Source: Nitrosomonas sp. sh817 (GTDB lineage: Bacteria > Pseudomonadota > Gammaproteobacteria > Burkholderiales > Nitrosomonadaceae). Taken from it: a stretch of 64,000 bases of DNA. This document shows positions 1 to 64,000 of the stretch, one piece after another. The stretch is taken from contig NZ_CP133083.1 of the NCBI RefSeq assembly GCF_030908545.1, positions 2,737,691 through 2,801,690 on the forward strand, given 5' to 3'. The notes beneath the pieces are model-generated. The model had not been told where the DNA came from. It searched no databases and saw only the letters and a program-made list of their open reading frames with translations. The position numbers were made by a program, and so were the translations under genes. The stretch's first letter is position 1; each line of letters starts with the position of its first letter.

Positions 1-1200
<1,200 letters not shown>

Positions 1201-1246
1201 GCGGTCATCATGCTAAAATGTGGGCTTTTGGTATAAGGAGATTATG

Positions 1247-1681
1247 ATGCTGATTAGTGACGCATTTGCGCAAGCTGCTTCGACAACACAGAATGAAGCC
1301 GGCTGGGTGGCATTATTACCGATGGTCGGTATATTGGTTCTGTTTTACTTCTTGTTGATCCGTCCCCAAGCAAAACGGGCGAAAGAACATAAGCAAATGG
1401 TGGAAGCGCTGCAAAGAGGCGATGAAGTGATTACCAATGGCGGAATTCTGGGGCAAATTCTCAATGTCAGCGAATCCTATGTGATTATCGAAATCGCGCC
1501 GGCTATCGAAATTACCGTTTTAAAATCTTCGGTACAAACCCTATTACCCAAAGGCACGCTTAGAAGCATTGAGCCTAAGGGCAAATCATCCAAAACCAAA
1601 GCTGCAAAAGCGGATACCAGTAAAACCGAGTCAGCTGCGGATACCGAGGAAAGCAAAGATTCCGATGCTGAAAAAAAATAA
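1247..1681 (+). CDS. yajC: Sec translocon accessory subunit YajC
   Basis: YajC is a small single-span inner-membrane protein that associates with SecDF. The chosen ATG (1247) lies six bases after a clear AAGGAG (1235-1240); the adjacent ATG at 1244 would leave only three, and the frame is open upstream to a GTG at 1220. One hydrophobic helix (VALLPMVGILVLFYFLLI) is followed by the conserved RPQAKRAKEH and GDEVITNGGI motifs. The protein is about 145 residues, against roughly 110 in E. coli: the extra part is a Lys/Ser/Asp/Glu-rich tail. It precedes secD and secF. Confidence 0.95.
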   Translation: MLISDAFAQAASTTQNEAGWVALLPMVGILVLFYFLLIRPQAKRAKEHKQMVEALQRGDEVITNGGILGQILNVSESYVIIEIAPAIEITVLKSSVQTLLPKGTLRSIEPKGKSSKTKAAKADTSKTESAADTEESKDSDAEKK

Positions 1682-1762
1682 CGCGGATCTGAGAGAAACT
1701 GCAAGATCGTTAAGTTTCCGTCTTCATAACCAATTTACTTTTCAATTTTTTGACTGATACCC

Positions 1763-3820
1763 ATGAACCGCTACGCACTATGGCAATATCTGATTATTGC
1801 GGTTTCACTCCTGCTAGGCCTGCTTTATACGCTGCCGAATTTTTATGGCGAATCGCCAGCCGTTCAAATTTCACCGTTACGGGTTAGCGTTAGTACCGAT
1901 ACGGCGTTGATGCAACGCGTAGAAGACGCGATCAAACAAGCCAATCTCGAAACAACTGGCGTTTATCTGGAAGAAGGCAGCGTCAAAGTACGCTTTGTAG
2001 ATACCGATACGCAAATCAAAGCTAAAGACTTACTCGAAACAGCACTTGGCAATGATTACATTATCGCTCTGAATTTATTGCCGAATTCTCCACAGTGGCT
2101 GACAAGCCTGGGCGCGCTCCCCATGTACTTGGGACTCGATCTTCGCGGCGGTGTCCATTTCATGCTGGCAGTGGATATGGAAGGCGCGCTGGACAAGTCG
2201 CTTGATCGCTACAGCGCGGATATCCGCGGCACGCTGCGCGAAAAGAAAATTACCTACGCCGGATTGGAAAAACAGGCTAAAAAGCTGATTATCAAGTTTC
2301 GTGATGCTGAAACGCGCAGCCAAGCCGAAGCCGAACTCAAAAACAGTTTTACCGATCTCGGGTTTAGCTATGAAGATGCCGGTAACCGTTATCATTTAGT
2401 GGCAGCGATCAAACCGGATGCACAACTTCGCATGCAAGATGCAACCGTGATACAAAATATCACGACATTACGTAACCGGGTAAACGAATTGGGCGTTGCG
2501 GAGCCGATTATCCAGAAAGCCGGCTCAGATCGGGTCATTGTTCAATTACCAGGTGTGCAAGATACCGCTAAAGCCAAGGAGATTCTCGGACGAACAGCCA
2601 CGCTGGAAGTTCGCATGGTCGACGATGAGCAAGATCTGGATTCAGCGATCCGCGGAAGAGTGCCTTTCGGCACCGAGCTCTACGAGGAACGCGGCGGTAT
2701 TCCGATACTCGTAAAAAAACAAGTATTGCTGACGGGTGAACGCATTACGGATGCACAACCTGGGTTTGATAAAGATAATCAACCCGCCGTACATATCAGC
2801 CTGGACAACAATGGCTCGCGTATTTTCAAACAGTTGACGCGCGATAATGTCGGCAGAAGAATGGCGATCCTTTTGATTGAAAAGAATCATGCCGAAGTTG
2901 TCACGGCACCGGTCATCCGCGAGGAAATCGGCGGCGGACGCGTGCAAATCAGCGGCCGCATGACCAGCATGGAAGCCCGGGATGTCGCATTACTGTTACG
3001 TGCCGGCGCGCTTGCAGCACCGATGGATATTATCGAAGAGCGCACGGTTGGTCCAAGCCTGGGAGCGGATAATATCGCGCGGGGATTCAACTCTACGCTT
3101 TACGGTTTCTTGGCTGTAGCGATCTTCATTGCCGTTTACTACACGGCTTTCGGCGTGATTTCGGTACTTGCGCTCGGTTTAAATTTATTGCTGCTGGTCG
3201 GCTTATTATCCATTATGCAGGCCACATTAACACTTCCGGGCATGGCTGCGCTGGCATTGACGGTCGGCATGGCGATCGATGCGAATGTGCTGATCAATGA
3301 ACGGATCCGCGATGAATTACGCGGAGGATTATCGCCGCAACTTGCCATTCATGCCGGTTATGAGCGCGCTTTCGGTACGATTCTTGACTCCAACATCACC
3401 ACGCTGATCGCGGGGATCGCTTTGTTTGCATTCGGTTCCGGTCCTGTCAAAGGATTCGCGGTGGTGCTCTGCTTAGGCATTCTGACCTCTGTATTTACAG
3501 CAATTTTTGTATCTCGCGGCATGGTCAATTTGATGTACGGTGGCAAACGCAAACTGGATTATGTTCCAATTGGAAAAATCTGGATACCTGACAATCAAGC
3601 GAACCAGAAGACCATTGCTCCGGATGTAAATAGCAATGATAAGGCAAAAGCTGCAGATTCAGCCGATGTTTCAGAAAAGCCAGATGCTGGCCAGGCTCCT
3701 GTAACCTCCAGTGAATCAAATCAAGTCGGCGATGCTGTAGTTCAATCCGGTGAAAAACCCGCAGCTAAAACTAAAAGCAAGCGAAAATCTGCGGAAGGCA
3801 ACAAACCAAGTCGTAGTTAA
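1763..3820 (+). CDS. secD: Protein translocase subunit SecD
   Basis: SecD is the large subunit of the SecDF complex, which uses the proton gradient to help pull proteins across the inner membrane. The sequence shows an N-terminal membrane anchor, the signature GLDLRGGVHFML near residue 125, a large periplasmic P1 region, and a C-terminal RND-type membrane domain with VGMAIDANVLINERIRDE, whose Asp is the proton-relay residue in the family. At 685 residues it exceeds the usual 610-620 because of a hydrophilic Lys/Ser/Ala-rich tail beyond about residue 615. secF follows after 21 bases. Confidence 0.97.
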   Translation: MNRYALWQYLIIAVSLLLGLLYTLPNFYGESPAVQISPLRVSVSTDTALMQRVEDAIKQANLETTGVYLEEGSVKVRFVDTDTQIKAKDLLETALGNDYIIALNLLPNSPQWLTSLGALPMYLGLDLRGGVHFMLAVDMEGALDKSLDRYSADIRGTLREKKITYAGLEKQAKKLIIKFRDAETRSQAEAELKNSFTDLGFSYEDAGNRYHLVAAIKPDAQLRMQDATVIQNITTLRNRVNELGVAEPIIQKAGSDRVIVQLPGVQDTAKAKEILGRTATLEVRMVDDEQDLDSAIRGRVPFGTELYEERGGIPILVKKQVLLTGERITDAQPGFDKDNQPAVHISLDNNGSRIFKQLTRDNVGRRMAILLIEKNHAEVVTAPVIREEIGGGRVQISGRMTSMEARDVALLLRAGALAAPMDIIEERTVGPSLGADNIARGFNSTLYGFLAVAIFIAVYYTAFGVISVLALGLNLLLLVGLLSIMQATLTLPGMAALALTVGMAIDANVLINERIRDELRGGLSPQLAIHAGYERAFGTILDSNITTLIAGIALFAFGSGPVKGFAVVLCLGILTSVFTAIFVSRGMVNLMYGGKRKLDYVPIGKIWIPDNQANQKTIAPDVNSNDKAKAADSADVSEKPDAGQAPVTSSESNQVGDAVVQSGEKPAAKTKSKRKSAEGNKPSRS

Positions 3821-3841
3821 TCGGAATTTAAGGAAATCACA

Positions 3842-4780
3842 ATGGAATTATTTAGGTTTAATCGCGATATCCCTTTCATGAGTTGGAGGAAAACAGGGGC
3901 TGTCATTTCAATCACAACATTTATTCTTTCTGTTTTTTTTATTTCCACGAAGGGGCTGAATCTCGGCGTCGATTTTACCGGTGGCACTGTTCTTGAAGTT
4001 GGCTATACCCAAACCGCCGATCTCCCAAGAATCAGAAGTGTGCTTGCGGAGCTTGAAATGCCGGATGCCAGTGTGCAAAATTTCGGTACTTCCCGCGATG
4101 TCCTGATACGCCTGCCGATTCGGGCCGAACTATCAAGTGCGCAGTTGTCGGAAACGGTTCTGGCTGCGCTTAAACAAGCGGATAGCACCGTTGAAATGCG
4201 GCGTGTTGAGTTTGTCGGCCCGCAAGTCGGCCAGGAATTACTCGAAAATGGCGCACTTGCGCTTTTGTTCGTTTCATTGGGAATTGTTGCCTATCTGGCT
4301 ATGCGATTCGAATGGAAATTCGGTGTAGCGGGAATTATCGCTAACTTACATGATGTCGTGATTATTGTGGGCTTCTTTGCATTTTTTCAGTGGGAGTTCT
4401 CCCTTACGGTATTGGCGGCTGTCTTGGCAATTCTGGGGTATTCCGTGAATGAATCTGTTGTTATTTTCGATCGTATCCGTGAAAATTTCAGAAAACAGCG
4501 TAAATCAAACCTCGTACAAGTCATTGATAATGCGATTACACTAACGATGTCACGTACGATCATTACGCATGGCAGCACACAAATGGTGGTCATCGCAATG
4601 TTATTGTTTGGGGGTGAAGTTCTCTATTATTTCGCGCTTGCTCTGACAATTGGCATTTTATTTGGCATTTATTCTTCAATAATGGTGGGCAGTTCCATAC
4701 TGGTGTTACTTGGTGTAAAACGCGAGGACTTGCTGAAACCGGAAAAGAAACCGCTTGAAAACGATGGTGCAGTGGTTTAA
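3842..4780 (+). CDS. secF: Protein translocase subunit SecF
   Basis: SecF pairs with SecD in the inner membrane. The 312-residue protein has the N-terminal helix, the signature GLNLGVDFTGGTVLEV near residue 40, a short periplasmic domain, and a membrane domain with GYSVNESVVIFDRIRENFRK, the counterpart of the SecD proton-relay segment. An AAGGAAAT motif precedes the ATG. It is 21 bases downstream of secD and in the same operon. Confidence 0.97.
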   Translation: MELFRFNRDIPFMSWRKTGAVISITTFILSVFFISTKGLNLGVDFTGGTVLEVGYTQTADLPRIRSVLAELEMPDASVQNFGTSRDVLIRLPIRAELSSAQLSETVLAALKQADSTVEMRRVEFVGPQVGQELLENGALALLFVSLGIVAYLAMRFEWKFGVAGIIANLHDVVIIVGFFAFFQWEFSLTVLAAVLAILGYSVNESVVIFDRIRENFRKQRKSNLVQVIDNAITLTMSRTIITHGSTQMVVIAMLLFGGEVLYYFALALTIGILFGIYSSIMVGSSILVLLGVKREDLLKPEKKPLENDGAVV

Positions 4781-4855
4781 TAACTACTTCTGTTTTTTTC
4801 AAAACAAGTTAGCAATTCGGAGTTCGATCAATAACGCTCAGGAGACTCGACAGAC

Positions 4856-5458
4856 TTGATTACCGATATCATCACATGGATTGTCGGCACAATCAGCAGC
4901 TTAGGATACTTAGGAATTTTTATCCTGATGTTGATTGAATCCAGTTTTATTCCTTTTCCCAGTGAAGTGATTATGATACCGGCTGGCTACTTAGCCTCGA
5001 AAGGTGAAATGAACATGCTCGCCGTGATTGGCTGCGGAATCTTAGGTAGTTTGTTTGGCGCCTTGATTAATTATTATCTAGCAATCCGGTTGGGACGGCC
5101 TTTGCTCCTTGAGTATGGCAAATACGTAATGTTCAAGGAGCATCACTTATTAAAAATGGAGAGCTTTTTTGCTCGGCACGGACATATATCGACATTCACG
5201 GGACGCTTGATACCCATGATTCGTCAATACATTTCAATTCCGGCTGGCTTGGCCAGAATGAACTTGCCGGTCTTTTGTTTCTATACCAGTCTGGGAGCAG
5301 GTATTTGGGTGATCATTCTTTCCTTATTAGGCTATTTCATTGGTGAGAATGAAACGCTGATCAAGGAATATTTACGAGACATCATTATTGCGTTAGTTCT
5401 CAGCTGTGCAATCGGTATCACGCTTTACTGGTTTTATCAGCGGCGCAATAGCCACTGA
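4856..5458 (+). CDS. DedA family inner-membrane protein
   Basis: A 200-residue polytopic membrane protein of the DedA/SNARE-associated family, proposed to act as undecaprenyl-phosphate or phospholipid scramblases/flippases. The conserved [14 protein letters not shown] motif near residue 30 and [16 protein letters not shown] near residue 118 are intact, including the Arg residues important in characterised members. The start is a TTG 75 bases after secF. It ends 71 bases before the convergent amoD stop, with an inverted repeat between them. The exact substrate cannot be told from sequence. Confidence 0.88.
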
Positions 5459-5467
5459 TGAATGCTA

Positions 5468-5510
5468 TGGAAACACAGTTTCCGACTTTTTACTGCTTAC
5501 TGTGTTTCCA
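5468..5510. terminator. Hairpin between convergent DedA and amoD genes
   Basis: An 11-bp perfect inverted repeat, TGGAAACACAG (5468-5478) and CTGTGTTTCCA (5500-5510), sits between two convergent stop codons. The loop is 21 bases and neither side has a clean T run, so this is a plausible but weak bidirectional terminator. Confidence 0.5.
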
Positions 5511-5529
5511 TTGCTGGCGTCTAAGTTAT

Positions 5530-6108
5530 TTACGCAGCGGCGCCGTCGGATTTACGTTTGCGCATCATCAAGAAAGCTACACCGGCAACCACCAGCACGA
5601 TCGGCGCAATGATGGCTATTTTCGGTGTCGGCCGTCCTTCTCCCACTGAAAACGGAAACCGCGATACATACTCTTGCGGCCCGCCCGATACCGTTACCAA
5701 TCCTACAAACTTGCCTTTTTCCGGGAAGGTATGATCAATCGTTATGGATGCTGTCGGATATACCTTCGGCGGTAAATGAAAGACCGTGATCTCGTCGAGA
5801 TTCGCTTCTGATCCCGTATCCCGGATTATCCGCACTTCCGTTAGTAACGGACGCAGCTCTTCTTGTATGTAATCCAACGCTATGACCGTTTTCCCTACTT
5901 CCGGTATGTCTTCACAAAATTCTTCTTCTTGCGATAATGGCTGATAGCCGGTAAAGTGCATCCGGTAGGGGCCTACCGTCAATACACACATATCTTCCGC
6001 CAGCGCTAACCCTCCGTGCGCTTGCACTTGTGTCGTGAACATGACGCTGACCGCCATGATTCCCGCTATTACCAATTGTTTTATTGTTCCACTTCTTTCT
6101 ACTAACAT
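5530..6108 (-). CDS. amoD: AmoD, copper-associated membrane protein of the amo operon
   Basis: AmoD (orf5, PmoD-like) is a periplasm-facing, membrane-anchored protein found with ammonia and methane monooxygenases; family work indicates copper binding, and the exact role is unsettled. The protein has an N-terminal signal segment ending VQA-HGG, placing His31 at or near the mature N-terminus. A C41...M50...YQP55-57...C65-EDIP pattern follows, then a C-terminal transmembrane helix and a basic end. The same pattern is present in AmoE, supporting duplication. The ATG is two bases after the amoE stop, so the two are coupled. No copC or copD follows; the next gene is convergent. Confidence 0.9.
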   Translation of the reverse strand: MLVERSGTIKQLVIAGIMAVSVMFTTQVQAHGGLALAEDMCVLTVGPYRMHFTGYQPLSQEEEFCEDIPEVGKTVIALDYIQEELRPLLTEVRIIRDTGSEANLDEITVFHLPPKVYPTASITIDHTFPEKGKFVGLVTVSGGPQEYVSRFPFSVGEGRPTPKIAIIAPIVLVVAGVAFLMMRKRKSDGAAA

Positions 6109-6110
6109 CG

Positions 6111-6776
6111 CTAGGATTCCCCGTCTTTAGTTTGTTTGTTGATTGATGTCTTTTCTTCGTCGACTGCCGATGATTTTGCTCCGCCATCGACTTTTTCAGT
6201 TCCTTTCGAGCTGCGTGATGCCATCCATTCCCTGAATCGTCTTGACCGGATGAGTTTATACCCAAGTATGGCGGTCAGCAATAGACCGACCAGTGGCCCT
6301 ACCGACGCTCTAAATGCATCCGCATAATTAATCATCTCAACGCGCAGATGATATTCATAGTGCAGGGGCGGCACGCCTTCGGCAGTCACTTGTATGAGAT
6401 ATTTTCCTTGTTCCAGCGCTTTTTGCGTGCTGATAACTCCATCCTGATATACCGCCGGACGCAGATCCGTGACGGTTTCTCCTTCCGTCCGATCGCCTCT
6501 GATTATCTTCATCCCGATCGGCATCTCTCTCAGTGCAGGATCCACTAAGTCTATCACTAGGATCGTGCTTCCCATTTTGGGTATATCCGTGCAGTAGTGC
6601 CCTTCTTCATCAACCTGGGGTTGATAGATACTCAGGTGGATCATGTTTTCGCCTATCCGGCGCATACAACTGTCATCTTCCATGGCTACCTTGCCATGGG
6701 CGCCGGCTGTGCTTGTGTAAAGTGTCATAACAAGCATAAAGGCCGCAATCCCTGCTCGTGCTATTTGTCTGACCAC
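6111..6776 (-). CDS. amoE: AmoE, copper-associated membrane protein of the amo operon
   Basis: AmoE (orf4) is the paralogue of AmoD and lies directly upstream of it, as in other betaproteobacterial amoCABED operons. It has a signal segment ending TAG-AHG (His27), the shared C37...M45...YQP51-53...C62-TDIP pattern, a transmembrane helix near residue 155-175, and a hydrophilic Lys/Ser/Glu-rich tail of about 40 residues that AmoD lacks. The start is GTG with a strong AAGGAGG seven bases upstream. It is separated from amoB by about 160 bases containing a strong terminator, so its expression is probably lower than amoCAB or partly independent. Confidence 0.9.
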   Translation of the reverse strand: MVRQIARAGIAAFMLVMTLYTSTAGAHGKVAMEDDSCMRRIGENMIHLSIYQPQVDEEGHYCTDIPKMGSTILVIDLVDPALREMPIGMKIIRGDRTEGETVTDLRPAVYQDGVISTQKALEQGKYLIQVTAEGVPPLHYEYHLRVEMINYADAFRASVGPLVGLLLTAILGYKLIRSRRFREWMASRSSKGTEKVDGGAKSSAVDEEKTSINKQTKDGES

Positions 6777-6872
6777 GACAAATCCTCCTTTCGCGTTAGT
6801 GCCTCTATTTTTGCCAGTTCTTTTGTCCGCATTCTTTGTTGCACCTTAAATTTTCTTTGTTCTCTACCCATA

Positions 6873-6918
6873 TAAAAAAACCGGTACACCGGCTGTCTTG
6901 CGACAGTGGTGTACCGGT
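6873..6918 (-). terminator. Strong intrinsic terminator after amoB
   Basis: On the minus strand an 11-bp outer stem (ACCGGTACACC, 6880-6890, against GGTGTACCGGT, 6908-6918) continues through a small mismatch into a 5-bp inner stem (CTGTC/GACAG) with a TTGC-type loop. A run of seven A on the plus strand (6874-6880) becomes a U tract directly after the stem in the transcript. It lies between amoB and amoE, inside the amo gene set. Confidence 0.92.
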
Positions 6919-6936
6919 GTTCAGACTCGCTCTATC

Positions 6937-8199
6937 TTATAGCTTGGTAAAGACTGGAATTACTGCGCCAGCAATACTGTTAATATAACGATTGCCTTCG
7001 TCATCCCATGTCATCAACAAACCACCAAAGCGGCTTTCCGGGTCACCCAACAGCGCCATCAAACGTTGTACTTCCCACAACGCGTCTTTGGCTTCCATCT
7101 TAACTTCCCGGGTTTCTCCTGGTTCAATCCCTCTTTCATCTTCCATCGTCAAACCAGTCGCTACCAGTTCGCGTGGATAGTCAGGATCCAGATATTTGCG
7201 TCCCAAGTCGTTTACAAAACGGACACCCGCTGTCGTGAACTCGCCAATGTTAACTGCCGAGTCACCGTTGTTGGTGATTTCCATCGTTACACGCAGAGCA
7301 CGTCCAGGTACGTCGTAGTTAGCATGCGTTACCTTGATCGCAACCGGATTCGGTGCAATCGGCATCGGTTCTACTTTCGATTCACCCGCTTGAATCGGTA
7401 CTGTGTATGGATGGACGCTTTCGGTATAACGATAGCCGCCCCATACTAGTGCACAGGTCAGGATCGCTACTGCCATGCCTACTTTGCGATCCATTGGATC
7501 CAGCAGCAGTTCATCACCGTATGCTAATAGTACACGGCTACGCGGCAGGAACATCGGACGTGCTACATAGTAGCCAATCCAGAAGCAGCCTAAGCCTAAC
7601 CATACCAAGTGCCAGAACACGCCATTACTGAAGTTAAATGTCTCCAGATCAATGGTTTTGCCTGTCAAAGTGGTTACCGGGTTGGTGAAGTCATCCCAGT
7701 TGCCTGAGATGTTCATCCACGATGCCGGTCCTGCGATCGGGCCCGCTTCTTTGACGTTTACCATCGCATGCATGTGATGGCGTCCTGGAATCCTTGCTTT
7801 CAGTCTGACTTCAAATTCATAGTCACGGCCAATTTGCAACGGTCCAGAAATAAACGTCGGTTCGCCATTCAATTTGGTGCTTAAACGTACAAACACCGGG
7901 CTCGGGCTACCTACGTTGAAGAATGCGCGTTCCGGCTTGCCTACCGCACGTGGCCAGTCTTCCGCCAAGTGAAATTTACCGGTAATCGTTGCAATGTCGT
8001 TCACTTTGGTGACTTTCGGTTGCCATTTCAGGTCGTACCATTGAATCGTACGCATACGAAGGAACGGTTCTTGCGAACGTTCACCGTGCGCCGCCGCTGT
8101 CTGAACATCTACTGTCAGTGTCAGTGCCAGTGAGGCCGCTCCTATTGCCGCTCCATACAGGCCTAATACGCCCAGCTTAAATATGCTTCTTATATTCAT
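6937..8199 (-). CDS. amoB: Ammonia monooxygenase subunit B
   Basis: AmoB is the periplasmic copper-carrying subunit of ammonia monooxygenase, which oxidises NH3 to hydroxylamine. A signal peptide ends QTAA, leaving AHGERSQEP with His38 at or next to the mature N-terminus. HHMHAM at 141-146 supplies the two other ligands of the CuB site (His142 and His144). Two transmembrane helices (about 190-210 and 235-255) separate the two cupredoxin-like domains. The length of 420 is normal for Nitrosomonas. Its ATG overlaps the amoA stop as TAATG, so amoA and amoB are translationally coupled. Confidence 0.98.
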
Positions 8200-9023
8200 T
8201 ATCTAATCCCCTGTGCAAAGCCTTTTTCACCAAATGCGGTTACGTCGTTCTTCATAGAGATGCGTCCTCTTTCTCCTTTAACATAGAAGAATGCGGTGCA
8301 GTAGATCTTGCCAAAGTACCACCATACGCAGTACATCAACATCGATACAAACGCTGAGAAGAATGCCGCAATAACCGTGGTGTGACCACCAAAGGTACGC
8401 AGTGAGCCTTGTTCAATCAGGCGTACATATTCCGGTGTACCGGTACGTACATATAAGAAGCCTGTGTAGTCAGCTACTGATAACAGTACGCCTTCTACTA
8501 CCAGCGGTAAGTGGGTCGGTCCAAAAATCGGCCAGTTGCCAGGATAGAAGAATAATCCCCAGAATCCACCACCCAACAGTGCCGTGATCAGCCAGTTACC
8601 GGTCAGCAGCAATATGGTATCCAGCATCAATGCGCCAGGTATCATCGTTGATGGCAGTACAAAATTCAACGGGTAGTGTGACCACCAGTAGAATCCCCAG
8701 TAACGGGTCAGCCATTCTCCGACTAACAGGCATACGATACACAGTGTCGCACCGTAGGATAAACGGTAGTTTACCCACAGGTAATATTGCAGTGCCGCGC
8801 AATACATAACGCCTACGATCGGTGTTACTACCGGCCACCATTGACGGTCTTTCCAGTCAAGCCAGAAATCCCAGTCACCTGCCAACAGCATGAAGTGCAT
8901 GTGGAATGTTCCTACCAACAAGATGCACAGGATCGGAAAATATACCGCGTCGATATATCTGGACATCCTGATCGCTTCTGGCGGCATCTTTGCCGCTGCT
9001 AAAATTTCGTCTGTTCTACTCAC
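8199..9023 (-). CDS. amoA: Ammonia monooxygenase subunit A
   Basis: AmoA is a polytopic membrane subunit of ammonia monooxygenase and the standard marker gene of ammonia oxidisers. The 274-residue protein contains the strongly conserved blocks [41 protein letters not shown] and [27 protein letters not shown]. Its sequence is of Nitrosomonas type rather than Nitrosospira type as far as memory allows. The start is GTG with GGGAGGG four bases upstream. It is separated from amoC by 164 bases holding a perfect hairpin and overlaps amoB. Confidence 0.98.
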
Positions 9024-9146
9024 TAGACCCTCCCTTCTTCATTTCGTGTGATATTAAATATGAAAACTCGACGATTCCCTTTACTTCCTTTTACATCGCC
9101 TGCCTTAGCCCGTTTTCATCTTTTCTCTTCGTTACTTAATTTCTTC

Positions 9147-9173
9147 TGTCACACCTGGCTTGCAGGTGTGACA
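9147..9173 (-). terminator. Perfect hairpin between amoC and amoA
   Basis: An 11-bp perfect inverted repeat, TGTCACACCTG (9147-9157) and CAGGTGTGACA (9163-9173), with a five-base loop begins about 14 bases after the amoC stop. There is no U tract on the minus strand. A stem-loop at this place is known in Nitrosomonas amo operons and is thought to protect or partly terminate the amoC message; which it does here cannot be told. Confidence 0.75.
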
Positions 9174-9187
9174 TTCTTACTCAGAAA

Positions 9188-9997
9188 TTAAGGAACAATT
9201 CTGTTGTTCAGAATTTCGCGGCTTGCACCGTTCCAGGTTACGTCAGTCAGGTTTGAGTAACGGGTGACGATTTGTGCTGCAATACCGCCCGAGAACAAGC
9301 CTGCCCAGCCCAGAATTACAAAGCCCCAGTGCAATGGCGCGCTAAACAGTTCTTCCATGAACCAGAATGCATGACCCCATTCGTTCAAACCAACGTTCGG
9401 CAGAATCATCAATGGGCCTGCAATCGCCATTACCAGCGGGAATGATGTGCCGCGGCTGTACAGTGGCAGACGGGTCATCGCGTACAGGTAGGATGCTACA
9501 CCACATACGATGTACATCGGGAATGAGCCGTAGAACACTACCACGTGACTTGGCGTGAAGCTGGTGTCACGAATAATTACTTGGTGCCAGCTTGCATCTT
9601 GTTCGGTGAAGAAGCTGCCGCCCCAGTAAACACCAAACAAGTAAACACCCAGCCACATCATCCAGTAGAAATAACGTTTGATTTCCAATTTGGTGTCCAG
9701 GTTGTCCAATTGCTCTTTGGTGTCACGGGTCTTCAGTATCCAGCCCCAGGTTACCAATGCAAACAAAGGCATCAGGGTCATGTGTACCCGCCACAGTCCC
9801 ATCCATACTTTGTCAAATTCCGGTTCCATCGAGTCCATTCCGTGTGAATACGCAAATGTCCTTTGGTACCAGATCCAGAATATCGCTACCAGCAGCATGG
9901 TGCCCATGCCCAGTTTGTAGTACTTCGAGTCGTACCACAGCGACATGTCATAGCTCGCGCTCGACGCGCTACTCGTTGTGCCATACGTTGTTGCCAT
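9188..9997 (-). CDS. amoC: Ammonia monooxygenase subunit C
   Basis: AmoC is the third membrane subunit of ammonia monooxygenase and carries a copper site close to the likely active site. The 269-residue protein keeps the three ligands seen in PmoC: Asp134 and His138 in DASWH, and His151 in FTPSH. Several transmembrane helices are visible (about 32-48, 72-90, 110-128, 150-172). A perfect AGGAGG at 10005-10010 lies seven bases before the ATG, consistent with very high expression. It is first in the amoCABED operon. Another amoC copy elsewhere is common in the group but is outside this window. Confidence 0.98.
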
Positions 9998-10054
9998 CTT
10001 TCTACCTCCTATCTGTTAATCAAAACTACTTCTCTTTTCTTCTACTGCTTCTAA

Positions 10055-10070
10055 TACTAATTAATTAGTA
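10055..10070. repeat. 16-bp perfect palindrome in the amoC leader
   Basis: TACTAATTAATTAGTA reads the same on both strands. It lies about 58 bases upstream of the amoC start and could be a regulator-binding site or, in RNA, a weak AT-only hairpin. No known consensus is claimed. Confidence 0.7.
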
Positions 10071-10087
10071 CTGCTTAAAATTTCGGC

Positions 10088-10123
10088 AGCTAAATTAAAC
10101 TCTACTTCCCCTCTAATTTAGCT
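10088..10123 (-). repeat. Inverted repeat in the amoC leader
   Basis: Two 10-bp arms, AGCTAAATTA and TAATTTAGCT, are separated by 16 bases. In the amoC transcript this could form a stem upstream of the ribosome-binding site. Its function is unknown. Confidence 0.65.
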
Positions 10124-10298
10124 ACGCCTCTCAGGCTAGTCGACCTTGGGGTCCAAAGTCAAGTCATTTGTCATAAAATTACCCCCTCATCATCAAGGAT
10201 TTCTTTAATCTAATGCCTGCTTATACTTTGAAAACAAAAATTAATTACACATTCCCGAGGTTGATTCTGATAGTTTGTATGAACCCGAGGCTGCGCGA

Positions 10299-10694
10299 TT
10301 AATTTTGCCGCAAAGTATGGGTACGTATTATGCTTAATAAACCCTCCGCAGTAAATGGTTTAGTCAGATATCCATCGGAACCAGCCAGCCTTCCCCGAGC
10401 CTTATCAAATAAGCCATCTTTACTGGAGAGCATAATAACCGGAATTGATTGATAATTTGGATTCTTCTTAATTAACATGCAGGCTTGGTACCCATCCAAT
10501 CTCGGCATTGTTATATCAACAAAAATAATATCGGGTTGGTTATCTACAATTTTTGACATCGCTACAAAACCGTCTTCAGCCAAAATGACATCACATCCCA
10601 GAGGACGCAAAAAAAGCTCGGCGCTTTTCCGAACTGTATTACTATCGTCAATTACCATAACCTTAATGCCTTTTAAGACATCGGTATTGTCCAC
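10299..10694 (-). CDS. Single-domain response regulator, PilG-like
   Basis: A 131-residue protein that consists of one CheY-like receiver domain. Acidic residues D16-D17, the phosphoacceptor Asp60 in FVDITMPRLDG, and the conserved Lys in YLTKPF near residue 112 are all present. No output domain follows. It resembles PilG, the receiver that helps control type IV pilus twitching, but none of the pilus genes that normally accompany pilG are in the window. It lies 301 bases upstream of amoC on the same strand. A role in ammonia oxidation is not implied by sequence alone. Confidence 0.85.
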   Translation of the reverse strand: MDNTDVLKGIKVMVIDDSNTVRKSAELFLRPLGCDVILAEDGFVAMSKIVDNQPDIIFVDITMPRLDGYQACMLIKKNPNYQSIPVIMLSSKDGLFDKARGRLAGSDGYLTKPFTAEGLLSIIRTHTLRQN

Positions 10695-10845
10695 TCAAGC
10701 TCCTTATTACTAATATTAAATTTTTCAAGAATAAATAACTCTTTCTTCGCCACCTCTCAGATTGATCTTTGAAATAACTCTTCTTTCGCATGAGCATCCC
10801 GATCCGCAAAGCAGCAGACACGTTACTCGAGCGCCGGCATAAACT

Positions 10846-12303
10846 TTATTTTCTCCAAAATGCCGGGATAAAAATTGCCAGCACCGTAAAAAATTCCAAT
10901 CTGCCTAACAGCATGGCAAAACTGCATATCCAGATTTGAAAATCGGTTAATGAGGCATAAGTCGCCGCTGGTCCAATGCCACCTAGACCCGGACCCAGAT
11001 TATTGAGACAAGCAACCGCAGCGGAAAAGGCAGTAATTACATCCAACCCACTTAACGTCAGTAATAGTGTCATTACAACGATGCTGGTGGCATACACAAA
11101 CAAAAATACCAATACCGCAAGAATCACTCGATTTGCCAGCAAGCTCCGGCCCAATTTTGCCGGAATAACAGCGTTTGGATGCATAATCGTAATAATTTCT
11201 CGATACACTTGCTGGTACAAGATTCGCGCCCGTATCATTTTGATGCCGCCCCCGGTCGATCCGGATGAAGTGCAGAAACTCGACAAAAACAACATCCATA
11301 GCGGAATAAATATTGGCCAGAGGCTATAATCGGTATTGCTATAACCGGTCGTTGTCGCCACCGAAACAATATTGAAAGCCGCATAACGTAATGCCGTCAG
11401 GGGTTCCGGATAAACCCCGGCTAACCACAGATAAAAAGCCAGTCCACAGCAACTGATCAAGATAATCAGGATGTACCAGCCAACTTCGGAGTCATGGCGA
11501 TAAGAAATTAAACTTTTCGCTCGCCATGCCAGGAAATGCGTTGCAAAATTGATTCCGGCAATCAACATAAAAAAAATCGCAACCGCTTCAATCAATGGAG
11601 AATCCCAGTAGCCATAGCTGGCATCGTGCGATGAGAATCCTCCCAAGCCCAGCGTTGTAAAGGCATGCATCACGGCATCAAACCATTCCATGCCGGCCCA
11701 TTTATAAGCAACGATGCAAATCAAAGTCAAACAGGCATAGATGGACCATAGGCCCTTAGCCGTCTCGGCAATACGCGGGGTCAGCTTATTCTCTTTCATC
11801 GGGCCCGGAATCTCGGCATTTAACAGCTGCCGGCCACCAACCCCCAGTAATGGCAGAATTGCGACTGCCAATACGATTAACCCCATGCCGCCAAGCCAGA
11901 CAATCTCGCCGCGCCATAAATTGATCGATGGCGGCAACGTGTCCAATCCGGACAAAACAGTACCGCCGCTTGCGGTCAAGCCTGAAACCGCCTCGAAATA
12001 AGCCATACTGATACTGAGCTGAGGCAAGTACAAAAGTAGCGGCAGCATGGCAAAAGCCGGCAGCACTGACCACACCAGCACTACCAGCAAAAAACCGTCC
12101 CGGGTTTGCAATTCACGTTTAAATGGACGCGTAAACAACCACATCATCAAACCGCATCCGAGCGTAATTAAAATCGATTGTTTGAAAACAAATCCTGCGC
12201 CGTCATCCCCCCATAGCGCCAGGCAAAGCGGAACCAGCATCGTTAATCCGAATACCAGCACCATTTTGCCAAGTACGTTAACAGCCACAAGCAATCGATA
12301 CAT
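10846..12303 (-). CDS. trkH: Trk potassium uptake membrane subunit TrkH
   Basis: TrkH forms the K+ channel-like pore of the Trk uptake system in the inner membrane. At 485 residues it has the family length. The four selectivity-filter loops can be recognised: SGLTASGGTVLSG, TTLGLGGFSSHDAS, SVATTTGYSNTDYS and NNLGPGLGGIGPA, each carrying the expected Gly. It lies 11 bases downstream of trkA in the same operon, so pore and regulatory ring are co-expressed. Confidence 0.96.
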   Translation of the reverse strand: MYRLLVAVNVLGKMVLVFGLTMLVPLCLALWGDDGAGFVFKQSILITLGCGLMMWLFTRPFKRELQTRDGFLLVVLVWSVLPAFAMLPLLLYLPQLSISMAYFEAVSGLTASGGTVLSGLDTLPPSINLWRGEIVWLGGMGLIVLAVAILPLLGVGGRQLLNAEIPGPMKENKLTPRIAETAKGLWSIYACLTLICIVAYKWAGMEWFDAVMHAFTTLGLGGFSSHDASYGYWDSPLIEAVAIFFMLIAGINFATHFLAWRAKSLISYRHDSEVGWYILIILISCCGLAFYLWLAGVYPEPLTALRYAAFNIVSVATTTGYSNTDYSLWPIFIPLWMLFLSSFCTSSGSTGGGIKMIRARILYQQVYREIITIMHPNAVIPAKLGRSLLANRVILAVLVFLFVYATSIVVMTLLLTLSGLDVITAFSAAVACLNNLGPGLGGIGPAATYASLTDFQIWICSFAMLLGRLEFFTVLAIFIPAFWRK

Positions 12304-12314
12304 GGACTATTTCT

Positions 12315-13766
12315 CTACAGAAAGCCGACATTAACCTGAAACAGCTTCTCCACTTCCCGGATCATCTTGCGGTTGACCACAAACAAAATCACATGATCTC
12401 CCGACTCAATAACTGTATCGTGGTGCGCAATAACAACCTTGATCGCACCGCCTGAGGCATTTGCCGCCCGGCCTGATTCATTGCTCAGATTCTCACCGAA
12501 CAATCCATCCGATTTGGCTAAACCGCGAACGATAGCGCCGATCGTCGCGCCTTTAGGCAATTTGATCTCATCGATCCTGCGCCCGACCACATTGGACGAT
12601 TTCGCATCGCCATGCGCCACCAACTCCAAAGCTTCCGCCGCACCGCGCCGCAAACTATGCACGGCGGCGACATCACCATGCCGGACGTAAGCCAGTAAAG
12701 AACCGATCGTTACCTGCGCCGGTGAAATCGCAATATCAATCCCGCTGCTTTGCACCAGATCGACATAAGCACCGCGATTGATGAGTGCGATAACCTTATG
12801 CGCCCCCATGCGTTTCGCCAGCAGCGCTGACATAATGTTATTCTCATCATCATTCGTCAGTGCGCAAAACATATCCATCTCGGCGATGTTCTCATCTTCC
12901 AGCAAGGTTTCGTCGGTAGAATCCCCATGCAGCACCAGCGCATTGCTCAGTTCGCCGGCCAATCGCTCGCAGGCTTGATAATTGCGTTCGATGATTCTGA
13001 CCTGATAATCTTTCTCTAGCGTACCGCCAAGCCGTCTGCCGATTTTACCTCCCCCGGCAATCATCACATGCTTGACCGGTTTATCCATCTTGCGCAATTC
13101 CCGCATGACCGCGCGAATATCTTCTGTCGCCGCAATAAAAAATACTTCGTCTTCCGCTTCGATGACGGTATTCCCCTCAGGGATAATCGGGCGATCTTTG
13201 CGGAAAATTGCCGCAACCCGGGTATCGACATTCGGAACATGTTTGCGTAATTCCTGTAGCTGTTGACCGACCAGCAACCCTCCCTGCAGCGCCCGAACCG
13301 CCACCAGGCTCACTTCTCCCAATGCGAAATCGAGCACCTGCAGCGCTTCCGGAAACTCGATCAGCTTTTCAATATATTCCGTAAGGATCTGTTCAGGGCA
13401 AATCGCAAAATCCACACAAAAATTCTCGGTCGAAAAAATTTCCGGATGTTCCAGATATTCGGTCGAGCGGATGCGGGCGATCTTCGTAGGGGTATTAAAT
13501 AGCGTAGCGGCGAGTTTACAAGCCACCAAATTGGTTTCATCGTGTTCGGTGACTGCCAATATCATATCTGCGTCATGCGCGCCCGCGCTAACCAGCACCG
13601 AAGGATGCGAAGCATTGCCGGTGACCGTCCGCAAATCCAGACGATCTTGCAAGAGCGCCAAGCGCTTGGGATCGACATCCACCATGGTGATATCGTTGGC
13701 TTCGCTGACCAGATTCTCAGCCACGGATGTGCCGACTTGACCGGCACCTAAAATAATAATTTTCAA
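12315..13766 (-). CDS. trkA: Trk potassium uptake regulator TrkA
   Basis: TrkA is the cytoplasmic NAD(H)- and nucleotide-binding ring protein that gates TrkH. The 483-residue chain shows two tandem RCK units: the first begins MKIIILGAGQVGTSVAENL and the second near residue 233 with MIAGGGKIGRRLGG, each a Rossmann GxGxxG motif followed by a TrkA-C domain. It sits nine bases after the upstream phosphatase-family gene and 11 bases before trkH. Confidence 0.96.
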   Translation of the reverse strand: MKIIILGAGQVGTSVAENLVSEANDITMVDVDPKRLALLQDRLDLRTVTGNASHPSVLVSAGAHDADMILAVTEHDETNLVACKLAATLFNTPTKIARIRSTEYLEHPEIFSTENFCVDFAICPEQILTEYIEKLIEFPEALQVLDFALGEVSLVAVRALQGGLLVGQQLQELRKHVPNVDTRVAAIFRKDRPIIPEGNTVIEAEDEVFFIAATEDIRAVMRELRKMDKPVKHVMIAGGGKIGRRLGGTLEKDYQVRIIERNYQACERLAGELSNALVLHGDSTDETLLEDENIAEMDMFCALTNDDENNIMSALLAKRMGAHKVIALINRGAYVDLVQSSGIDIAISPAQVTIGSLLAYVRHGDVAAVHSLRRGAAEALELVAHGDAKSSNVVGRRIDEIKLPKGATIGAIVRGLAKSDGLFGENLSNESGRAANASGGAIKVVIAHHDTVIESGDHVILFVVNRKMIREVEKLFQVNVGFL

Positions 13767-13775
13767 TTCAGGTAC

Positions 13776-14564
13776 CTATTTATTGCGATTTTCCCGCACC
13801 CAATCCCGCCATTGCGCAAATAATACGGGATCTAATGCAGCAATTACCGAGCGATGCCATGCCGGGCTGGTCCAATAATCATCGTGCTCAAAGCCGCACA
13901 AGTTGCCGCCCGCTTCCGCCAGAATCAGAGAACCGGCGGCGTAATCCCACGGCTTCTGCCCGCCATGCAGGTACAAATCAAAATAGCCAGCAGCGGTATA
14001 ACACAACTCCAATGCGCAAGCACCAAAATTCCGCTGCGACGCAAACGGTGGATCAGCGGCCACTCTGGCAGCAAAGCTCCGGTCCAGCCGCTTCAAATCC
14101 ACATTCGCCATTGCACTCGACATTGGCGGCGCATGCTTCTTCAGAGGTAATGCGATACCATTTAAAAATGCGCCATTCCCTTTGGTCGCATAAAACATTT
14201 CATCCGTTACGGGATTATAGATCACGCCGAGTACGCTCCGCCCTTGCTCCATGTATGCCACGGAAGTGGCAAAGTAAGGCAAACCGTTATAAAAATTGGA
14301 GGTGCCATCGATCGGATCGACACTCCACAAACCCGATTCCCCTTTGATCCACTCGGCCTGTTGTTCCGCTTCGGTCATTTCCTCGCCCATGGCCGCCGCT
14401 GGACGGATTTTCTGCAGTTGATCCAATAGCGCATTTTGTGCCGCCACGTCCGCTTCGGTATAAAAACTGCCATCCGATTTGGTTTGCCGGCCTACGCGCA
14501 AATAGCGCGGCATGATCACTTCCTGAGCGACGTTTCTGACTGTCGCAATGACTTTTTCTAGCAC
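13776..14564 (-). CDS. Inositol monophosphatase family protein (histidinol-phosphatase-like)
   Basis: A Mg2+/Li+-sensitive phosphatase fold. Motifs are the GEEMTE metal-site segment, DPIDGTSNFYNG (the canonical DPxDGT), and a C-terminal PWDYAAG-LILAEAGG block. I choose GTG at 14564 because GGAG lies five bases upstream and the preceding gene stops two bases earlier; a GTG at 14582 would also be in frame. Members act on inositol-1-phosphate, histidinol phosphate or PAP, and the substrate cannot be fixed here. A HisN-like role is one option. It lies in an apparent operon with trkA and trkH. Confidence 0.82.
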   Translation of the reverse strand: MLEKVIATVRNVAQEVIMPRYLRVGRQTKSDGSFYTEADVAAQNALLDQLQKIRPAAAMGEEMTEAEQQAEWIKGESGLWSVDPIDGTSNFYNGLPYFATSVAYMEQGRSVLGVIYNPVTDEMFYATKGNGAFLNGIALPLKKHAPPMSSAMANVDLKRLDRSFAARVAADPPFASQRNFGACALELCYTAAGYFDLYLHGGQKPWDYAAGSLILAEAGGNLCGFEHDDYWTSPAWHRSVIAALDPVLFAQWRDWVRENRNK

Positions 14565-14566
14565 AG

Positions 14567-15121
14567 TTACTCCGAACGCCACTTAATTGAGCAACCGATA
14601 CTGGGAATTTGTTCGGCCGGGCCGCGGCCGGTCTTCGCAACTTGCAGCATCGCTTCGAACAAATCCCGGCGCACATCGGCTGGGGCAGCTTCTTTACGCG
14701 ATGCATCGAGACGCCCGCGATATTGCAATTCCAGCTTGCCATTGAATCCAAAAAAATCCGGCGTGCAGACCGCGCCGTATTGCTTCGCGATTTCCTGTGT
14801 TTCATCCCACACATACGGAAACGGATAATTCAACTGCTTCGCGACAAGCGCCATGTTCTCAAACGAGTCTTCCGGATAATCCGCCGGATCGTTGGACATG
14901 ATGGCAATGGCATTGATGCCGTGCTGCTTCAATTCATTGACATCGCGGATAATGCGATCCTGCACCGCTTTGACATACGGACAGTGATTGCAAATGAACA
15001 TAACCAGGAGCCCGTTTTCCCCTTTAGCCGAAGCCAGGTCATAGCGTTTGCCATCGACACCCGGCAAATCAAAATCGACCGCCTTCCAACCGAAATCACA
15101 GACTGGTGTTTCTAAACTTGC
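14567..15121 (-). CDS. Thioredoxin-like (AhpC/TSA-type) redox protein
   Basis: A protein of about 184 residues with a thioredoxin fold. VMFICNHCPYVKA carries a CxxC (CNHC) at the place of the thioredoxin active site, and YGAVCTPDFFGF contains the conserved cis-Pro region with a further Cys. The ATG at 15121 has GGAG eight bases upstream and is preferred over the open extension to 15202. The family is widespread but has no firm substrate. Its stop is two bases before the GTG of the phosphatase-family gene, so they are coupled. Confidence 0.85.
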   Translation of the reverse strand, partial: ASLETPVCDFGWKAVDFDLPGVDGKRYDLASAKGENGLLVMFICNHCPYVKAVQDRIIRDVNELKQHGINAIAIMSNDPADYPEDSFENMALVAKQLNYPFPYVWDETQEIAKQYGAVCTPDFFGFNGKLELQYRGRLDASRKEAAPADVRRDLFEAMLQVAKTGRGPAEQIPSIGCSIKWRSE

Positions 15122-15282
15122 CATATACTTACTCCATCGATTAAAAATTATTTGAAAAATTATTCCCGGCTTGATGCATGACGGAATCATTGATGTTACC
15201 AAGTCAATGCCGGGTGCATAACATGCTATATTATCATGACTCTATTTGTTGAAATCGCCGCTCCCAGGCAACGACATTAATC

Positions 15283-16029
15283 ATGCACGCTCGTTTCTAC
15301 CATCCTGAAGAAATCACCGTCGGACAGATGATTGCCCTATCGGCTGAAAACAAGCATCACGCCGCACGGGTATTACGTCTTAGAGATGGTGACCTGGTCA
15401 CGTTATTCAATGGTCACGGCGGCGAGTTTTGCGCGCGGATCGATTCCATCCGCAAAGATAGCATCACGGTATTGGTCGGCAGCTATCAAGACACCAACCG
15501 TGAATCGCCCTTGCATATCGAGCTGGCCCAAGCCATCTGCGTCAATGAAAAAATGGATTGGATCATACAAAAATCGGTGGAACTCGGCGTATCTTCGATC
15601 CAGCCGGTATCCACCGCCCGCAGTATTGTGCATCTATCGGATGAGCGTTCCGGAAAGCGGCTGCAGCACTGGCAAAAGATCGTCATTTCAGCATGCGAAC
15701 AATGTGGCAGAAATCAAGTGCCGCAAATATATCCACTGATCACTCTGCCGGAATGGCTGAGCCGGAAAAAAATGCATCGCACCACGCAAGATATTCTTAT
15801 CATGTTATCCACCACGGCGGCACAAAGCCTGAAAGATTTACCCGAACCGGCAGCCGATGCTAAAGTGGCTCTTGTTATAGGTCCCGAAGGCGGATTCACC
15901 GAGGAAGAAGAACTCGCGATTGAGCATTCGGGCTTCGCGCCAATGCATCTTGGCAGCCGCATTTTGCGCACGGAAAGCGCCGCGCTCGCCGCAATTGCGG
16001 CGATGCAAGCGCTTTGGGGAGATTACTGA
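15283..16029 (+). CDS. rsmE: 16S rRNA (uracil-1498-N3)-methyltransferase RsmE
   Basis: RsmE methylates U1498 in helix 44 of 16S rRNA with SAM. The 248-residue protein has the N-terminal PUA-like domain (LRDGDLVTLFNGHGGEF) and the C-terminal SPOUT knot with VIGPEGGFTEEEE and LGSRILRTESAALAAIAAMQALWGDY, which are diagnostic. The stop codon shares a base with the argA start (TGATG), indicating coupled translation. Confidence 0.95.
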   Translation: MHARFYHPEEITVGQMIALSAENKHHAARVLRLRDGDLVTLFNGHGGEFCARIDSIRKDSITVLVGSYQDTNRESPLHIELAQAICVNEKMDWIIQKSVELGVSSIQPVSTARSIVHLSDERSGKRLQHWQKIVISACEQCGRNQVPQIYPLITLPEWLSRKKMHRTTQDILIMLSTTAAQSLKDLPEPAADAKVALVIGPEGGFTEEEELAIEHSGFAPMHLGSRILRTESAALAAIAAMQALWGDY

Positions 16030-17396
16030 TGACGGCCGTCAATAATAAGCCGGATACAACCGCGGAATTTGTCGCCTGGTTCCGTTCCGTAGCACCTTAC
16101 ATCCATACCTTTCGCGGCAAGGTCTTTGTCATCGGTTTTAGCGGTGAAATGATCACCGATGCCAAATTCGTCAACTTCATTCATGACATCAACCTGCTCG
16201 CCAGCCTCGGCGTGCGGCTTGTGCTCGTGCACGGCGCACGGCCGCAGATTCAATTGCGCCTGGACGAATCGCAACTGGAAACCCAAACGGTCATGGGCAT
16301 GCGCGTCACCGATCCCGCCGCGCTACAGTGCGTCAAGGAATCAGTCGGGCGCGTACAGCACGAAATTGCCGCGCTGCTATCGATGGGATTGCCGAATTCG
16401 CCGATGGCCAATGCCGCCATTCGCGTCACCAGCGGCAACTTTGTCACAGCCTGTCCGTACGGCATCATTCAAGGTGTCGACCTGATGCATACCGGCAAAG
16501 TGCGCAAGATCAACGCGCCAGCCATTCATTCCCGTCTGGAACAAGGCGACGTAGTGCTGATTTCACCGCTCGGCTACTCCCCGACGGGTGAAATCTTTAA
16601 CTTGACGATGGAAAATGTCGCGACTGAAACCGCCATCGCGCTTCGTGCCGAAAAACTGATTCTGCTGCTGGATACCGTCGATTGCACTGCGTCCGCTGAA
16701 AATAAAGCAGGAAAATTGCCGCGCGAACTGACAATTGCCGAAAGCAAATTATTGCTGGAACATAAAATTCCAACTCCCACACCTCGAGTACCGGATACCT
16801 TATTGCCAGCATTACAATCAGCAACCAAAGCTTGCGAAATGGGCGTCACCCGCGCGCATTTGGTCAGCCGCCATTGCGATGGCGCTATCTTACAAGAGCT
16901 GTTCACCCATCATGGCATCGGCACCATGATCACGCAAGAATCGTTGCAGGCCCTCAGAAAAGCAAAAATCGAAGACGTCGGCGGCATCTTGCAATTGATC
17001 GAACCGCTCGAAACCGAAGGCATTCTGGTCAGGCGCGGCCGTGAACTGCTGGAAATTGAAATCAACCGTTTTACCGTTTTCGAGCACGACGGCATTATTT
17101 TCGGCTGCGCAGCACTGTACCCATTCCCCGAAGAACGCGCCTGTGAACTCGCCTGTCTGGCGATTCACCCGGATTACCGCAACCAGGGTCACGGCGAGCG
17201 TTTGCTTAAACACATCGAAAACAAAACGATTGCGCAAGGCATCCACAAACTGTTCGTGCTCACCACCCATGCCACCCATTGGTTCATCGAACACGGCTTC
17301 AACGCGGCTACGACAGCGGAGCTGCCGAAAACCAAGCAGAATTTGTACAATTATCAGCGCCGCTCGAAAGTACTCATCAAACACCTCGGCGATTAG
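16029..17396 (+). CDS. argA: N-acetylglutamate synthase ArgA
   Basis: ArgA makes N-acetylglutamate from glutamate and acetyl-CoA, the first step of arginine synthesis. The 455-residue protein has an N-terminal amino-acid-kinase-like domain ([11 protein letters not shown] near residue 65), which in this family senses arginine, and a C-terminal GNAT domain with [20 protein letters not shown] as the acetyl-CoA motif. I use the ATG at 16029 that overlaps the rsmE stop rather than the open TTG extension at 16014. Confidence 0.95.
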
Positions 17397-17473
17397 CAAA
17401 AAATTCACGCAAACGGTTTACGCAACGAAACGAACGTTTCATAATGCCCGTTTTTTCCAAGGACGAACCCGCA

Positions 17474-17752
17474 ATGACAAGAATGGTGAAATGCATCAAA
17501 TTGGGCCGCGAAGCCGAAGGGCTGGACTTTCAAACCTACCCCGGCGAACTCGGCAAACGGATTTTTGAAAACGTATCGAAAGAAGCCTGGAATCAGTGGA
17601 TCAAACATCAAACCATGCTGGTCAACGAAAATCGTCTGAACCTATCCGACCCGAAGGCGCGAAAATACCTTGCAGAGCAAATGGAAGCGCATTTTTTTGG
17701 GGAAGGTGCGGAACAGGCGGCGGGGTATGTGCCCCCTGAGAACAAATCCTGA
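17474..17752 (+). CDS. Fe(II)-trafficking / oxidative damage protection protein (YggX family)
   Basis: A 92-residue protein matching the YggX family along its length: [37 protein letters not shown] and a GYVPPE end are conserved. Family members limit oxidative damage to Fe-S enzymes and are proposed to handle iron. The frame is open far upstream into argA, but homology begins at MTRMVKC, so the ATG at 17474 is chosen. It lies 77 bases after argA. Confidence 0.93.
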
Positions 17753-17786
17753 TTTCTAAAATGTATCAATAGATTACTTCCAAAAA

Positions 17787-18710
17787 TCATGTTCCAGATT
17801 TAACATCTTCCCATTCGAAGTATCCCGGCTCAAAATAATCTGACATATCTATTTCTTTTTTACAATCGAAGAACTCTGGAGGAATATTCTTTACAATTTC
17901 ATATTTGCGCATGTAGTCGTCACTCCACCATCTATTGCCCATTGGTGAAATGCTATTCAGCAAAAGAAGTGCTTGCTCATGATTAGATAGCTGAGCTCTA
18001 ATAGTCTTTACAAATTCATATTTTTTATCGAATGTCAGTATTTCTTGCTGATCCACATACTTCACAGCTTGATAAAGATGGCGATAATAATGCCCTAGAC
18101 GAGATTGATGACCTTCAAAAGGTATATAGGGAAAATTTTTTTCACATTTAACCATTTTCTTTTTTTCTTGATCATTTAGTTCGTCTTCCAATCTTCCTAT
18201 GAATTTCGAGTCAAACTCTGCCAGTGATAGCTTTAAGATTCTCGAAGAATTCGGACCTGTACCATAGTAAAGACAATAATATGTGATATGCAATAACTCC
18301 TTTTTATTAAGATTCTGACTACACTCACGCGCTATTTCGATAACAATCTCGAGGATTAGCCTAAACTCTCTGATAAGCACTACAAACAGTTTCCGACCAG
18401 ATATTCCTTCAACTTCAAGTTCAGCAACATTATCTCGATGCAATCGCAATAACTCGAAATACTTAGTTTCAAACATCAGAATTTCCGAAGATTTCTGTTG
18501 ATTCTTTAAATTTCTAAGAAGTAGCATAAAACTCGCAAGTGCAAAGAGCGTCCCCACGTAGCCACCTACGAAATTTCCTAGTTGACTTGCCCCTTCTGGA
18601 TCAACAGTGTCCGATGCGCGAAATACCTCAGCTATAAAGATCAGATTCATAACAACAAATCCGCCTATTAGAACGATTATTTCGGAAATATGCTCGCGAA
18701 TCCACGTCAC
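17787..18710 (-). CDS. Putative phage abortive infection protein (putAbiC type)
   Basis: A 307-residue protein with two N-terminal transmembrane helices (about 9-28 and 46-66) joined by a short periplasmic loop. A cytoplasmic alpha-rich domain follows, containing FETKYFELLRLHRDNV and GHQSRLGHYYRHLYQAVKYVD. This architecture and the YxRHLYQ-type segment match the putative AbiC family of phage-exclusion proteins as I remember it; the mechanism is unknown. The start is GTG with GGAG seven bases upstream. The gene is clearly AT-richer than its neighbours and stands alone between core genes, which suggests horizontal acquisition. No toxin-antitoxin or other defence partner is adjacent. Confidence 0.62.
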   Translation of the reverse strand: MTWIREHISEIIVLIGGFVVMNLIFIAEVFRASDTVDPEGASQLGNFVGGYVGTLFALASFMLLLRNLKNQQKSSEILMFETKYFELLRLHRDNVAELEVEGISGRKLFVVLIREFRLILEIVIEIARECSQNLNKKELLHITYYCLYYGTGPNSSRILKLSLAEFDSKFIGRLEDELNDQEKKKMVKCEKNFPYIPFEGHQSRLGHYYRHLYQAVKYVDQQEILTFDKKYEFVKTIRAQLSNHEQALLLLNSISPMGNRWWSDDYMRKYEIVKNIPPEFFDCKKEIDMSDYFEPGYFEWEDVKSGT

Positions 18711-18746
18711 TTAAACTCTCCTGTGCATTTTAAGCGATACAATTTA

Positions 18747-18775
18747 CTGATTTCCTATGGAATAGGAAACATCAG
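18747..18775. repeat. Inverted repeat upstream of the AbiC-like gene
   Basis: TTCCTAT and ATAGGAA flank a GGA loop; the repeat extends outward as CTGAT/ATCAG after a two-base bulge. It lies about 40-65 bases upstream of the GTG start and may be an operator or a hairpin in the leader. Confidence 0.5.
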
Positions 18776-18836
18776 CATTGTGCTATCGATTGGATACAAA
18801 ACTTATGGATACTTGCTAGAAAACCACTTCTTTGGA

Positions 18837-18873
18837 GCATATGAGATTGTGCAAGCCGCACAATCTCATATGC
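18837..18873 (-). terminator. Perfect 16-bp hairpin downstream of fba
   Basis: GCATATGAGATTGTGC (18837-18852) and GCACAATCTCATATGC (18858-18873) are perfect complements around a five-base loop, starting 27 bases after the fba stop. There is no U tract on either strand, so it may act as an RNA 3'-end stabiliser or as a factor-assisted terminator for the glycolytic operon. Confidence 0.65.
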
Positions 18874-18899
18874 TTATATTGAATACTGCTTGCTTTAAC

Positions 18900-19964
18900 T
18901 TACTTAATAACCGCGTTCAATTCGCCTTTGGCATAGCGGTTCGCCATATCTTCCAATGAAATCGCTTTGATTTTGCTGGCTTGGCCGGCGCAGCCGAAGG
19001 CCTCGAAACGCGCTTTGCAAATTTCTTTGGCGGCAGCGGTGGCTTCTTTCAGGAATTTGCGCGGATCGAAGTTGCTTTTGTCGGTTTCCAGGCTGCGGCG
19101 GATCGCGCCGGTCATCGCCAGACGGATGTCGGTGTCGATGTTGACTTTGCGTACACCATATTTGATGCCTTCTTGGATTTCCTCAACTGGGACACCATAG
19201 GTTTCTTTGATGTCGCCGCCAAATTTACGGATGATTTCCAGCCATTCTTGCGGTACCGAGCTGGAGCCGTGCATCACCAGATGGGTGTTGGGAATACGTG
19301 CGTGGATTTCCTTGATGCGTTGGATCGCCAGAATATCGCCGGTGGGTTTACGGGTGAATTTATACGCGCCGTGCGAAGTGCCGATCGCGATCGCCAAAGC
19401 ATCGACGCCGGTTTTACGCACGAAATCGGCGGCTTCTTCCGGATCGGTCAGCAGTTGATCATGCGATAACACGCCTTCCGCGCCGTGGCCATCCTCGGCT
19501 TCGCCCATGCCGGATTCCAGAGAACCCAGGCAACCCAGCTCGCCTTCTACCGAAACGCCAACCGAATGCGCAATGTTCACAACATCCGCCGTAACATTCA
19601 CGTTGTATTCGTAGGTCGAAGGGGTTTTAGCGTCGGCTTGCAGGGAACCGTCCATCATGACACTCGAGAAACCGCTGCGGATTGCATTCACGCATACGGA
19701 AGGCGATGCGCCGTGATCCTGGTGCATCACGATCGGTATATGCGGATACGCTTCAACCGCTGCTGCGATCAAATGACGCAAAAACGCTTCACCGGCATAT
19801 TTTCTGGCACCTGCGGAACCTTGCATGATGACCGGACTGTTGCATTCATCCGCAGCTTGCATGATCGCTTGAATCTGTTCCAGATTGTTGACGTTGAAAG
19901 CCGGCAAGCCGTAGCCGTTTTCCGCCGCGTGGTCTAGTAGTTGTCTGAGTGATACGAGTGCCAT
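18900..19964 (-). CDS. fba: Fructose-bisphosphate aldolase, class II (Calvin-cycle type)
   Basis: The enzyme joins DHAP with glyceraldehyde-3-phosphate, or with erythrose-4-phosphate in the Calvin cycle. The 354-residue chain has class II zinc-ligand motifs [10 protein letters not shown] near residue 82, [12 protein letters not shown], and [11 protein letters not shown], plus [11 protein letters not shown]. The long form with [20 protein letters not shown] is the CbbA-like subtype. It is the last gene of the tkt-gap-pgk-pyk-fba row and is followed by a perfect hairpin. Autotrophic carbon fixation is its probable main job. Confidence 0.95.
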
Positions 19965-20091
19965 TTAGATCTCCTTATAAAATATCTTAATAAAATTCTA
20001 TGTTGCATAAGTATAAGCGATTATTCTTGATGATTGCTGCTTGATTCTTGATTCCTCGCGCGTCGGCTCGGATTCCAGACAATCTTATAAC

Positions 20092-21543
20092 TTACAATGA
20101 ATCAATACCTTGTCTTGTTTTCCATTCACCGACTTTGATAATTTTCATCGTATTGGTGCCGCCGGTTTTACCCACCGGTTCGCCGATGGTCATCACCATG
20201 ACATCGCCGTTACGCACCACACCTCGGCTGAGCAACTCCTGTTCGGCTAAATTCAGAATCTCTTCGGAATCATTCAATCCCGCGCCGAATTCCACCGGAT
20301 AAACACCACGGAAAAGGGTAACACGCCGGCGGGTTTCTTCATTCGGACTGAGCGCAAAAATCGGTACTTTGGAACTTCTGCGCGACATCAGCAATGCCGT
20401 CACGCCACTCTGCGTTAACGCCGCGATGGCGCGCACATGCAAGCCGCCAGCGGTATACATGGTCGCTCTGGCGATCGCTTCTTCAATCGAAGCCGGATTG
20501 ATGTTTTGCATACGCCGGTCGACGTTCACCAGGTATTCCTTTTCCGCTTCCAGACACACTCTGGCCATCGCTTCAACCGCTTCAACCGGATATTCGCCAG
20601 CGGCGGATTCTGCCGACAGCATCACCGCGTCGGTGCCATCCAGCACCGCGTTGGCCACGTCGGACACTTCCGCACGGGTAGGGATCGGATTGGTGATCAT
20701 GGATTCCATCATTTGCGTTGCCGTAATGACGGTTTTATTATTTGCCCGCGCCGAGCGGATCATACGCTTCTGCAGCGCGGGAACCGCCGCATCTCCCACT
20801 TCCACCGCCAAATCACCGCGCGCGACCATGATCGCATCGGAGGCATCGAGGATATCATCAAGCGCCAAGATCGCTTCCGAACGTTCAATCTTGGCCATAA
20901 CCATGCCTTTTCCGCCCGCTTCCAGCAGTAACGAGCGCGCTTGCCGGATATCGTCGCCTGAGCGTACGAACGACACCGCCAGATAATCCGCGCCAAATTC
21001 GGCGGCGGTCTTGATATCTTCGAAGTCTTTACTGGTCAACGCAGGTGCGCCCAATCCGCCGCCCTTGCGATTAATACCTTTATTATTGGACAAGATTCCG
21101 CCTTGTTCGACCACGCAAAATACTTGATGACCTTTCACGTGCGAAACACCCAGCACGATACGGCCATCATCCAACATCAGCGTGGCGCCGGTCTCCAGAT
21201 CGTTCGGCAGTTCCTTATAATCGAGACCGACTCTTTCTTGATTCCCTAACTCGCAAGTGGCATCCAGAATGAATTGATCGCCCACTTCCAGGCGGATCTT
21301 ACCGTGTTCAAACTTGCCGACCCGGATTTTCGGCCCTTGCAAATCGGCTAATACACCCACTGTAACGCCAGCAGCTCGCGCTATCGAACGTGTCATTTCG
21401 GCAAATTCTATATGCTGTTCCCGGGTACCATGGGAGAAGTTGATCCGAACAACATCGACACCGGCTCGGATCATGCGCTCCAGTATTTTAGGATTGCTGC
21501 AAGCAGGCCCCAGCGTCGCAACGATTTTCGTTCTTCGGATCAT
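20092..21543 (-). CDS. pyk: Pyruvate kinase
   Basis: Pyruvate kinase makes ATP and pyruvate from phosphoenolpyruvate. The 483-residue protein starts MIRRTKIVATLGPACSNP and carries MAKIERSEA (substrate Lys), MVARGDLAVEVG (metal-binding region) and ATQMMESMI, all typical. The alpha/beta C-terminal domain is complete. It begins 14 bases downstream of pgk, so lower glycolysis and Calvin-cycle genes are transcribed together. Confidence 0.97.
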   Translation of the reverse strand: MIRRTKIVATLGPACSNPKILERMIRAGVDVVRINFSHGTREQHIEFAEMTRSIARAAGVTVGVLADLQGPKIRVGKFEHGKIRLEVGDQFILDATCELGNQERVGLDYKELPNDLETGATLMLDDGRIVLGVSHVKGHQVFCVVEQGGILSNNKGINRKGGGLGAPALTSKDFEDIKTAAEFGADYLAVSFVRSGDDIRQARSLLLEAGGKGMVMAKIERSEAILALDDILDASDAIMVARGDLAVEVGDAAVPALQKRMIRSARANNKTVITATQMMESMITNPIPTRAEVSDVANAVLDGTDAVMLSAESAAGEYPVEAVEAMARVCLEAEKEYLVNVDRRMQNINPASIEEAIARATMYTAGGLHVRAIAALTQSGVTALLMSRRSSKVPIFALSPNEETRRRVTLFRGVYPVEFGAGLNDSEEILNLAEQELLSRGVVRNGDVMVMTIGEPVGKTGGTNTMKIIKVGEWKTRQGIDSL

Positions 21544-21557
21544 GTTCTTCCTGACGA

Positions 21558-22736
21558 TTATTTAGCACGCATTTCTAATATCTCGACTGCGGGCAATTTC
21601 TTGCCTTCCAGAAATTCCAGAAAAGCGCCGCCTGCGGTTGAAATATAAGAAACTTTGTCGTAGATATCATACTTTTGAATCGCCGCGATGGTATCACCGC
21701 CGCCAGCTAGCGTAAAAGCCTTGGTTTCCGCGATAGCTCTGGCTATTTTTTCGGTGCCGGCGCCAAATTGATCGAATTCAAACACACCCACAGGACCATT
21801 CCATACCACCGTTCCTGCTTTCATGATGATATCCACCAATTCTTGCGCGCTTTTCGGGCCGATATCGAAAATCATATCGTCATCCGCCACATTACCCGCG
21901 TCTTTCAATACTGCCGGTTCGTTCGCATCGAATTTTTTGCCGACGACAACATCGACCGCAACCGGGATCGAGGCATTGCGTTTCGCCATTTTCTCCATCA
22001 ACGCTTTGGCGGTCGGCACCAGATCATCTTCGCACAACGATTTACCGACATTTTTGCCGGTCGCCTTCAGGAAGGTATTGGCGATACCGCCGCCAACCAC
22101 CAGTTGATCGACTTTTTCGGATAACGATTCAAGCACCGTCAGTTTGGTGGAAACTTTTGAGCCGCCGACAATCGCCACCATTGGCCGTGCTGGACTCAAC
22201 AACGCTTTAGTCAACGCATCCAACTCTTCGGTCAGCAATATGCCTGCGCAAGCAGCCGGCGCATATTTCGCGATGCCATGTGTCGAAGCTTCCGCGCGGT
22301 GCGCAGTGCCGAATGCATCCATCACAAAAACATCGCATAATTTTGCGTATTTCTGCGAGGTTTCTTCAACGTTTTTCTTCTCGCCCTTGTTGAAACGGCA
22401 GTTTTCCAACACTACCAATTCTCCGGCAGCCAAATCGAAACCGCCGTCCACCCAATCCTTAATCAAACGAACGGGTTTTCCGAGGCGATCAGCAATATTA
22501 TCGGCAACCGGTTTCAGAGAATTTTCCTCAGTCCACACGCCTTCTTCGGGCCGCCCCAAGTGCGAGGTCACCATCACTTTAGCGCCTTGCCCGAGACAAT
22601 GGTTAATCGTTGCCATAGAGGCGGTAATACGGGCATCCGAGGTTACTTTGCCATCTTTGACAGGCACATTCAGATCGGCGCGTATAAATACGCGTTTACC
22701 TTTCAGATCAAGATCAACTAGTTTAATAACAGACAC
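21558..22736 (-). CDS. pgk: Phosphoglycerate kinase
   Basis: PGK interconverts 3-phosphoglycerate and 1,3-bisphosphoglycerate; in an autotroph it runs in the ATP-consuming direction. The 392-residue protein has [13 protein letters not shown] near the N-terminus, [11 protein letters not shown], a GGSKVSTK lysine motif, and the nucleotide site [10 protein letters not shown]. It lies between gap and pyk on the same strand, with a hairpin between gap and pgk. Confidence 0.97.
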
Positions 22737-22766
22737 GGCAAACTCCAGAATTGTCTTTGAGAAAGT

Positions 22767-22794
22767 ATAAAGGATAGCAAACGCTATCCTTTAT
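22767..22794 (-). other. Intercistronic hairpin between gap and pgk
   Basis: ATAAAGGATAGC (22767-22778) and GCTATCCTTTAT (22783-22794) form a perfect 12-bp stem with a four-base loop, about 75 bases after the gap stop and 30 bases before the pgk start. There is no U tract, so an RNA-processing or stabilising role is more likely than termination. Confidence 0.65.
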
Positions 22795-22868
22795 GTTTTA
22801 ATGAATTAAAATTCAAAGCGGTGCGCAATCAGGATACAAACCACGATAACACCACTATCGGTACGAAA

Positions 22869-23909
<1,041 letters not shown>

Positions 23910-23948
23910 TCAAGTCAAACGAGCCATTGTGCTTAAAATGTTATTGAT

Positions 23949-25964
23949 TTAGAGAATGCTCTTAACCGTTTTGACGACATTCTCGACAGTGAAACCAAAA
24001 TGTTTAAACAGCACATCCGCCGGCGCCGATTCACCGAATGTATCGATACCCACTACTGCGCCGTCCAAGCCGACGTATTTACGCCAAAAATCGGTTACCC
24101 CCGCTTCGATGGCAACACGCTTGACGCCTTTTGGCAAAACACTCTCTTTATACGATGATTCCTGGCGATCGAATACATTAGTACACGGCATTGATACCAC
24201 GCGCACAAAAACGCCTTCATCAGCCAATGCCTTTTGCGCATTCATCGCCAAACCGACTTCGGAGCCGGTTGCGATCAATACCGCTTGCGGCTTGCCGTTA
24301 CTTGCTTCCGACAATACGTAACCGCCCTTATCGATCAGCTTGACGGTTGCCGCATCGCGTTTTTGGAACGGTAAGTTCTGGCGGCTGAATATCAAGGTTG
24401 AAGGGCCGTTTTTACGCTCAATCGCGCGCGCCCACGAAACCGTGGATTCCACGGTATCGCAAGGACGCCATACATCCATATTGGGAATGTAACGCAACGT
24501 CGCCGTTTGTTCGACCGGTTGGTGCGTTGGGCCGTCTTCACCCAAACCGATGGAATCGTGCGTAAAGACAAAAATATTGCGAATCTTCATCAATGCCGCC
24601 ATACGCAATGCGTTGCGGGCATATTCCGAGAACATCAGAAAGGTCGCGCCGTAAGGAATCAAGCCACCATGCAGTGACAATCCGTTCATCATGGCACTCA
24701 TGCCGAATTCGCGCACACCGTAGTACACATAGTTGCCGCCGTTATTTTTACCAATTCCTTTGGAACCCGACCACAATGTCAGATTCGAGCCCGCAAGATC
24801 GGCGGAACCGCCGATCAATTCAGGCAATACCGGCGCAAGTGCTTCAATCGCATTTTGTGAAGCTTTCCGGCTGGCAATGGTTTCTGCTTTGGCGTCGATC
24901 TGGTTAACGACACTTTCGACATGACTCTGCCAGTTAGCCGGCAGCTCGCCAGCCATGCGGCGATTGAATTCCGCTGCTTCTACCGGATATTTCCCGGCAT
25001 ACTCTGCAAATTTCTCATTCCATTCGGTTTCCAGCTTTTGCCCTTTCGCTCTGGCATCCCACGCACTGTAGACTTCTTGGGGAATTTCAAAAGGCGGATG
25101 ATGCCAGCCGATATGCGGACGCGCCGCAGCGATTTCCGCATCGCCCAGAGCCGCGCCGTGAACGGAGTGGGTATTGGCCATGTTCGGCGATCCCATGCCG
25201 ATGACTGTCTTGCAGCAAATCATCGTCGGTTTGTCGTTGACTTTCTTAGCGGCTTCAATCGCTGCTTCGATCGCTACCGGATCATGACCATTAACATCGG
25301 GCACCACATGCCATCCGTAAGACTCGAAGCGCTTCGGCGTATCATCGGTAAACCAGCCTTCTACATGGCCGTCAATGGAAATGCCATTATCGTCGTAAAA
25401 ACAGATCAACTTGCCTAGACCCAATGTTCCCGCAAGCGAACAGGCTTCGTGAGAAACCCCTTCCATCATGCAACCGTCACCCAGGAACACATAAGTATAG
25501 TGATCAACAATATTGTATCCAGGCCGGTTAAATTCGGCAGCCAGCACTTTTTCCGCCAGCGCCATGCCCACTGCATTGGTAATTCCTTGACCGAGAGGAC
25601 CGGTGGTTGTCTCTACCCCAGGGGTATAGCCATATTCCGGGTGTCCGGGCGTTTTAGAATGAAATTGCCGGAACTTCTTGATTTCTTCCATCGGCAGATC
25701 GTAGCCGGTCAAATGCAGTAATGCATAAATCAGCATGGAACCATGCCCGTTCGATAGAATGAAACGATCGCGATCAGCCCACTGCGGATTGCCAGGATTA
25801 TGACGCAGGTGATGAATCCACAGCACCTCAGCAATTTCAGCCATACCCATCGGCATACCGGGGTGACCGGAATTGGCTTTTTGCACGGCATCCATCGCCA
25901 ATGCGCGAATCGCACTGGTTAAGTTTCTAAATACCGGCGCGTCAAAATCCTTAAATGTCCCCAT
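23949..25964 (-). CDS. tkt: Transketolase
   Basis: Transketolase moves two-carbon units between sugar phosphates in the Calvin and pentose phosphate cycles, using thiamine diphosphate. The 671-residue protein has [16 protein letters not shown], the ThDP/Mg motif [13 protein letters not shown] near residue 155, and [14 protein letters not shown] in the pyrimidine domain. GGGAG lies nine bases before the ATG. It heads the tkt-gap-pgk-pyk-fba row. No RuBisCO or cbbR gene is in the window. Confidence 0.97.
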
Positions 25965-26100
25965 CGATGCTAACTCCCTAATATTTTCAAAAAACGATAT
26001 AAAAGCGCGTATTATCGCTTAAGAAGCGGGAGATCACAACCATGGGAAAGCAAATTACACTTAAAAGCAATTTGCGTAACAAGCTCATTCCTTGATGGAA

Positions 26101-27363
26101 TCAATTACCGCGCAATTTGATACCCAGCAATTTAATTTTCCGGTAAAGATGGGTTCTTTCCAGCCCGGCACGTTCGGCAACGCGCGTCATATTGCCATTT
26201 TCTTGGTCAATCAATCTTTCAAAATAAGTTTTCTCAAACAAATCACGGGCTTCTCGCAGTGATAAATCCAAGGGAATTTCGGGCGCAACCGATGTGGAAG
26301 AAGACTCCGGAAAAACCATCGCTTGTTGTACCGCTTCCGCCGAGATCTCATCACCAGAACATGTCAGCGCTAACGAATGCACTACGCCCGTCAGCTGCGT
26401 CAGATTGCCCGGCCAATCATAATTCCGCAGACAGTTGAGCGCTGCAGTACTAAACTGCAGCGCGGAGGGCGCCTCACCCGATTCCGCGAAACGCGATAAA
26501 ATTTGACCGGCCAATTCCGGAATATCCTCGCGATGCGCTCTCAATGCGGGAATACCGATGCTTAAGCTGCTCAAAACTTCGTATAACTTGGGATGATAAG
26601 TACCTTGCGCGGTCAATTCCGCCAGCGGCTGGGACGTTGCGCAAATGAGCCGCACGTTATACTTCTCAAGTTTACTCAGCAGTAACAACAGGCCTTTTTG
26701 CGCCAGCTTACTGATTTCGCCGACATCTTTCAGAAAGAGTAAACCGCCTCTTGCCAGCTCCAGTAAATCCAGCGGCGATTCCGCCAGCGATGTCAGGTTT
26801 TCAGGCTCCACCCATGGCGTATTCGGTCGGTGCAAAAACCGGGCGCATATCTCGGCTCCCACGCCGGGTTCGCCCATGAGCAGCACCGGCGTTTTCAAAT
26901 TGGCAACTTGCTCCAGCCTTCTTCTAAGGTCGGCAATCAAAGGTCCTTTACCTAAACTGGCAAGAGAAAGCGCCGACTGATGCTTATTCTGCCCGCCTCG
27001 TAATGCTTTACTGACAGTGCTGAGCAATTTCTGCAGCGGAATCGGTTTTTCCAAATAACCAAATGCACCGATGCGGGTAGCCTCAACCGCGGTATCAATG
27101 GTTCCATGTCCCGACATCATGATCACCGGCATCGTCAGCATACCGTTGCTCGCCCATTCTTTTAACAAGGTAATGCCATCGGTGTCGGGCATCCATATAT
27201 CCAACAGCACCAGATCCGGACGAGTCTGGCTTCTCCATACCCGGGCTTGCTCGGCATTTTCCGCCAGTGCCACCCGGTATCCTTCATCGCGCAAAATTTC
27301 AGATAGCAGTTCGCGTATGCCAATTTCGTCGTCAACAATCAAAATAGTATTGTTAGTTATCAT
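26101..27363 (-). CDS. ntrX: NtrX-family response regulator with degenerate AAA+ domain
   Basis: The N-terminal receiver is intact (D11-D12, phosphoacceptor D55 in LLDIWMPDTDG, K106 in YLEKP), and a Fis-type helix-turn-helix ends the 420-residue protein (NMTRVAERAGLERTHLYRKI). The central sigma-54 AAA+ domain is degenerate: the Walker A place reads GEPGVGAE (164-171) with Ala for the catalytic Lys, the Walker B place reads GGLLFLKD (206-213) instead of GGTLFLDE, and the GAFTGA loop is missing, with only about 35 residues between the two Walker motifs. It therefore probably does not drive sigma-54 open-complex formation and may act as a DNA-binding regulator. The partner kinase gene is directly upstream. 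Confidence 0.88.
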   Translation of the reverse strand: MITNNTILIVDDEIGIRELLSEILRDEGYRVALAENAEQARVWRSQTRPDLVLLDIWMPDTDGITLLKEWASNGMLTMPVIMMSGHGTIDTAVEATRIGAFGYLEKPIPLQKLLSTVSKALRGGQNKHQSALSLASLGKGPLIADLRRRLEQVANLKTPVLLMGEPGVGAEICARFLHRPNTPWVEPENLTSLAESPLDLLELARGGLLFLKDVGEISKLAQKGLLLLLSKLEKYNVRLICATSQPLAELTAQGTYHPKLYEVLSSLSIGIPALRAHREDIPELAGQILSRFAESGEAPSALQFSTAALNCLRNYDWPGNLTQLTGVVHSLALTCSGDEISAEAVQQAMVFPESSSTSVAPEIPLDLSLREARDLFEKTYFERLIDQENGNMTRVAERAGLERTHLYRKIKLLGIKLRGN

Positions 27364-27512
27364 TTACAGTTTCTCCGCATCCGAAATCTAATCAGCTTAT
27401 CTCCAACTGTCAAATTTCACGATCACTCGCAAATTCACATTTTCAGCACTAAAGATTCCCGGATGCGATGATTTCATTGACCGTTTCTATTTTTAGCGAG
27501 TTATTTCCGTTT

Positions 27513-29690
27513 CTAACTATGTGTCAATTTACTGTTTCCGATTGCATGGTTTTTTTCGATCGCCGGCAGAATAATCGAAATTTGCGCGCCGTGCGGCTTG
27601 ACGTTTTCAATATGAATCAATCCTTCATGTTCCTCAACGATTTTTTTGACGATCGGCAACCCCAGACCGGTTCCCTTAAGCTTTGTGGTCACATAGGGCT
27701 CAAACACCCGGGCTTTGATTTCGTCGGAAAAACCGCAACCGTTATCACGCACACTCAATTGCACGCCGCCATGGACCGCTTCAGTTTTCACCGTAATTAA
27801 TGGCTCTGGTTCATCAAGCAGCGCATCTTGCGCATTTTGCAGCAAATTGTGCAGCACTTGCCGCAACTGCGCTGAATCCCCTTTAACCGCCGGCAAATCT
27901 TCGGTCAATTCTTGCCGGATTTGGATATGCTTGCTTGTCTCCGAAGCCATGCTCGCGGTTTCGTACAGTGACAAAACTTCCCGCACCAGCCGGTTGAAAT
28001 CAAGCTGGCGCAACTCCAGTTCCGGAACGCGCGCATACTGGCTAAATTCATTGACCATCCTTTTAAGCGCTTCCACCTGATTGACAATCGTTTCGGTGGA
28101 ACGCCTCAATATCTTCGCATCTTCCTCACCGAGTTTATTGATCAATTTATGTTGTACCCGCTCGGCGGAAAGTTGAATGGGCGTTAAAGGATTTTTTATT
28201 TCGTGCGCAAGCCGGCGCGCCACCTCTCCCCAAGCTACAGCACGCTGAACTTGCAAAAGATTGGTAATGTCATCAAAAACCACCACGCCGCCGCCGCCCG
28301 ATAGTTTGGGTAATCGCGTACCTCTCAAAAGCAAAACCTGATTGTGACCATCCTCTGAGCGCGTCAATTGGCGCTGCCAAACACCAAGTTCTTCGGAATT
28401 AAATCCCTCCCGGATTTCCGCAACCAACGCATCGAGCCGCGGCTCTTTGCCCACGCATCCTTCAATAATTGAACCATCCAGACTGATTAATGGCACCTGC
28501 AAAATTTTTTCCGCGCTTCGATTCGCTTTAGACAAAACCAACTGTCCATCAAACACCAGCACACCGGATGAAAGATTGGCCAGAATACTCTCCAAATGCG
28601 CGCGCGCGCTTTCGACCGCCTGTTGATTATGCTGAGCCGCCGCGCGCGCTTCTTCAAGCTGCTGCGTCATCAAGTTAAACGACTCCGTCAGCACACCCAA
28701 TTCGTCCCTGCTCTGAACCAAATGACGGCGGCTGTAGTCACCTTGCGCGATCGCACGCGTGCCTTCCGCCAACATGCCGAGCGGCGCGCTCAATCTTTCA
28801 CTCAACAGCGAAGCGGATGCTAACGCCGAAAATAGCGATAGCAACAATGCCAATGTCAGCGTAACGCTGTATAACCGGGTTAATCCTTGCCGGGACAAAG
28901 AAAGCTCTTGATAATCCTGATAACCTGCCTGCACGCGTTCAGCATCCTTGGCCAATTGCCGCGGGACCGGCTGCAATAGCTGCAACATGCGGATATCTTC
29001 CTCCAGGCTCAATACATTAACCGGAGAAACCACCCGCAGATACAGGCCTTTATCGGGAACCGACTCGATTGCGCTATAAGCCTTTTGAATTCTGATATGA
29101 CGCATGGCCGCTGCATTAGGCGCATCCGGAAACAATGCCGAATTGCTGTCGCTGGAAAAAGCGATTACCTTGCCATCCTGATTGAACAGCGTTGCCTCTT
29201 CCACTTGCGATTGCAATAATAGCTCGTTCAGTACCAGCAACGGCGGATTAGAGGATTCCGTCAGAATCAGCGCGGTTGTCTGCGCTTTCTTTTGCAGCTC
29301 GGCCAATAAATTCTCGAGCATGGTATGCCCGAGATTCAAGCCGCCTTCCAGCGCCCGGTCGACTTTCACGTCGAACCAAGACTCAATGCTCTTTTCGAGA
29401 AATTGCACCGACACGGCATAAACCAAAGCTCCGGGCAATATCGCCATCAATGAGAAAATCAGCATTAAGCGAAGCGCCAGCCTGGAACCGAATACACCCG
29501 ACTTCAGCCGCCGCCTGAACCGCCACATCAAAAATCCCACGATCACCATGAGAAACAATACAAAGGCAATATTAATAACGAGCAGCAAGCGGTATTTCCG
29601 CTCGAAGAACTCGGTATTGGCACCGGCTGTGGCTAGCAGGAAAAGCATCACGGCTCCCAGCCCTGCTCCCACAATCAGCACGTATTTCAT
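27513..29690 (-). CDS. ntrY: NtrY-family sensor histidine kinase
   Basis: A 725-residue membrane kinase. Transmembrane helices lie near residues 3-22, 34-54, 75-95 and 285-305, followed by a HAMP segment, a PAS domain (LESILANLSSGVLVFDG), HisKA with the phosphorylated His in RRLAHEIKNPLTPIQLSAER, and an HATPase domain with VRDNGCGFSDE and KGTGLGLPIVKKI. This is the NtrY arrangement, associated with nitrogen or redox signalling. Its start overlaps the DUF4390 gene's end and it is upstream of ntrX. Signal unknown. Confidence 0.92.
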   Translation of the reverse strand: MKYVLIVGAGLGAVMLFLLATAGANTEFFERKYRLLLVINIAFVLFLMVIVGFLMWRFRRRLKSGVFGSRLALRLMLIFSLMAILPGALVYAVSVQFLEKSIESWFDVKVDRALEGGLNLGHTMLENLLAELQKKAQTTALILTESSNPPLLVLNELLLQSQVEEATLFNQDGKVIAFSSDSNSALFPDAPNAAAMRHIRIQKAYSAIESVPDKGLYLRVVSPVNVLSLEEDIRMLQLLQPVPRQLAKDAERVQAGYQDYQELSLSRQGLTRLYSVTLTLALLLSLFSALASASLLSERLSAPLGMLAEGTRAIAQGDYSRRHLVQSRDELGVLTESFNLMTQQLEEARAAAQHNQQAVESARAHLESILANLSSGVLVFDGQLVLSKANRSAEKILQVPLISLDGSIIEGCVGKEPRLDALVAEIREGFNSEELGVWQRQLTRSEDGHNQVLLLRGTRLPKLSGGGGVVVFDDITNLLQVQRAVAWGEVARRLAHEIKNPLTPIQLSAERVQHKLINKLGEEDAKILRRSTETIVNQVEALKRMVNEFSQYARVPELELRQLDFNRLVREVLSLYETASMASETSKHIQIRQELTEDLPAVKGDSAQLRQVLHNLLQNAQDALLDEPEPLITVKTEAVHGGVQLSVRDNGCGFSDEIKARVFEPYVTTKLKGTGLGLPIVKKIVEEHEGLIHIENVKPHGAQISIILPAIEKNHAIGNSKLTHS

Positions 29691-30322
29691 TACCGGTCCT
29701 TATAGTCGAACGGCTGTTCCGGCACCGGCAGCTTCATGCGCCATTCCAGTTTCTCCGAGCGCAAATTCCATTGACTGGAACCAAGCGCTTCGATCTGGAA
29801 TGGTTTAGGCATACGCGTCAGGTCGAGCCAAATTCGTATCGACGCAATATAATCAGCATCCTGTTTCAACTCGGCTTTGACAGTCACCGGATAGTCCCGC
29901 AATTGCCCCAATGCCTGTAAAGCTTCTCTCAAAGAGTTATAGCTTTGTGCGAATGAAGGATGATTTAAATGATATTGCCGTGTAAGCGCATAGTAGCGAA
30001 GCCCGACACGGTATTTACTGCGCGCGACTTCCTCGTTCAACCAATACCAGCGTGAATCAATCAAACTGAATTTCGTTACAAAATAAAGCACGATGCCTTT
30101 CTCGAGCGCTTGCTCCAAAGTCGCATTCAGCGTGATTTCAGAGTCCAGGCTCATTTCATAACCCCTATCAGTCGCCGACAAACTGAAGGATCTGATTTGA
30201 ATGCTTTCTGCTTGAGCAATAGCCATCGGAAGCAGCAACAGTACCAGCAATTGCACAAGCAGCCGTACGATCTGCGACAGCCCTCCCTTTTGACAAGAGT
30301 CAGTTTTTTTGCAGCAAGGCAT
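29690..30322 (-). CDS. DUF4390 family exported protein
   Basis: A protein of about 210 residues with a signal-peptide-like segment (LLVQLLVLLLLPMAIAQA) and then a mature part of unknown function. SIQIRSFSLSATDRGYEMSLDSEITL, WYWLNEEVARSKYRVGLRYYALTRQY and a C-terminal SEKLEWRMKLPVPE are recognisable as DUF4390, which sits almost always between rsmB and ntrY in betaproteobacteria. The start is uncertain: ATG codons at 30322, 30334 and 30337 are possible, and all lie near the rsmB end. No enzyme motif is visible. Confidence 0.8.
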   Translation of the reverse strand: MPCCKKTDSCQKGGLSQIVRLLVQLLVLLLLPMAIAQAESIQIRSFSLSATDRGYEMSLDSEITLNATLEQALEKGIVLYFVTKFSLIDSRWYWLNEEVARSKYRVGLRYYALTRQYHLNHPSFAQSYNSLREALQALGQLRDYPVTVKAELKQDADYIASIRIWLDLTRMPKPFQIEALGSSQWNLRSEKLEWRMKLPVPEQPFDYKDR

Positions 30323-31577
30323 AAAAAAAACCATCATGTTGAGTATTCGGTAACAGTTGGCCATCGACCGGGATTTCCCCACCTAACGGCAACAAGCGCG
30401 CATCAGGATGTGATTTAAGGAACTTCTCGATCTGGTTGATATTTTCTTCAGCAAAAATTGAGCAAGTCACATAAAGCAACTTACCATCCTTATTTAAAAT
30501 TTTCCACAATGCATTCAAAATTGATCGCTGCGTTTTTACAAACTTGACCAAATCACTCTCGCGGCGCAACCATTTGATATCGGGATGACGGCGCACCACA
30601 CCGGATGCGGAACACGGCACATCCGCCAAGATCCGGTCGTAGCACCGCCCATCCCACCAGTCACTGGTTTTTTCAGCATCTCCGCAGACTAAATGTTCAG
30701 CAGTCAACTGCAAGCGTTCAAGATTCTGCCGGACCTGTTCGAGCCTCGATGCGTCATTATCCAATATCGTCAGCGATACACTGGCGGATTCCAGTAAATG
30801 CATGCTCTTTCCGCCGGGCGCAGCGCAAGCATCCAGCACCCGCATTCCATCCCGCACATCCAGAAGCGGCGCCGCCCGCTGAGCACCGGCATCTTGCACG
30901 CTGACCCAACCTTCGGTGAAACCGGGTAATTGCTCCACCACAAGCGGCCGCTCCAATTGCACGGTATTGGATCCAAGCCATTGCGCTTGTATCGCATTCC
31001 CGGCCAGCAGCCGGCAATAATCGTCTACCGGAATCTTGCGCTGATTCACTCGCAAGGTCATGGGCGGACGTTGATTGCTTGCTTCCAAAATAGTTTGAAA
31101 GTTGTGCGGATATTGCTGACGTAATTTGCCGATCCACCATTGCGGGTGAGAATAACGTCCGGTATCTCCAGCTGCCGCTTGCTCCACCAGGGATTCGCGC
31201 TGCCGGATGAAATTGCGCAATACCGCATTCACCAACCCTTGCATTCCCTTTCCACCGGCCAATAGCCGGGATGCCGAAACAGCCTGATCAACGATGACAT
31301 GGGGCTGAGTCTTGCTGTAAAGCAACTGATATAAGCTTACCAACAAAAGGCGGGTTAAACATTTATCATGAAGTGGTTTTGTTAGCAAAGCATTCAAAAT
31401 GGCTTCCAGTTGCCCGTAAAAGCGCAACACACCATAACTAAAATCCTGAATGGCGCCTTTTTGTTGCTTGGATAACGCCGGATCTGCGCGCCAGAGATTC
31501 ACCAAAACTTCGGTCAAACTCGCCCCGGCCATTACTTTCCCGACTATGGATGCTGCAGCCAATTGTGTTTTAATCAT
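30300..31577 (-). CDS. rsmB: 16S rRNA (cytosine-967-C5)-methyltransferase RsmB
   Basis: RsmB methylates C967 of 16S rRNA. It has the N-terminal NusB-like domain (residues about 1-130) and a SAM-dependent domain with LDACAAPGGKSMHLL, the DVPCSASGVVRRHPD motif, and the catalytic Cys in LLYVTCSIFAEEN. I start at the ATG at 31577, where homology begins; this overlaps the fmt end by eight bases. Its end overlaps the DUF4390 start. Confidence 0.95.
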   Translation of the reverse strand: MIKTQLAAASIVGKVMAGASLTEVLVNLWRADPALSKQQKGAIQDFSYGVLRFYGQLEAILNALLTKPLHDKCLTRLLLVSLYQLLYSKTQPHVIVDQAVSASRLLAGGKGMQGLVNAVLRNFIRQRESLVEQAAAGDTGRYSHPQWWIGKLRQQYPHNFQTILEASNQRPPMTLRVNQRKIPVDDYCRLLAGNAIQAQWLGSNTVQLERPLVVEQLPGFTEGWVSVQDAGAQRAAPLLDVRDGMRVLDACAAPGGKSMHLLESASVSLTILDNDASRLEQVRQNLERLQLTAEHLVCGDAEKTSDWWDGRCYDRILADVPCSASGVVRRHPDIKWLRRESDLVKFVKTQRSILNALWKILNKDGKLLYVTCSIFAEENINQIEKFLKSHPDARLLPLGGEIPVDGQLLPNTQHDGFFYALLQKN

Positions 31578-32526
31578 GCGCGGATGCCGAACCCTCGATG
31601 GCTTCCAGAAACTCGCCAAGAATTCCCTGATTGCCAGCCAGAAAATCTGCGGCAGTCATTCTTTTGCCGCCGGATTTTTGCAGCATTTCTATCTGCAGCG
31701 CACCGGAACCGCAAGCCACCACGATCCCATCCGCACTCAATGCGACAATCTCACCCGGTTTACCTTCACCGCCATGAATGGCCGACGCTTGCCAGATCTT
31801 TAACAAATGATTACGAAAAAAAGAATAAGCACCGGGGCTTGGATTAAACGCGCGCACCATCCGGCTGATCTGTTGCGCAGTCTGCCGCCAATCGATTTCC
31901 GCTTCCGCTTTGGTAATTTTAGCGGCATAGCTCGCTTGGCTCTCATCTTGAGGAATAGGCGTCAACTGGCATTGTTGCAGTAACCGTAAAGCTTCAACAA
32001 TACTTTGTCCGCCCAATAAACTGAGTTTGTCGTGCAGCGACTGGGTGGTATCGTCCGGTGCAATGGCAATAGCGTGCTTTAACAACATAGCGCCGGTATC
32101 TAATCCGGCATCCATTTGCATAATGGTAATGCCGGTCTCATGATCGCCCGCTAAGATAGCGCGTTGAATCGGCGCAGCGCCTCGCCAGCGCGGCAATAAG
32201 GAAGCATGGATATTCAGGCAACCCAGTCGGGGAATCGCAAGTACCGCTTGCGGCAAAATCAATCCATAGGCAGCCACTACCATGACATCGGCGTTCAACG
32301 ATTGCAATTGCAACGGTATGCCGCCGCTCTTGAGCGATAGCGGTTGCAAGATTGGAAGTTGACGTTGCTGCGCCAGCAGCTTGACAGCGCTTGCGGTCAT
32401 TTGCATGCCTCGTCCCGCGGGCCGGTCGGGTTGTGTTAGCACCATCACAATATCGTGACCGGTTTGTACCAACGCATCCAATGCCGTTGCAGCAAATGCC
32501 GGAGTTCCGGCAAAGATGATTTTCAT
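31570..32526 (-). CDS. fmt: Methionyl-tRNA formyltransferase
   Basis: Fmt formylates initiator Met-tRNA. The 318-residue protein starts MKIIFAGTPAFAATAL at 32526; the open extension upstream has no homology. The formyl-tetrahydrofolate site shows HASLLPRWRGAAPIQRAI with the catalytic Asn/His region (LNIHASLLP) and ETGITIMQMDAGLDTG. It is downstream of def, the usual pair, because Def removes the formyl group that Fmt adds. Confidence 0.96.
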   Translation of the reverse strand: MKIIFAGTPAFAATALDALVQTGHDIVMVLTQPDRPAGRGMQMTASAVKLLAQQRQLPILQPLSLKSGGIPLQLQSLNADVMVVAAYGLILPQAVLAIPRLGCLNIHASLLPRWRGAAPIQRAILAGDHETGITIMQMDAGLDTGAMLLKHAIAIAPDDTTQSLHDKLSLLGGQSIVEALRLLQQCQLTPIPQDESQASYAAKITKAEAEIDWRQTAQQISRMVRAFNPSPGAYSFFRNHLLKIWQASAIHGGEGKPGEIVALSADGIVVACGSGALQIEMLQKSGGKRMTAADFLAGNQGILGEFLEAIEGSASAHD

Positions 32527-32647
32527 ATTTATGGAAAAAATTGATAATGAGATAGGCGGAGTTGCGTTGTTGCTGAAAACCGGCAAAACCAATCACATTC
32601 AACAAGAAACTTCGATTTATTTTTCTATGAGTATACGAGTATCCTTG

Positions 32648-33151
32648 CTACATTGTACTACGCTGTTTTTTCTTCAGCTTCGCCAGCGTCCGGGTCTGCC
32701 TCAGTTTTGACCAATATTCAACAAACACTTTTCCTTCCAGATGATCCATCTCATGTTGAATACAGACAGCCAGCAATCCATGCGCTTCCAGAACGAACGA
32801 TTCGTTTTGCGCATTCAAGGCTTTAACAGTCACTGACTCAGCGCGATTCACTTTGCCATAAATCCCCGGAACCGACAAACAGCCTTCCTCATAATCCGAA
32901 AAGCCGCTGCTTGCAACAATTTCAGGGTTAATCAGCACCAATAACTGATCTTTGGTTTCGGAAACGTCTATGACAATGACACGCTCATGCACGTCCACTT
33001 GTGTCGCCGCCAGCCCTATGCCGGGCGCAGCGTACATTGTCTCCGCCATATCGTGAATCAGTGCGCGCGTTTTGTCGGTTATTTGAGCAACGGGAAGCGC
33101 TTTTTTATGCAGCCTTTCGTCCGGATATTGTAATATTTTAAGAATAGCCAT
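32648..33151 (-). CDS. def: Peptide deformylase
   Basis: Def removes the N-formyl group from nascent proteins. All three signature motifs are intact in the 167-residue protein: GIGLAATQ near residue 45, EGCLSVPG near 90, and [12 protein letters not shown] near 133, giving the Cys and two His metal ligands and the catalytic Glu. It heads def-fmt-rsmB-DUF4390-ntrY-ntrX. The LysM gene is transcribed divergently about 100 bases away. Confidence 0.97.
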
Positions 33152-33247
33152 AAAAAATTGTATAGTTTAGTAAACTCAGTTACCGATTTAGATCGTATCA
33201 TTTGCAGGTTATTCTTCACCCTTTCCAACCAGTCACCGGGATCATCC

Positions 33248-34282
33248 ATGCAAAAGCTTATTATAGCTACGATTTTTTTTCTAAACTTGCTTAATATCGC
33301 TACTGCAAACGCAAACGATAGCATTCTGCGTAGCGATTCGCCCAGCCGCTATGTCGTTGTACCTGGCGATACTTTGTGGGGCATCGCCTCAAAGTTTCTG
33401 AAAGACCCTTGGCGATGGCCGGAAGTTTGGGGCTTCAATCGTGAACAAGTAAAAAATCCGCACAAAATCTATCCCGGCGACATCATTCTCTTAGAAAAAA
33501 CACTTTCGGGCACGCGGCTTAGGCTTGCGGGGGACGAGGAAGGCACCAGGATTGTAAAGCTCTCCCCGAAAATACGTGACGAGCAGTCAAGTACAGCGGC
33601 GATCCCGAGTATTCCGGCTACCGCCATTGAACCTTTCTTAAGACAGCCATTAGTCATAGAAAAAGACAGTCTGGCCAACGCACCGTATGTGTTGGGTTCC
33701 AGTGAAGGCCGTTTTATTTTAACGGCAGGCAGTAAAGCTTATATCCATGGACTTCCGAAAGACAAAGGTATGACCTGGCAAATTTTCCGCCCCGGAAAAG
33801 CGCTAAAAGACCCTGATCAGAAAGGGCTGATTCTGGGATATGAAGCGACCTACCTGGGAAATGCCAAAGCCGAAGTTTTCGACGCGATCAGTACGATGAC
33901 GATCACGCGTGCCGCGGAAGAAATCCTCAAAGGCGATCGCCTGGTTCCTGCACCCGATACCCTATACAACAATTATGCGCCCCACGCTCCCGACTTTCAG
34001 ATTAAGGGAAGAATTATTTCGGTATACGGCGGTGTTACCGAAATCGGGCGAGGTGACATCGTAACCCTGAACAAAGGTGAATCGCATGGCCTGGAAATGG
34101 GGCATGTACTTGCCATCTACCGGAGAAACCAGGTTAAATCGCTTAAAGGCGAGACGCTCCAGCTGCCTGATGAAAGAGCCGGACTGGTCTTTGTCTTCCG
34201 TGTCTTTGATAAAGTCGCTTATGCCTTAGTTGTACAAAGCACACAACCCATCAGAACGCTGGATGCCGTTAGAACACCCTGA
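33248..34282 (+). CDS. LysM domain exported protein
   Basis: A 344-residue protein with an N-terminal signal peptide (MQKLIIATIFFLNLLNIATANA) followed by one LysM domain at about residues 31-80 (VVVPGDTLWGIASKFL ... KIYPGDIILL). The rest, about 260 residues, has no motif that I can name. LysM domains bind peptidoglycan, so the product is probably periplasmic and wall-associated. The position before dprA is conserved in betaproteobacteria. The ATG at 33248 is chosen at the signal peptide. Confidence 0.87.
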   Translation: MQKLIIATIFFLNLLNIATANANDSILRSDSPSRYVVVPGDTLWGIASKFLKDPWRWPEVWGFNREQVKNPHKIYPGDIILLEKTLSGTRLRLAGDEEGTRIVKLSPKIRDEQSSTAAIPSIPATAIEPFLRQPLVIEKDSLANAPYVLGSSEGRFILTAGSKAYIHGLPKDKGMTWQIFRPGKALKDPDQKGLILGYEATYLGNAKAEVFDAISTMTITRAAEEILKGDRLVPAPDTLYNNYAPHAPDFQIKGRIISVYGGVTEIGRGDIVTLNKGESHGLEMGHVLAIYRRNQVKSLKGETLQLPDERAGLVFVFRVFDKVAYALVVQSTQPIRTLDAVRTP

Positions 34283-34293
34283 ATTTGAGTACC

Positions 34294-35394
34294 ATGAAGC
34301 AAGCAACGGATATCGAATCATGGTTAAATCTGACTTTGATTGACGGATTAGGCGGAGAATCCATCCGGCGGCTCCTGATTGCTTTTGGTAATCCTGCCGC
34401 GATTCTTGCAGCACCGATGATTGCACTGGAACGCCTGGTGAAAAAACCCATCGCCGCACGTATCAAGCAGGGCGCCGATCGCAACAAAATAACCAATGCC
34501 ATGAAATGGCTGGAAGATCCCGCCAATGCAATCATCACGCTCGCCGATACGGATTATCCGGCTCAATTATTGAACATCGCCGATCCGCCTCCCGTACTTT
34601 ACTTTAAAGGCAGGCGGGAATTATTGCAGCTCCCGGCCTTAGCGGTCGTGGGCAGCCGCAATGCAACACCGCAGGGTCTATTGAACGCGGAAGCTTTTTC
34701 TGAAGCGAGCAGCAACGCCGGACTTTGCATTATCAGCGGCATGGCCTTGGGTATCGACACCGCCGCCCATCATGGCGGTTTACGCGGTGCGGCAGCCAGC
34801 ATCGCGATCATCGGCACAGGGTTGGATATTGTTTATCCCGCAAGAAACCATCCACTCGCTCACAAATTGGCAAAGGAAGGCGCCTTGATCTCAGAGTTTC
34901 CGCTGGGCACCCCTGCGATAGGCAGGAATTTTCCACGGCGGAACCGTATCATCAGCGGCATGAGCCAAGGCTGTCTTGTGGTTGAAGCAGCCTTGCAAAG
35001 CGGATCTCTGATTACAGCCCGTCAAGCGTTGGAACAAGGCCGGGAAGTAATGGCCATCCCCGGTTCCATTCATTCACCGCTATCGAAAGGATGTCATGCA
35101 TTAATTAAACAAGGCGCGAAGCTGGTTGAAAATACCCAGGACATCCTGGATGAATTAAATTTTCTGCCTTTATTCCACCCTGGAAATAACACTGAAAAAA
35201 AACAAACCGATCCGGTAGAACCGTCTGAGGATACCGTATTACTTGAACACCTCGGTTATGATAGCGTTGACATTGACACCTTGTGCGCGCGTAGCGGCTT
35301 GACGGCGGAAGTTGTATCAGCCATGCTATTAACGCTTGAGCTTGATGGCCGGGTTAGCAGTTTGCCAGGAGGGTGCTACCAGCGGGTTCAATAA
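34294..35394 (+). CDS. dprA: DNA processing protein DprA
   Basis: DprA loads RecA onto incoming single-stranded DNA in natural transformation. The 366-residue protein has an N-terminal helical domain, the Rossmann-type core with VVGSRNATPQG, ISGMALGIDTAAHHGGL and FPRRNRIISGMS, and a C-terminal winged helix (VDIDTLCARSGLTAEVVSAMLL). The start may be ATG 34294 or TTG 34285; neither has a good ribosome-binding site. It is followed by smg and topB. Confidence 0.94.
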   Translation: MKQATDIESWLNLTLIDGLGGESIRRLLIAFGNPAAILAAPMIALERLVKKPIAARIKQGADRNKITNAMKWLEDPANAIITLADTDYPAQLLNIADPPPVLYFKGRRELLQLPALAVVGSRNATPQGLLNAEAFSEASSNAGLCIISGMALGIDTAAHHGGLRGAAASIAIIGTGLDIVYPARNHPLAHKLAKEGALISEFPLGTPAIGRNFPRRNRIISGMSQGCLVVEAALQSGSLITARQALEQGREVMAIPGSIHSPLSKGCHALIKQGAKLVENTQDILDELNFLPLFHPGNNTEKKQTDPVEPSEDTVLLEHLGYDSVDIDTLCARSGLTAEVVSAMLLTLELDGRVSSLPGGCYQRVQ

Positions 35395-35453
35395 AACTGC
35401 TGGCAACTCGCTGCATAGATTTAAAAAAATTCCAGCAATTACAAAGTACTATT

Positions 35454-35912
35454 ATGTTCGACATACTTGTCTATTTATTTGAAAATTATTTTGACTCAGG
35501 AAGTTATCCTGATTCCGCCACATTAACGCGGAAGCTTGCCATGGCCGGATTCGCCGATGAAGATATTAGCGAAACCCTGAATTGGCTCTCAGAGCTGGAA
35601 CGCCATGATATTGGCAATTATCCTGCAAGTTTCGCTAAAAACGATTCGTTCCGTTGCTACACAGCTTATGAAATCGAGCGAATCGACACGGAAGGACGAG
35701 GATTTATCTTTTTCCTCGAGCAGGCCGGTATTATCAATCCGTTACAACGCGAGTTGCTGATTGACCGGGTGCTGGCGATGGATGAAGATTCTTCCAGTCT
35801 GGAAAAAATCAAGCTGATTGTCTTAACTGAACTGTGGATTCAGAATCAGCTCACAGACGATGCCATATTGGAGAAACTACTGATTGTAAGCGACTCTCAT
35901 TACCGGCACTAA
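35454..35912 (+). CDS. smg: Smg protein (DUF494)
   Basis: A 152-residue protein starting MFDILVYLFENYFDSG, the diagnostic start of the DUF494/Smg family. The protein is acidic and probably all-helical; TEIW-like LTELWIQNQL near the end is conserved. Molecular function is not established. The dprA-smg-topB order is widespread in beta- and gammaproteobacteria. Confidence 0.92.
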   Translation: MFDILVYLFENYFDSGSYPDSATLTRKLAMAGFADEDISETLNWLSELERHDIGNYPASFAKNDSFRCYTAYEIERIDTEGRGFIFFLEQAGIINPLQRELLIDRVLAMDEDSSSLEKIKLIVLTELWIQNQLTDDAILEKLLIVSDSHYRH

Positions 35913-36065
35913 AAATCCGGGAAATCGCCCTTACCGCCCGAGGGTTAATAAAAATCAATTCGCGCATGAGCATGCTTGCAATCCTAAATAGACACGCATA
36001 TCAAGCCGCCTGGTCCGATCGTTACAATCGATCAGGATTAGTAAACATTTTTCTCCAGATTATTC

Positions 36066-38582
36066 ATGGGTAAAACATTAATTATTGCTGAAAAACCTTC
36101 GGTTGCAGCGGATATTGCAAAAGCGCTGGGCGGTTTCACCAAACATACGGATTACTTCGAAAATGATCAATATGTCGTATCTTCGGCAATCGGGCATCTG
36201 CTCGAATTGGCCGTTCCTGAGGAATACGAAGTCAAACGCGGCAAGTGGAGTTTTGCAAATCTCCCGGTCATCCCGCCCCACTTCGCCTTAAACCCGATCG
36301 AGAAAACATCATCCCGTTTGACGCTATTAAATAAGCTGATTAAACGCAAAGATGTGGATATGCTCATCAATGCTTGTGATGCGGGACGTGAAGGCGAACT
36401 GATTTTTTACTATATCTTGCGCCATGTCGGATCAAGCAAGCCCGTCAAGCGATTATGGTTGCAATCGATGACACCGGATGCGATTCGTGAAGGATTTACC
36501 AAGTTATTGGATAATACCGCCGTGCAATCGCTGGCGGAAGCAGCGGTCAGCCGTTCAGAATCAGACTGGCTGGTCGGTATCAATGGCACACGCGCCATGA
36601 CGGCTTTTAATTCCCAGGAAGGCGGATTTCATAAAACCACGGTCGGGCGCGTACAAACCCCAACATTGGCGATCCTTGTAGAGCGTGAAGAAAAAATCAA
36701 GAAATTCCTGCCGCAAAAATACTGGGAAGTTCATGCCACTTTTGAAGCGGCGACCGGCCAATACACAGGCAGGTGGTTTGACGAGAAATTCGGCAAGAAT
36801 GCAGCGAATCAGGAGCTGAAACCCGAGCGGTTGTGGGAACAATCCAAAGCGGAAACCATTCGCGGCAAATGTTTAGGTAAACCAGGGATAGTTAGCGAGG
36901 AAAGCAAACCCAGCAAAGAAATATGTCCATTACTTTATGACCTGACAAGCTTGCAACGGGAAGCCAACGGCCGCTTCGGATTCTCCGCTAAAACAACGCT
37001 TGGATTAGCACAAGCTTTATACGAAAAACATAAAGTATTGACATATCCGCGGACAGATTCACGCGCGCTGCCTGAAGATTATATCGCTACAGTTAAAGAT
37101 ATCCTGCAGAACCTTGTCAATACCGAATATGGGAGGTTTTCCCAGCAGATTCTCGGATCCAATTGGGTAATACCTAATAAACGGATCTTTAACAACAGCA
37201 AGATCTCCGATCACTTCGCGATTATTCCGACCGCACTGACTTCAGCCAAGTTAAACGAAGCGGAAACAAAACTCTATGATCTGGTCATGAAGCGCTTTTT
37301 GGCTATTTTCTTCCCCGCTGCCGAGTATCTGATAACCACACGCATCACACGAGTTGAAGCCGAGCCTTTCAAAACCGATGGAAAGGTATTGGTCAATCCT
37401 GGCTGGCAAGCGGTTTATGGAAAAATGGCCAAATCCGATGAGCAGGAAGAAACGGTTTCACTGGTTGCGATAAAGCCAGGCGAAACTGTCGTTACCGAAG
37501 ACATCGAGATTGCCAATCACCAGACCCGCCCCCCCGCACGCTTTACTGAAGCCACGTTGCTTTCAGCCATGGAAAGCGCGGGAAAATTCGTTGAAGACGA
37601 AGAATTGCGCGCGGCTATGAGCGCAAAAGGATTGGGAACGCCGGCTACGCGGGCCTCCATTATCGAAGGGCTGGTCCTGGAAAACTACATCCAGCGTGAA
37701 GGCCGGGAATTGCATCCCACCGCTAAAGCCTTTTCGCTTATCACATTATTGCGCGGTTTGAAGATTCCGGAGTTGATCTCTCCCGAATTAACCGGAAATT
37801 GGGAATTTCAGTTGCGCCAGATTGAGCAAGGTCATCTGAAACGCGGCTCATTCATGGAAAAAATTGCCGAGATGACCCGGCATATTGTTGAACAAGCCAA
37901 AAACCATCGCGGCGAAACCATTTCAGGGGATTTCGCGGTGCTAAAAACGCCTTGTCCCAAATGTGGCAACGTTGTGCACGAAACCTATAAAAAATTCCAA
38001 TGCCAATCCTGTGATTTTGCACTCTGGAAAATACTGGCAGGCCGGCAATTTGAGGTTGCCGAAATGGAAACCCTGATTACCCAGCATGCAGTGGGACCAC
38101 TTCAAGGTTTCCGGAGCAAAATGGGACAACCGTTCAACGCAATCATCCGATTGACTGATAATTTCGAAATGAAGTTTGATTTTGGCAATGAAGATGAAAA
38201 CCAGGAAGAAATCGACTTCAGCAATCAAATTTCCTTAGGGAAATGCCCCAAATGCGGGCACGCGGTTTATGAGCACGGGTTGCATTATGTTTGCGAAAAA
38301 GCAGTGGGTGCAAACAAGAGCTGCAGCTTTAAAACCGGAAAAATTATTTTGGAACGCCCCATCGAACGCGAGCAAATCTCGAAACTATTGGAAACAGGAA
38401 AAACTGATTTATTGACACGATTCATTTCCAAAAAGGGCAGACCATTCTCTGCCTATTTGATCAGAACCGCGGATGGAAAAATTGGATTTGAATTTGAACC
38501 GAGAACTCCCAAAAAAACAGCGGATACCAAACCCAAATCCAAGACAACGAAAACCAAGACTTCGCGCCAGACCGCGACTTAG
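36066..38582 (+). CDS. topB: DNA topoisomerase III
   Basis: TopB is a type IA topoisomerase that decatenates and relaxes single-stranded-containing DNA. The 838-residue protein begins with a Toprim domain (LIIAEKPSVAADIAKALGG; NACDAGREGELIF) and has the active-site Tyr in VLTYPRTDSRALPEDY near residue 325. The C-terminus holds two zinc-ribbon-like Cys4 sites, CPKCGNVVHE...CQSC near 635 and CPKCGHAVYE...C near 725, and a basic Lys/Thr tail. Longer than E. coli TopB (653) because of these zinc modules. Confidence 0.95.
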   Translation: MGKTLIIAEKPSVAADIAKALGGFTKHTDYFENDQYVVSSAIGHLLELAVPEEYEVKRGKWSFANLPVIPPHFALNPIEKTSSRLTLLNKLIKRKDVDMLINACDAGREGELIFYYILRHVGSSKPVKRLWLQSMTPDAIREGFTKLLDNTAVQSLAEAAVSRSESDWLVGINGTRAMTAFNSQEGGFHKTTVGRVQTPTLAILVEREEKIKKFLPQKYWEVHATFEAATGQYTGRWFDEKFGKNAANQELKPERLWEQSKAETIRGKCLGKPGIVSEESKPSKEICPLLYDLTSLQREANGRFGFSAKTTLGLAQALYEKHKVLTYPRTDSRALPEDYIATVKDILQNLVNTEYGRFSQQILGSNWVIPNKRIFNNSKISDHFAIIPTALTSAKLNEAETKLYDLVMKRFLAIFFPAAEYLITTRITRVEAEPFKTDGKVLVNPGWQAVYGKMAKSDEQEETVSLVAIKPGETVVTEDIEIANHQTRPPARFTEATLLSAMESAGKFVEDEELRAAMSAKGLGTPATRASIIEGLVLENYIQREGRELHPTAKAFSLITLLRGLKIPELISPELTGNWEFQLRQIEQGHLKRGSFMEKIAEMTRHIVEQAKNHRGETISGDFAVLKTPCPKCGNVVHETYKKFQCQSCDFALWKILAGRQFEVAEMETLITQHAVGPLQGFRSKMGQPFNAIIRLTDNFEMKFDFGNEDENQEEIDFSNQISLGKCPKCGHAVYEHGLHYVCEKAVGANKSCSFKTGKIILERPIEREQISKLLETGKTDLLTRFISKKGRPFSAYLIRTADGKIGFEFEPRTPKKTADTKPKSKTTKTKTSRQTAT

Positions 38583-38637
38583 CGAAAAAACTAGGAAGAT
38601 TGCTTTCGGCTTGTTGCCATCCTTGATTTTTTTAAGG

Positions 38638-38675
38638 AATAACCGGGAGCAATCAAACAACCACTCCCGGTTATT
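38638..38675. terminator. Hairpin between convergent topB and a small membrane protein gene
   Basis: A 12-bp perfect inverted repeat, AATAACCGGGAG (38638-38649) and CTCCCGGTTATT (38664-38675), with a 14-base loop lies between the two convergent stops. T and A runs are poor next to the stem, so efficiency is uncertain. Confidence 0.62.
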
Positions 38676-38699
38676 GCCATTCAATCAAGCAATACAACA

Positions 38700-38945
38700 T
38701 TAACTATAAAATTTCAGGATGTATTTGATGACGCCGCTCGAACCCATGATAATCATGATTAGCCCGCCAACAATAGCAGCACCTTCCAGGATAATAGAAA
38801 CAAAAGCACGCGCCGCATTATCAAACTCCTCTTCTCCCTGCGCATTTTTCCGGTCTTCTCTGCGCCGTTTTACCCATAACTGCAACCAGATCGCAACCGG
38901 AATAATCAGCAAAGAAAACATCAAAGCAATTTCTGCATCTTCCAT
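38700..38945 (-). CDS. Small two-helix membrane protein, unknown function
   Basis: An 81-residue protein with two hydrophobic segments (about 7-23, LMFSLLIIPVAIWLQLW, and 49-69, FVSIILEGAAIVGGLIMII) joined by a highly charged cytoplasmic linker, VKRRREDRKNAQGEEEFD. The composition is that of a real short membrane protein. A convergent hairpin follows it, and about 270 bases of gene-free sequence precede it. I do not recognise a family. Confidence 0.65.
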   Translation of the reverse strand: MEDAEIALMFSLLIIPVAIWLQLWVKRRREDRKNAQGEEEFDNAARAFVSIILEGAAIVGGLIMIIMGSSGVIKYILKFYS

Positions 38946-39217
38946 TCATTAACCTCTTTCACAAAAACTATTTTTAAAATTTATTATTACACACAAGCAA
39001 CGAGCTTCACATGACGTCTCCAGACCATACTCACCCGTTCACTCATCGATCATCAAAAATCAATGACGATAGATTACCTTAAACTGCATCGTCTAATAAA
39101 GATTTTTTCCCGGGTTCGAATGATCTCCACAAAATTACGTTTCTGATACATCAATAAAATTGCGCTAAAAAATTTTTTTATGGGATATCATTTACCAATT
39201 TCCACACTCAAGACACT

Positions 39218-40537
39218 ATGAAATGGCTTGATCTTCCATTCTCAAAAGAAGCGCGCGGCAATGTGAAGCTGCCCGGTTCCAAAAGTATCTCCAACCGGAT
39301 TCTGTTACTCGCCGCACTATCGGAAGGCACCACGCATATTCAAGATTTATTGGCGTCTGATGATACTGCGCGCATGCTCGAAGCCCTCACCAAATTAGGA
39401 ATTACGATTTCGCAATCATCCGAGCATGATTATTGCGTAACAGGAGCTAGCGGCAAGTTTCCAGTAGCTGAAGCCGACTTATTTCTCGGAAATGCCGGCA
39501 CTGCATTCCGTCCCTTGGTTGCTGTACTATCACTGATGCAAGGGCATTACCGTTTATCCGGCGTGCCGCGCATGCACGAGCGCCCGATTGCTAATTTGGT
39601 CGATGCGTTGCGGCAAATCGGTGCAAACATCACATACTTGGGCAATCCCGGTTATCCTCCCCTGGAAATCGGACCAGCCGATATGCAAAACCGGGATGAA
39701 TCGTTGACGGTTAACGTGAAGGGTAATGTTTCCAGTCAGTTCTTAACCGGTCTTTTGATGGCTCTACCGCTAACCGGGAAACAATCCATCATTCATGTAT
39801 CCGGTAATTTAATTTCAAAACCTTATATTGAACTGACGCTTGCCCAAATGCGGCGATTCCGTGTTGAAGTCGAACAGCGTGATTGGCAGCAATTTATTAT
39901 TCCGCCGCAGCAAGCATATCGCAGTCCCGGCCAAATCAGCGTTGAAGGCGATGCTTCTTCCGCCTCTTATTTCCTCGCTGCCGGTGCAATTGGACATGGA
40001 CCGGTTCGCGTTCATGGGGTGGGTCGTGACAGCGTGCAAGGCGATACCCGGTTTGCAGCGGCGCTTGAAATGATGGGCGCTAAAATTTCGATGGGAGACC
40101 ACTGGATCGAAGCAAGCAGTACTGCAGCCAATGGAAAAAAACCGCTGCATGCCATTGAGCTTGACTGCAACCACATTCCGGATGCCGCCATGACACTGGC
40201 GGTTACTGCCTTGTTCGCGGAAGGCACTACCGTGCTTTACAATATCGCCAGCTGGCGATTAAAAGAAACCGACCGGTTGGCGGCTATGGCTACCGAACTA
40301 CGAAAGTTAGGCGCGCAAGTCGAAGAAGGAGCGGATTACTTACGCATCACGCCACCCGCTCACGGGTTAACGCCGGATATCGCCATCGATACCTATGATG
40401 ACCATCGCATGGCGATGTGCTTCTCGCTTGTTTCCTTGGGAACGCCGGTTCGCATCAACGATCCCGGTTGTGTTGCAAAAACTTTTCCCGATTATTTTGA
40501 GTTATTTTCGCAACTCGTTCACTCTCCAAAAATATAA
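39218..40537 (+). CDS. aroA: 3-phosphoshikimate 1-carboxyvinyltransferase (EPSP synthase)
   Basis: AroA joins shikimate-3-phosphate and phosphoenolpyruvate in aromatic amino acid synthesis. The 439-residue protein has [17 protein letters not shown] near residue 20, the [10 protein letters not shown] motif near 95, MHERPI, and DDHRMAM near 395. The motif has Phe where E. coli AroA has Met. It is followed by cmk and rpsA, the common aroA-cmk-rpsA-ihfB order. Confidence 0.97.
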
Positions 40538-40574
40538 CTCGCTTGGTAACTTATTTAATACGCGAAACATCCAA

Positions 40575-41255
40575 ATGAACATTCATACGATCCCCGTCAT
40601 TACCATCGATGGTCCATCAGCATCCGGAAAAGGCACCATCGCCCAGCTGGTTGCCAATAAACTCGGATTTCATTATCTGGACAGCGGCGCGCTGTATCGA
40701 TTAGTTGCATTAAAATCGCTGCAATCCCGCATTGATATTGACGATACTGTGCAACTTGCCGGCTTAGCCAGAAAATTGGATACGGTTTTTAAGGATAACC
40801 AAATTTGCCTGGACGGAAAAATCGTTACCGATGAGATTCGCTCCGAGCAGTGCGGAAACTTAGCATCAAAATTAGCAGCCCACCCGCAAGTCCGTGCCGC
40901 GCTGACTGAGCGCCAGCGCGCATTTCGTCAACCTCCCGGGCTGGTGACCGATGGCCGGGACATGGGATCGGTCATCTTTCCGGATGCAATTCTTAAAATC
41001 TTTCTAACTGCAAGTGCTGAAATCCGTGCGCAAAGACGCCATAACCAGTTGATAGAGAAAGGAATAAGTGCTAATATTGCCGACCTTTTGCAAGATATCG
41101 AGAAACGGGATGAACGCGACAGCAATCGTAGTATTGCACCTTTACAGCAATGTAGTGACGCACGATTACTGGATACCTCATCGCTAACCATATCCCAGGC
41201 GCAAGACACTGTTCTCGCCTGGTATAATGCAATCTGTGCGAAAACCAGCGCTTGA
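40575..41255 (+). CDS. cmk: Cytidylate kinase
   Basis: Cmk phosphorylates CMP and dCMP. The 226-residue protein begins [21 protein letters not shown] with the P-loop in place, followed by [13 protein letters not shown] and [15 protein letters not shown], which bind the CMP. The ATG at 40575 is taken because homology starts there; the frame is open upstream through aroA. Confidence 0.96.
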
Positions 41256-41364
41256 ATTAAAACATTCAATTATTCTTTACGAAATTTTTATATCAAGCAT
41301 CTATTAACTAACCCAGCCCGCTGGATATTTTTCCGGCAGGACTGTTTAACTAGGTATTTTACGA

Positions 41365-43077
41365 ATGACTAATGCTTCCCCTGCTACCCAGAAATCCCCC
41401 GAAAGTTTTGCTCAACTCTTTGAAGAAAGTCTCACACGCCAGGAAATGCGCATCGGCGAAGTTATCACCGCCGAGGTGGTTCGCGTTGATTACAATATTG
41501 TTGTTGTCAATGCAGGCCTTAAATCAGAAAGTTTTATTCCGGTCGAAGAATTCAAAAATGACCGCGGCGAAATTGAAGTAAAACCCGGCGATTTTATCAG
41601 TGTCGCCATCGAATCGCTCGAAGATGGTTTTGGAGAAACACGCCTTTCCCGCGACAAGGCAAAACGCCTCACCGCGTGGCATGATTTGGAAGAAGCCATG
41701 GAAAGCGGAAAAATCGTGACCGGAATGGTCAATGGCAAGGTGAAGGGCGGCCTGACAGCGATGATTAACGGTATCCGCGCATTTTTGCCAGGCTCGCTAG
41801 TCGATATACGTCCGGTAAAAGACACTACGCCTTATGAAAATAAGGAAATGGAATTCAAGGTTATCAAGCTAGACCGTAAACGTAACAACGTGGTCGTGTC
41901 ACGCCGCGCAGTCTTGGAAGCAACACAGGGCGCCGATCGTGAAACCTTGCTATCGAATCTGCAAGAAGGCGCCATTGTTCATGGAATCGTCAAGAATATT
42001 ACGGATTACGGTGCATTTGTCGATTTGGGCGGTATTGACGGTCTATTGCATATTACCGATTTAGCATGGCGCCGCGTCAAACATCCTTCCGAGGTTGTTA
42101 CTATCGGCGATGAAGTCACCGCCAAAGTTCTTAAATTCGATCAAGAAAAGAACCGCGTATCCTTGGGCATGAAGCAACTCACCGAGGACCCTTGGGTTGG
42201 ATTATCACGCCGTTACCCAGCACGCACCCGCCTGTTTGGAAAAGTTACCAATCTGACCGACTACGGTGCATTCATCGAAATTGAACAGGGCATCGAAGGT
42301 TTGGTTCACGTTTCCGAAATGGATTGGACCAACAAAAATGTCTACCCATCCAAGATTGTGCAGCTCGGAGACGAAGTCGAGGTCATGATCCTTGAGATTG
42401 ATGAAGAACGGCGCCGTATCTCCCTGGGTATGAAACAATGCCAGCAAAATCCATGGGAAGAGTTTGCTGCTGCGCATGAAAAAGGCGACAAGGTTCGCGG
42501 ACAGATTAAATCGATTACCGATTTCGGCGTATTTATCGGACTCCCCGGCAATATTGACGGTCTGGTGCATTTATCCGATTTATCCTGGAATCAACCTGGC
42601 GAAGAAACGGTTCTAAACTACAAGAAAGGCGATGAGGTTGAAGCGATTATCCTATCCATCGACGTCGAAAGAGAGCGGATCTCACTGGGTATCAAACAGA
42701 TGGAAGGTGATCCATTTACCAGTTTTGTCGCGGAACATGACAAAAACAGCATCATTGAAGGCACGGTAAAATCCATTGATGCGAAAGGCGCTGTCATTGC
42801 TTTAACCGATGAAGTGGAAGGATACTTGCGCGCTTCCGAAGTCTCGCGCGATCGCGTTGAAGATATCCGCACCCATTTGAAGGAAGGCGATAAGGTTGAA
42901 ACCATGATTATCAACGTCGACCGCAAGAATCGGACGATCAATCTCTCGATCAAAGCAAAAGATAAGTCAGACGAAACCAGCGCTATGCAAAAAATTAAAG
43001 CGCCGACTAACGCTGGAACAACCAGCCTGGGTGCGCTTCTAAAAGCTAAAATGGATAGCAAAAGTACTGAGCAATAA
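41365..43077 (+). CDS. rpsA: 30S ribosomal protein S1
   Basis: S1 brings mRNA to the 30S subunit. The 570-residue protein consists of six S1 RNA-binding repeats; repeated blocks such as [43 protein letters not shown] and [19 protein letters not shown] are plain (only their starts need be compared). Length and repeat count match E. coli S1 (557). ihfB follows after eight bases. Confidence 0.98.
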
Positions 43078-43085
43078 GGAATTTT

Positions 43086-43376
43086 ATGACAAAATCTGAA
43101 TTGATTTCTCGACTTGCGGCACGTTTTCCGCAGCTTGTGACTAAAGATGCCGAACTTTCCGTTAAAACGATTATCGATGCCATGGCCAGAAGCTTGGCCA
43201 AGGGCGAGCGAATCGAGATCCGGGGTTTTGGAAGCTTTGATCTGAATTACCGGCCGCCACGCGTCGGCCGTAATCCTAAGTCAGGCGAGAAAGTTAAAGT
43301 ACCGGAAAAATATGTTCCGCATTTCAAAGCTGGCAAAGAAATGCGCGAACGTGTTGATTTTAAAGATAAGAAGTAG
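43086..43376 (+). CDS. ihfB: Integration host factor subunit beta
   Basis: IHF-beta is a DNA-bending nucleoid protein that works as a heterodimer with IHF-alpha. The 96-residue chain has the HU/IHF fold with [15 protein letters not shown] and the DNA-clamping arm [15 protein letters not shown], including the Pro that intercalates in the minor groove. It is eight bases after rpsA and ends at a strong hairpin. Confidence 0.97.
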
Positions 43377-43385
43377 ATTTACTTT

Positions 43386-43433
43386 CTAATCACGAGAAAT
43401 TGCTTGATTTCGCTTGCAATCCCTCGTGATTAG
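43386..43433 (+). terminator. Hairpin terminator after ihfB
   Basis: An 11-bp perfect inverted repeat, CTAATCACGAG (43386-43396) and CTCGTGATTAG (43423-43433), encloses a second 5-bp stem (ATTGC/GCAAT). It lies 10 bases after the ihfB stop. The U tract is weak. Confidence 0.68.
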
Positions 43434-43497
43434 TTACTTGTATAAACTGCTTTTAGTTTTTTATCATAATCAATAACTTGTATGGATTATTCTTATC

Positions 43498-43704
43498 ATG
43501 ATGAAACTAATCACATGGCTTTCACGCATTTTTATTTTTGTAGCGCTTGCGGTCTTTGCTTCTAATAACACGCAGCTTATTACGTTGCAATACTACTTCG
43601 ACAAATCAATAGAACTTCCTTTAAGTGTTGCTTTGCTGATCTTCTTTGCTGCGGGTGCGCTCATTGCGGCGGTTGTGGTTCGATGCCGTTGCCATACTGA
43701 TTAA
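43498..43704 (+). CDS. lapA: LapA-like (DUF1049) small membrane protein
   Basis: A 68-residue protein with two transmembrane helices (about 3-20 and 42-62) and the conserved [13 protein letters not shown] between them, as in LapA/YciS, which works with LapB to tune LPS synthesis in E. coli. It is shorter than E. coli LapA (102) and lacks the cytoplasmic coiled tail. LapB, which normally follows, is absent; pyrF comes next after 20 bases. Confidence 0.78.
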
Positions 43705-43724
43705 AAACATTCTCCTACTCTTGC

Positions 43725-44423
43725 ATGCCTGAATCACGCATCATTGTTGCACTGGATTATTCGAATGAAACCGATGCGTGGCACTTAATCAACAAATTAG
43801 AGCCGCAACTGTGCCGGTTAAAAGTCGGCAAGGAACTGTTCACGATTGCAGGTCCGCGCTTTGTTGAAAAACTCGTATCCACAGGGTACGACGTTTTCCT
43901 TGATTTGAAATTCCACGATATCCCCAATACTGTTGCGCAGGCATGCAAAGCTGCCGCGGGTCTCGGCGTATGGATGCTCAATGTTCATGCCCTAGGCGGG
44001 CGGAAAATGATGCTGGCGGCACGTGATGCGATCCAGACTACTTCAACGAAATTAATCGCGGTCACTTTACTGACAAGTCTGGATAAGGAAGACCTTGCAG
44101 AAATCGGCTTGCCGGGCCAGCCAGCCGATATCGTTCAACGCTTGGCGCACTTAGCGTATGACTGCGGAATGGATGGCGTTGTTTGCTCTGCTCAAGAGGC
44201 CATTCAGCTTCGGCAAACATTGGGACATAGTTTTTGCTTGGTTACACCTGGAATACGGCCTGCGGATGCTCATTCCGGCGATCAGAAACGTATCACAACC
44301 CCCGCTCAGGCCATTATCAATGGCGCACATTACTTGGTAATCGGCCGGCCAATCACGCAAGCGCAAGACCCGGTGCTCACATGTGAGCGATTGAATGCTG
44401 AAATCGCTATTTTACAATCGTAA
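43725..44423 (+). CDS. pyrF: Orotidine 5'-phosphate decarboxylase
   Basis: PyrF makes UMP from OMP. The 232-residue protein has [13 protein letters not shown] at the start, the catalytic [14 protein letters not shown] near residue 60 with the Asp-Lys-Asp set, and TPGIRP near 182 followed by GRPITQA. It matches the type 1 bacterial enzyme over its whole length. Confidence 0.96.
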
Positions 44424-44469
44424 TATCTGTATCTGCTGCATTATTGCCACAAACTTCAAGCTGATCTGA

Positions 44470-46005
44470 TCACACTATTTGCAACACTCTCAATATCGGT
44501 AATTGTTTCTCTAGAAATTTCTCTGCTTGTTCTTTCAATTCTTGGATATTGTCATGATCCGTTTCAAGTGTTTTTCCTTGCTTGATAATTTTCTGACCTT
44601 GTCCCGCCAGTATCTGCCAAGCAAATTGCACGCAGTCATCGGCATTTTTCTTGCCTTTACTCATCGCAAGCAGAAATAACTGCTGAAATCGCCCTATCGC
44701 GACACCGCCGCCAGTCACCGGACTCGCTAAACATGCGATATCACCTGAACTTGCGGATTTCTTCAAAAGGAATTGATTCAATTTATCGGTTTGTTTCTTT
44801 GCCCGGCTGATTTCACTGTCTTCCTGAACTAATGACAATTGTCCGGAGCCAGTCAATATCATGACAGCTTGAACGATCTGCGCAAGCGTGATTTGCCGGC
44901 CTTGCAAGGTCTGTTCCAGTTGACCAACCGTTTTAATCTTATAGTCTGCTAGCACATCCAGAATGGGACCATATACAGCTTCGCTGAGCGTTGCCTGACC
45001 CAGTGCGCCCGTTACTTTCATTTCCGCTTCTGAGCGATGAACCGTTAATACTATCCGAAGCTCGCGATTCCTTTCGATCTGCTCTAGTTTTGAAATACTA
45101 CAGCTGCCTTTCACCCAGTAATCCCGGCGGAATTGCTGATTAACAATAAAATCTCTTACACTCTCCCGAAACATCGCATCAGGAATTTCCTTTAATAAAT
45201 TCTGCTGCGCCTCGGTCAAATTGATGATATCGATATGGTCGATTGGGTTTACGGAGCATGCAAAGTTTAATTTTGCCGGTGCAAGCCATTCCATCATGGT
45301 TGCGAAGTGAATCGGGTGCCAATCGCGATTAAAATACTCATGAGCCAGATAATGCCGGTTCTGCGCCTTTACTTTCTTCACTCTCTCAGCAATTTGCGGA
45401 TTAATTTTCGAATATATCGGATTTACCGCTAATAACCTTTCAGAAAAATCCAGCGCACCATTGATGCGATTGACAATCCCGTGACCTTCAGCACCCAGTG
45501 TTTTTGCATGCTCAGTCCATAAGTGACGAACTGGCAAAAACGGCGACCAGCCGGGCAAAGTGTTATAGCTGATGTATAACACGCCGCCGACCTTTAATTT
45601 TCTTTTAATAAAATCGACGATTATCGTCCTGTTTTCGTCATTGATCCAACTCCAGATACCGTGCACCCCTATGAAATCGAATTCCGGCAGATCTGTGCGC
45701 ACAGCGAATTCACTAAAACTGTCATCATAAAGTCTTACACCGGCTCCTGAAACCTCTCCCAATTCTTTGGCAAATACAACCTGGGATGGATTGAAATCGG
45801 TGCCATACCACTCGATCTGGGAAGCAGCCGCATGGGCGTTAATACTTAATCCTTGCCCAAACCCTAGCTCGCATGCAGTATTAATTTTTGGGAACTTAAG
45901 TCCTGCATGAGTGAATAGTTGCTTGATGCGCAATGGATTAAGTTCGGAATAATATCCATAGGTATAACCTATATCTGCTACATAGCCACCGGTCCAGTCA
46001 TTCAT
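44470..46005 (-). CDS. SAM-dependent methyltransferase with methyltransferase regulatory domain (protein-lysine-methyltransferase-like)
   Basis: A 511-residue protein. The N-terminal class I methyltransferase has the SAM motif CELGFGQGLSINAHA near residue 43 and the acidic GTDFNPSQ near 69. A methyltransferase regulatory domain follows (about 225-310, with NPIDHIDIINLTEAQQNLL and RESVRDFIVNQQFRRDYWVKG), then a C-terminal helical part. In Rickettsia, enzymes with this architecture methylate lysines of the surface protein OmpB. The gene lies directly downstream of the S-layer-like gene on the same strand, separated by a strong terminator. Methylation of that surface protein is therefore an attractive but unproved role. 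Confidence 0.8.
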   Translation of the reverse strand: MNDWTGGYVADIGYTYGYYSELNPLRIKQLFTHAGLKFPKINTACELGFGQGLSINAHAAASQIEWYGTDFNPSQVVFAKELGEVSGAGVRLYDDSFSEFAVRTDLPEFDFIGVHGIWSWINDENRTIIVDFIKRKLKVGGVLYISYNTLPGWSPFLPVRHLWTEHAKTLGAEGHGIVNRINGALDFSERLLAVNPIYSKINPQIAERVKKVKAQNRHYLAHEYFNRDWHPIHFATMMEWLAPAKLNFACSVNPIDHIDIINLTEAQQNLLKEIPDAMFRESVRDFIVNQQFRRDYWVKGSCSISKLEQIERNRELRIVLTVHRSEAEMKVTGALGQATLSEAVYGPILDVLADYKIKTVGQLEQTLQGRQITLAQIVQAVMILTGSGQLSLVQEDSEISRAKKQTDKLNQFLLKKSASSGDIACLASPVTGGGVAIGRFQQLFLLAMSKGKKNADDCVQFAWQILAGQGQKIIKQGKTLETDHDNIQELKEQAEKFLEKQLPILRVLQIV

Positions 46006-46112
46006 AACGCTTTATTCTGAAAATTGATATTTGATTCTCACGTCGAATTGATGCACTCGAAATTCCTTGGTTCAGTACTTCCGCACCTTTGAGCATCACG
46101 ATTTCTTCGCGC

Positions 46113-46155
46113 AAAAAAAAAACAAAGGCCAAATCAAAATTGATTTGGCCTTTGT
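46113..46155 (-). terminator. Very strong intrinsic terminator after the S-layer-like gene
   Basis: ACAAAGGCCAAATCAA (46122-46137) and TTGATTTGGCCTTTGT (46140-46155) are perfect 16-base arms, and a run of ten A on the plus strand (46113-46122) gives a U tract on the minus-strand transcript. It begins about 39 bases after the stop codon. Confidence 0.94.
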
Positions 46156-46193
46156 AGTTACAAACTTAAAACTGCTAAGTTCGTTTTTTTCCC

Positions 46194-48578
46194 TTACGCT
46201 ACTACTGTGAATACCAGCTGATCAGTAGATGCGTTGTAGATTAACGTATCATTGGTACCTGTACCGGTAATCGTCAATTGATAGTCATCTGCTGCTGCAT
46301 ACGAACCGTCACCGTTCAAGTCAATTTGAAGGGTCAATGTACCACCCGCTTGTGAAGCAGCGATATTGGTGGTAGCACTAAGCGTTGTAGCTGTAATTCC
46401 ATCATAAACATTGACATTTGCACTAGTTGCTGACAGCACCGTTCCGCCGCTCTTCAACAATGCTTCCAATGCAGCGGTGAAGTCGATCGTTACGGTATCG
46501 CCTGCCGCTACGCCGGTCAAAGTCAGTGTTGAAGAATCGCCTGCTTTAATATCACCGGCATTCAATGCGGTTGCACCGTACTTCAGAGTATGCGCGGAAG
46601 TACCACCACCAGCGACTGTGACGGTATCCGAGCCACCACCTAGATACAAAGTTGAAGTGATGGTAGCAGCATTATCGATGTCGATAGTATCATCACCACC
46701 GGTAGTTTTTACCAGCAGAGAAGTCATCGTTGATAAACTAGTATCGATAAATACAGCCGCGTCGTTAGTCAAACCAGACGCATCAATTTCAGTCGGATTG
46801 GTACTGGCCGCTGTTACTAATCTTAATGCCTCGTTACCTGTGATCACAACTTTTTCAGAATCAGTTGCAGTCAGTGTCACCGAATTCTCTTCCGCGCCAC
46901 CCACGGTTTTGGTCGAAGAACCGTCACCGATCGATTTCAGATTAATCACGTCAGCATTTGCAAATACCAGCGAGGTTACATCGATACCGTCAGCGGCTTT
47001 TGTTACACTGTTATCCAGTGAAATGGTTGTGGTATCGCTGGTACCGCCCGATACGAAATCGCTTGCGGTCAGTGTCAATGTCGTTGGTGCATCACCGTTG
47101 ATAGTGATATTACCGGTAGTAGCAGCATTGATATTTGAAACAGTTGCTGCACCGCCAGTTTCGCTAATCACCAAGCCTGTAATGGTGTTTTTAGCGCCAA
47201 TGATTGACAGATTGTAAGTTGTCGCATCGGCTCCGGCCACCTCGAATATTTCGAAGCCGGTGATACCAACCACTTCAGCCGCGGTATCCACGGTATCCGC
47301 GTCAGACACGCTCAATGTGTCGGTGCCGTCACCGCCGGTCAGAACATCTTTCGCATCGATTGTTGCACCCATTACAATCTTGTCATTACCTTTACCGCCG
47401 GTAAAGGTCAGATCAGACGCGCCCAAACCGCTGATTGTCACGTCACCGGTAGCAGTTCCTGCGTTAATGGTTTTAACCGTCGTCAATGCATGCTGCAAAT
47501 CCAGCGCTTTACTGCCAGCAATATTGATGGTTGCCAGTTTTCCACCTGCATCGGTCAATGTCACATAACTGTCGTTTCCGGAAGCCGTTAGGTCCAATTG
47601 AGTTACTGCGGTTCCTGTCAGTGCAACAGTTGCGTCAGTCGTTTTACTACCTGCTTTATCTAGCGTCACTGCCAAGGTGGTTGGATCGTTGCCTGCGATA
47701 GTCGCTGTCGTACCGCCTGCTTGATTGGTCAGCTTGATCGCCTGGCTTGCACCAACCGTTAAGGTTTGGGTACCGAAACCATCGACTTCAATCGAGGTCA
47801 CATCCGATTTAGCTGAAAAATCGATGTTACCGCCCGGCGCATTGTAGTAAACGTTTTCAATGCCTGAAATATTAGGAACAGTAGCAGTTCCGTAGATTTT
47901 CAGTATGTCGGTTCCCGTTCCGCCAACCAAGGTATCGCCTGCGGATGCTGAAACGTTATCGCCAATAAACACATCGTTACCGGAAGAGCCTGTGAATGCA
48001 TCGGTTGTGTTTGTCAGCGTGAATGTTTTGCCAACGGTTGAGCCGCTGCCTTCCAGAATATTTGCCACATCTTCATCGGTATAAGGCGCCGTGCCGGTTA
48101 CATTGCTCAAAACCTTTTGCAACGTATCCAGATCAGATGCTGAACTGGTTTTTGAATAAGCTGCAGAAACTAATGCTTTGTTATCCAGCAACGTTTTAGC
48201 TTCAGTAAAAGCCGTATCGGTAGTTGTCGACAGGAAAGTCACCGCATCATAAACGATAGCACCGAAGCCATCCCCAGCTTCGATACGATCATGAAAATAA
48301 TCATGCGCTTGGGCGCCTGCGCTTGCCGCATCATCGCTATCGGTCAGACCGAAATTTTTCATCAGAACATCAACTTGATCTTCAACAGTCACTTTACCGG
48401 CCAGAATGCCTGTGGTAAACAATGGCAGAGCAGCATATGCATTTGATAATTGCTGGGTTGTGCCACCGTTTGAAACAAAATTTGCCAGCTCGGACAGATT
48501 GCTACCGCCCGGTGCTGCATTGAATAAGCCTGCAACAATTTTCAGAATTTCGGTTTGTTGTGCACTCGTAATAGCCAT
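46194..48578 (-). CDS. Large RTX/S-layer-like secreted surface protein
   Basis: A 794-residue protein with no N-terminal signal peptide and no cysteine that I can see. Residues 1-176 form a helical domain (VAGLFNAAPGGSNLSELANFV ... YTDEDVANIL). From about 196 to the end it is Thr/Gly/Ala/Asp-rich beta-repeat sequence with Ca-binding RTX-like pieces: GSSGNDVFIGDN, LVGGTGTD, GGKGNDKIV, LTGGDGTD, TGGDDTIDID, GGGSDTV. The C-terminus (NDTLIYNASTDQLVFTVVA) resembles type I secretion signals. This fits an abundant S-layer or RsaA-like protein. AAGGGAG lies five bases before the ATG and a very strong terminator follows. No type I secretion genes are in the window. Confidence 0.82.
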   Translation of the reverse strand: MAITSAQQTEILKIVAGLFNAAPGGSNLSELANFVSNGGTTQQLSNAYAALPLFTTGILAGKVTVEDQVDVLMKNFGLTDSDDAASAGAQAHDYFHDRIEAGDGFGAIVYDAVTFLSTTTDTAFTEAKTLLDNKALVSAAYSKTSSASDLDTLQKVLSNVTGTAPYTDEDVANILEGSGSTVGKTFTLTNTTDAFTGSSGNDVFIGDNVSASAGDTLVGGTGTDILKIYGTATVPNISGIENVYYNAPGGNIDFSAKSDVTSIEVDGFGTQTLTVGASQAIKLTNQAGGTTATIAGNDPTTLAVTLDKAGSKTTDATVALTGTAVTQLDLTASGNDSYVTLTDAGGKLATINIAGSKALDLQHALTTVKTINAGTATGDVTISGLGASDLTFTGGKGNDKIVMGATIDAKDVLTGGDGTDTLSVSDADTVDTAAEVVGITGFEIFEVAGADATTYNLSIIGAKNTITGLVISETGGAATVSNINAATTGNITINGDAPTTLTLTASDFVSGGTSDTTTISLDNSVTKAADGIDVTSLVFANADVINLKSIGDGSSTKTVGGAEENSVTLTATDSEKVVITGNEALRLVTAASTNPTEIDASGLTNDAAVFIDTSLSTMTSLLVKTTGGDDTIDIDNAATITSTLYLGGGSDTVTVAGGGTSAHTLKYGATALNAGDIKAGDSSTLTLTGVAAGDTVTIDFTAALEALLKSGGTVLSATSANVNVYDGITATTLSATTNIAASQAGGTLTLQIDLNGDGSYAAADDYQLTITGTGTNDTLIYNASTDQLVFTVVA

Positions 48579-49102
48579 GGGAGCTCCCTTGATAAAAAAT
48601 TAAAAATAATTACGAAAGTAAATTACTTGCAAGTTTTTCACTTTTCACTATGTCTCTTTGTAACCTCTGTGAAAACCAGCAATTTGCCTAGCAGAAATTA
48701 CCACAAAAGCCAAGTTAAAGTGCATTCTGCCCAAAACAATCTTTCAATGCAAGTCTGCTACGGAAGTTTTCTCTAGGATTGTTGCTTATTTGCAACATTT
48801 CTCGTGAATAATAACAGCCATGATTTTAGGTCATTAATCTAAAAAGCCAGTAACGCGGATAATTTTTTCAACTTGAATTGCAAATCCCTGCTACCGGCAC
48901 TTATTAAAATATGGTAGATAACAACATCAAAGGCGCTATTGCTGACAACATTCGCGTTTCATAATTGGTCAGGCATTATACAATATAATACTTATAGCTT
49001 GACCATTATCAGCGAACTCAACTCGTGAACGTTTATCGATTATTATTTTTCGCTTAGGTCTTAGTCTTAGAAAGCACACTGTTATTTTCCTTATTCAATT
49101 TC
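48579..49102. promoter_or_regulatory. Divergent control region between the S-layer-like gene and the glycan cluster
   Basis: This 524-base gene-free stretch is AT-rich and serves two divergent transcription units. Seen: AAGGGAG before the S-layer-like gene; a TATAAT at 48984-48989 on the plus strand without a -35 box that I can defend; a GTTGC...GCAAC inverted repeat at 48781-48796; and three CTTAG copies at 49053-49070, 30-50 bases before the exporter start. No RNA gene or open frame of note is visible. Confidence 0.5.
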
Positions 49103-49933
49103 TTGCATCCGTCCAAACTCAACTATCCGAGTAATTTCTCCAACCTGTGGCAGCACAGCCCGTTGATCGCGCAAATGATCAAACGGGAGATCGTTGCCCG
49201 GTACCGGGGTTCTTTTCTGGGAATATTATGGTCATTCATCAATCCCATTTTGATGCTCGCTATTTACACGTTTGTTTTTGGTGTTGTATTTAAGGTGCGG
49301 CTTGACCCCCAGAACAATGATTTTTACGAAGATAAATTCACCTTTGCGCTTCTTTTATTCACCGGTCTGATTCTCTTTAACTTATTTTCGGAATGCTTGT
49401 CGCGCGCACCCGGATTGATACTCGCCAACGTAAACTATGTGAAGAAAGTCATTTTTCCGCTGGAAATTCTGCCGCTGGTAGCGCTAGGATCAGCCTTGTT
49501 TCATGCCGGTATCAGCTTTCTGGTATTGATTAGCTTTTTATTGATCATCAATCACCCGCTTCATTTAACCATGCTGCTGCTACCCATCATTGTGCTGCCG
49601 TTTGTTTTACTCACGCTGGGATTATCCTGGATGCTCACCTCCATTGGTGTATTTGTACGCGATATTGGTCAATTTATCGGCTTGCTTTTAACCATGCTGT
49701 TATTTCTGAGTCCGATCTTTTATCCTGCATCGGCACTGCCGGAATCCATCCGCGATTATTTATTTCTCAATCCATTGACATTTATTATCGAGCAAGCGAG
49801 AAGCGTCATTCTCTACGGTCAAATGCCGGATTGGATGGGTCTGATCGTATATTACGCGCTGGCTGCATTCATTGCATGGATGGGATTAACCTGGTTTCAT
49901 AAAACCCGGAAAGGTTTTGCAGATGTCCTTTGA
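49103..49933 (+). CDS. wzm: ABC transporter permease for polysaccharide export (Wzm-like)
   Basis: A 276-residue ABC-2 type membrane protein with about six transmembrane helices. LWQHSPLIAQMIKREIVARYRGSFLG near the start is the typical Wzm/KpsM entry (only its core need be compared), and PIFYPASALPESIRDYLFLNP is conserved in O-antigen permeases. It exports a lipid-linked polysaccharide across the inner membrane. The start is TTG; no better ATG precedes it. The wzt gene overlaps its end by 11 bases. Confidence 0.92.
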   Translation: MHPSKLNYPSNFSNLWQHSPLIAQMIKREIVARYRGSFLGILWSFINPILMLAIYTFVFGVVFKVRLDPQNNDFYEDKFTFALLLFTGLILFNLFSECLSRAPGLILANVNYVKKVIFPLEILPLVALGSALFHAGISFLVLISFLLIINHPLHLTMLLLPIIVLPFVLLTLGLSWMLTSIGVFVRDIGQFIGLLLTMLLFLSPIFYPASALPESIRDYLFLNPLTFIIEQARSVILYGQMPDWMGLIVYYALAAFIAWMGLTWFHKTRKGFADVL

Positions 49934-51197
49934 TGCCATTAATTCCGAACCGGCGATAAAAGCCGTCAACTTATCGAAGTGCTATCAACTGTATCAGCAC
50001 CCGAAAGACCGGTTGAAACAATTTTTATGGCCTCACCAGTGGTTAGGGCCGCGGCTGTTTTTCCGGGAATTGCGGGCACTGCATGGAATCGATTTAACCA
50101 TTATGCCGGGTGAAGTGGTCGGTATCGTCGGGCAGAACGGCTCCGGCAAGTCCACTTTGCTGCAATTGGTTTGCGGCACTTTAACGCCCACCAGCGGCGA
50201 AGTCCGGGTCAATGGCCGGATTGCCGCGCTATTGGAGCTTGGCGCCGGCTTCAATCCGGAATTTAGCGGACGTGAAAACATTCTGATGAGCTCGGCGATT
50301 ATGGGATTGAGTCAAGCGGAAATTGCCGCCCGCATCGATGACATCATTGATTTCTCGGGTGTCCGGGACTTTATCGACCAGCCGGTCAAAACCTATTCCA
50401 GCGGCATGTATGTGCGCCTGGCTTTTTCCGTCGCGATTAACGTTGACCCCGACATTCTGGTGATTGATGAAGCCTTATCCGTCGGCGACGGCGCCTTCGC
50501 CCGCAAATCATTTGCGCGTATCATGCAAATGCGCGACGCAGGAAAAACCATCTTGTTTTGCTCGCATTCGTTATTCCAGGTGGAATCGTTGTGCTCCCGG
50601 ACGATCTGGATTAATCACGGCCGCATGATGATGGACGGAGAATCAGCCGGAGTCGTAACCGCCTATCAAGCATTTCTTGACAAGAACAGCAATGCAACGA
50701 ATACAGTGCCTGATACTATTACCAATACCAATCAAACTGTTGCGCCGGAAAGTCATGAACATCCTTCCGGCACCGCCCGGCTGTTAAAAGTAAAACTGCA
50801 AGAGAATAATGCGAATGTGCAGCATGCTATTATCATGAGCGGCGAATCCAGCGTTCGGGTATCGGTTGCCTTTGCTTCCGATCCGCTGTTGCCTTGCCCC
50901 AATGTCGCAATGACGCTGCAAACGCCGGATGGGCGCACGATTACCAGCGCGGCAACGTGGGAAGATCAATTCATCCTGCAACGGACAGCGGAAGGAAAGG
51001 GCGAAGTCAGCCTTAAACTAGACAAAATACCGTTACTTAAAGGTGATTATCTGATTAATATCTATCTGATGTGTGAACGCGGTTTGCACATTTATGATAC
51101 AGCGGTTGCGGCAGCCACGCTTCAGATCAAACAATCAGGCCGCTTACAGGGTTATTTCTCGATCCCGCACCGATGGGAAAATACGCTTGATGGCTAA
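49923..51197 (+). CDS. wzt: ABC transporter ATPase with C-terminal glycan-binding domain (Wzt-like)
   Basis: A 424-residue protein. The ATPase half has Walker A GQNGSGKST (70-78), the signature YSSGMYVRLAFSVA near 155, and Walker B DILVIDEAL. The part from about residue 270 is a beta-sandwich-like extension ending GRLQGYFSIPHRW, characteristic of the Wzt C-terminal domain. In E. coli O9a this domain binds the capped end of the finished O-polysaccharide. Its presence suggests that chain length here is set by a terminal cap. ATG 49923 has GGAAAGG upstream. Confidence 0.93.
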   Translation: MSFDAINSEPAIKAVNLSKCYQLYQHPKDRLKQFLWPHQWLGPRLFFRELRALHGIDLTIMPGEVVGIVGQNGSGKSTLLQLVCGTLTPTSGEVRVNGRIAALLELGAGFNPEFSGRENILMSSAIMGLSQAEIAARIDDIIDFSGVRDFIDQPVKTYSSGMYVRLAFSVAINVDPDILVIDEALSVGDGAFARKSFARIMQMRDAGKTILFCSHSLFQVESLCSRTIWINHGRMMMDGESAGVVTAYQAFLDKNSNATNTVPDTITNTNQTVAPESHEHPSGTARLLKVKLQENNANVQHAIIMSGESSVRVSVAFASDPLLPCPNVAMTLQTPDGRTITSAATWEDQFILQRTAEGKGEVSLKLDKIPLLKGDYLINIYLMCERGLHIYDTAVAAATLQIKQSGRLQGYFSIPHRWENTLDG

Positions 51198-51200
51198 AGT

Positions 51201-53030
51201 ATGACGAAATCTCTAGAACACCAGCTCATGAAACCGGATATGCAACTATACCGGCACGCGGATCACCGGGTATCCGCAAGCGCAGCTCCGCCGCCGCACA
51301 GGAATCTTGCTTTTCCGTTTAACGTTTATGCGCACGCCCGGATGCTGCAGGAAGGTGAATCCGCCGGTTTTCATCACGCCCCGTTCCCGGATGGCACACG
51401 CTTTTCTCCAGTTACGCAACGGGAATTCGCGGACTTGATTTTGACCAAACTTCCGCCGCCTCCCGGACAGATTCTGGAAATCGGTAGCAGCAGTTCAGAC
51501 GCCGCTCTTTCATGGTTAAGCCAACGCGGTTACACCGTTCAAAGCATCACTGCCGCTACCCGGGCGATGGCTTATGTTCAAGATGCATCAAGCGCGGACA
51601 ACCTCGTCACCAACCACGAACTGGAAACTTATAGAGCCGAACCGGAAAGCTTCATGGCCATTCTGCTTAAGGACTCGGCACAAACCATCGAACCACTGGC
51701 AATTTTCAACAAAGCACAAGATTTACTGGCGCCATCCGGGCACTTGCTTTTGATGGATGAGTTCCTGCTGAAGAACGATGCAACCTTACGCAACCCCGCG
51801 AATCTTCACTACCTGGATCATATGATCACGTTGGCTGGCCGGTTCGGTTTCGAGCTTATCGAACACACGGATCTATCCGCTTTAGCCGCACCGGCAGTGG
51901 ATTACCGTCTGCAAATCATCGCCACGCACCGGCAACGGCTAATCAAGGATCTGTCGCTGAGTCACGAACAACTTGCGCAACTCGAACAATCCAACCGGGT
52001 TTTCCGCGACCTGTACCGCAACCAGCAAGCCGGTTATGCGCTGCTGCTGTTCAGAAAGAAAACCCAACCCAAATGGCGCCTGCAACTGCTGAAAAAAAAT
52101 CAGCTCCCGGCACTGTTTGATCTGTTCAGAAAAACCTTCAATCACGACATGACACCGGCAGTCTGGCATTGGAAATACAACACTCTCCCAGGACGGGAGA
52201 TCGGGGTCTGGCGGGAACATCAATTAATCGCGCATTATGGCGGCATCGCAAGAAAGATTCTTTTTTTCGGTCAACCGCAAACTGCTGTGCAAATCGGCGA
52301 TGTCATGGTGGATAGCAGTGAACGCGGCACATTGACGAAAAAAGGGCCCTTCTTTCTGATGGCCGCAACTTTCCTGGAACGTTACATTGGTTACAACAAA
52401 CCTTATCTATTGGGATTCGGTTTTCCAAACGAACGGGCGATGAAAGTTGCGGAGCGCTATGGACTGTACGCGGAAGTCGGAAGAATGGTCGAATTCTCCT
52501 GGGATCCGCTGCCCAAATGGCCACGCATCAAATCCCGGTTATATGCGGTTGACCGGACCGGCGATGACTACGCCGCTGCCGCTGCCGGTCACTGCTGGCG
52601 GAAAATGGCGCAAGATTTATCCGGATCCCTCGTCGGCATTCGCGATTGGTCTTACTTGCAGCACCGTTACCTGAATCACCCCTCGAATCACTACCAAATC
52701 GTACTGGTAAAAAGCCGCTTTGGCGGCAAAGCGCGTGGAATTATCGTGTTGCGTCATGATTCCAATGGCTGCGAAGTGGTCGATCTGGTGGCAGCGCTCC
52801 GAGAAATCCCCGAATTGATTCTGCACGCCAGGCGGCTGGCAGGCATTAACGGCCATCAGCGGCTTTATTGCAAAATAACCGAAAATTTTGCAGCGCATTT
52901 CGCTGCTACCGGCGGCATCCAGCAAGCGCTGGATTTCCGTATTCCGGCCAGCATCTGGGATTGCGCGCCGGCCATCGAATTGCTGCGCGACCGCTGGTGG
53001 CTGATGTCCGGCGATATGGATTTCCGTTAA
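51201..53030 (+). CDS. Methyltransferase-GNAT fusion protein
   Basis: A 609-residue protein made of two enzymes. The N-terminal third carries a SAM-binding motif GQILEIGSSSSDAALSWL (89-106) and an HLLLMDEFLL strand, typical of class I methyltransferases. After a short helical linker (about 240-290) a GNAT acetyltransferase-like half follows, with VWREHQLIAHYGGIARK, VQIGDVMVDSSERG and LLGFGFPNERAMKVAERYGLY. It starts three bases after wzt. Either domain may modify the glycan; the methyltransferase could supply a non-reducing-end cap read by the Wzt C-domain. Both substrates are unknown. Confidence 0.78.
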   Translation: MTKSLEHQLMKPDMQLYRHADHRVSASAAPPPHRNLAFPFNVYAHARMLQEGESAGFHHAPFPDGTRFSPVTQREFADLILTKLPPPPGQILEIGSSSSDAALSWLSQRGYTVQSITAATRAMAYVQDASSADNLVTNHELETYRAEPESFMAILLKDSAQTIEPLAIFNKAQDLLAPSGHLLLMDEFLLKNDATLRNPANLHYLDHMITLAGRFGFELIEHTDLSALAAPAVDYRLQIIATHRQRLIKDLSLSHEQLAQLEQSNRVFRDLYRNQQAGYALLLFRKKTQPKWRLQLLKKNQLPALFDLFRKTFNHDMTPAVWHWKYNTLPGREIGVWREHQLIAHYGGIARKILFFGQPQTAVQIGDVMVDSSERGTLTKKGPFFLMAATFLERYIGYNKPYLLGFGFPNERAMKVAERYGLYAEVGRMVEFSWDPLPKWPRIKSRLYAVDRTGDDYAAAAAGHCWRKMAQDLSGSLVGIRDWSYLQHRYLNHPSNHYQIVLVKSRFGGKARGIIVLRHDSNGCEVVDLVAALREIPELILHARRLAGINGHQRLYCKITENFAAHFAATGGIQQALDFRIPASIWDCAPAIELLRDRWWLMSGDMDFR

Positions 53031-53043
53031 ATAATCCATCTTC

Positions 53044-54225
53044 ATGAAAATTCTCATGGTTACCCGCGAAACACGGGCCGATCAGCGTTACGGCCTTGGC
53101 CGCAGCCTTGCGCCGCTGCTTGAAGAACTCCGCCGCCGCGGTATTGCCGCCGACTATCTTTGCCAGGCCGATTTAGGGCAACGCGCCTTATTTTGGCAGC
53201 ACCGTTGCCATTCCATTGGTTCATTCCTGCTGAGTAAATGGCCTGCCCGCACTAATTTCTCAGCGTTGCTGCAAGTGCTGCTGGAGCGGCTCAACATGGG
53301 CCGCCTCGCCGCCAAGCTTTCGGTTTCGCAGCAATATACGCATGTGCATTGTCACGACCCTTTGATCGCCGCAGGCTTGCGTTTTTTTTTGCATTTTCAC
53401 CGCAACCGCTCCATCGCCTGGGGCGTCACCGAGCATGGCTTCGGCTGCTATGCGCAAGCAATCCACGAAGACGGCGTTCACATGAGCCGGCCAATCATGC
53501 GCATCATGCGCCGCTGGGAAGCATGCACATTGCTCGCCGCATCCTGGGTGATCGCGCCGACCCGCCGGTGTCTGAATCAGATCGCCGGTGACTTGAAAAT
53601 TACCCCGCTTCCTGAAAACTGGCACTCCATCGTTCATGCACGTCCTTCGCTTAATCTCTATAGCCGCCAGGAAGCGCGGCAGCGGCTGGGCTGGAACGAC
53701 ACGGCTATTTACATTCTCAGCGTTGGCCGTATCGCGCCGGTGAAACAATTTCCCATGCTCATCGAAGCGTGCTCCCAATTGATTCTGGAAAAAGATTTGC
53801 AACTGGTCATCCTCGGCGAAGGCGATCACCGCCTATTGCAGCAGCAAGCGCGGCAACTGCGATTCCAGCGTGAAATCCTGTTCGCGGTTACCGGCGATAT
53901 CGGTTTATATCTTTGCGCCGCCGACTTGTATGTCAGCGCTTCGGCGTCGGAATCGTTCGGCCTGGCCAATCTGGAAGCATTGACCGCAGGCGCTGCCGCA
54001 GTGTGCACAGCCGTTGGCGGTGTACCGGAAGTTACCGGTGATGGCGCATTATTATCCGCACCCGATACCGGCGCGCTTGCAGAAGCGATGCAGCGCATGT
54101 TAAATGATGCTCAACTGCGTCAAAGAATTGTTCAAAAAGGCCGGGCAAGAGCTGAGGCGTGGCCCGATATCGCTAAAATCACCGATCACTATGAAACAAT
54201 TTATCGCCAAGCTGCAGCAGGCTAA
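53044..54225 (+). CDS. Glycosyltransferase family 4
   Basis: A 393-residue GT-B enzyme. The C-terminal nucleotide-sugar domain shows ILSVGRIAPVKQFPMLIEA, LVILGEGDHR and the family EX7E motif in SESFGLANLEALTAG near residue 305. The N-terminal acceptor domain starts MKILMVTRETRADQ. Retaining GT4 enzymes often use UDP-GlcNAc or GDP-mannose. The next gene, a PIG-L deacetylase, overlaps its end by 35 bases, which suggests that this enzyme adds an N-acetylhexosamine. Confidence 0.9.
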   Translation: MKILMVTRETRADQRYGLGRSLAPLLEELRRRGIAADYLCQADLGQRALFWQHRCHSIGSFLLSKWPARTNFSALLQVLLERLNMGRLAAKLSVSQQYTHVHCHDPLIAAGLRFFLHFHRNRSIAWGVTEHGFGCYAQAIHEDGVHMSRPIMRIMRRWEACTLLAASWVIAPTRRCLNQIAGDLKITPLPENWHSIVHARPSLNLYSRQEARQRLGWNDTAIYILSVGRIAPVKQFPMLIEACSQLILEKDLQLVILGEGDHRLLQQQARQLRFQREILFAVTGDIGLYLCAADLYVSASASESFGLANLEALTAGAAAVCTAVGGVPEVTGDGALLSAPDTGALAEAMQRMLNDAQLRQRIVQKGRARAEAWPDIAKITDHYETIYRQAAAG

Positions 54226-54970
54226 AATCGCCCGTTTGGATCTCTGCCCCTTGCCGGCCCCGCTCACCCCGATTGAGCATGGCGCTGTGCTTGTTTTCGC
54301 ACCGCATCCGGATGATGAAACGCTGGGTTGCGGCGGCACTCTGGCATTGCTACGGCAGAAACAATGTAAGATAAAAGTTGTTTTCGTCACCGACGGCGCT
54401 GGCGCCGGCAGCCTTAGTGCCGATGCTCCCGCCATCCGCCGCAAGGAGGCCATTGCCGCCTTGTCAGTGCTTGGAATCGACGACATTGAATTCCTCGATG
54501 AACCGGATGGCAGCTTCCGCAATTCATCCGGTTTTGAGAAAAAAGTCGGGCAATTGTTGCAGCAATTCCAACCGGATTGGCTGTTCGTGCCTTCGGTATT
54601 GGATTACCACCGCGACCATGTCGCCATCGGCCAAGCCGTTCTTTCTTGCTGGCAGAACCGGAAGATGCCGGGTCGCGCGTTCATTTACGAAATCTGGTGC
54701 CCGCTTCCCGCCACCCATGTCATCGACATCGGCAGCGTAATCGACATCAAGAAACAAGCGATTTCCTGCTACGCCTTACCGCTGGCGCATTGCGATTATC
54801 TCTCCGCCAGTTTGGGATTAGCCAGCTACCGGGGTCTTTATTTGCCTGGCAAGCGAGACGGTAATTATGCCGAAGCTTTTACCGAAGTGGAAAAGCATGC
54901 CGCTTTTGGAGGCTTGTTGCAAAAAATGCTAAACTTGCGGCTCTATCTTGAAAACCTATTGAAGCGTTAA
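54191..54970 (+). CDS. PIG-L family N-deacetylase
   Basis: A 259-residue zinc-dependent deacetylase of the PIG-L/LmbE family. FAPHPDDETLGCGGTLALL carries the AHPDDE metal motif (39-43), and LDYHRDHVAIGQAV the second HxxH (140-143). Members remove acetyl groups from GlcNAc-containing glycans or conjugates (GPI, mycothiol, bacillithiol). The ATG at 54191 is inside the GT4 gene. An N-acetylhexosamine of the cluster's polysaccharide is a likely substrate. Confidence 0.9.
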   Translation: MKQFIAKLQQAKIARLDLCPLPAPLTPIEHGAVLVFAPHPDDETLGCGGTLALLRQKQCKIKVVFVTDGAGAGSLSADAPAIRRKEAIAALSVLGIDDIEFLDEPDGSFRNSSGFEKKVGQLLQQFQPDWLFVPSVLDYHRDHVAIGQAVLSCWQNRKMPGRAFIYEIWCPLPATHVIDIGSVIDIKKQAISCYALPLAHCDYLSASLGLASYRGLYLPGKRDGNYAEAFTEVEKHAAFGGLLQKMLNLRLYLENLLKR

Positions 54971-55028
54971 ACTTGACTTACTTCTTGAGTTTAAGTTTTT
55001 CTATCCAAACTGATTCCGGAATTCCAGG

Positions 55029-55925
55029 ATGCCTGTAGAAAACAGTGCTGTGTACCCGCTTGTAAGTGTCATCATCCGCAGCATGGATCGCCCGACATTG
55101 ACCGAAGCGGTCGATTCTGTCGCTGCGCAAACCTATCCGAATATTGAAGTTGTGATTGTCAATGCCAAAGGCAAGAATCATCGCGCGTTGAATACTGAAT
55201 GCGGCAATCACCCGATACGGATAGCGGGTAATCAGGAATCGATGAATCGCTGCCAGGCTGCCAACATCGGATTGCACGCCGCTAGAGGCGATTACCTGAT
55301 TTTTCTCGACGATGACGATTGGTTTTTGCCGCATCATATTGAAAAATTACAGCAAACCCTTTCTGCTCATGAAGCTGCCATTGCCGCTTACGCCGGAATA
55401 CAGTGTGTCAATGAAATTGGTGAAGAAGTCCGCCGTTACGCCGAGCAATTTGATCCGGTCCAATTAAGAATTGAAAATTTCATTCCCATTCATGCCGTCC
55501 TATTCAAACGCCAGGCTCTGGACAACGGCGCTCACTTTGATGTTGCTCTGGATCTATGCGAAGATTGGGACTTCTGGCTACAATTAGCGGAGCTGGGGGA
55601 TTTTCAGTTTGTTCCGGAAATCGGCGCGGTTTATCGCTTCCAGAAGGGTGAAGGTTCCGGTATACGAGACAACAAGGTTCATACCCGGCAAGTGATGATT
55701 GCTATTTACAGAAAATGGATCCCGCGCTGGAGCGATGGCACATTAGGGTCAGTCCTGGAATACGCGCGTTACCATAAAATCGCTATTGCCAAAGAACATG
55801 CACTATTGCAACTCCAGCAGACAATCGCCGAGCGCGATCATCAAATTGCGGCATTGAGGAACTCCACCAGCTGGCGTATCACCCAGCCGATGCGCGCTAT
55901 CAGCGCATTCTTCAAAAACCTATGA
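55029..55925 (+). CDS. Glycosyltransferase family 2 (first)
   Basis: A 298-residue GT-A enzyme beginning YPLVSVIIRSMDRPTLTEAVDSV, with ANIGLHAARGDYLIFLDDDDWFLP as the donor-binding DxD region near residue 90 and ALDLCEDWDFWLQLAELG as a typical catalytic ED motif. A short coiled-coil-like C-terminus ends STSWRITQPMRAI, a tail found in many transferases of such clusters. The sugar is unknown. Confidence 0.88.
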   Translation: MPVENSAVYPLVSVIIRSMDRPTLTEAVDSVAAQTYPNIEVVIVNAKGKNHRALNTECGNHPIRIAGNQESMNRCQAANIGLHAARGDYLIFLDDDDWFLPHHIEKLQQTLSAHEAAIAAYAGIQCVNEIGEEVRRYAEQFDPVQLRIENFIPIHAVLFKRQALDNGAHFDVALDLCEDWDFWLQLAELGDFQFVPEIGAVYRFQKGEGSGIRDNKVHTRQVMIAIYRKWIPRWSDGTLGSVLEYARYHKIAIAKEHALLQLQQTIAERDHQIAALRNSTSWRITQPMRAISAFFKNL

Positions 55926-56008
55926 TCCGATTATGATGCTATCCGCGAAAATAAAACCGATTCTTTCAACATGCTTCCAAACGACTCTCCGCAATTGATA
56001 AAGGAACC

Positions 56009-57061
56009 ATGATAGACACCGAAGTACTCAACTTAGACGCAACCGTCGGCATCATCACACGCACAAAAGACCGGCCTGTACTATTAAAACGCGCCTTGGA
56101 AAGCGTTATCCATCAAAGTTACGAAGACTGGCGATTGGTAATCGTCAACGATGGCGGCGATCCTGCAACGGTTGACCGGCTTGTAAATCACTATGCGCCA
56201 CAATTCCGCGGCCGGGTATCGATCATTCACAACCCGGTTTCTCTCGGCATGGAGGCCGCCAGTAACAAAGGCATACAATCGGTTAGAACCCGTTACTTGG
56301 CGATCCATGACGATGACGACAGCTGGGCGCCGGAATTTCTGACCATCGCGGTTGCGGAAATCGAACAAATCCGCCAAAAATTTCCGCAAGTCGCCGGTGT
56401 CATAGCCCTGGCAAATGCAATTTACGAGCGTGTCGAGGGCAATATTGTTCACATCGACAGAACCGAACCCTATTGGACTTCCGCAAAACGCGGTTTCGTA
56501 TCTTTGAGCGAGTTACTGGCTGACAATCAGTTTGCGCCAATTCAATTACTGTTCCGCTATGATGCAGCAGAAGCAATCGGCTTTTTTCGAGCGGATTTGC
56601 CCGTCCTCGGTGATTGGGATTTCAACATTCGTTTGTTATCGCGCCATGACATTTTCATCATCCCGCAATTTCTGGCGTTTTATCATCACCGGATTACGGA
56701 TCAGAGCGGATACGGCAACACCATCCACGCTGGTAAGAGTCAGCATGAATTGTACGCCAAGATGCTTAAAAACGAATGGTTGCGGCAAGACATCCAGGAC
56801 CGGCGATTTGGTATCGGGATGATGATCGCCTTGCAGCAAACAATGCACGCCACCGCGAATACCTCACAACCACACCCTCAGCCTATTGTATCCAGCCCTG
56901 CTGTGCGGCTGCTGCGCATCTTCAAGCTGATCAGATTGTGGTTGTCATCCGGCCAAAAAATCGCCACCATTAAAAAGTTTTTCCAAATCCTGCTTTCCGG
57001 CGGTATCCGCAATACAATTCAGCATATCAAGGCGTGGTATCTCAGCCGGGGCGGCAATTAA
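56009..57061 (+). CDS. Glycosyltransferase family 2 (second)
   Basis: A 350-residue GT-A enzyme starting ATVGIITRTKDRPVLLKRALES, with RYLAIHDDDDSWAPEFL carrying the DxD near residue 97 and LPVLGDWDFNIRLL the later GDWDF motif. The C-terminal 50 residues are hydrophobic-basic and may contact the membrane. The TAA stop shares a base with the ATG of the following HAD gene (TAATG), so the pair is coupled. Confidence 0.88.
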   Translation: MIDTEVLNLDATVGIITRTKDRPVLLKRALESVIHQSYEDWRLVIVNDGGDPATVDRLVNHYAPQFRGRVSIIHNPVSLGMEAASNKGIQSVRTRYLAIHDDDDSWAPEFLTIAVAEIEQIRQKFPQVAGVIALANAIYERVEGNIVHIDRTEPYWTSAKRGFVSLSELLADNQFAPIQLLFRYDAAEAIGFFRADLPVLGDWDFNIRLLSRHDIFIIPQFLAFYHHRITDQSGYGNTIHAGKSQHELYAKMLKNEWLRQDIQDRRFGIGMMIALQQTMHATANTSQPHPQPIVSSPAVRLLRIFKLIRLWLSSGQKIATIKKFFQILLSGGIRNTIQHIKAWYLSRGGN

Positions 57062-59034
57062 TGGTGTTTTCCAAGGATCGATCGCGCATGGATAATGACG
57101 AATTACTCAGACATTACTCGGCCAGATTAACGGAATTCAAGATCGTTTCGTTCGATATCTTCGACACGCTGATCCACCGTACCGTCCATCGGCCAACAGA
57201 TCTATTCGACACCGTTGCAGCCAGATTGCGGCACAATGAATTCGGCTTAATGAATCCGGAAATAGCGAGCAATTTTGCACATAAGAGAATCGCAGCGGAA
57301 ACCGAAGCGCGGGAACGGTTAGTAGCAGCACAGGGCACACCGGAAGTCGGATTACAGGAAATCTATGACGTCCTTGCGGAGCATCTCGAATTATCACCTG
57401 AGCAACGGCAATATCTGATCGAGCAGGAACTGGCACTGGAAGAACAATTGTGCCACCCGAATCCGGTCATGCAACTGCTTTTCCCATTGGCCGGGCAAAA
57501 CGGCCGACACGTCGCGTTGTGCTCGGATATGTATCTTCCGCCTGATTTCATCGAAAAGCTACTGACCAAGTGCGGTTATATTAAGCCCTACACCTTGCTG
57601 GTTTCCGGAGATCAGCGCAAAAGCAAGCACGAAGGATCCATGTATCACGAAGTGCTGAAGCATTTTTCCGTGCAACCGCCTGATGTGATTCACTTCGGTG
57701 ACAATGCCCATGCGGATGTTAAGATTGCCAAAAAAATCGGTATTCAACCCGAGTTTTTCAATTATCTGCAAGACCGTGTCGAGCCCCGGCTCCGGGTCCC
57801 GCTGCAGAAACCCGCGGCGGATAGCCATGTATGGTCGCTGATGACGGGTTCGATCCGCCGGCAGCTCATGGATAAGACATACGGCTTCTGGGAAGACATC
57901 GGACTACAAGTATTCGGCCCGCTCATTCTTGGAAAAATCTTATGGATGACACAATTGGCGCGCCGGCATCGCATCGAACGCATGCTGTTTTTCGCCCGCG
58001 ATGCGTTCTTGCTGCACAATGTCTTTCAGCGCTACCCGGAACTGCTCGGTCCGCAAGTCGAGCTGAAATACTGTTATTTCTCCCGGGCTGCATTACTGCT
58101 TCCCAGCTTTGTCGACATGCCGGTCGATCGTGTCCGGCATCTGTTCAGCGGCCGGGCCACGCGTACGGTCGGGTATCATCTCAACAAGCTGGGCATTAAC
58201 CCGCATTTATTCATGGCTCAAATCCAGCGATCCGGTTTCCGCTCGATCGATGAAATGGTCCCGAATGGCGACACGCGCATGTTTAATCTGTTAAATTCAC
58301 TATGGCCGCATATTTTGCTCGAAGCCAAAAGAAAGCGATCGCTGCCACAGCGCTATGTTGCCGGATTGGCGCAAGGAGTCACGCGTCTAGGCATTGTCGA
58401 CATCGGTTGGACCGGCAACATGCAAGGAGGATTTTCACGGCTGCTGCAGCTTATGCGGACGGATTTTCAAATTAATGGCTATTATCTGGGAACATTCGAA
58501 ATGTTGAATCAAAACTATTTGCCGAGAAATGTATATCAAGGCTACCTGGTCAACGAGAATGAGCCATTGAAATTATCCGACAGCCTGATCAACGGTGGCG
58601 TGGAACTGCTCGAGTTTGCTTTGATGGCGCCTCACGGCACGACTCTCGGTTACCGCGAGCAAGATGACCAAATTGTTCCGGTGCTGGAAAACAACAAAGC
58701 GGATCAAGCGATTCAGGAATTGTCCCAGCGCGTGCAAAGCGGCGCATTGGATTTCATCGATCAAGTGTTGCCACAGGTTCTGGCAATCGGCATCGATAGT
58801 TTTGTTTCCCAGCGATGGGCCGACCCATTCTTCCGTTTGGTCAACAATCCATCCCGGGAGGAAGCCAACCTGCTCGGCGAGTTGACGCACTCCGATACCG
58901 CATCGGATACCAGTAAACGCTTATATATCGCGGAAAAGCTGCCCGACACTATTATCCGCAAACGCGGCCAGGAATATCGCGAGGCGCGGCAGCGCGCTTA
59001 CTGGAAAAAAGCATTCGACCTGCGTAATGCATGA
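57061..59034 (+). CDS. HAD-domain protein of polysaccharide clusters (COG5610-like), copy 1
   Basis: A 657-residue protein. The N-terminal HAD domain has the nucleophile motif SFDIFDTLI (Asp32, with Phe at the usual +2 Asp position), ALCSDMYLPPDF, the motif III Lys region GDQRKSKHEGS, and VIHFGDNAHADVKIAKKIG as motif IV. A second domain follows with MLFFARDAFLL near residue 312 and GIVDIGWTGNMQG near 447-455; these blocks recur in copy 2. The family appears in LPS and O-antigen clusters but has no assigned reaction. A phosphatase plus transferase role is conceivable. The ATG overlaps the stop of the preceding GT2. Confidence 0.75.
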   Translation: MVFSKDRSRMDNDELLRHYSARLTEFKIVSFDIFDTLIHRTVHRPTDLFDTVAARLRHNEFGLMNPEIASNFAHKRIAAETEARERLVAAQGTPEVGLQEIYDVLAEHLELSPEQRQYLIEQELALEEQLCHPNPVMQLLFPLAGQNGRHVALCSDMYLPPDFIEKLLTKCGYIKPYTLLVSGDQRKSKHEGSMYHEVLKHFSVQPPDVIHFGDNAHADVKIAKKIGIQPEFFNYLQDRVEPRLRVPLQKPAADSHVWSLMTGSIRRQLMDKTYGFWEDIGLQVFGPLILGKILWMTQLARRHRIERMLFFARDAFLLHNVFQRYPELLGPQVELKYCYFSRAALLLPSFVDMPVDRVRHLFSGRATRTVGYHLNKLGINPHLFMAQIQRSGFRSIDEMVPNGDTRMFNLLNSLWPHILLEAKRKRSLPQRYVAGLAQGVTRLGIVDIGWTGNMQGGFSRLLQLMRTDFQINGYYLGTFEMLNQNYLPRNVYQGYLVNENEPLKLSDSLINGGVELLEFALMAPHGTTLGYREQDDQIVPVLENNKADQAIQELSQRVQSGALDFIDQVLPQVLAIGIDSFVSQRWADPFFRLVNNPSREEANLLGELTHSDTASDTSKRLYIAEKLPDTIIRKRGQEYREARQRAYWKKAFDLRNA

Positions 59035-59043
59035 AGCCACGCT

Positions 59044-60057
59044 ATGAATACTTCACTGAATAAACCGCTCATCAGCGTTGTCATGCCGGCTTACAACCAC
59101 CAAGCATTCGTGGCTGAGGCGATCCGCAGCGTGCTGACACAAACGTTGCAAGACATCGAGTTGATCATTATCAATGATGGTTCCACCGACAATACCGAAA
59201 AGGTGATTCTGGAATTTGCAGATTCGCGCATCCGCTATTTTACGCAATCCAACCAAGGCGCCCATCATGCGCTCAATCGCGGTATCGCGCTGGCGCAAGG
59301 CGAGTATCTCGCTATTATCAATTCCGATGACGTGTTTCTCCCCAACCGGCTGGAAATCATGTTCGACGCTTTACAGCAAAGCAATTTGGATTTTGTCATT
59401 TCGGATATCAATCTGATTAACGAGTATTCTGAAATTATCGTTGATTCTTCCCATTGGTGGTTGACATGGTATGAGGATGTCAAGCAAAGATATCAGCAAA
59501 CACCATCGCCGGCCGCCACATTACTTGCCGGGAATTATGCGATTTCATCGTCCAATTTTTTCTTTCGTGCGAGTTTGGCAAATAAGCTCGGCGGCTTCCG
59601 GCCGTTTCGCTATATTCTCGATTATGACTACGTTTTCCGTGCGGCGCTGATCACCCCGCGGACCTTTTCTTTTCTTATTGGCCAAAAGCTGCTCAACTAT
59701 CGTTTGCATTCGAGCAATACCATCATGGAAAACCGGCTCCTCGCCAATATTGAAACCCGTTATTTCATCAAGCAATCGATCAGCAAATACTTCGGCGATG
59801 AATTACGCGCACCGGTCGCTTATCTAAGCAAAATTGACAATTACATCAAGAAAATTCAGCAACATAACTTTAACCAATCCATTCATGCATTACGCCAACA
59901 GAATGATCAACTGCAACATCAGCACCATCAGTTGCACGATCGCTGCGAGCGGTTGATCCGGCAGTTGGCGTTATTCGAAAATTCCAAAAGTTATCGAATC
60001 GGCCGCATGATTACCGCGCCTTATCGCTGGTTCGCGTCTAAGTGGCCAGGGAAGTGA
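59044..60057 (+). CDS. Glycosyltransferase family 2 (third)
   Basis: A 337-residue GT-A enzyme. PLISVVMPAYNHQAFVAEAIRSV, IIINDGSTDNTEKVI and GEYLAIINSDDVFLPNR (DxD-type region near residue 95) are clear. The C-terminal 80 residues hold a Gln/His-rich coiled coil (LRQQNDQLQHQHHQLHDRCERL) followed by a SKSYRIGRMITAPYRW end; only the first part of that repeat is characteristic. It is nine bases after HAD copy 1 and overlaps HAD copy 2. Confidence 0.9.
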   Translation: MNTSLNKPLISVVMPAYNHQAFVAEAIRSVLTQTLQDIELIIINDGSTDNTEKVILEFADSRIRYFTQSNQGAHHALNRGIALAQGEYLAIINSDDVFLPNRLEIMFDALQQSNLDFVISDINLINEYSEIIVDSSHWWLTWYEDVKQRYQQTPSPAATLLAGNYAISSSNFFFRASLANKLGGFRPFRYILDYDYVFRAALITPRTFSFLIGQKLLNYRLHSSNTIMENRLLANIETRYFIKQSISKYFGDELRAPVAYLSKIDNYIKKIQQHNFNQSIHALRQQNDQLQHQHHQLHDRCERLIRQLALFENSKSYRIGRMITAPYRWFASKWPGK

Positions 60058-62144
60058 CACTCAAGAACTCGCAAGTGATTCGTACCGCAGCAGACTTACG
60101 CTCGGAAATTGAACGTCACATCCCGCGGATTAAAGCCGTCTCGATTGATATTTTTAATACCGTGCTGGAACGAGACGCCGTTACGATCGAAGACTGCCAA
60201 AAAATGCTGGCTCGGCGGATCGTCCGCACGATGTTCGATCGTTTCGGCATTGCCTGCACCGTTCAGAACTTGCAGCAATTAATCAAAACCATAGAAAATG
60301 CGCTGAGAAACAATCCAGCAAACACGCCCGGCGATACCCCCTACCGGTTCGCAGACTTTGCGGAAGCGTTGGCGCGCGCTCTAATCAAAAACAATACCGT
60401 TGACTCAGCCACATTAACCGGCAGGATCATTGCGCACATGCGCGCGGTTGAAACGGAAGTTTTGCTGGTCAAAACCGGCACGGCGTCTATATTGGAGTGG
60501 CTAACTCATCAAAATCTTCGCATTATCGCAATATCCGATAGGGTCATCGATCCGGCGCATTTCCAAAGCTTTCTGGAAGATAAAGGACTTATCGCGCATG
60601 CCGGACGCATTTATGTTTATCCGGAATGCAATGCTGCAATACCGCGCAAACAATTTTTCGAATCCCTGTTGCAACAGGAAGGCTTACACCCGCATGAAGT
60701 CATTCACATCGATAGCGATCAGCGATTCAATCAGCGGCCATTGACGGAATTAGGCATCACTACTATTCTATTTGACGACGCTGCAGATAACAGGCAAACG
60801 CAAACCGCGCATTGGTATCATCAGCTTGCTCAAAAAAACGCCTTTTGGCGCGGCCGTCATTTATTGCAGCTCATCCGTCCGGCAGCAGCCCGATCCTTTC
60901 ACTATAACTACGGCTATGAAATATTAGGCCCGATATATGCAACATTTATCCTTGGCGTTATCGAAGCAGTAAAAAAGCACCATATCAAGCAAGTGTTCTT
61001 CCTCGCCAGGGAAGGCGAATTGTTCATGAAGCTATTCAATATGCTTTGCCCGGATTGCTTCGAACCGGATCAGATACCATCCGCGCATTATCTGTTTGTA
61101 TCCCGTCGATCGACTGCTTCCGCAGCAGCGCACCGCGGATTGAGTCATGAAATTGCCATCACGCCGTTGTTCAATCCCAAACAACAAGGCTGGTACTCGA
61201 TTTTTCAAGCATTTGATTTACCGCCTGAAGCATTTTCCGCAATTTGCCGGAATCACGGCTATCCCGAAATCCGGCAGCCTATTGCCGATTGGGAGTCGGT
61301 TCAATTTAGGGAAATGCTGAACGATCCCGATTTTCAGAAGATTGCTCAGCAACATGCTGGAAAAAACTGGCATCTACTGCATCGCTATCTGGAACAACAG
61401 CATTTCTTCACTGAAAAACAAGTAGCGATCGTGGATATCGGCTGGAATGGCACGACCCAGAAATTCTTGCAAGAAGCTTTTGGGCAAGATGAAAATTACC
61501 CGCATGTAATGGGACTTTACTTCGGATTTATTGGCGGCAGAAAATACCAATTTGACTCTAAAAAAAATACCTTGCTGGGAATCCTGTGCGATGAACGGAA
61601 CAAAACCAGGCCGGGAGATATTTTTAGCCGGTTCGAAGAGATTTTTGAAGAAGGTGCGCGTGCGCTTCACCCCACCACGATCGGCTATCAATTCGATCAG
61701 CAAAACGATAGGATAGTACCCATTTTCAAACCGCTATCCGGTGATACTAAAAACACAGAATCGTTCACCAATCAATACATTAACGAGATTCAAACCGGGG
61801 TCCTGGATTTTACCAGCGAATTTGCGCGCGCAATTGATTTGACCGGCTATCGCCTTAATGATATCAAGCCTTTTATACTAACCTTGGCCGAAAGAGCCGT
61901 TGCATTTCCAACTACTGAAGAATGCAACCAGCTCATGCAATTGAACCATTCGGAAGATTTCGGCACGGAAAATACCATGAATTTTCAGCAAGAAAAGCTT
62001 CATGGCTGGAATGCCTTGTTGAAACCCGGCAATCTCTACCGGATGTTAAAGAGCGCCAACTGGAAATACGGCACTGTCTCATCGCTGGGTATTCCGGGTT
62101 TAAATAGTGTTTTACGGCTGTTCGATTTATTGAAATCAAAATGA
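60042..62144 (+). CDS. HAD-domain protein of polysaccharide clusters (COG5610-like), copy 2
   Basis: A 700-residue paralogue in domain plan of the copy at 57.1 kb. The HAD nucleophile motif is SIDIFNTVL (Asp36, Phe38 at +2), but the motif IV region (VIHIDSDQRFNQRPL) is more degenerate than in copy 1, so phosphatase activity is doubtful. The second domain has QVFFLAREGELFMKLF near residue 320 and AIVDIGWNGTTQKFL near 462-475. The start is GTG at 60042, 16 bases inside the preceding GT2; a GTG at 60054 is also possible. The ATG of the next gene overlaps its stop (ATGA). Confidence 0.75.
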   Translation: MAREVTLKNSQVIRTAADLRSEIERHIPRIKAVSIDIFNTVLERDAVTIEDCQKMLARRIVRTMFDRFGIACTVQNLQQLIKTIENALRNNPANTPGDTPYRFADFAEALARALIKNNTVDSATLTGRIIAHMRAVETEVLLVKTGTASILEWLTHQNLRIIAISDRVIDPAHFQSFLEDKGLIAHAGRIYVYPECNAAIPRKQFFESLLQQEGLHPHEVIHIDSDQRFNQRPLTELGITTILFDDAADNRQTQTAHWYHQLAQKNAFWRGRHLLQLIRPAAARSFHYNYGYEILGPIYATFILGVIEAVKKHHIKQVFFLAREGELFMKLFNMLCPDCFEPDQIPSAHYLFVSRRSTASAAAHRGLSHEIAITPLFNPKQQGWYSIFQAFDLPPEAFSAICRNHGYPEIRQPIADWESVQFREMLNDPDFQKIAQQHAGKNWHLLHRYLEQQHFFTEKQVAIVDIGWNGTTQKFLQEAFGQDENYPHVMGLYFGFIGGRKYQFDSKKNTLLGILCDERNKTRPGDIFSRFEEIFEEGARALHPTTIGYQFDQQNDRIVPIFKPLSGDTKNTESFTNQYINEIQTGVLDFTSEFARAIDLTGYRLNDIKPFILTLAERAVAFPTTEECNQLMQLNHSEDFGTENTMNFQQEKLHGWNALLKPGNLYRMLKSANWKYGTVSSLGIPGLNSVLRLFDLLKSK

Positions 62145-62386
62145 TAAAGAAATTGCACTTTAACAACCAATTCGATCTTAATGCTTGTACCAGCGGGCAG
62201 TTACTCAAAATTTTTTTGATCCATAAAATCTCTAACCTTGCCGCCGGCAATCAAAAAAAACACTTGCCCGTAACACCGCAATGGCGTGACTTCGTGTCAA
62301 TTCTGCTGATTCACTATGGCTATCCGGTATTCCGGTTCTTACGCCACTCACGCTCGATCATTTCCAAGCTGATGAAACGCCCATAA
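62141..62386 (+). CDS. Small protein of the glycan cluster, unknown function
   Basis: An 81-residue basic protein (MIKKLHFNNQFDLNA ... SKLMKRP) with a moderately hydrophobic stretch near residues 50-66 (FVSILLIHYGYPVFRFL). Its ATG overlaps the HAD copy 2 stop as ATGA, which supports real, coupled translation. I recognise no family and no catalytic motif; membrane association is possible. It lies between the second HAD gene and a GT2 gene. Confidence 0.6.
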   Translation: MIKKLHFNNQFDLNACTSGQLLKIFLIHKISNLAAGNQKKHLPVTPQWRDFVSILLIHYGYPVFRFLRHSRSIISKLMKRP

Positions 62387-62423
62387 ATACAATCTCCGGA
62401 AGCCATCCATAGGAACCTGTGCA

Positions 62424-63377
62424 TTGAAACCATTGTGTGAGGACATCATACCGGTTATCGTCACCTACAACCCTGACAAAGTCACGCTGATTGCCAGTAT
62501 TAGCGCATTACTCGAACAGGTTAAAATCATCGTCATCGTCGACAATGGCTCGGATAATGACGTTGGCTCATTACTGCAGCAATTGCAACTGCCACAACCC
62601 GATGCACTATGTTTTCTGGCATTGAACCAAAATTTCGGGCTTGGGAAAGCTTTTAATGCCGGTATTGCTATTGCCCGGAATATGCATGCGGCATTTGTAC
62701 TGCTGATGGATCAGGACAGCATTCCGGAACCGGATATGTTGCAAGAATTGCGTCGTATTCATACTCGATTGTCTCATCAGGAAAAACCAGTTGCCGCAGT
62801 CGGCGCGAGCTATCGAAATCAGACACATGAAGGACTGGCGCCTTTTACCCGGTTGACACAATTCGGTCTTGCAAAGATTCATTGCGAGGGCCGCACAGAT
62901 TTTGTGCAAACCGATTTTCTGATATCGTCCGGGACACTGATTTCGATCCAAGCATTGGATCAAATCGGCGGCATGGATGAAGATCTTTTTATCGATCACA
63001 TCGATACTGAGTGGTGTTTCCGTGCGCAATCCAAAGGATACAAAGTATTCGGCGCCTGTCATGCCGTCATGCGGCATGCATTGGGAGACCGCCAGGTTCG
63101 TGTCTGGTTGGGCCGGTGGCGGACCATCGCATTCCACCAGCCTTTCCGCTATTACTATATGTTCCGGAACAGTGTGCTGCTCTGGAAGCGCTCCTACATG
63201 CCCAGTGCTTGGAAACGCGCCGATAAATTCCGCACCTTGTCGGCTTTGATTTTTTTCACGATATTTTCATCCAATCGCCTTGCCAATCTTGCAATGATGT
63301 TGAAAGGCTTGTGGCACGGATTCAACAACCGCAGCGGAAAATTATTGAGCGCTTCGAAAAATTCAGATGGAAATTAA
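62424..63377 (+). CDS. Glycosyltransferase family 2, rhamnosyltransferase-like
   Basis: A 317-residue enzyme. IIPVIVTYNPDKVTLIASI, VIVDNGSDND, LNQNFGLGKAFNAGI and FVLLMDQDSIPEPDML are the typical blocks of the RfbF-like rhamnosyltransferase group, with DQDS in place of the DxD. IDHIDTEWCFRAQSKGYKV is the ExxW-like catalytic region. The start is TTG with AGGAAC upstream. dTDP-rhamnose is the likely but unproved donor. The next GT2 overlaps its end by 11 bases. Confidence 0.85.
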   Translation: MKPLCEDIIPVIVTYNPDKVTLIASISALLEQVKIIVIVDNGSDNDVGSLLQQLQLPQPDALCFLALNQNFGLGKAFNAGIAIARNMHAAFVLLMDQDSIPEPDMLQELRRIHTRLSHQEKPVAAVGASYRNQTHEGLAPFTRLTQFGLAKIHCEGRTDFVQTDFLISSGTLISIQALDQIGGMDEDLFIDHIDTEWCFRAQSKGYKVFGACHAVMRHALGDRQVRVWLGRWRTIAFHQPFRYYYMFRNSVLLWKRSYMPSAWKRADKFRTLSALIFFTIFSSNRLANLAMMLKGLWHGFNNRSGKLLSASKNSDGN

Positions 63378-64000
63378 AACACATCGCTGGCAGCCAGTAT
63401 CCATCGTCACTGTCAACTACAACGGCGGCTCGCTGCTGAATCAATGCGTGCATGCTGCGCTTGAGCAAGCACGGGAAGTGATTATTGTCGACAATGCCTC
63501 GTCTGATTCCAGTTTGACAGAACTCGAACAGCGCTTTTCCTCCAACGAGCGCTTCCAAACCATTCGCTTGCCCCATAATCGCGGTTTCGCTGCCGGTTGT
63601 AATACCGGCCTTAGCGCATCAACGCAACCTTATATTCTTTTTCTGAACCCGGATTGCATCCTGCAGGAAAATTCATTACAGCGCATGGTACAAGTACTAG
63701 AATCAGACCCGCGGATCGGCATGGTTGGCGGTTATCTTGTTAACCCCGACGGTTCCGAACAGGGCGGCGGGCGGCGGGCGATTCCTACGCCGTGGCGGGC
63801 TTTTGTACGCGCTTTCGGCTTATATCGCTTGGCAAAATACTGGCCAAAAGTGTTTTTTGATTTTCATCTGGATCAACAGCCTCTCCCCCAAGAACCTGTC
63901 GAAGTTGAGGCGATATCCGGCGCATTGATGCTGGTGCGGCGTCAAGCGATTGATGATGCAGGTTCCTGGGATGAGCAATATTTTCTGCATTGTGAAGATC
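63367..64000 (+). CDS. Glycosyltransferase family 2, WbbL-like (partial, runs off the window)
   Basis: An open frame starts at ATG 63367, inside the end of the preceding gene, and continues to the window edge (about 211 residues seen). It begins MEIKTHRWQPVSIVTVNYNGG and has EVIIVDNASSDSS, LPHNRGFAAGCNTGL, ILFLNPDCIL and VEVEAISGALMLVRRQAI, which fit the WbbL/GT2 rhamnosyltransferase-like group. The missing C-terminus prevents a firmer call. Confidence 0.88.
   Translation, partial: MEIKTHRWQPVSIVTVNYNGGSLLNQCVHAALEQAREVIIVDNASSDSSLTELEQRFSSNERFQTIRLPHNRGFAAGCNTGLSASTQPYILFLNPDCILQENSLQRMVQVLESDPRIGMVGGYLVNPDGSEQGGGRRAIPTPWRAFVRAFGLYRLAKYWPKVFFDFHLDQQPLPQEPVEVEAISGALMLVRRQAIDDAGSWDEQYFLHCED

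Follow-up and report, generated by a model that had tools for sequence, protein, structure and literature searches.

Tandem two-domain ribofuranosyltransferases, the second with a decaying phosphatase, in a Nitrosomonas surface polysaccharide locus

The primary report on two-domain ribofuranosyltransferases is said to be that of Kelly (2022, Nat Chem Biol 18:530). According to published studies, the gPRT domain (also called CriT) moves ribofuranose-5-phosphate (Ribf-5-P) from PRPP, and a HAD phosphatase domain (PRP, or CrpP) takes off the 5'-phosphate (PMC10299916, PMC11127046, PMC12096443, PMC11231755). In Haemophilus influenzae type b, Bcs3 (8A0C/8A0M) combines both domains with CroT and an SH3b domain in one fusion protein; the separated domains work in trans, and the dimer sets the CriT of one protomer against the CrpP of the other (PMC10299916). 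Cj1432 of Campylobacter jejuni, a capsule enzyme of which a single copy is described, is a GT-HAD-gPRT fusion with a GT4 module that transfers Ribf-5-P and then dephosphorylates it in vitro (PMC12096443). The polyprenyl phosphoribofuranose synthase ORF15 of C. youngae likewise uses PRPP and has a HAD PRP domain, but its transferase is an integral-membrane UbiA-type protein without gPRT similarity (PMC11127046). In the published O4 (ORF5) and O7 (ORF7) clusters of Klebsiella pneumoniae, the ribofuranosyltransferase is a separate polypeptide that works with other glycosyltransferases in an ABC-transporter O-antigen setting, with one such enzyme per locus (PMC11231755).

The locus considered here lies in a window of 64,000 nucleotides (the whole stretch of DNA that was analysed) from the 3.15 Mb genome of Nitrosomonas sp. 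sh817 (labelled G000). It is an ABC-transporter-dependent (Wzm/Wzt), O-antigen-like surface polysaccharide locus. In this setting it resembles the Klebsiella clusters, but two ribofuranosyltransferases, RT1 and RT2, stand in tandem, and the PRP domain of RT2 is degenerate. On the forward strand, the cluster includes a Wzm-type ABC-2 transporter permease (49103–49933; PF01061, syntenic orthologues), a Wzt-type ABC ATPase with a Wzt_C carbohydrate-binding domain (49917–51197; PF00005, PF14524), a locus-conserved 609-aa GNAT-domain protein with an N-terminal part that looks by eye like a SAM-methyltransferase (51201–53030; PF13527, synteny), a GT4 glycosyltransferase (53044–54225; PF00534), a PIG-L type deacetylase (54104–54970; PF02585), and the GT2a glycosyltransferase (55029–55925; PF00535). 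The last two are separate in the window and in genome G044 and form one fused protein in NEU (G856, placed in the same genus), G047, G048, and G053 (loci L004, L065, L066, and L068 among those compared).

The two modules follow on the same strand in the order GT2b (56009–57061), RT1 (57034–59034), GT2c (59044–60057), and RT2 (60042–62144). They are packed tightly and mostly overlap, and the alternation of GT2 and HAD genes described in the original prediction is as claimed. GT2b and GT2c match Glycos_transf_2 (PF00535) at 73.5 and 120.8 bits, with a gathering cut-off of 23.3. By synteny, GT2b is the module partner of RT1 and is missing wherever RT1 is missing (G047, G048). RT2 overlaps GT2c by 16 nt. 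In the orthologues of RT1, the start codon is a TTG, equivalent to window position 57058, that gives a TTGA overlap with the stop of GT2b. This TTG is the likely start of RT1, so that GT2b and RT1 probably overlap by just 4 nt. Downstream, GT2d (62424–63377, PF00535) and GT2e (63367–63999, PF00535) continue on the forward strand, and the latter runs past the window end. Upstream of wzm, a 794-aa protein is encoded on the reverse strand (46194–48578); it gave no match in the Pfam and NCBIfam searches, and other genomes have ORFs with which it shares an FNAAPG-type N-terminus beside the cluster. At a locus with the same flanks in G848, which belongs to the species of the window (L094), the GNAT, GT4, and PIG-L proteins are 98–99% identical and GT2e is 87% identical, and a 1292-aa GT2...HAD-gPRT protein and a glycosyltransferase stand in place of GT2a-GT2b-RT1-GT2c-RT2-GT2d. 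The comparison shows a serotype-like cassette exchange inside one species.

The original prediction saw in the C-terminal part of RT1 and RT2 a domain with no reaction assigned, and this view arose because Pfam and NCBIfam leave the domain unmatched. A reaction can nevertheless be assigned. In a phmmer search against the PDB, both proteins matched the ribofuranosyl transferase 7SHG of Thermobacillus composti, and RT1 matched Bcs3. A profile built from 55 relatives matched 7SHG across its whole length (E = 7e-110) and Bcs3 (E = 1e-74). The AlphaFold models of RT2 and RT1 are confident (pLDDT 86.9 and 88.1, pTM 0.88 and 0.89, respectively), and the structure comparison that had been proposed as a check leads to the known ribofuranosyltransferases: the best Foldseek match is 7SHG for RT2 and Bcs3 for RT1, and every plain HAD protein ranks lower. 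VIA-align superposed RT2 on 7SHG over 572 residues with a Z score of 31.4 and an rmsd of 7.5 Å, which probably reflects domain placement. The similarity to 7SHG and 8A0C, in sequence as in fold, extends over the full domains. The domain order HAD(PRP)-gPRT, the full-length fold, the D-x-F motif I, and the SREG/VDVGW blocks are common to 7SHG and the Nitrosomonas proteins. By sequence and fold, RT1 and RT2 are thus identified as members of the known two-domain PRPP-dependent family, the structures of which were solved in 2022–2023, with the C-terminal domain as gPRT/CriT and the HAD domain as its 5'-phosphatase; the chemistry is not new. From this membership we infer PRPP as the donor, and PRPP-dependent ribosyl transfer by both proteins is predicted with high confidence.

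The gPRT domain spans approximately aa 270–610 in both proteins. Its candidate catalytic residues are R322, D323, R351, D456, and E527 in RT1 and R323, E324, R355, D465, and E536 in RT2. In the alignments, where chain positions run 3 ahead of the numbering of PMC10299916 (683, 711, and 821), the Bcs3 residues D680, R708, and E818 pair with D323/R351/D456 in RT1 and with E324/R355/D465 in RT2. The acidic pair equivalent to D680/E818, at which replacement by alanine lowered Bcs3 activity (PMC10299916), is therefore present as D323/D456 in RT1 and E324/D465 in RT2, and 7SHG has E/D. In Bcs3, the DIGW block has E instead of D (PMC10299916). The arginine equivalent to R708, which lies near the ribose ring, is R351/R355 and is invariant in 55 homologues. 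The invariant E527/E536 would match in position the proposed base E874 of Bcs3, a residue that lies outside the span of the obtained Bcs3 alignments. Conservation mapping across these 55 homologues, another of the proposed checks, left as the sole invariant columns (RT2 numbering) D36, which is the HAD nucleophile, and R323, R355, D465, G467, and E536, the last five of which confirm that the two copies share the C-terminal domain. Of these, R355 and D465 map to the Bcs3 PRPP site, and the ARxx and DIGWxG blocks are thus assigned as PRPP-site loops.

Beyond these short catalytic blocks, little is common to the two copies. The strong conservation claimed for the C-terminal domain does not hold, as RT1 and RT2 are only 19.7% identical there and 18.0% identical in the HAD domain. 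With approximately 20% identity between the copies and 19% between each of them and 7SHG, the C-terminal domain might use another donor. This is very improbable: the family-invariant residues are those at the Bcs3 PRPP site, the fold matches over its full length, and a PRP domain in RT1 and in the lone RT2 of other genomes fits a 5-phospho-sugar product. The domain was rightly seen as a functional core and a transferase, distinct from GT-A and GT-B, but it is not new, since gPRT/CriT has been solved and relatives have been assayed. The reading as a new transferase was dropped, as phmmer, the profile, Foldseek, and VIA-align all give 7SHG/Bcs3.

The HAD domains of the two proteins differ in their catalytic residues. 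Motif I is D-I-F in both, and the original prediction was correct in noting Phe in place of the second Asp. However, this is not an anomaly and was discarded as one. The surveyed relatives follow the pattern D-x-[F/W]-D-T, with Phe or Trp in virtually all that have an aligned HAD, and CrpP conserves the first Asp of DxD but not the second (PMC10299916), so Phe is normal for the family. The PRP domain of RT1 (approximately aa 35–245) has all five catalytic residues: the nucleophile D41, S164 of motif II, K198 of motif III, and D223 and D228 of motif IV. In RT2 (approximately aa 28–262), D36 and S165 are kept, and the consensus D39, K200, G224, D225, and D230 are replaced by N, I, D, S, and N. 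The five positions thus read D,S,I,S,N, with the Lys and both motif IV Asp gone. The erosion of motif IV that had been noted in this copy (HIDSDQRFNQ against HFGDNAHADVK) is a real anomaly. The orthologues in the other tandem loci read D/T/Q/D/A (G044), D/S/G/D/A (G003), and D/S/K/D/G (NEU). Judging from these residues, the RT2 phosphatase is very likely inactive or nearly so. Some residual activity is possible, since each of the four tandem loci keeps the nucleophile Asp and a motif II Ser/Thr.

The decay is seen in the HAD domain of the tandem RT2 proteins (HAD2) and is confined, within RT2, to the four loci that also carry an intact RT1. The columns compared were those with at least 85% conservation among 51 other relatives, a set from which G612, the sole survey member with a lost nucleophile, was left out. 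The window, NEU, G044, and G003 keep 9, 15, 8, and 10 of the 20 HAD columns, respectively, and 18/18 gPRT columns each. On a fixed tree, the tandem clade has a HAD/gPRT branch-length ratio of 2.78, compared with 0.98 elsewhere. G044 and G003 are a clean pair in which dS is unsaturated in all four domains, most other pairs being saturated or nearly so. Their omega values (Nei-Gojobori) are 0.36 for HAD2, 0.085 for HAD1, 0.12 for gPRT1, and 0.09 for gPRT2, and their amino acid identity is 96.1% in HAD1 and 75.6% in HAD2. Selection is relaxed on HAD2 and on HAD2 only, and an omega of 0.36 means that some constraint remains. This value, which is not near 1, the retained nucleophile Asp, and the preserved fold (block pLDDT mostly 83–97 across the HAD; VIA-align) would also be expected if HAD2 had been repurposed, for example, to bind the acceptor or to dock onto RT1 or GT2c. 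Such a new role is unlikely, as the four HAD2s share no new motif and have replaced the same catalytic positions by different residues: in the order given above, D230 became N, G, A, and A, and K200 became I, was kept, and became Q and G. Relaxed selection remains the preferred explanation.

Two genomes point to the starting state. G047 and G048 have the same backbone without GT2b-RT1 (seen from wzm to GT2e in G048 and in the fetched part in G047), and their RT2, with an intact HAD, is fused to GT2c (1036 and 1057 aa), which recalls the fusion in Cj1432. Genome-wide, no further family member was found in either. The HAD tree places both outside the tandem clade, which is monophyletic (99%). 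The intact HAD is thus ancestral, with the decay occurring after, or alongside, coexistence with RT1; given this single origin of the decay, the comparison with G047/G048 counts as a single event. On the gPRT tree, by contrast, NEU groups with G048. Inside the gene, nucleotide identity between these two rises from approximately 65–70% to approximately 85%, which, together with the conflicting tree, suggests recombination. The two independent decays at which the gPRT tree hints are for this reason not claimed. At the corresponding locus of G002 (L071, contig C133), a remnant of the RT2 C-terminus with in-frame stops lies at approximately 4890–5335, and no intact family member was found in that genome.

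In the model that we consider likely, RT1 and RT2 would be cytoplasmic bipartite enzymes that build a ribofuranose polysaccharide exported by Wzm/Wzt. The gPRT domain of each would transfer Ribf-5-P from PRPP to the growing chain, beta-linked as in characterised relatives, and PRP would strip the 5'-phosphate, leaving the chain ready for extension by the next GT2. The intervening sugar would come from the GT2 adjoining each RT; with one GT2 per RT, the repeat would contain two Ribf in loci with both modules and one Ribf with GT2c-RT2 alone. RT1 would hold both activities, and RT2 would keep the transferase only, its own phosphatase being a decaying pseudoenzyme that serves as a folded scaffold. 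The PRP of RT1 would dephosphorylate the RT2 product in trans, and the RT2 phosphatase apparently decayed because its intact neighbour does its job. This rescue is reasonably probable, and the in-trans activity of the separated Bcs3 domains fits it.

The family-wide survey, in which 76 gPRT ORFs were collected from approximately 1,000 genomes, bears on this rescue. A working PRP of their own is lacking in 18 of the 76. An intact PRP is present in the fetched locus of 15 of these 18, compared with 7 of the 58 that have their own (Fisher p = 3e-8, uncorrected for shared ancestry). Among the other three, L093 is cut by a contig end, the partner of L081 (L080) lies on a different contig in the same genome, and G612 is a true exception, its degenerate PRP being unaccompanied by any other family member found in the genome. 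All but one of the gPRTs without a working PRP, a contig-edge fragment aside, therefore have an intact PRP in the cluster or genome. In G612 (L126, 8501–10975), the protein combines a gPRT with a HAD without a nucleophile, and nearby ORFs look flagellin-like by eye. These counts also bear on the possibility that the RT2 product keeps its 5'-phosphate, so that the polymer carries Ribf-5-P and the next sugar is placed on C2 or C3. HAD2 without its metal-binding and Lys residues would fit a retained phosphate. In Hib and E. coli K18, Ribf carries the next residue at C3 or C2 (PMC10299916), and such a site would formally stay free with a phosphate at C5. Nevertheless, many PRP-less gPRTs without a nearby PRP would then be expected, and only G612 is clearly one; the available passages on characterised enzymes describe no retained Ribf-5-P. 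A retained phosphate is quite improbable, and removal by the PRP of RT1 is the reading kept here.

The 15 cases form approximately five groups: RT2, the 1533–1534-aa proteins, the 781-aa gPRTs, G275, and split genes. The 1533–1534-aa proteins have lost the motif II Ser and adjoin a 671-aa partner; the HAD/gPRT ratio is 1.61 in their clade versus 0.91, and two members of the clade keep motif II. The 781-aa proteins (L072, L085, and L086 in G018, G840, and G839) have a methyltransferase-like N-terminus and a coiled-coil-like middle (both by eye), followed by a C-terminal gPRT without HAD, and adjoin a 694-aa HAD-gPRT; this domain combination is unusual. In the split group, gPRT genes of 344–362 aa are followed by a HAD gene. 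Here PRP is simply the next gene, which shows separability, not decay. We lean slightly towards the view that a single phosphatase serves both enzymes of such tandems, one paralogue being a transferase with a pseudo-phosphatase that depends on its neighbour, and that this pooling of PRP arose several times across these groups, with the proteins paired with a 671-aa partner here taken as those of 1533–1541 aa.

The enzyme family is known; what is new here is the tandem with a decaying second phosphatase. The assignment gives a reaction to proteins with a C-terminal domain that is nameless in Pfam and NCBIfam, and ribofuranose is predicted in the surface glycan of Nitrosomonas-type ammonia oxidisers. 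With intact, early-decayed, and late-decayed PRPs at one locus, these bacteria provide a natural test system for the question of whether the Ribf phosphatase step is a shared, promiscuous service.
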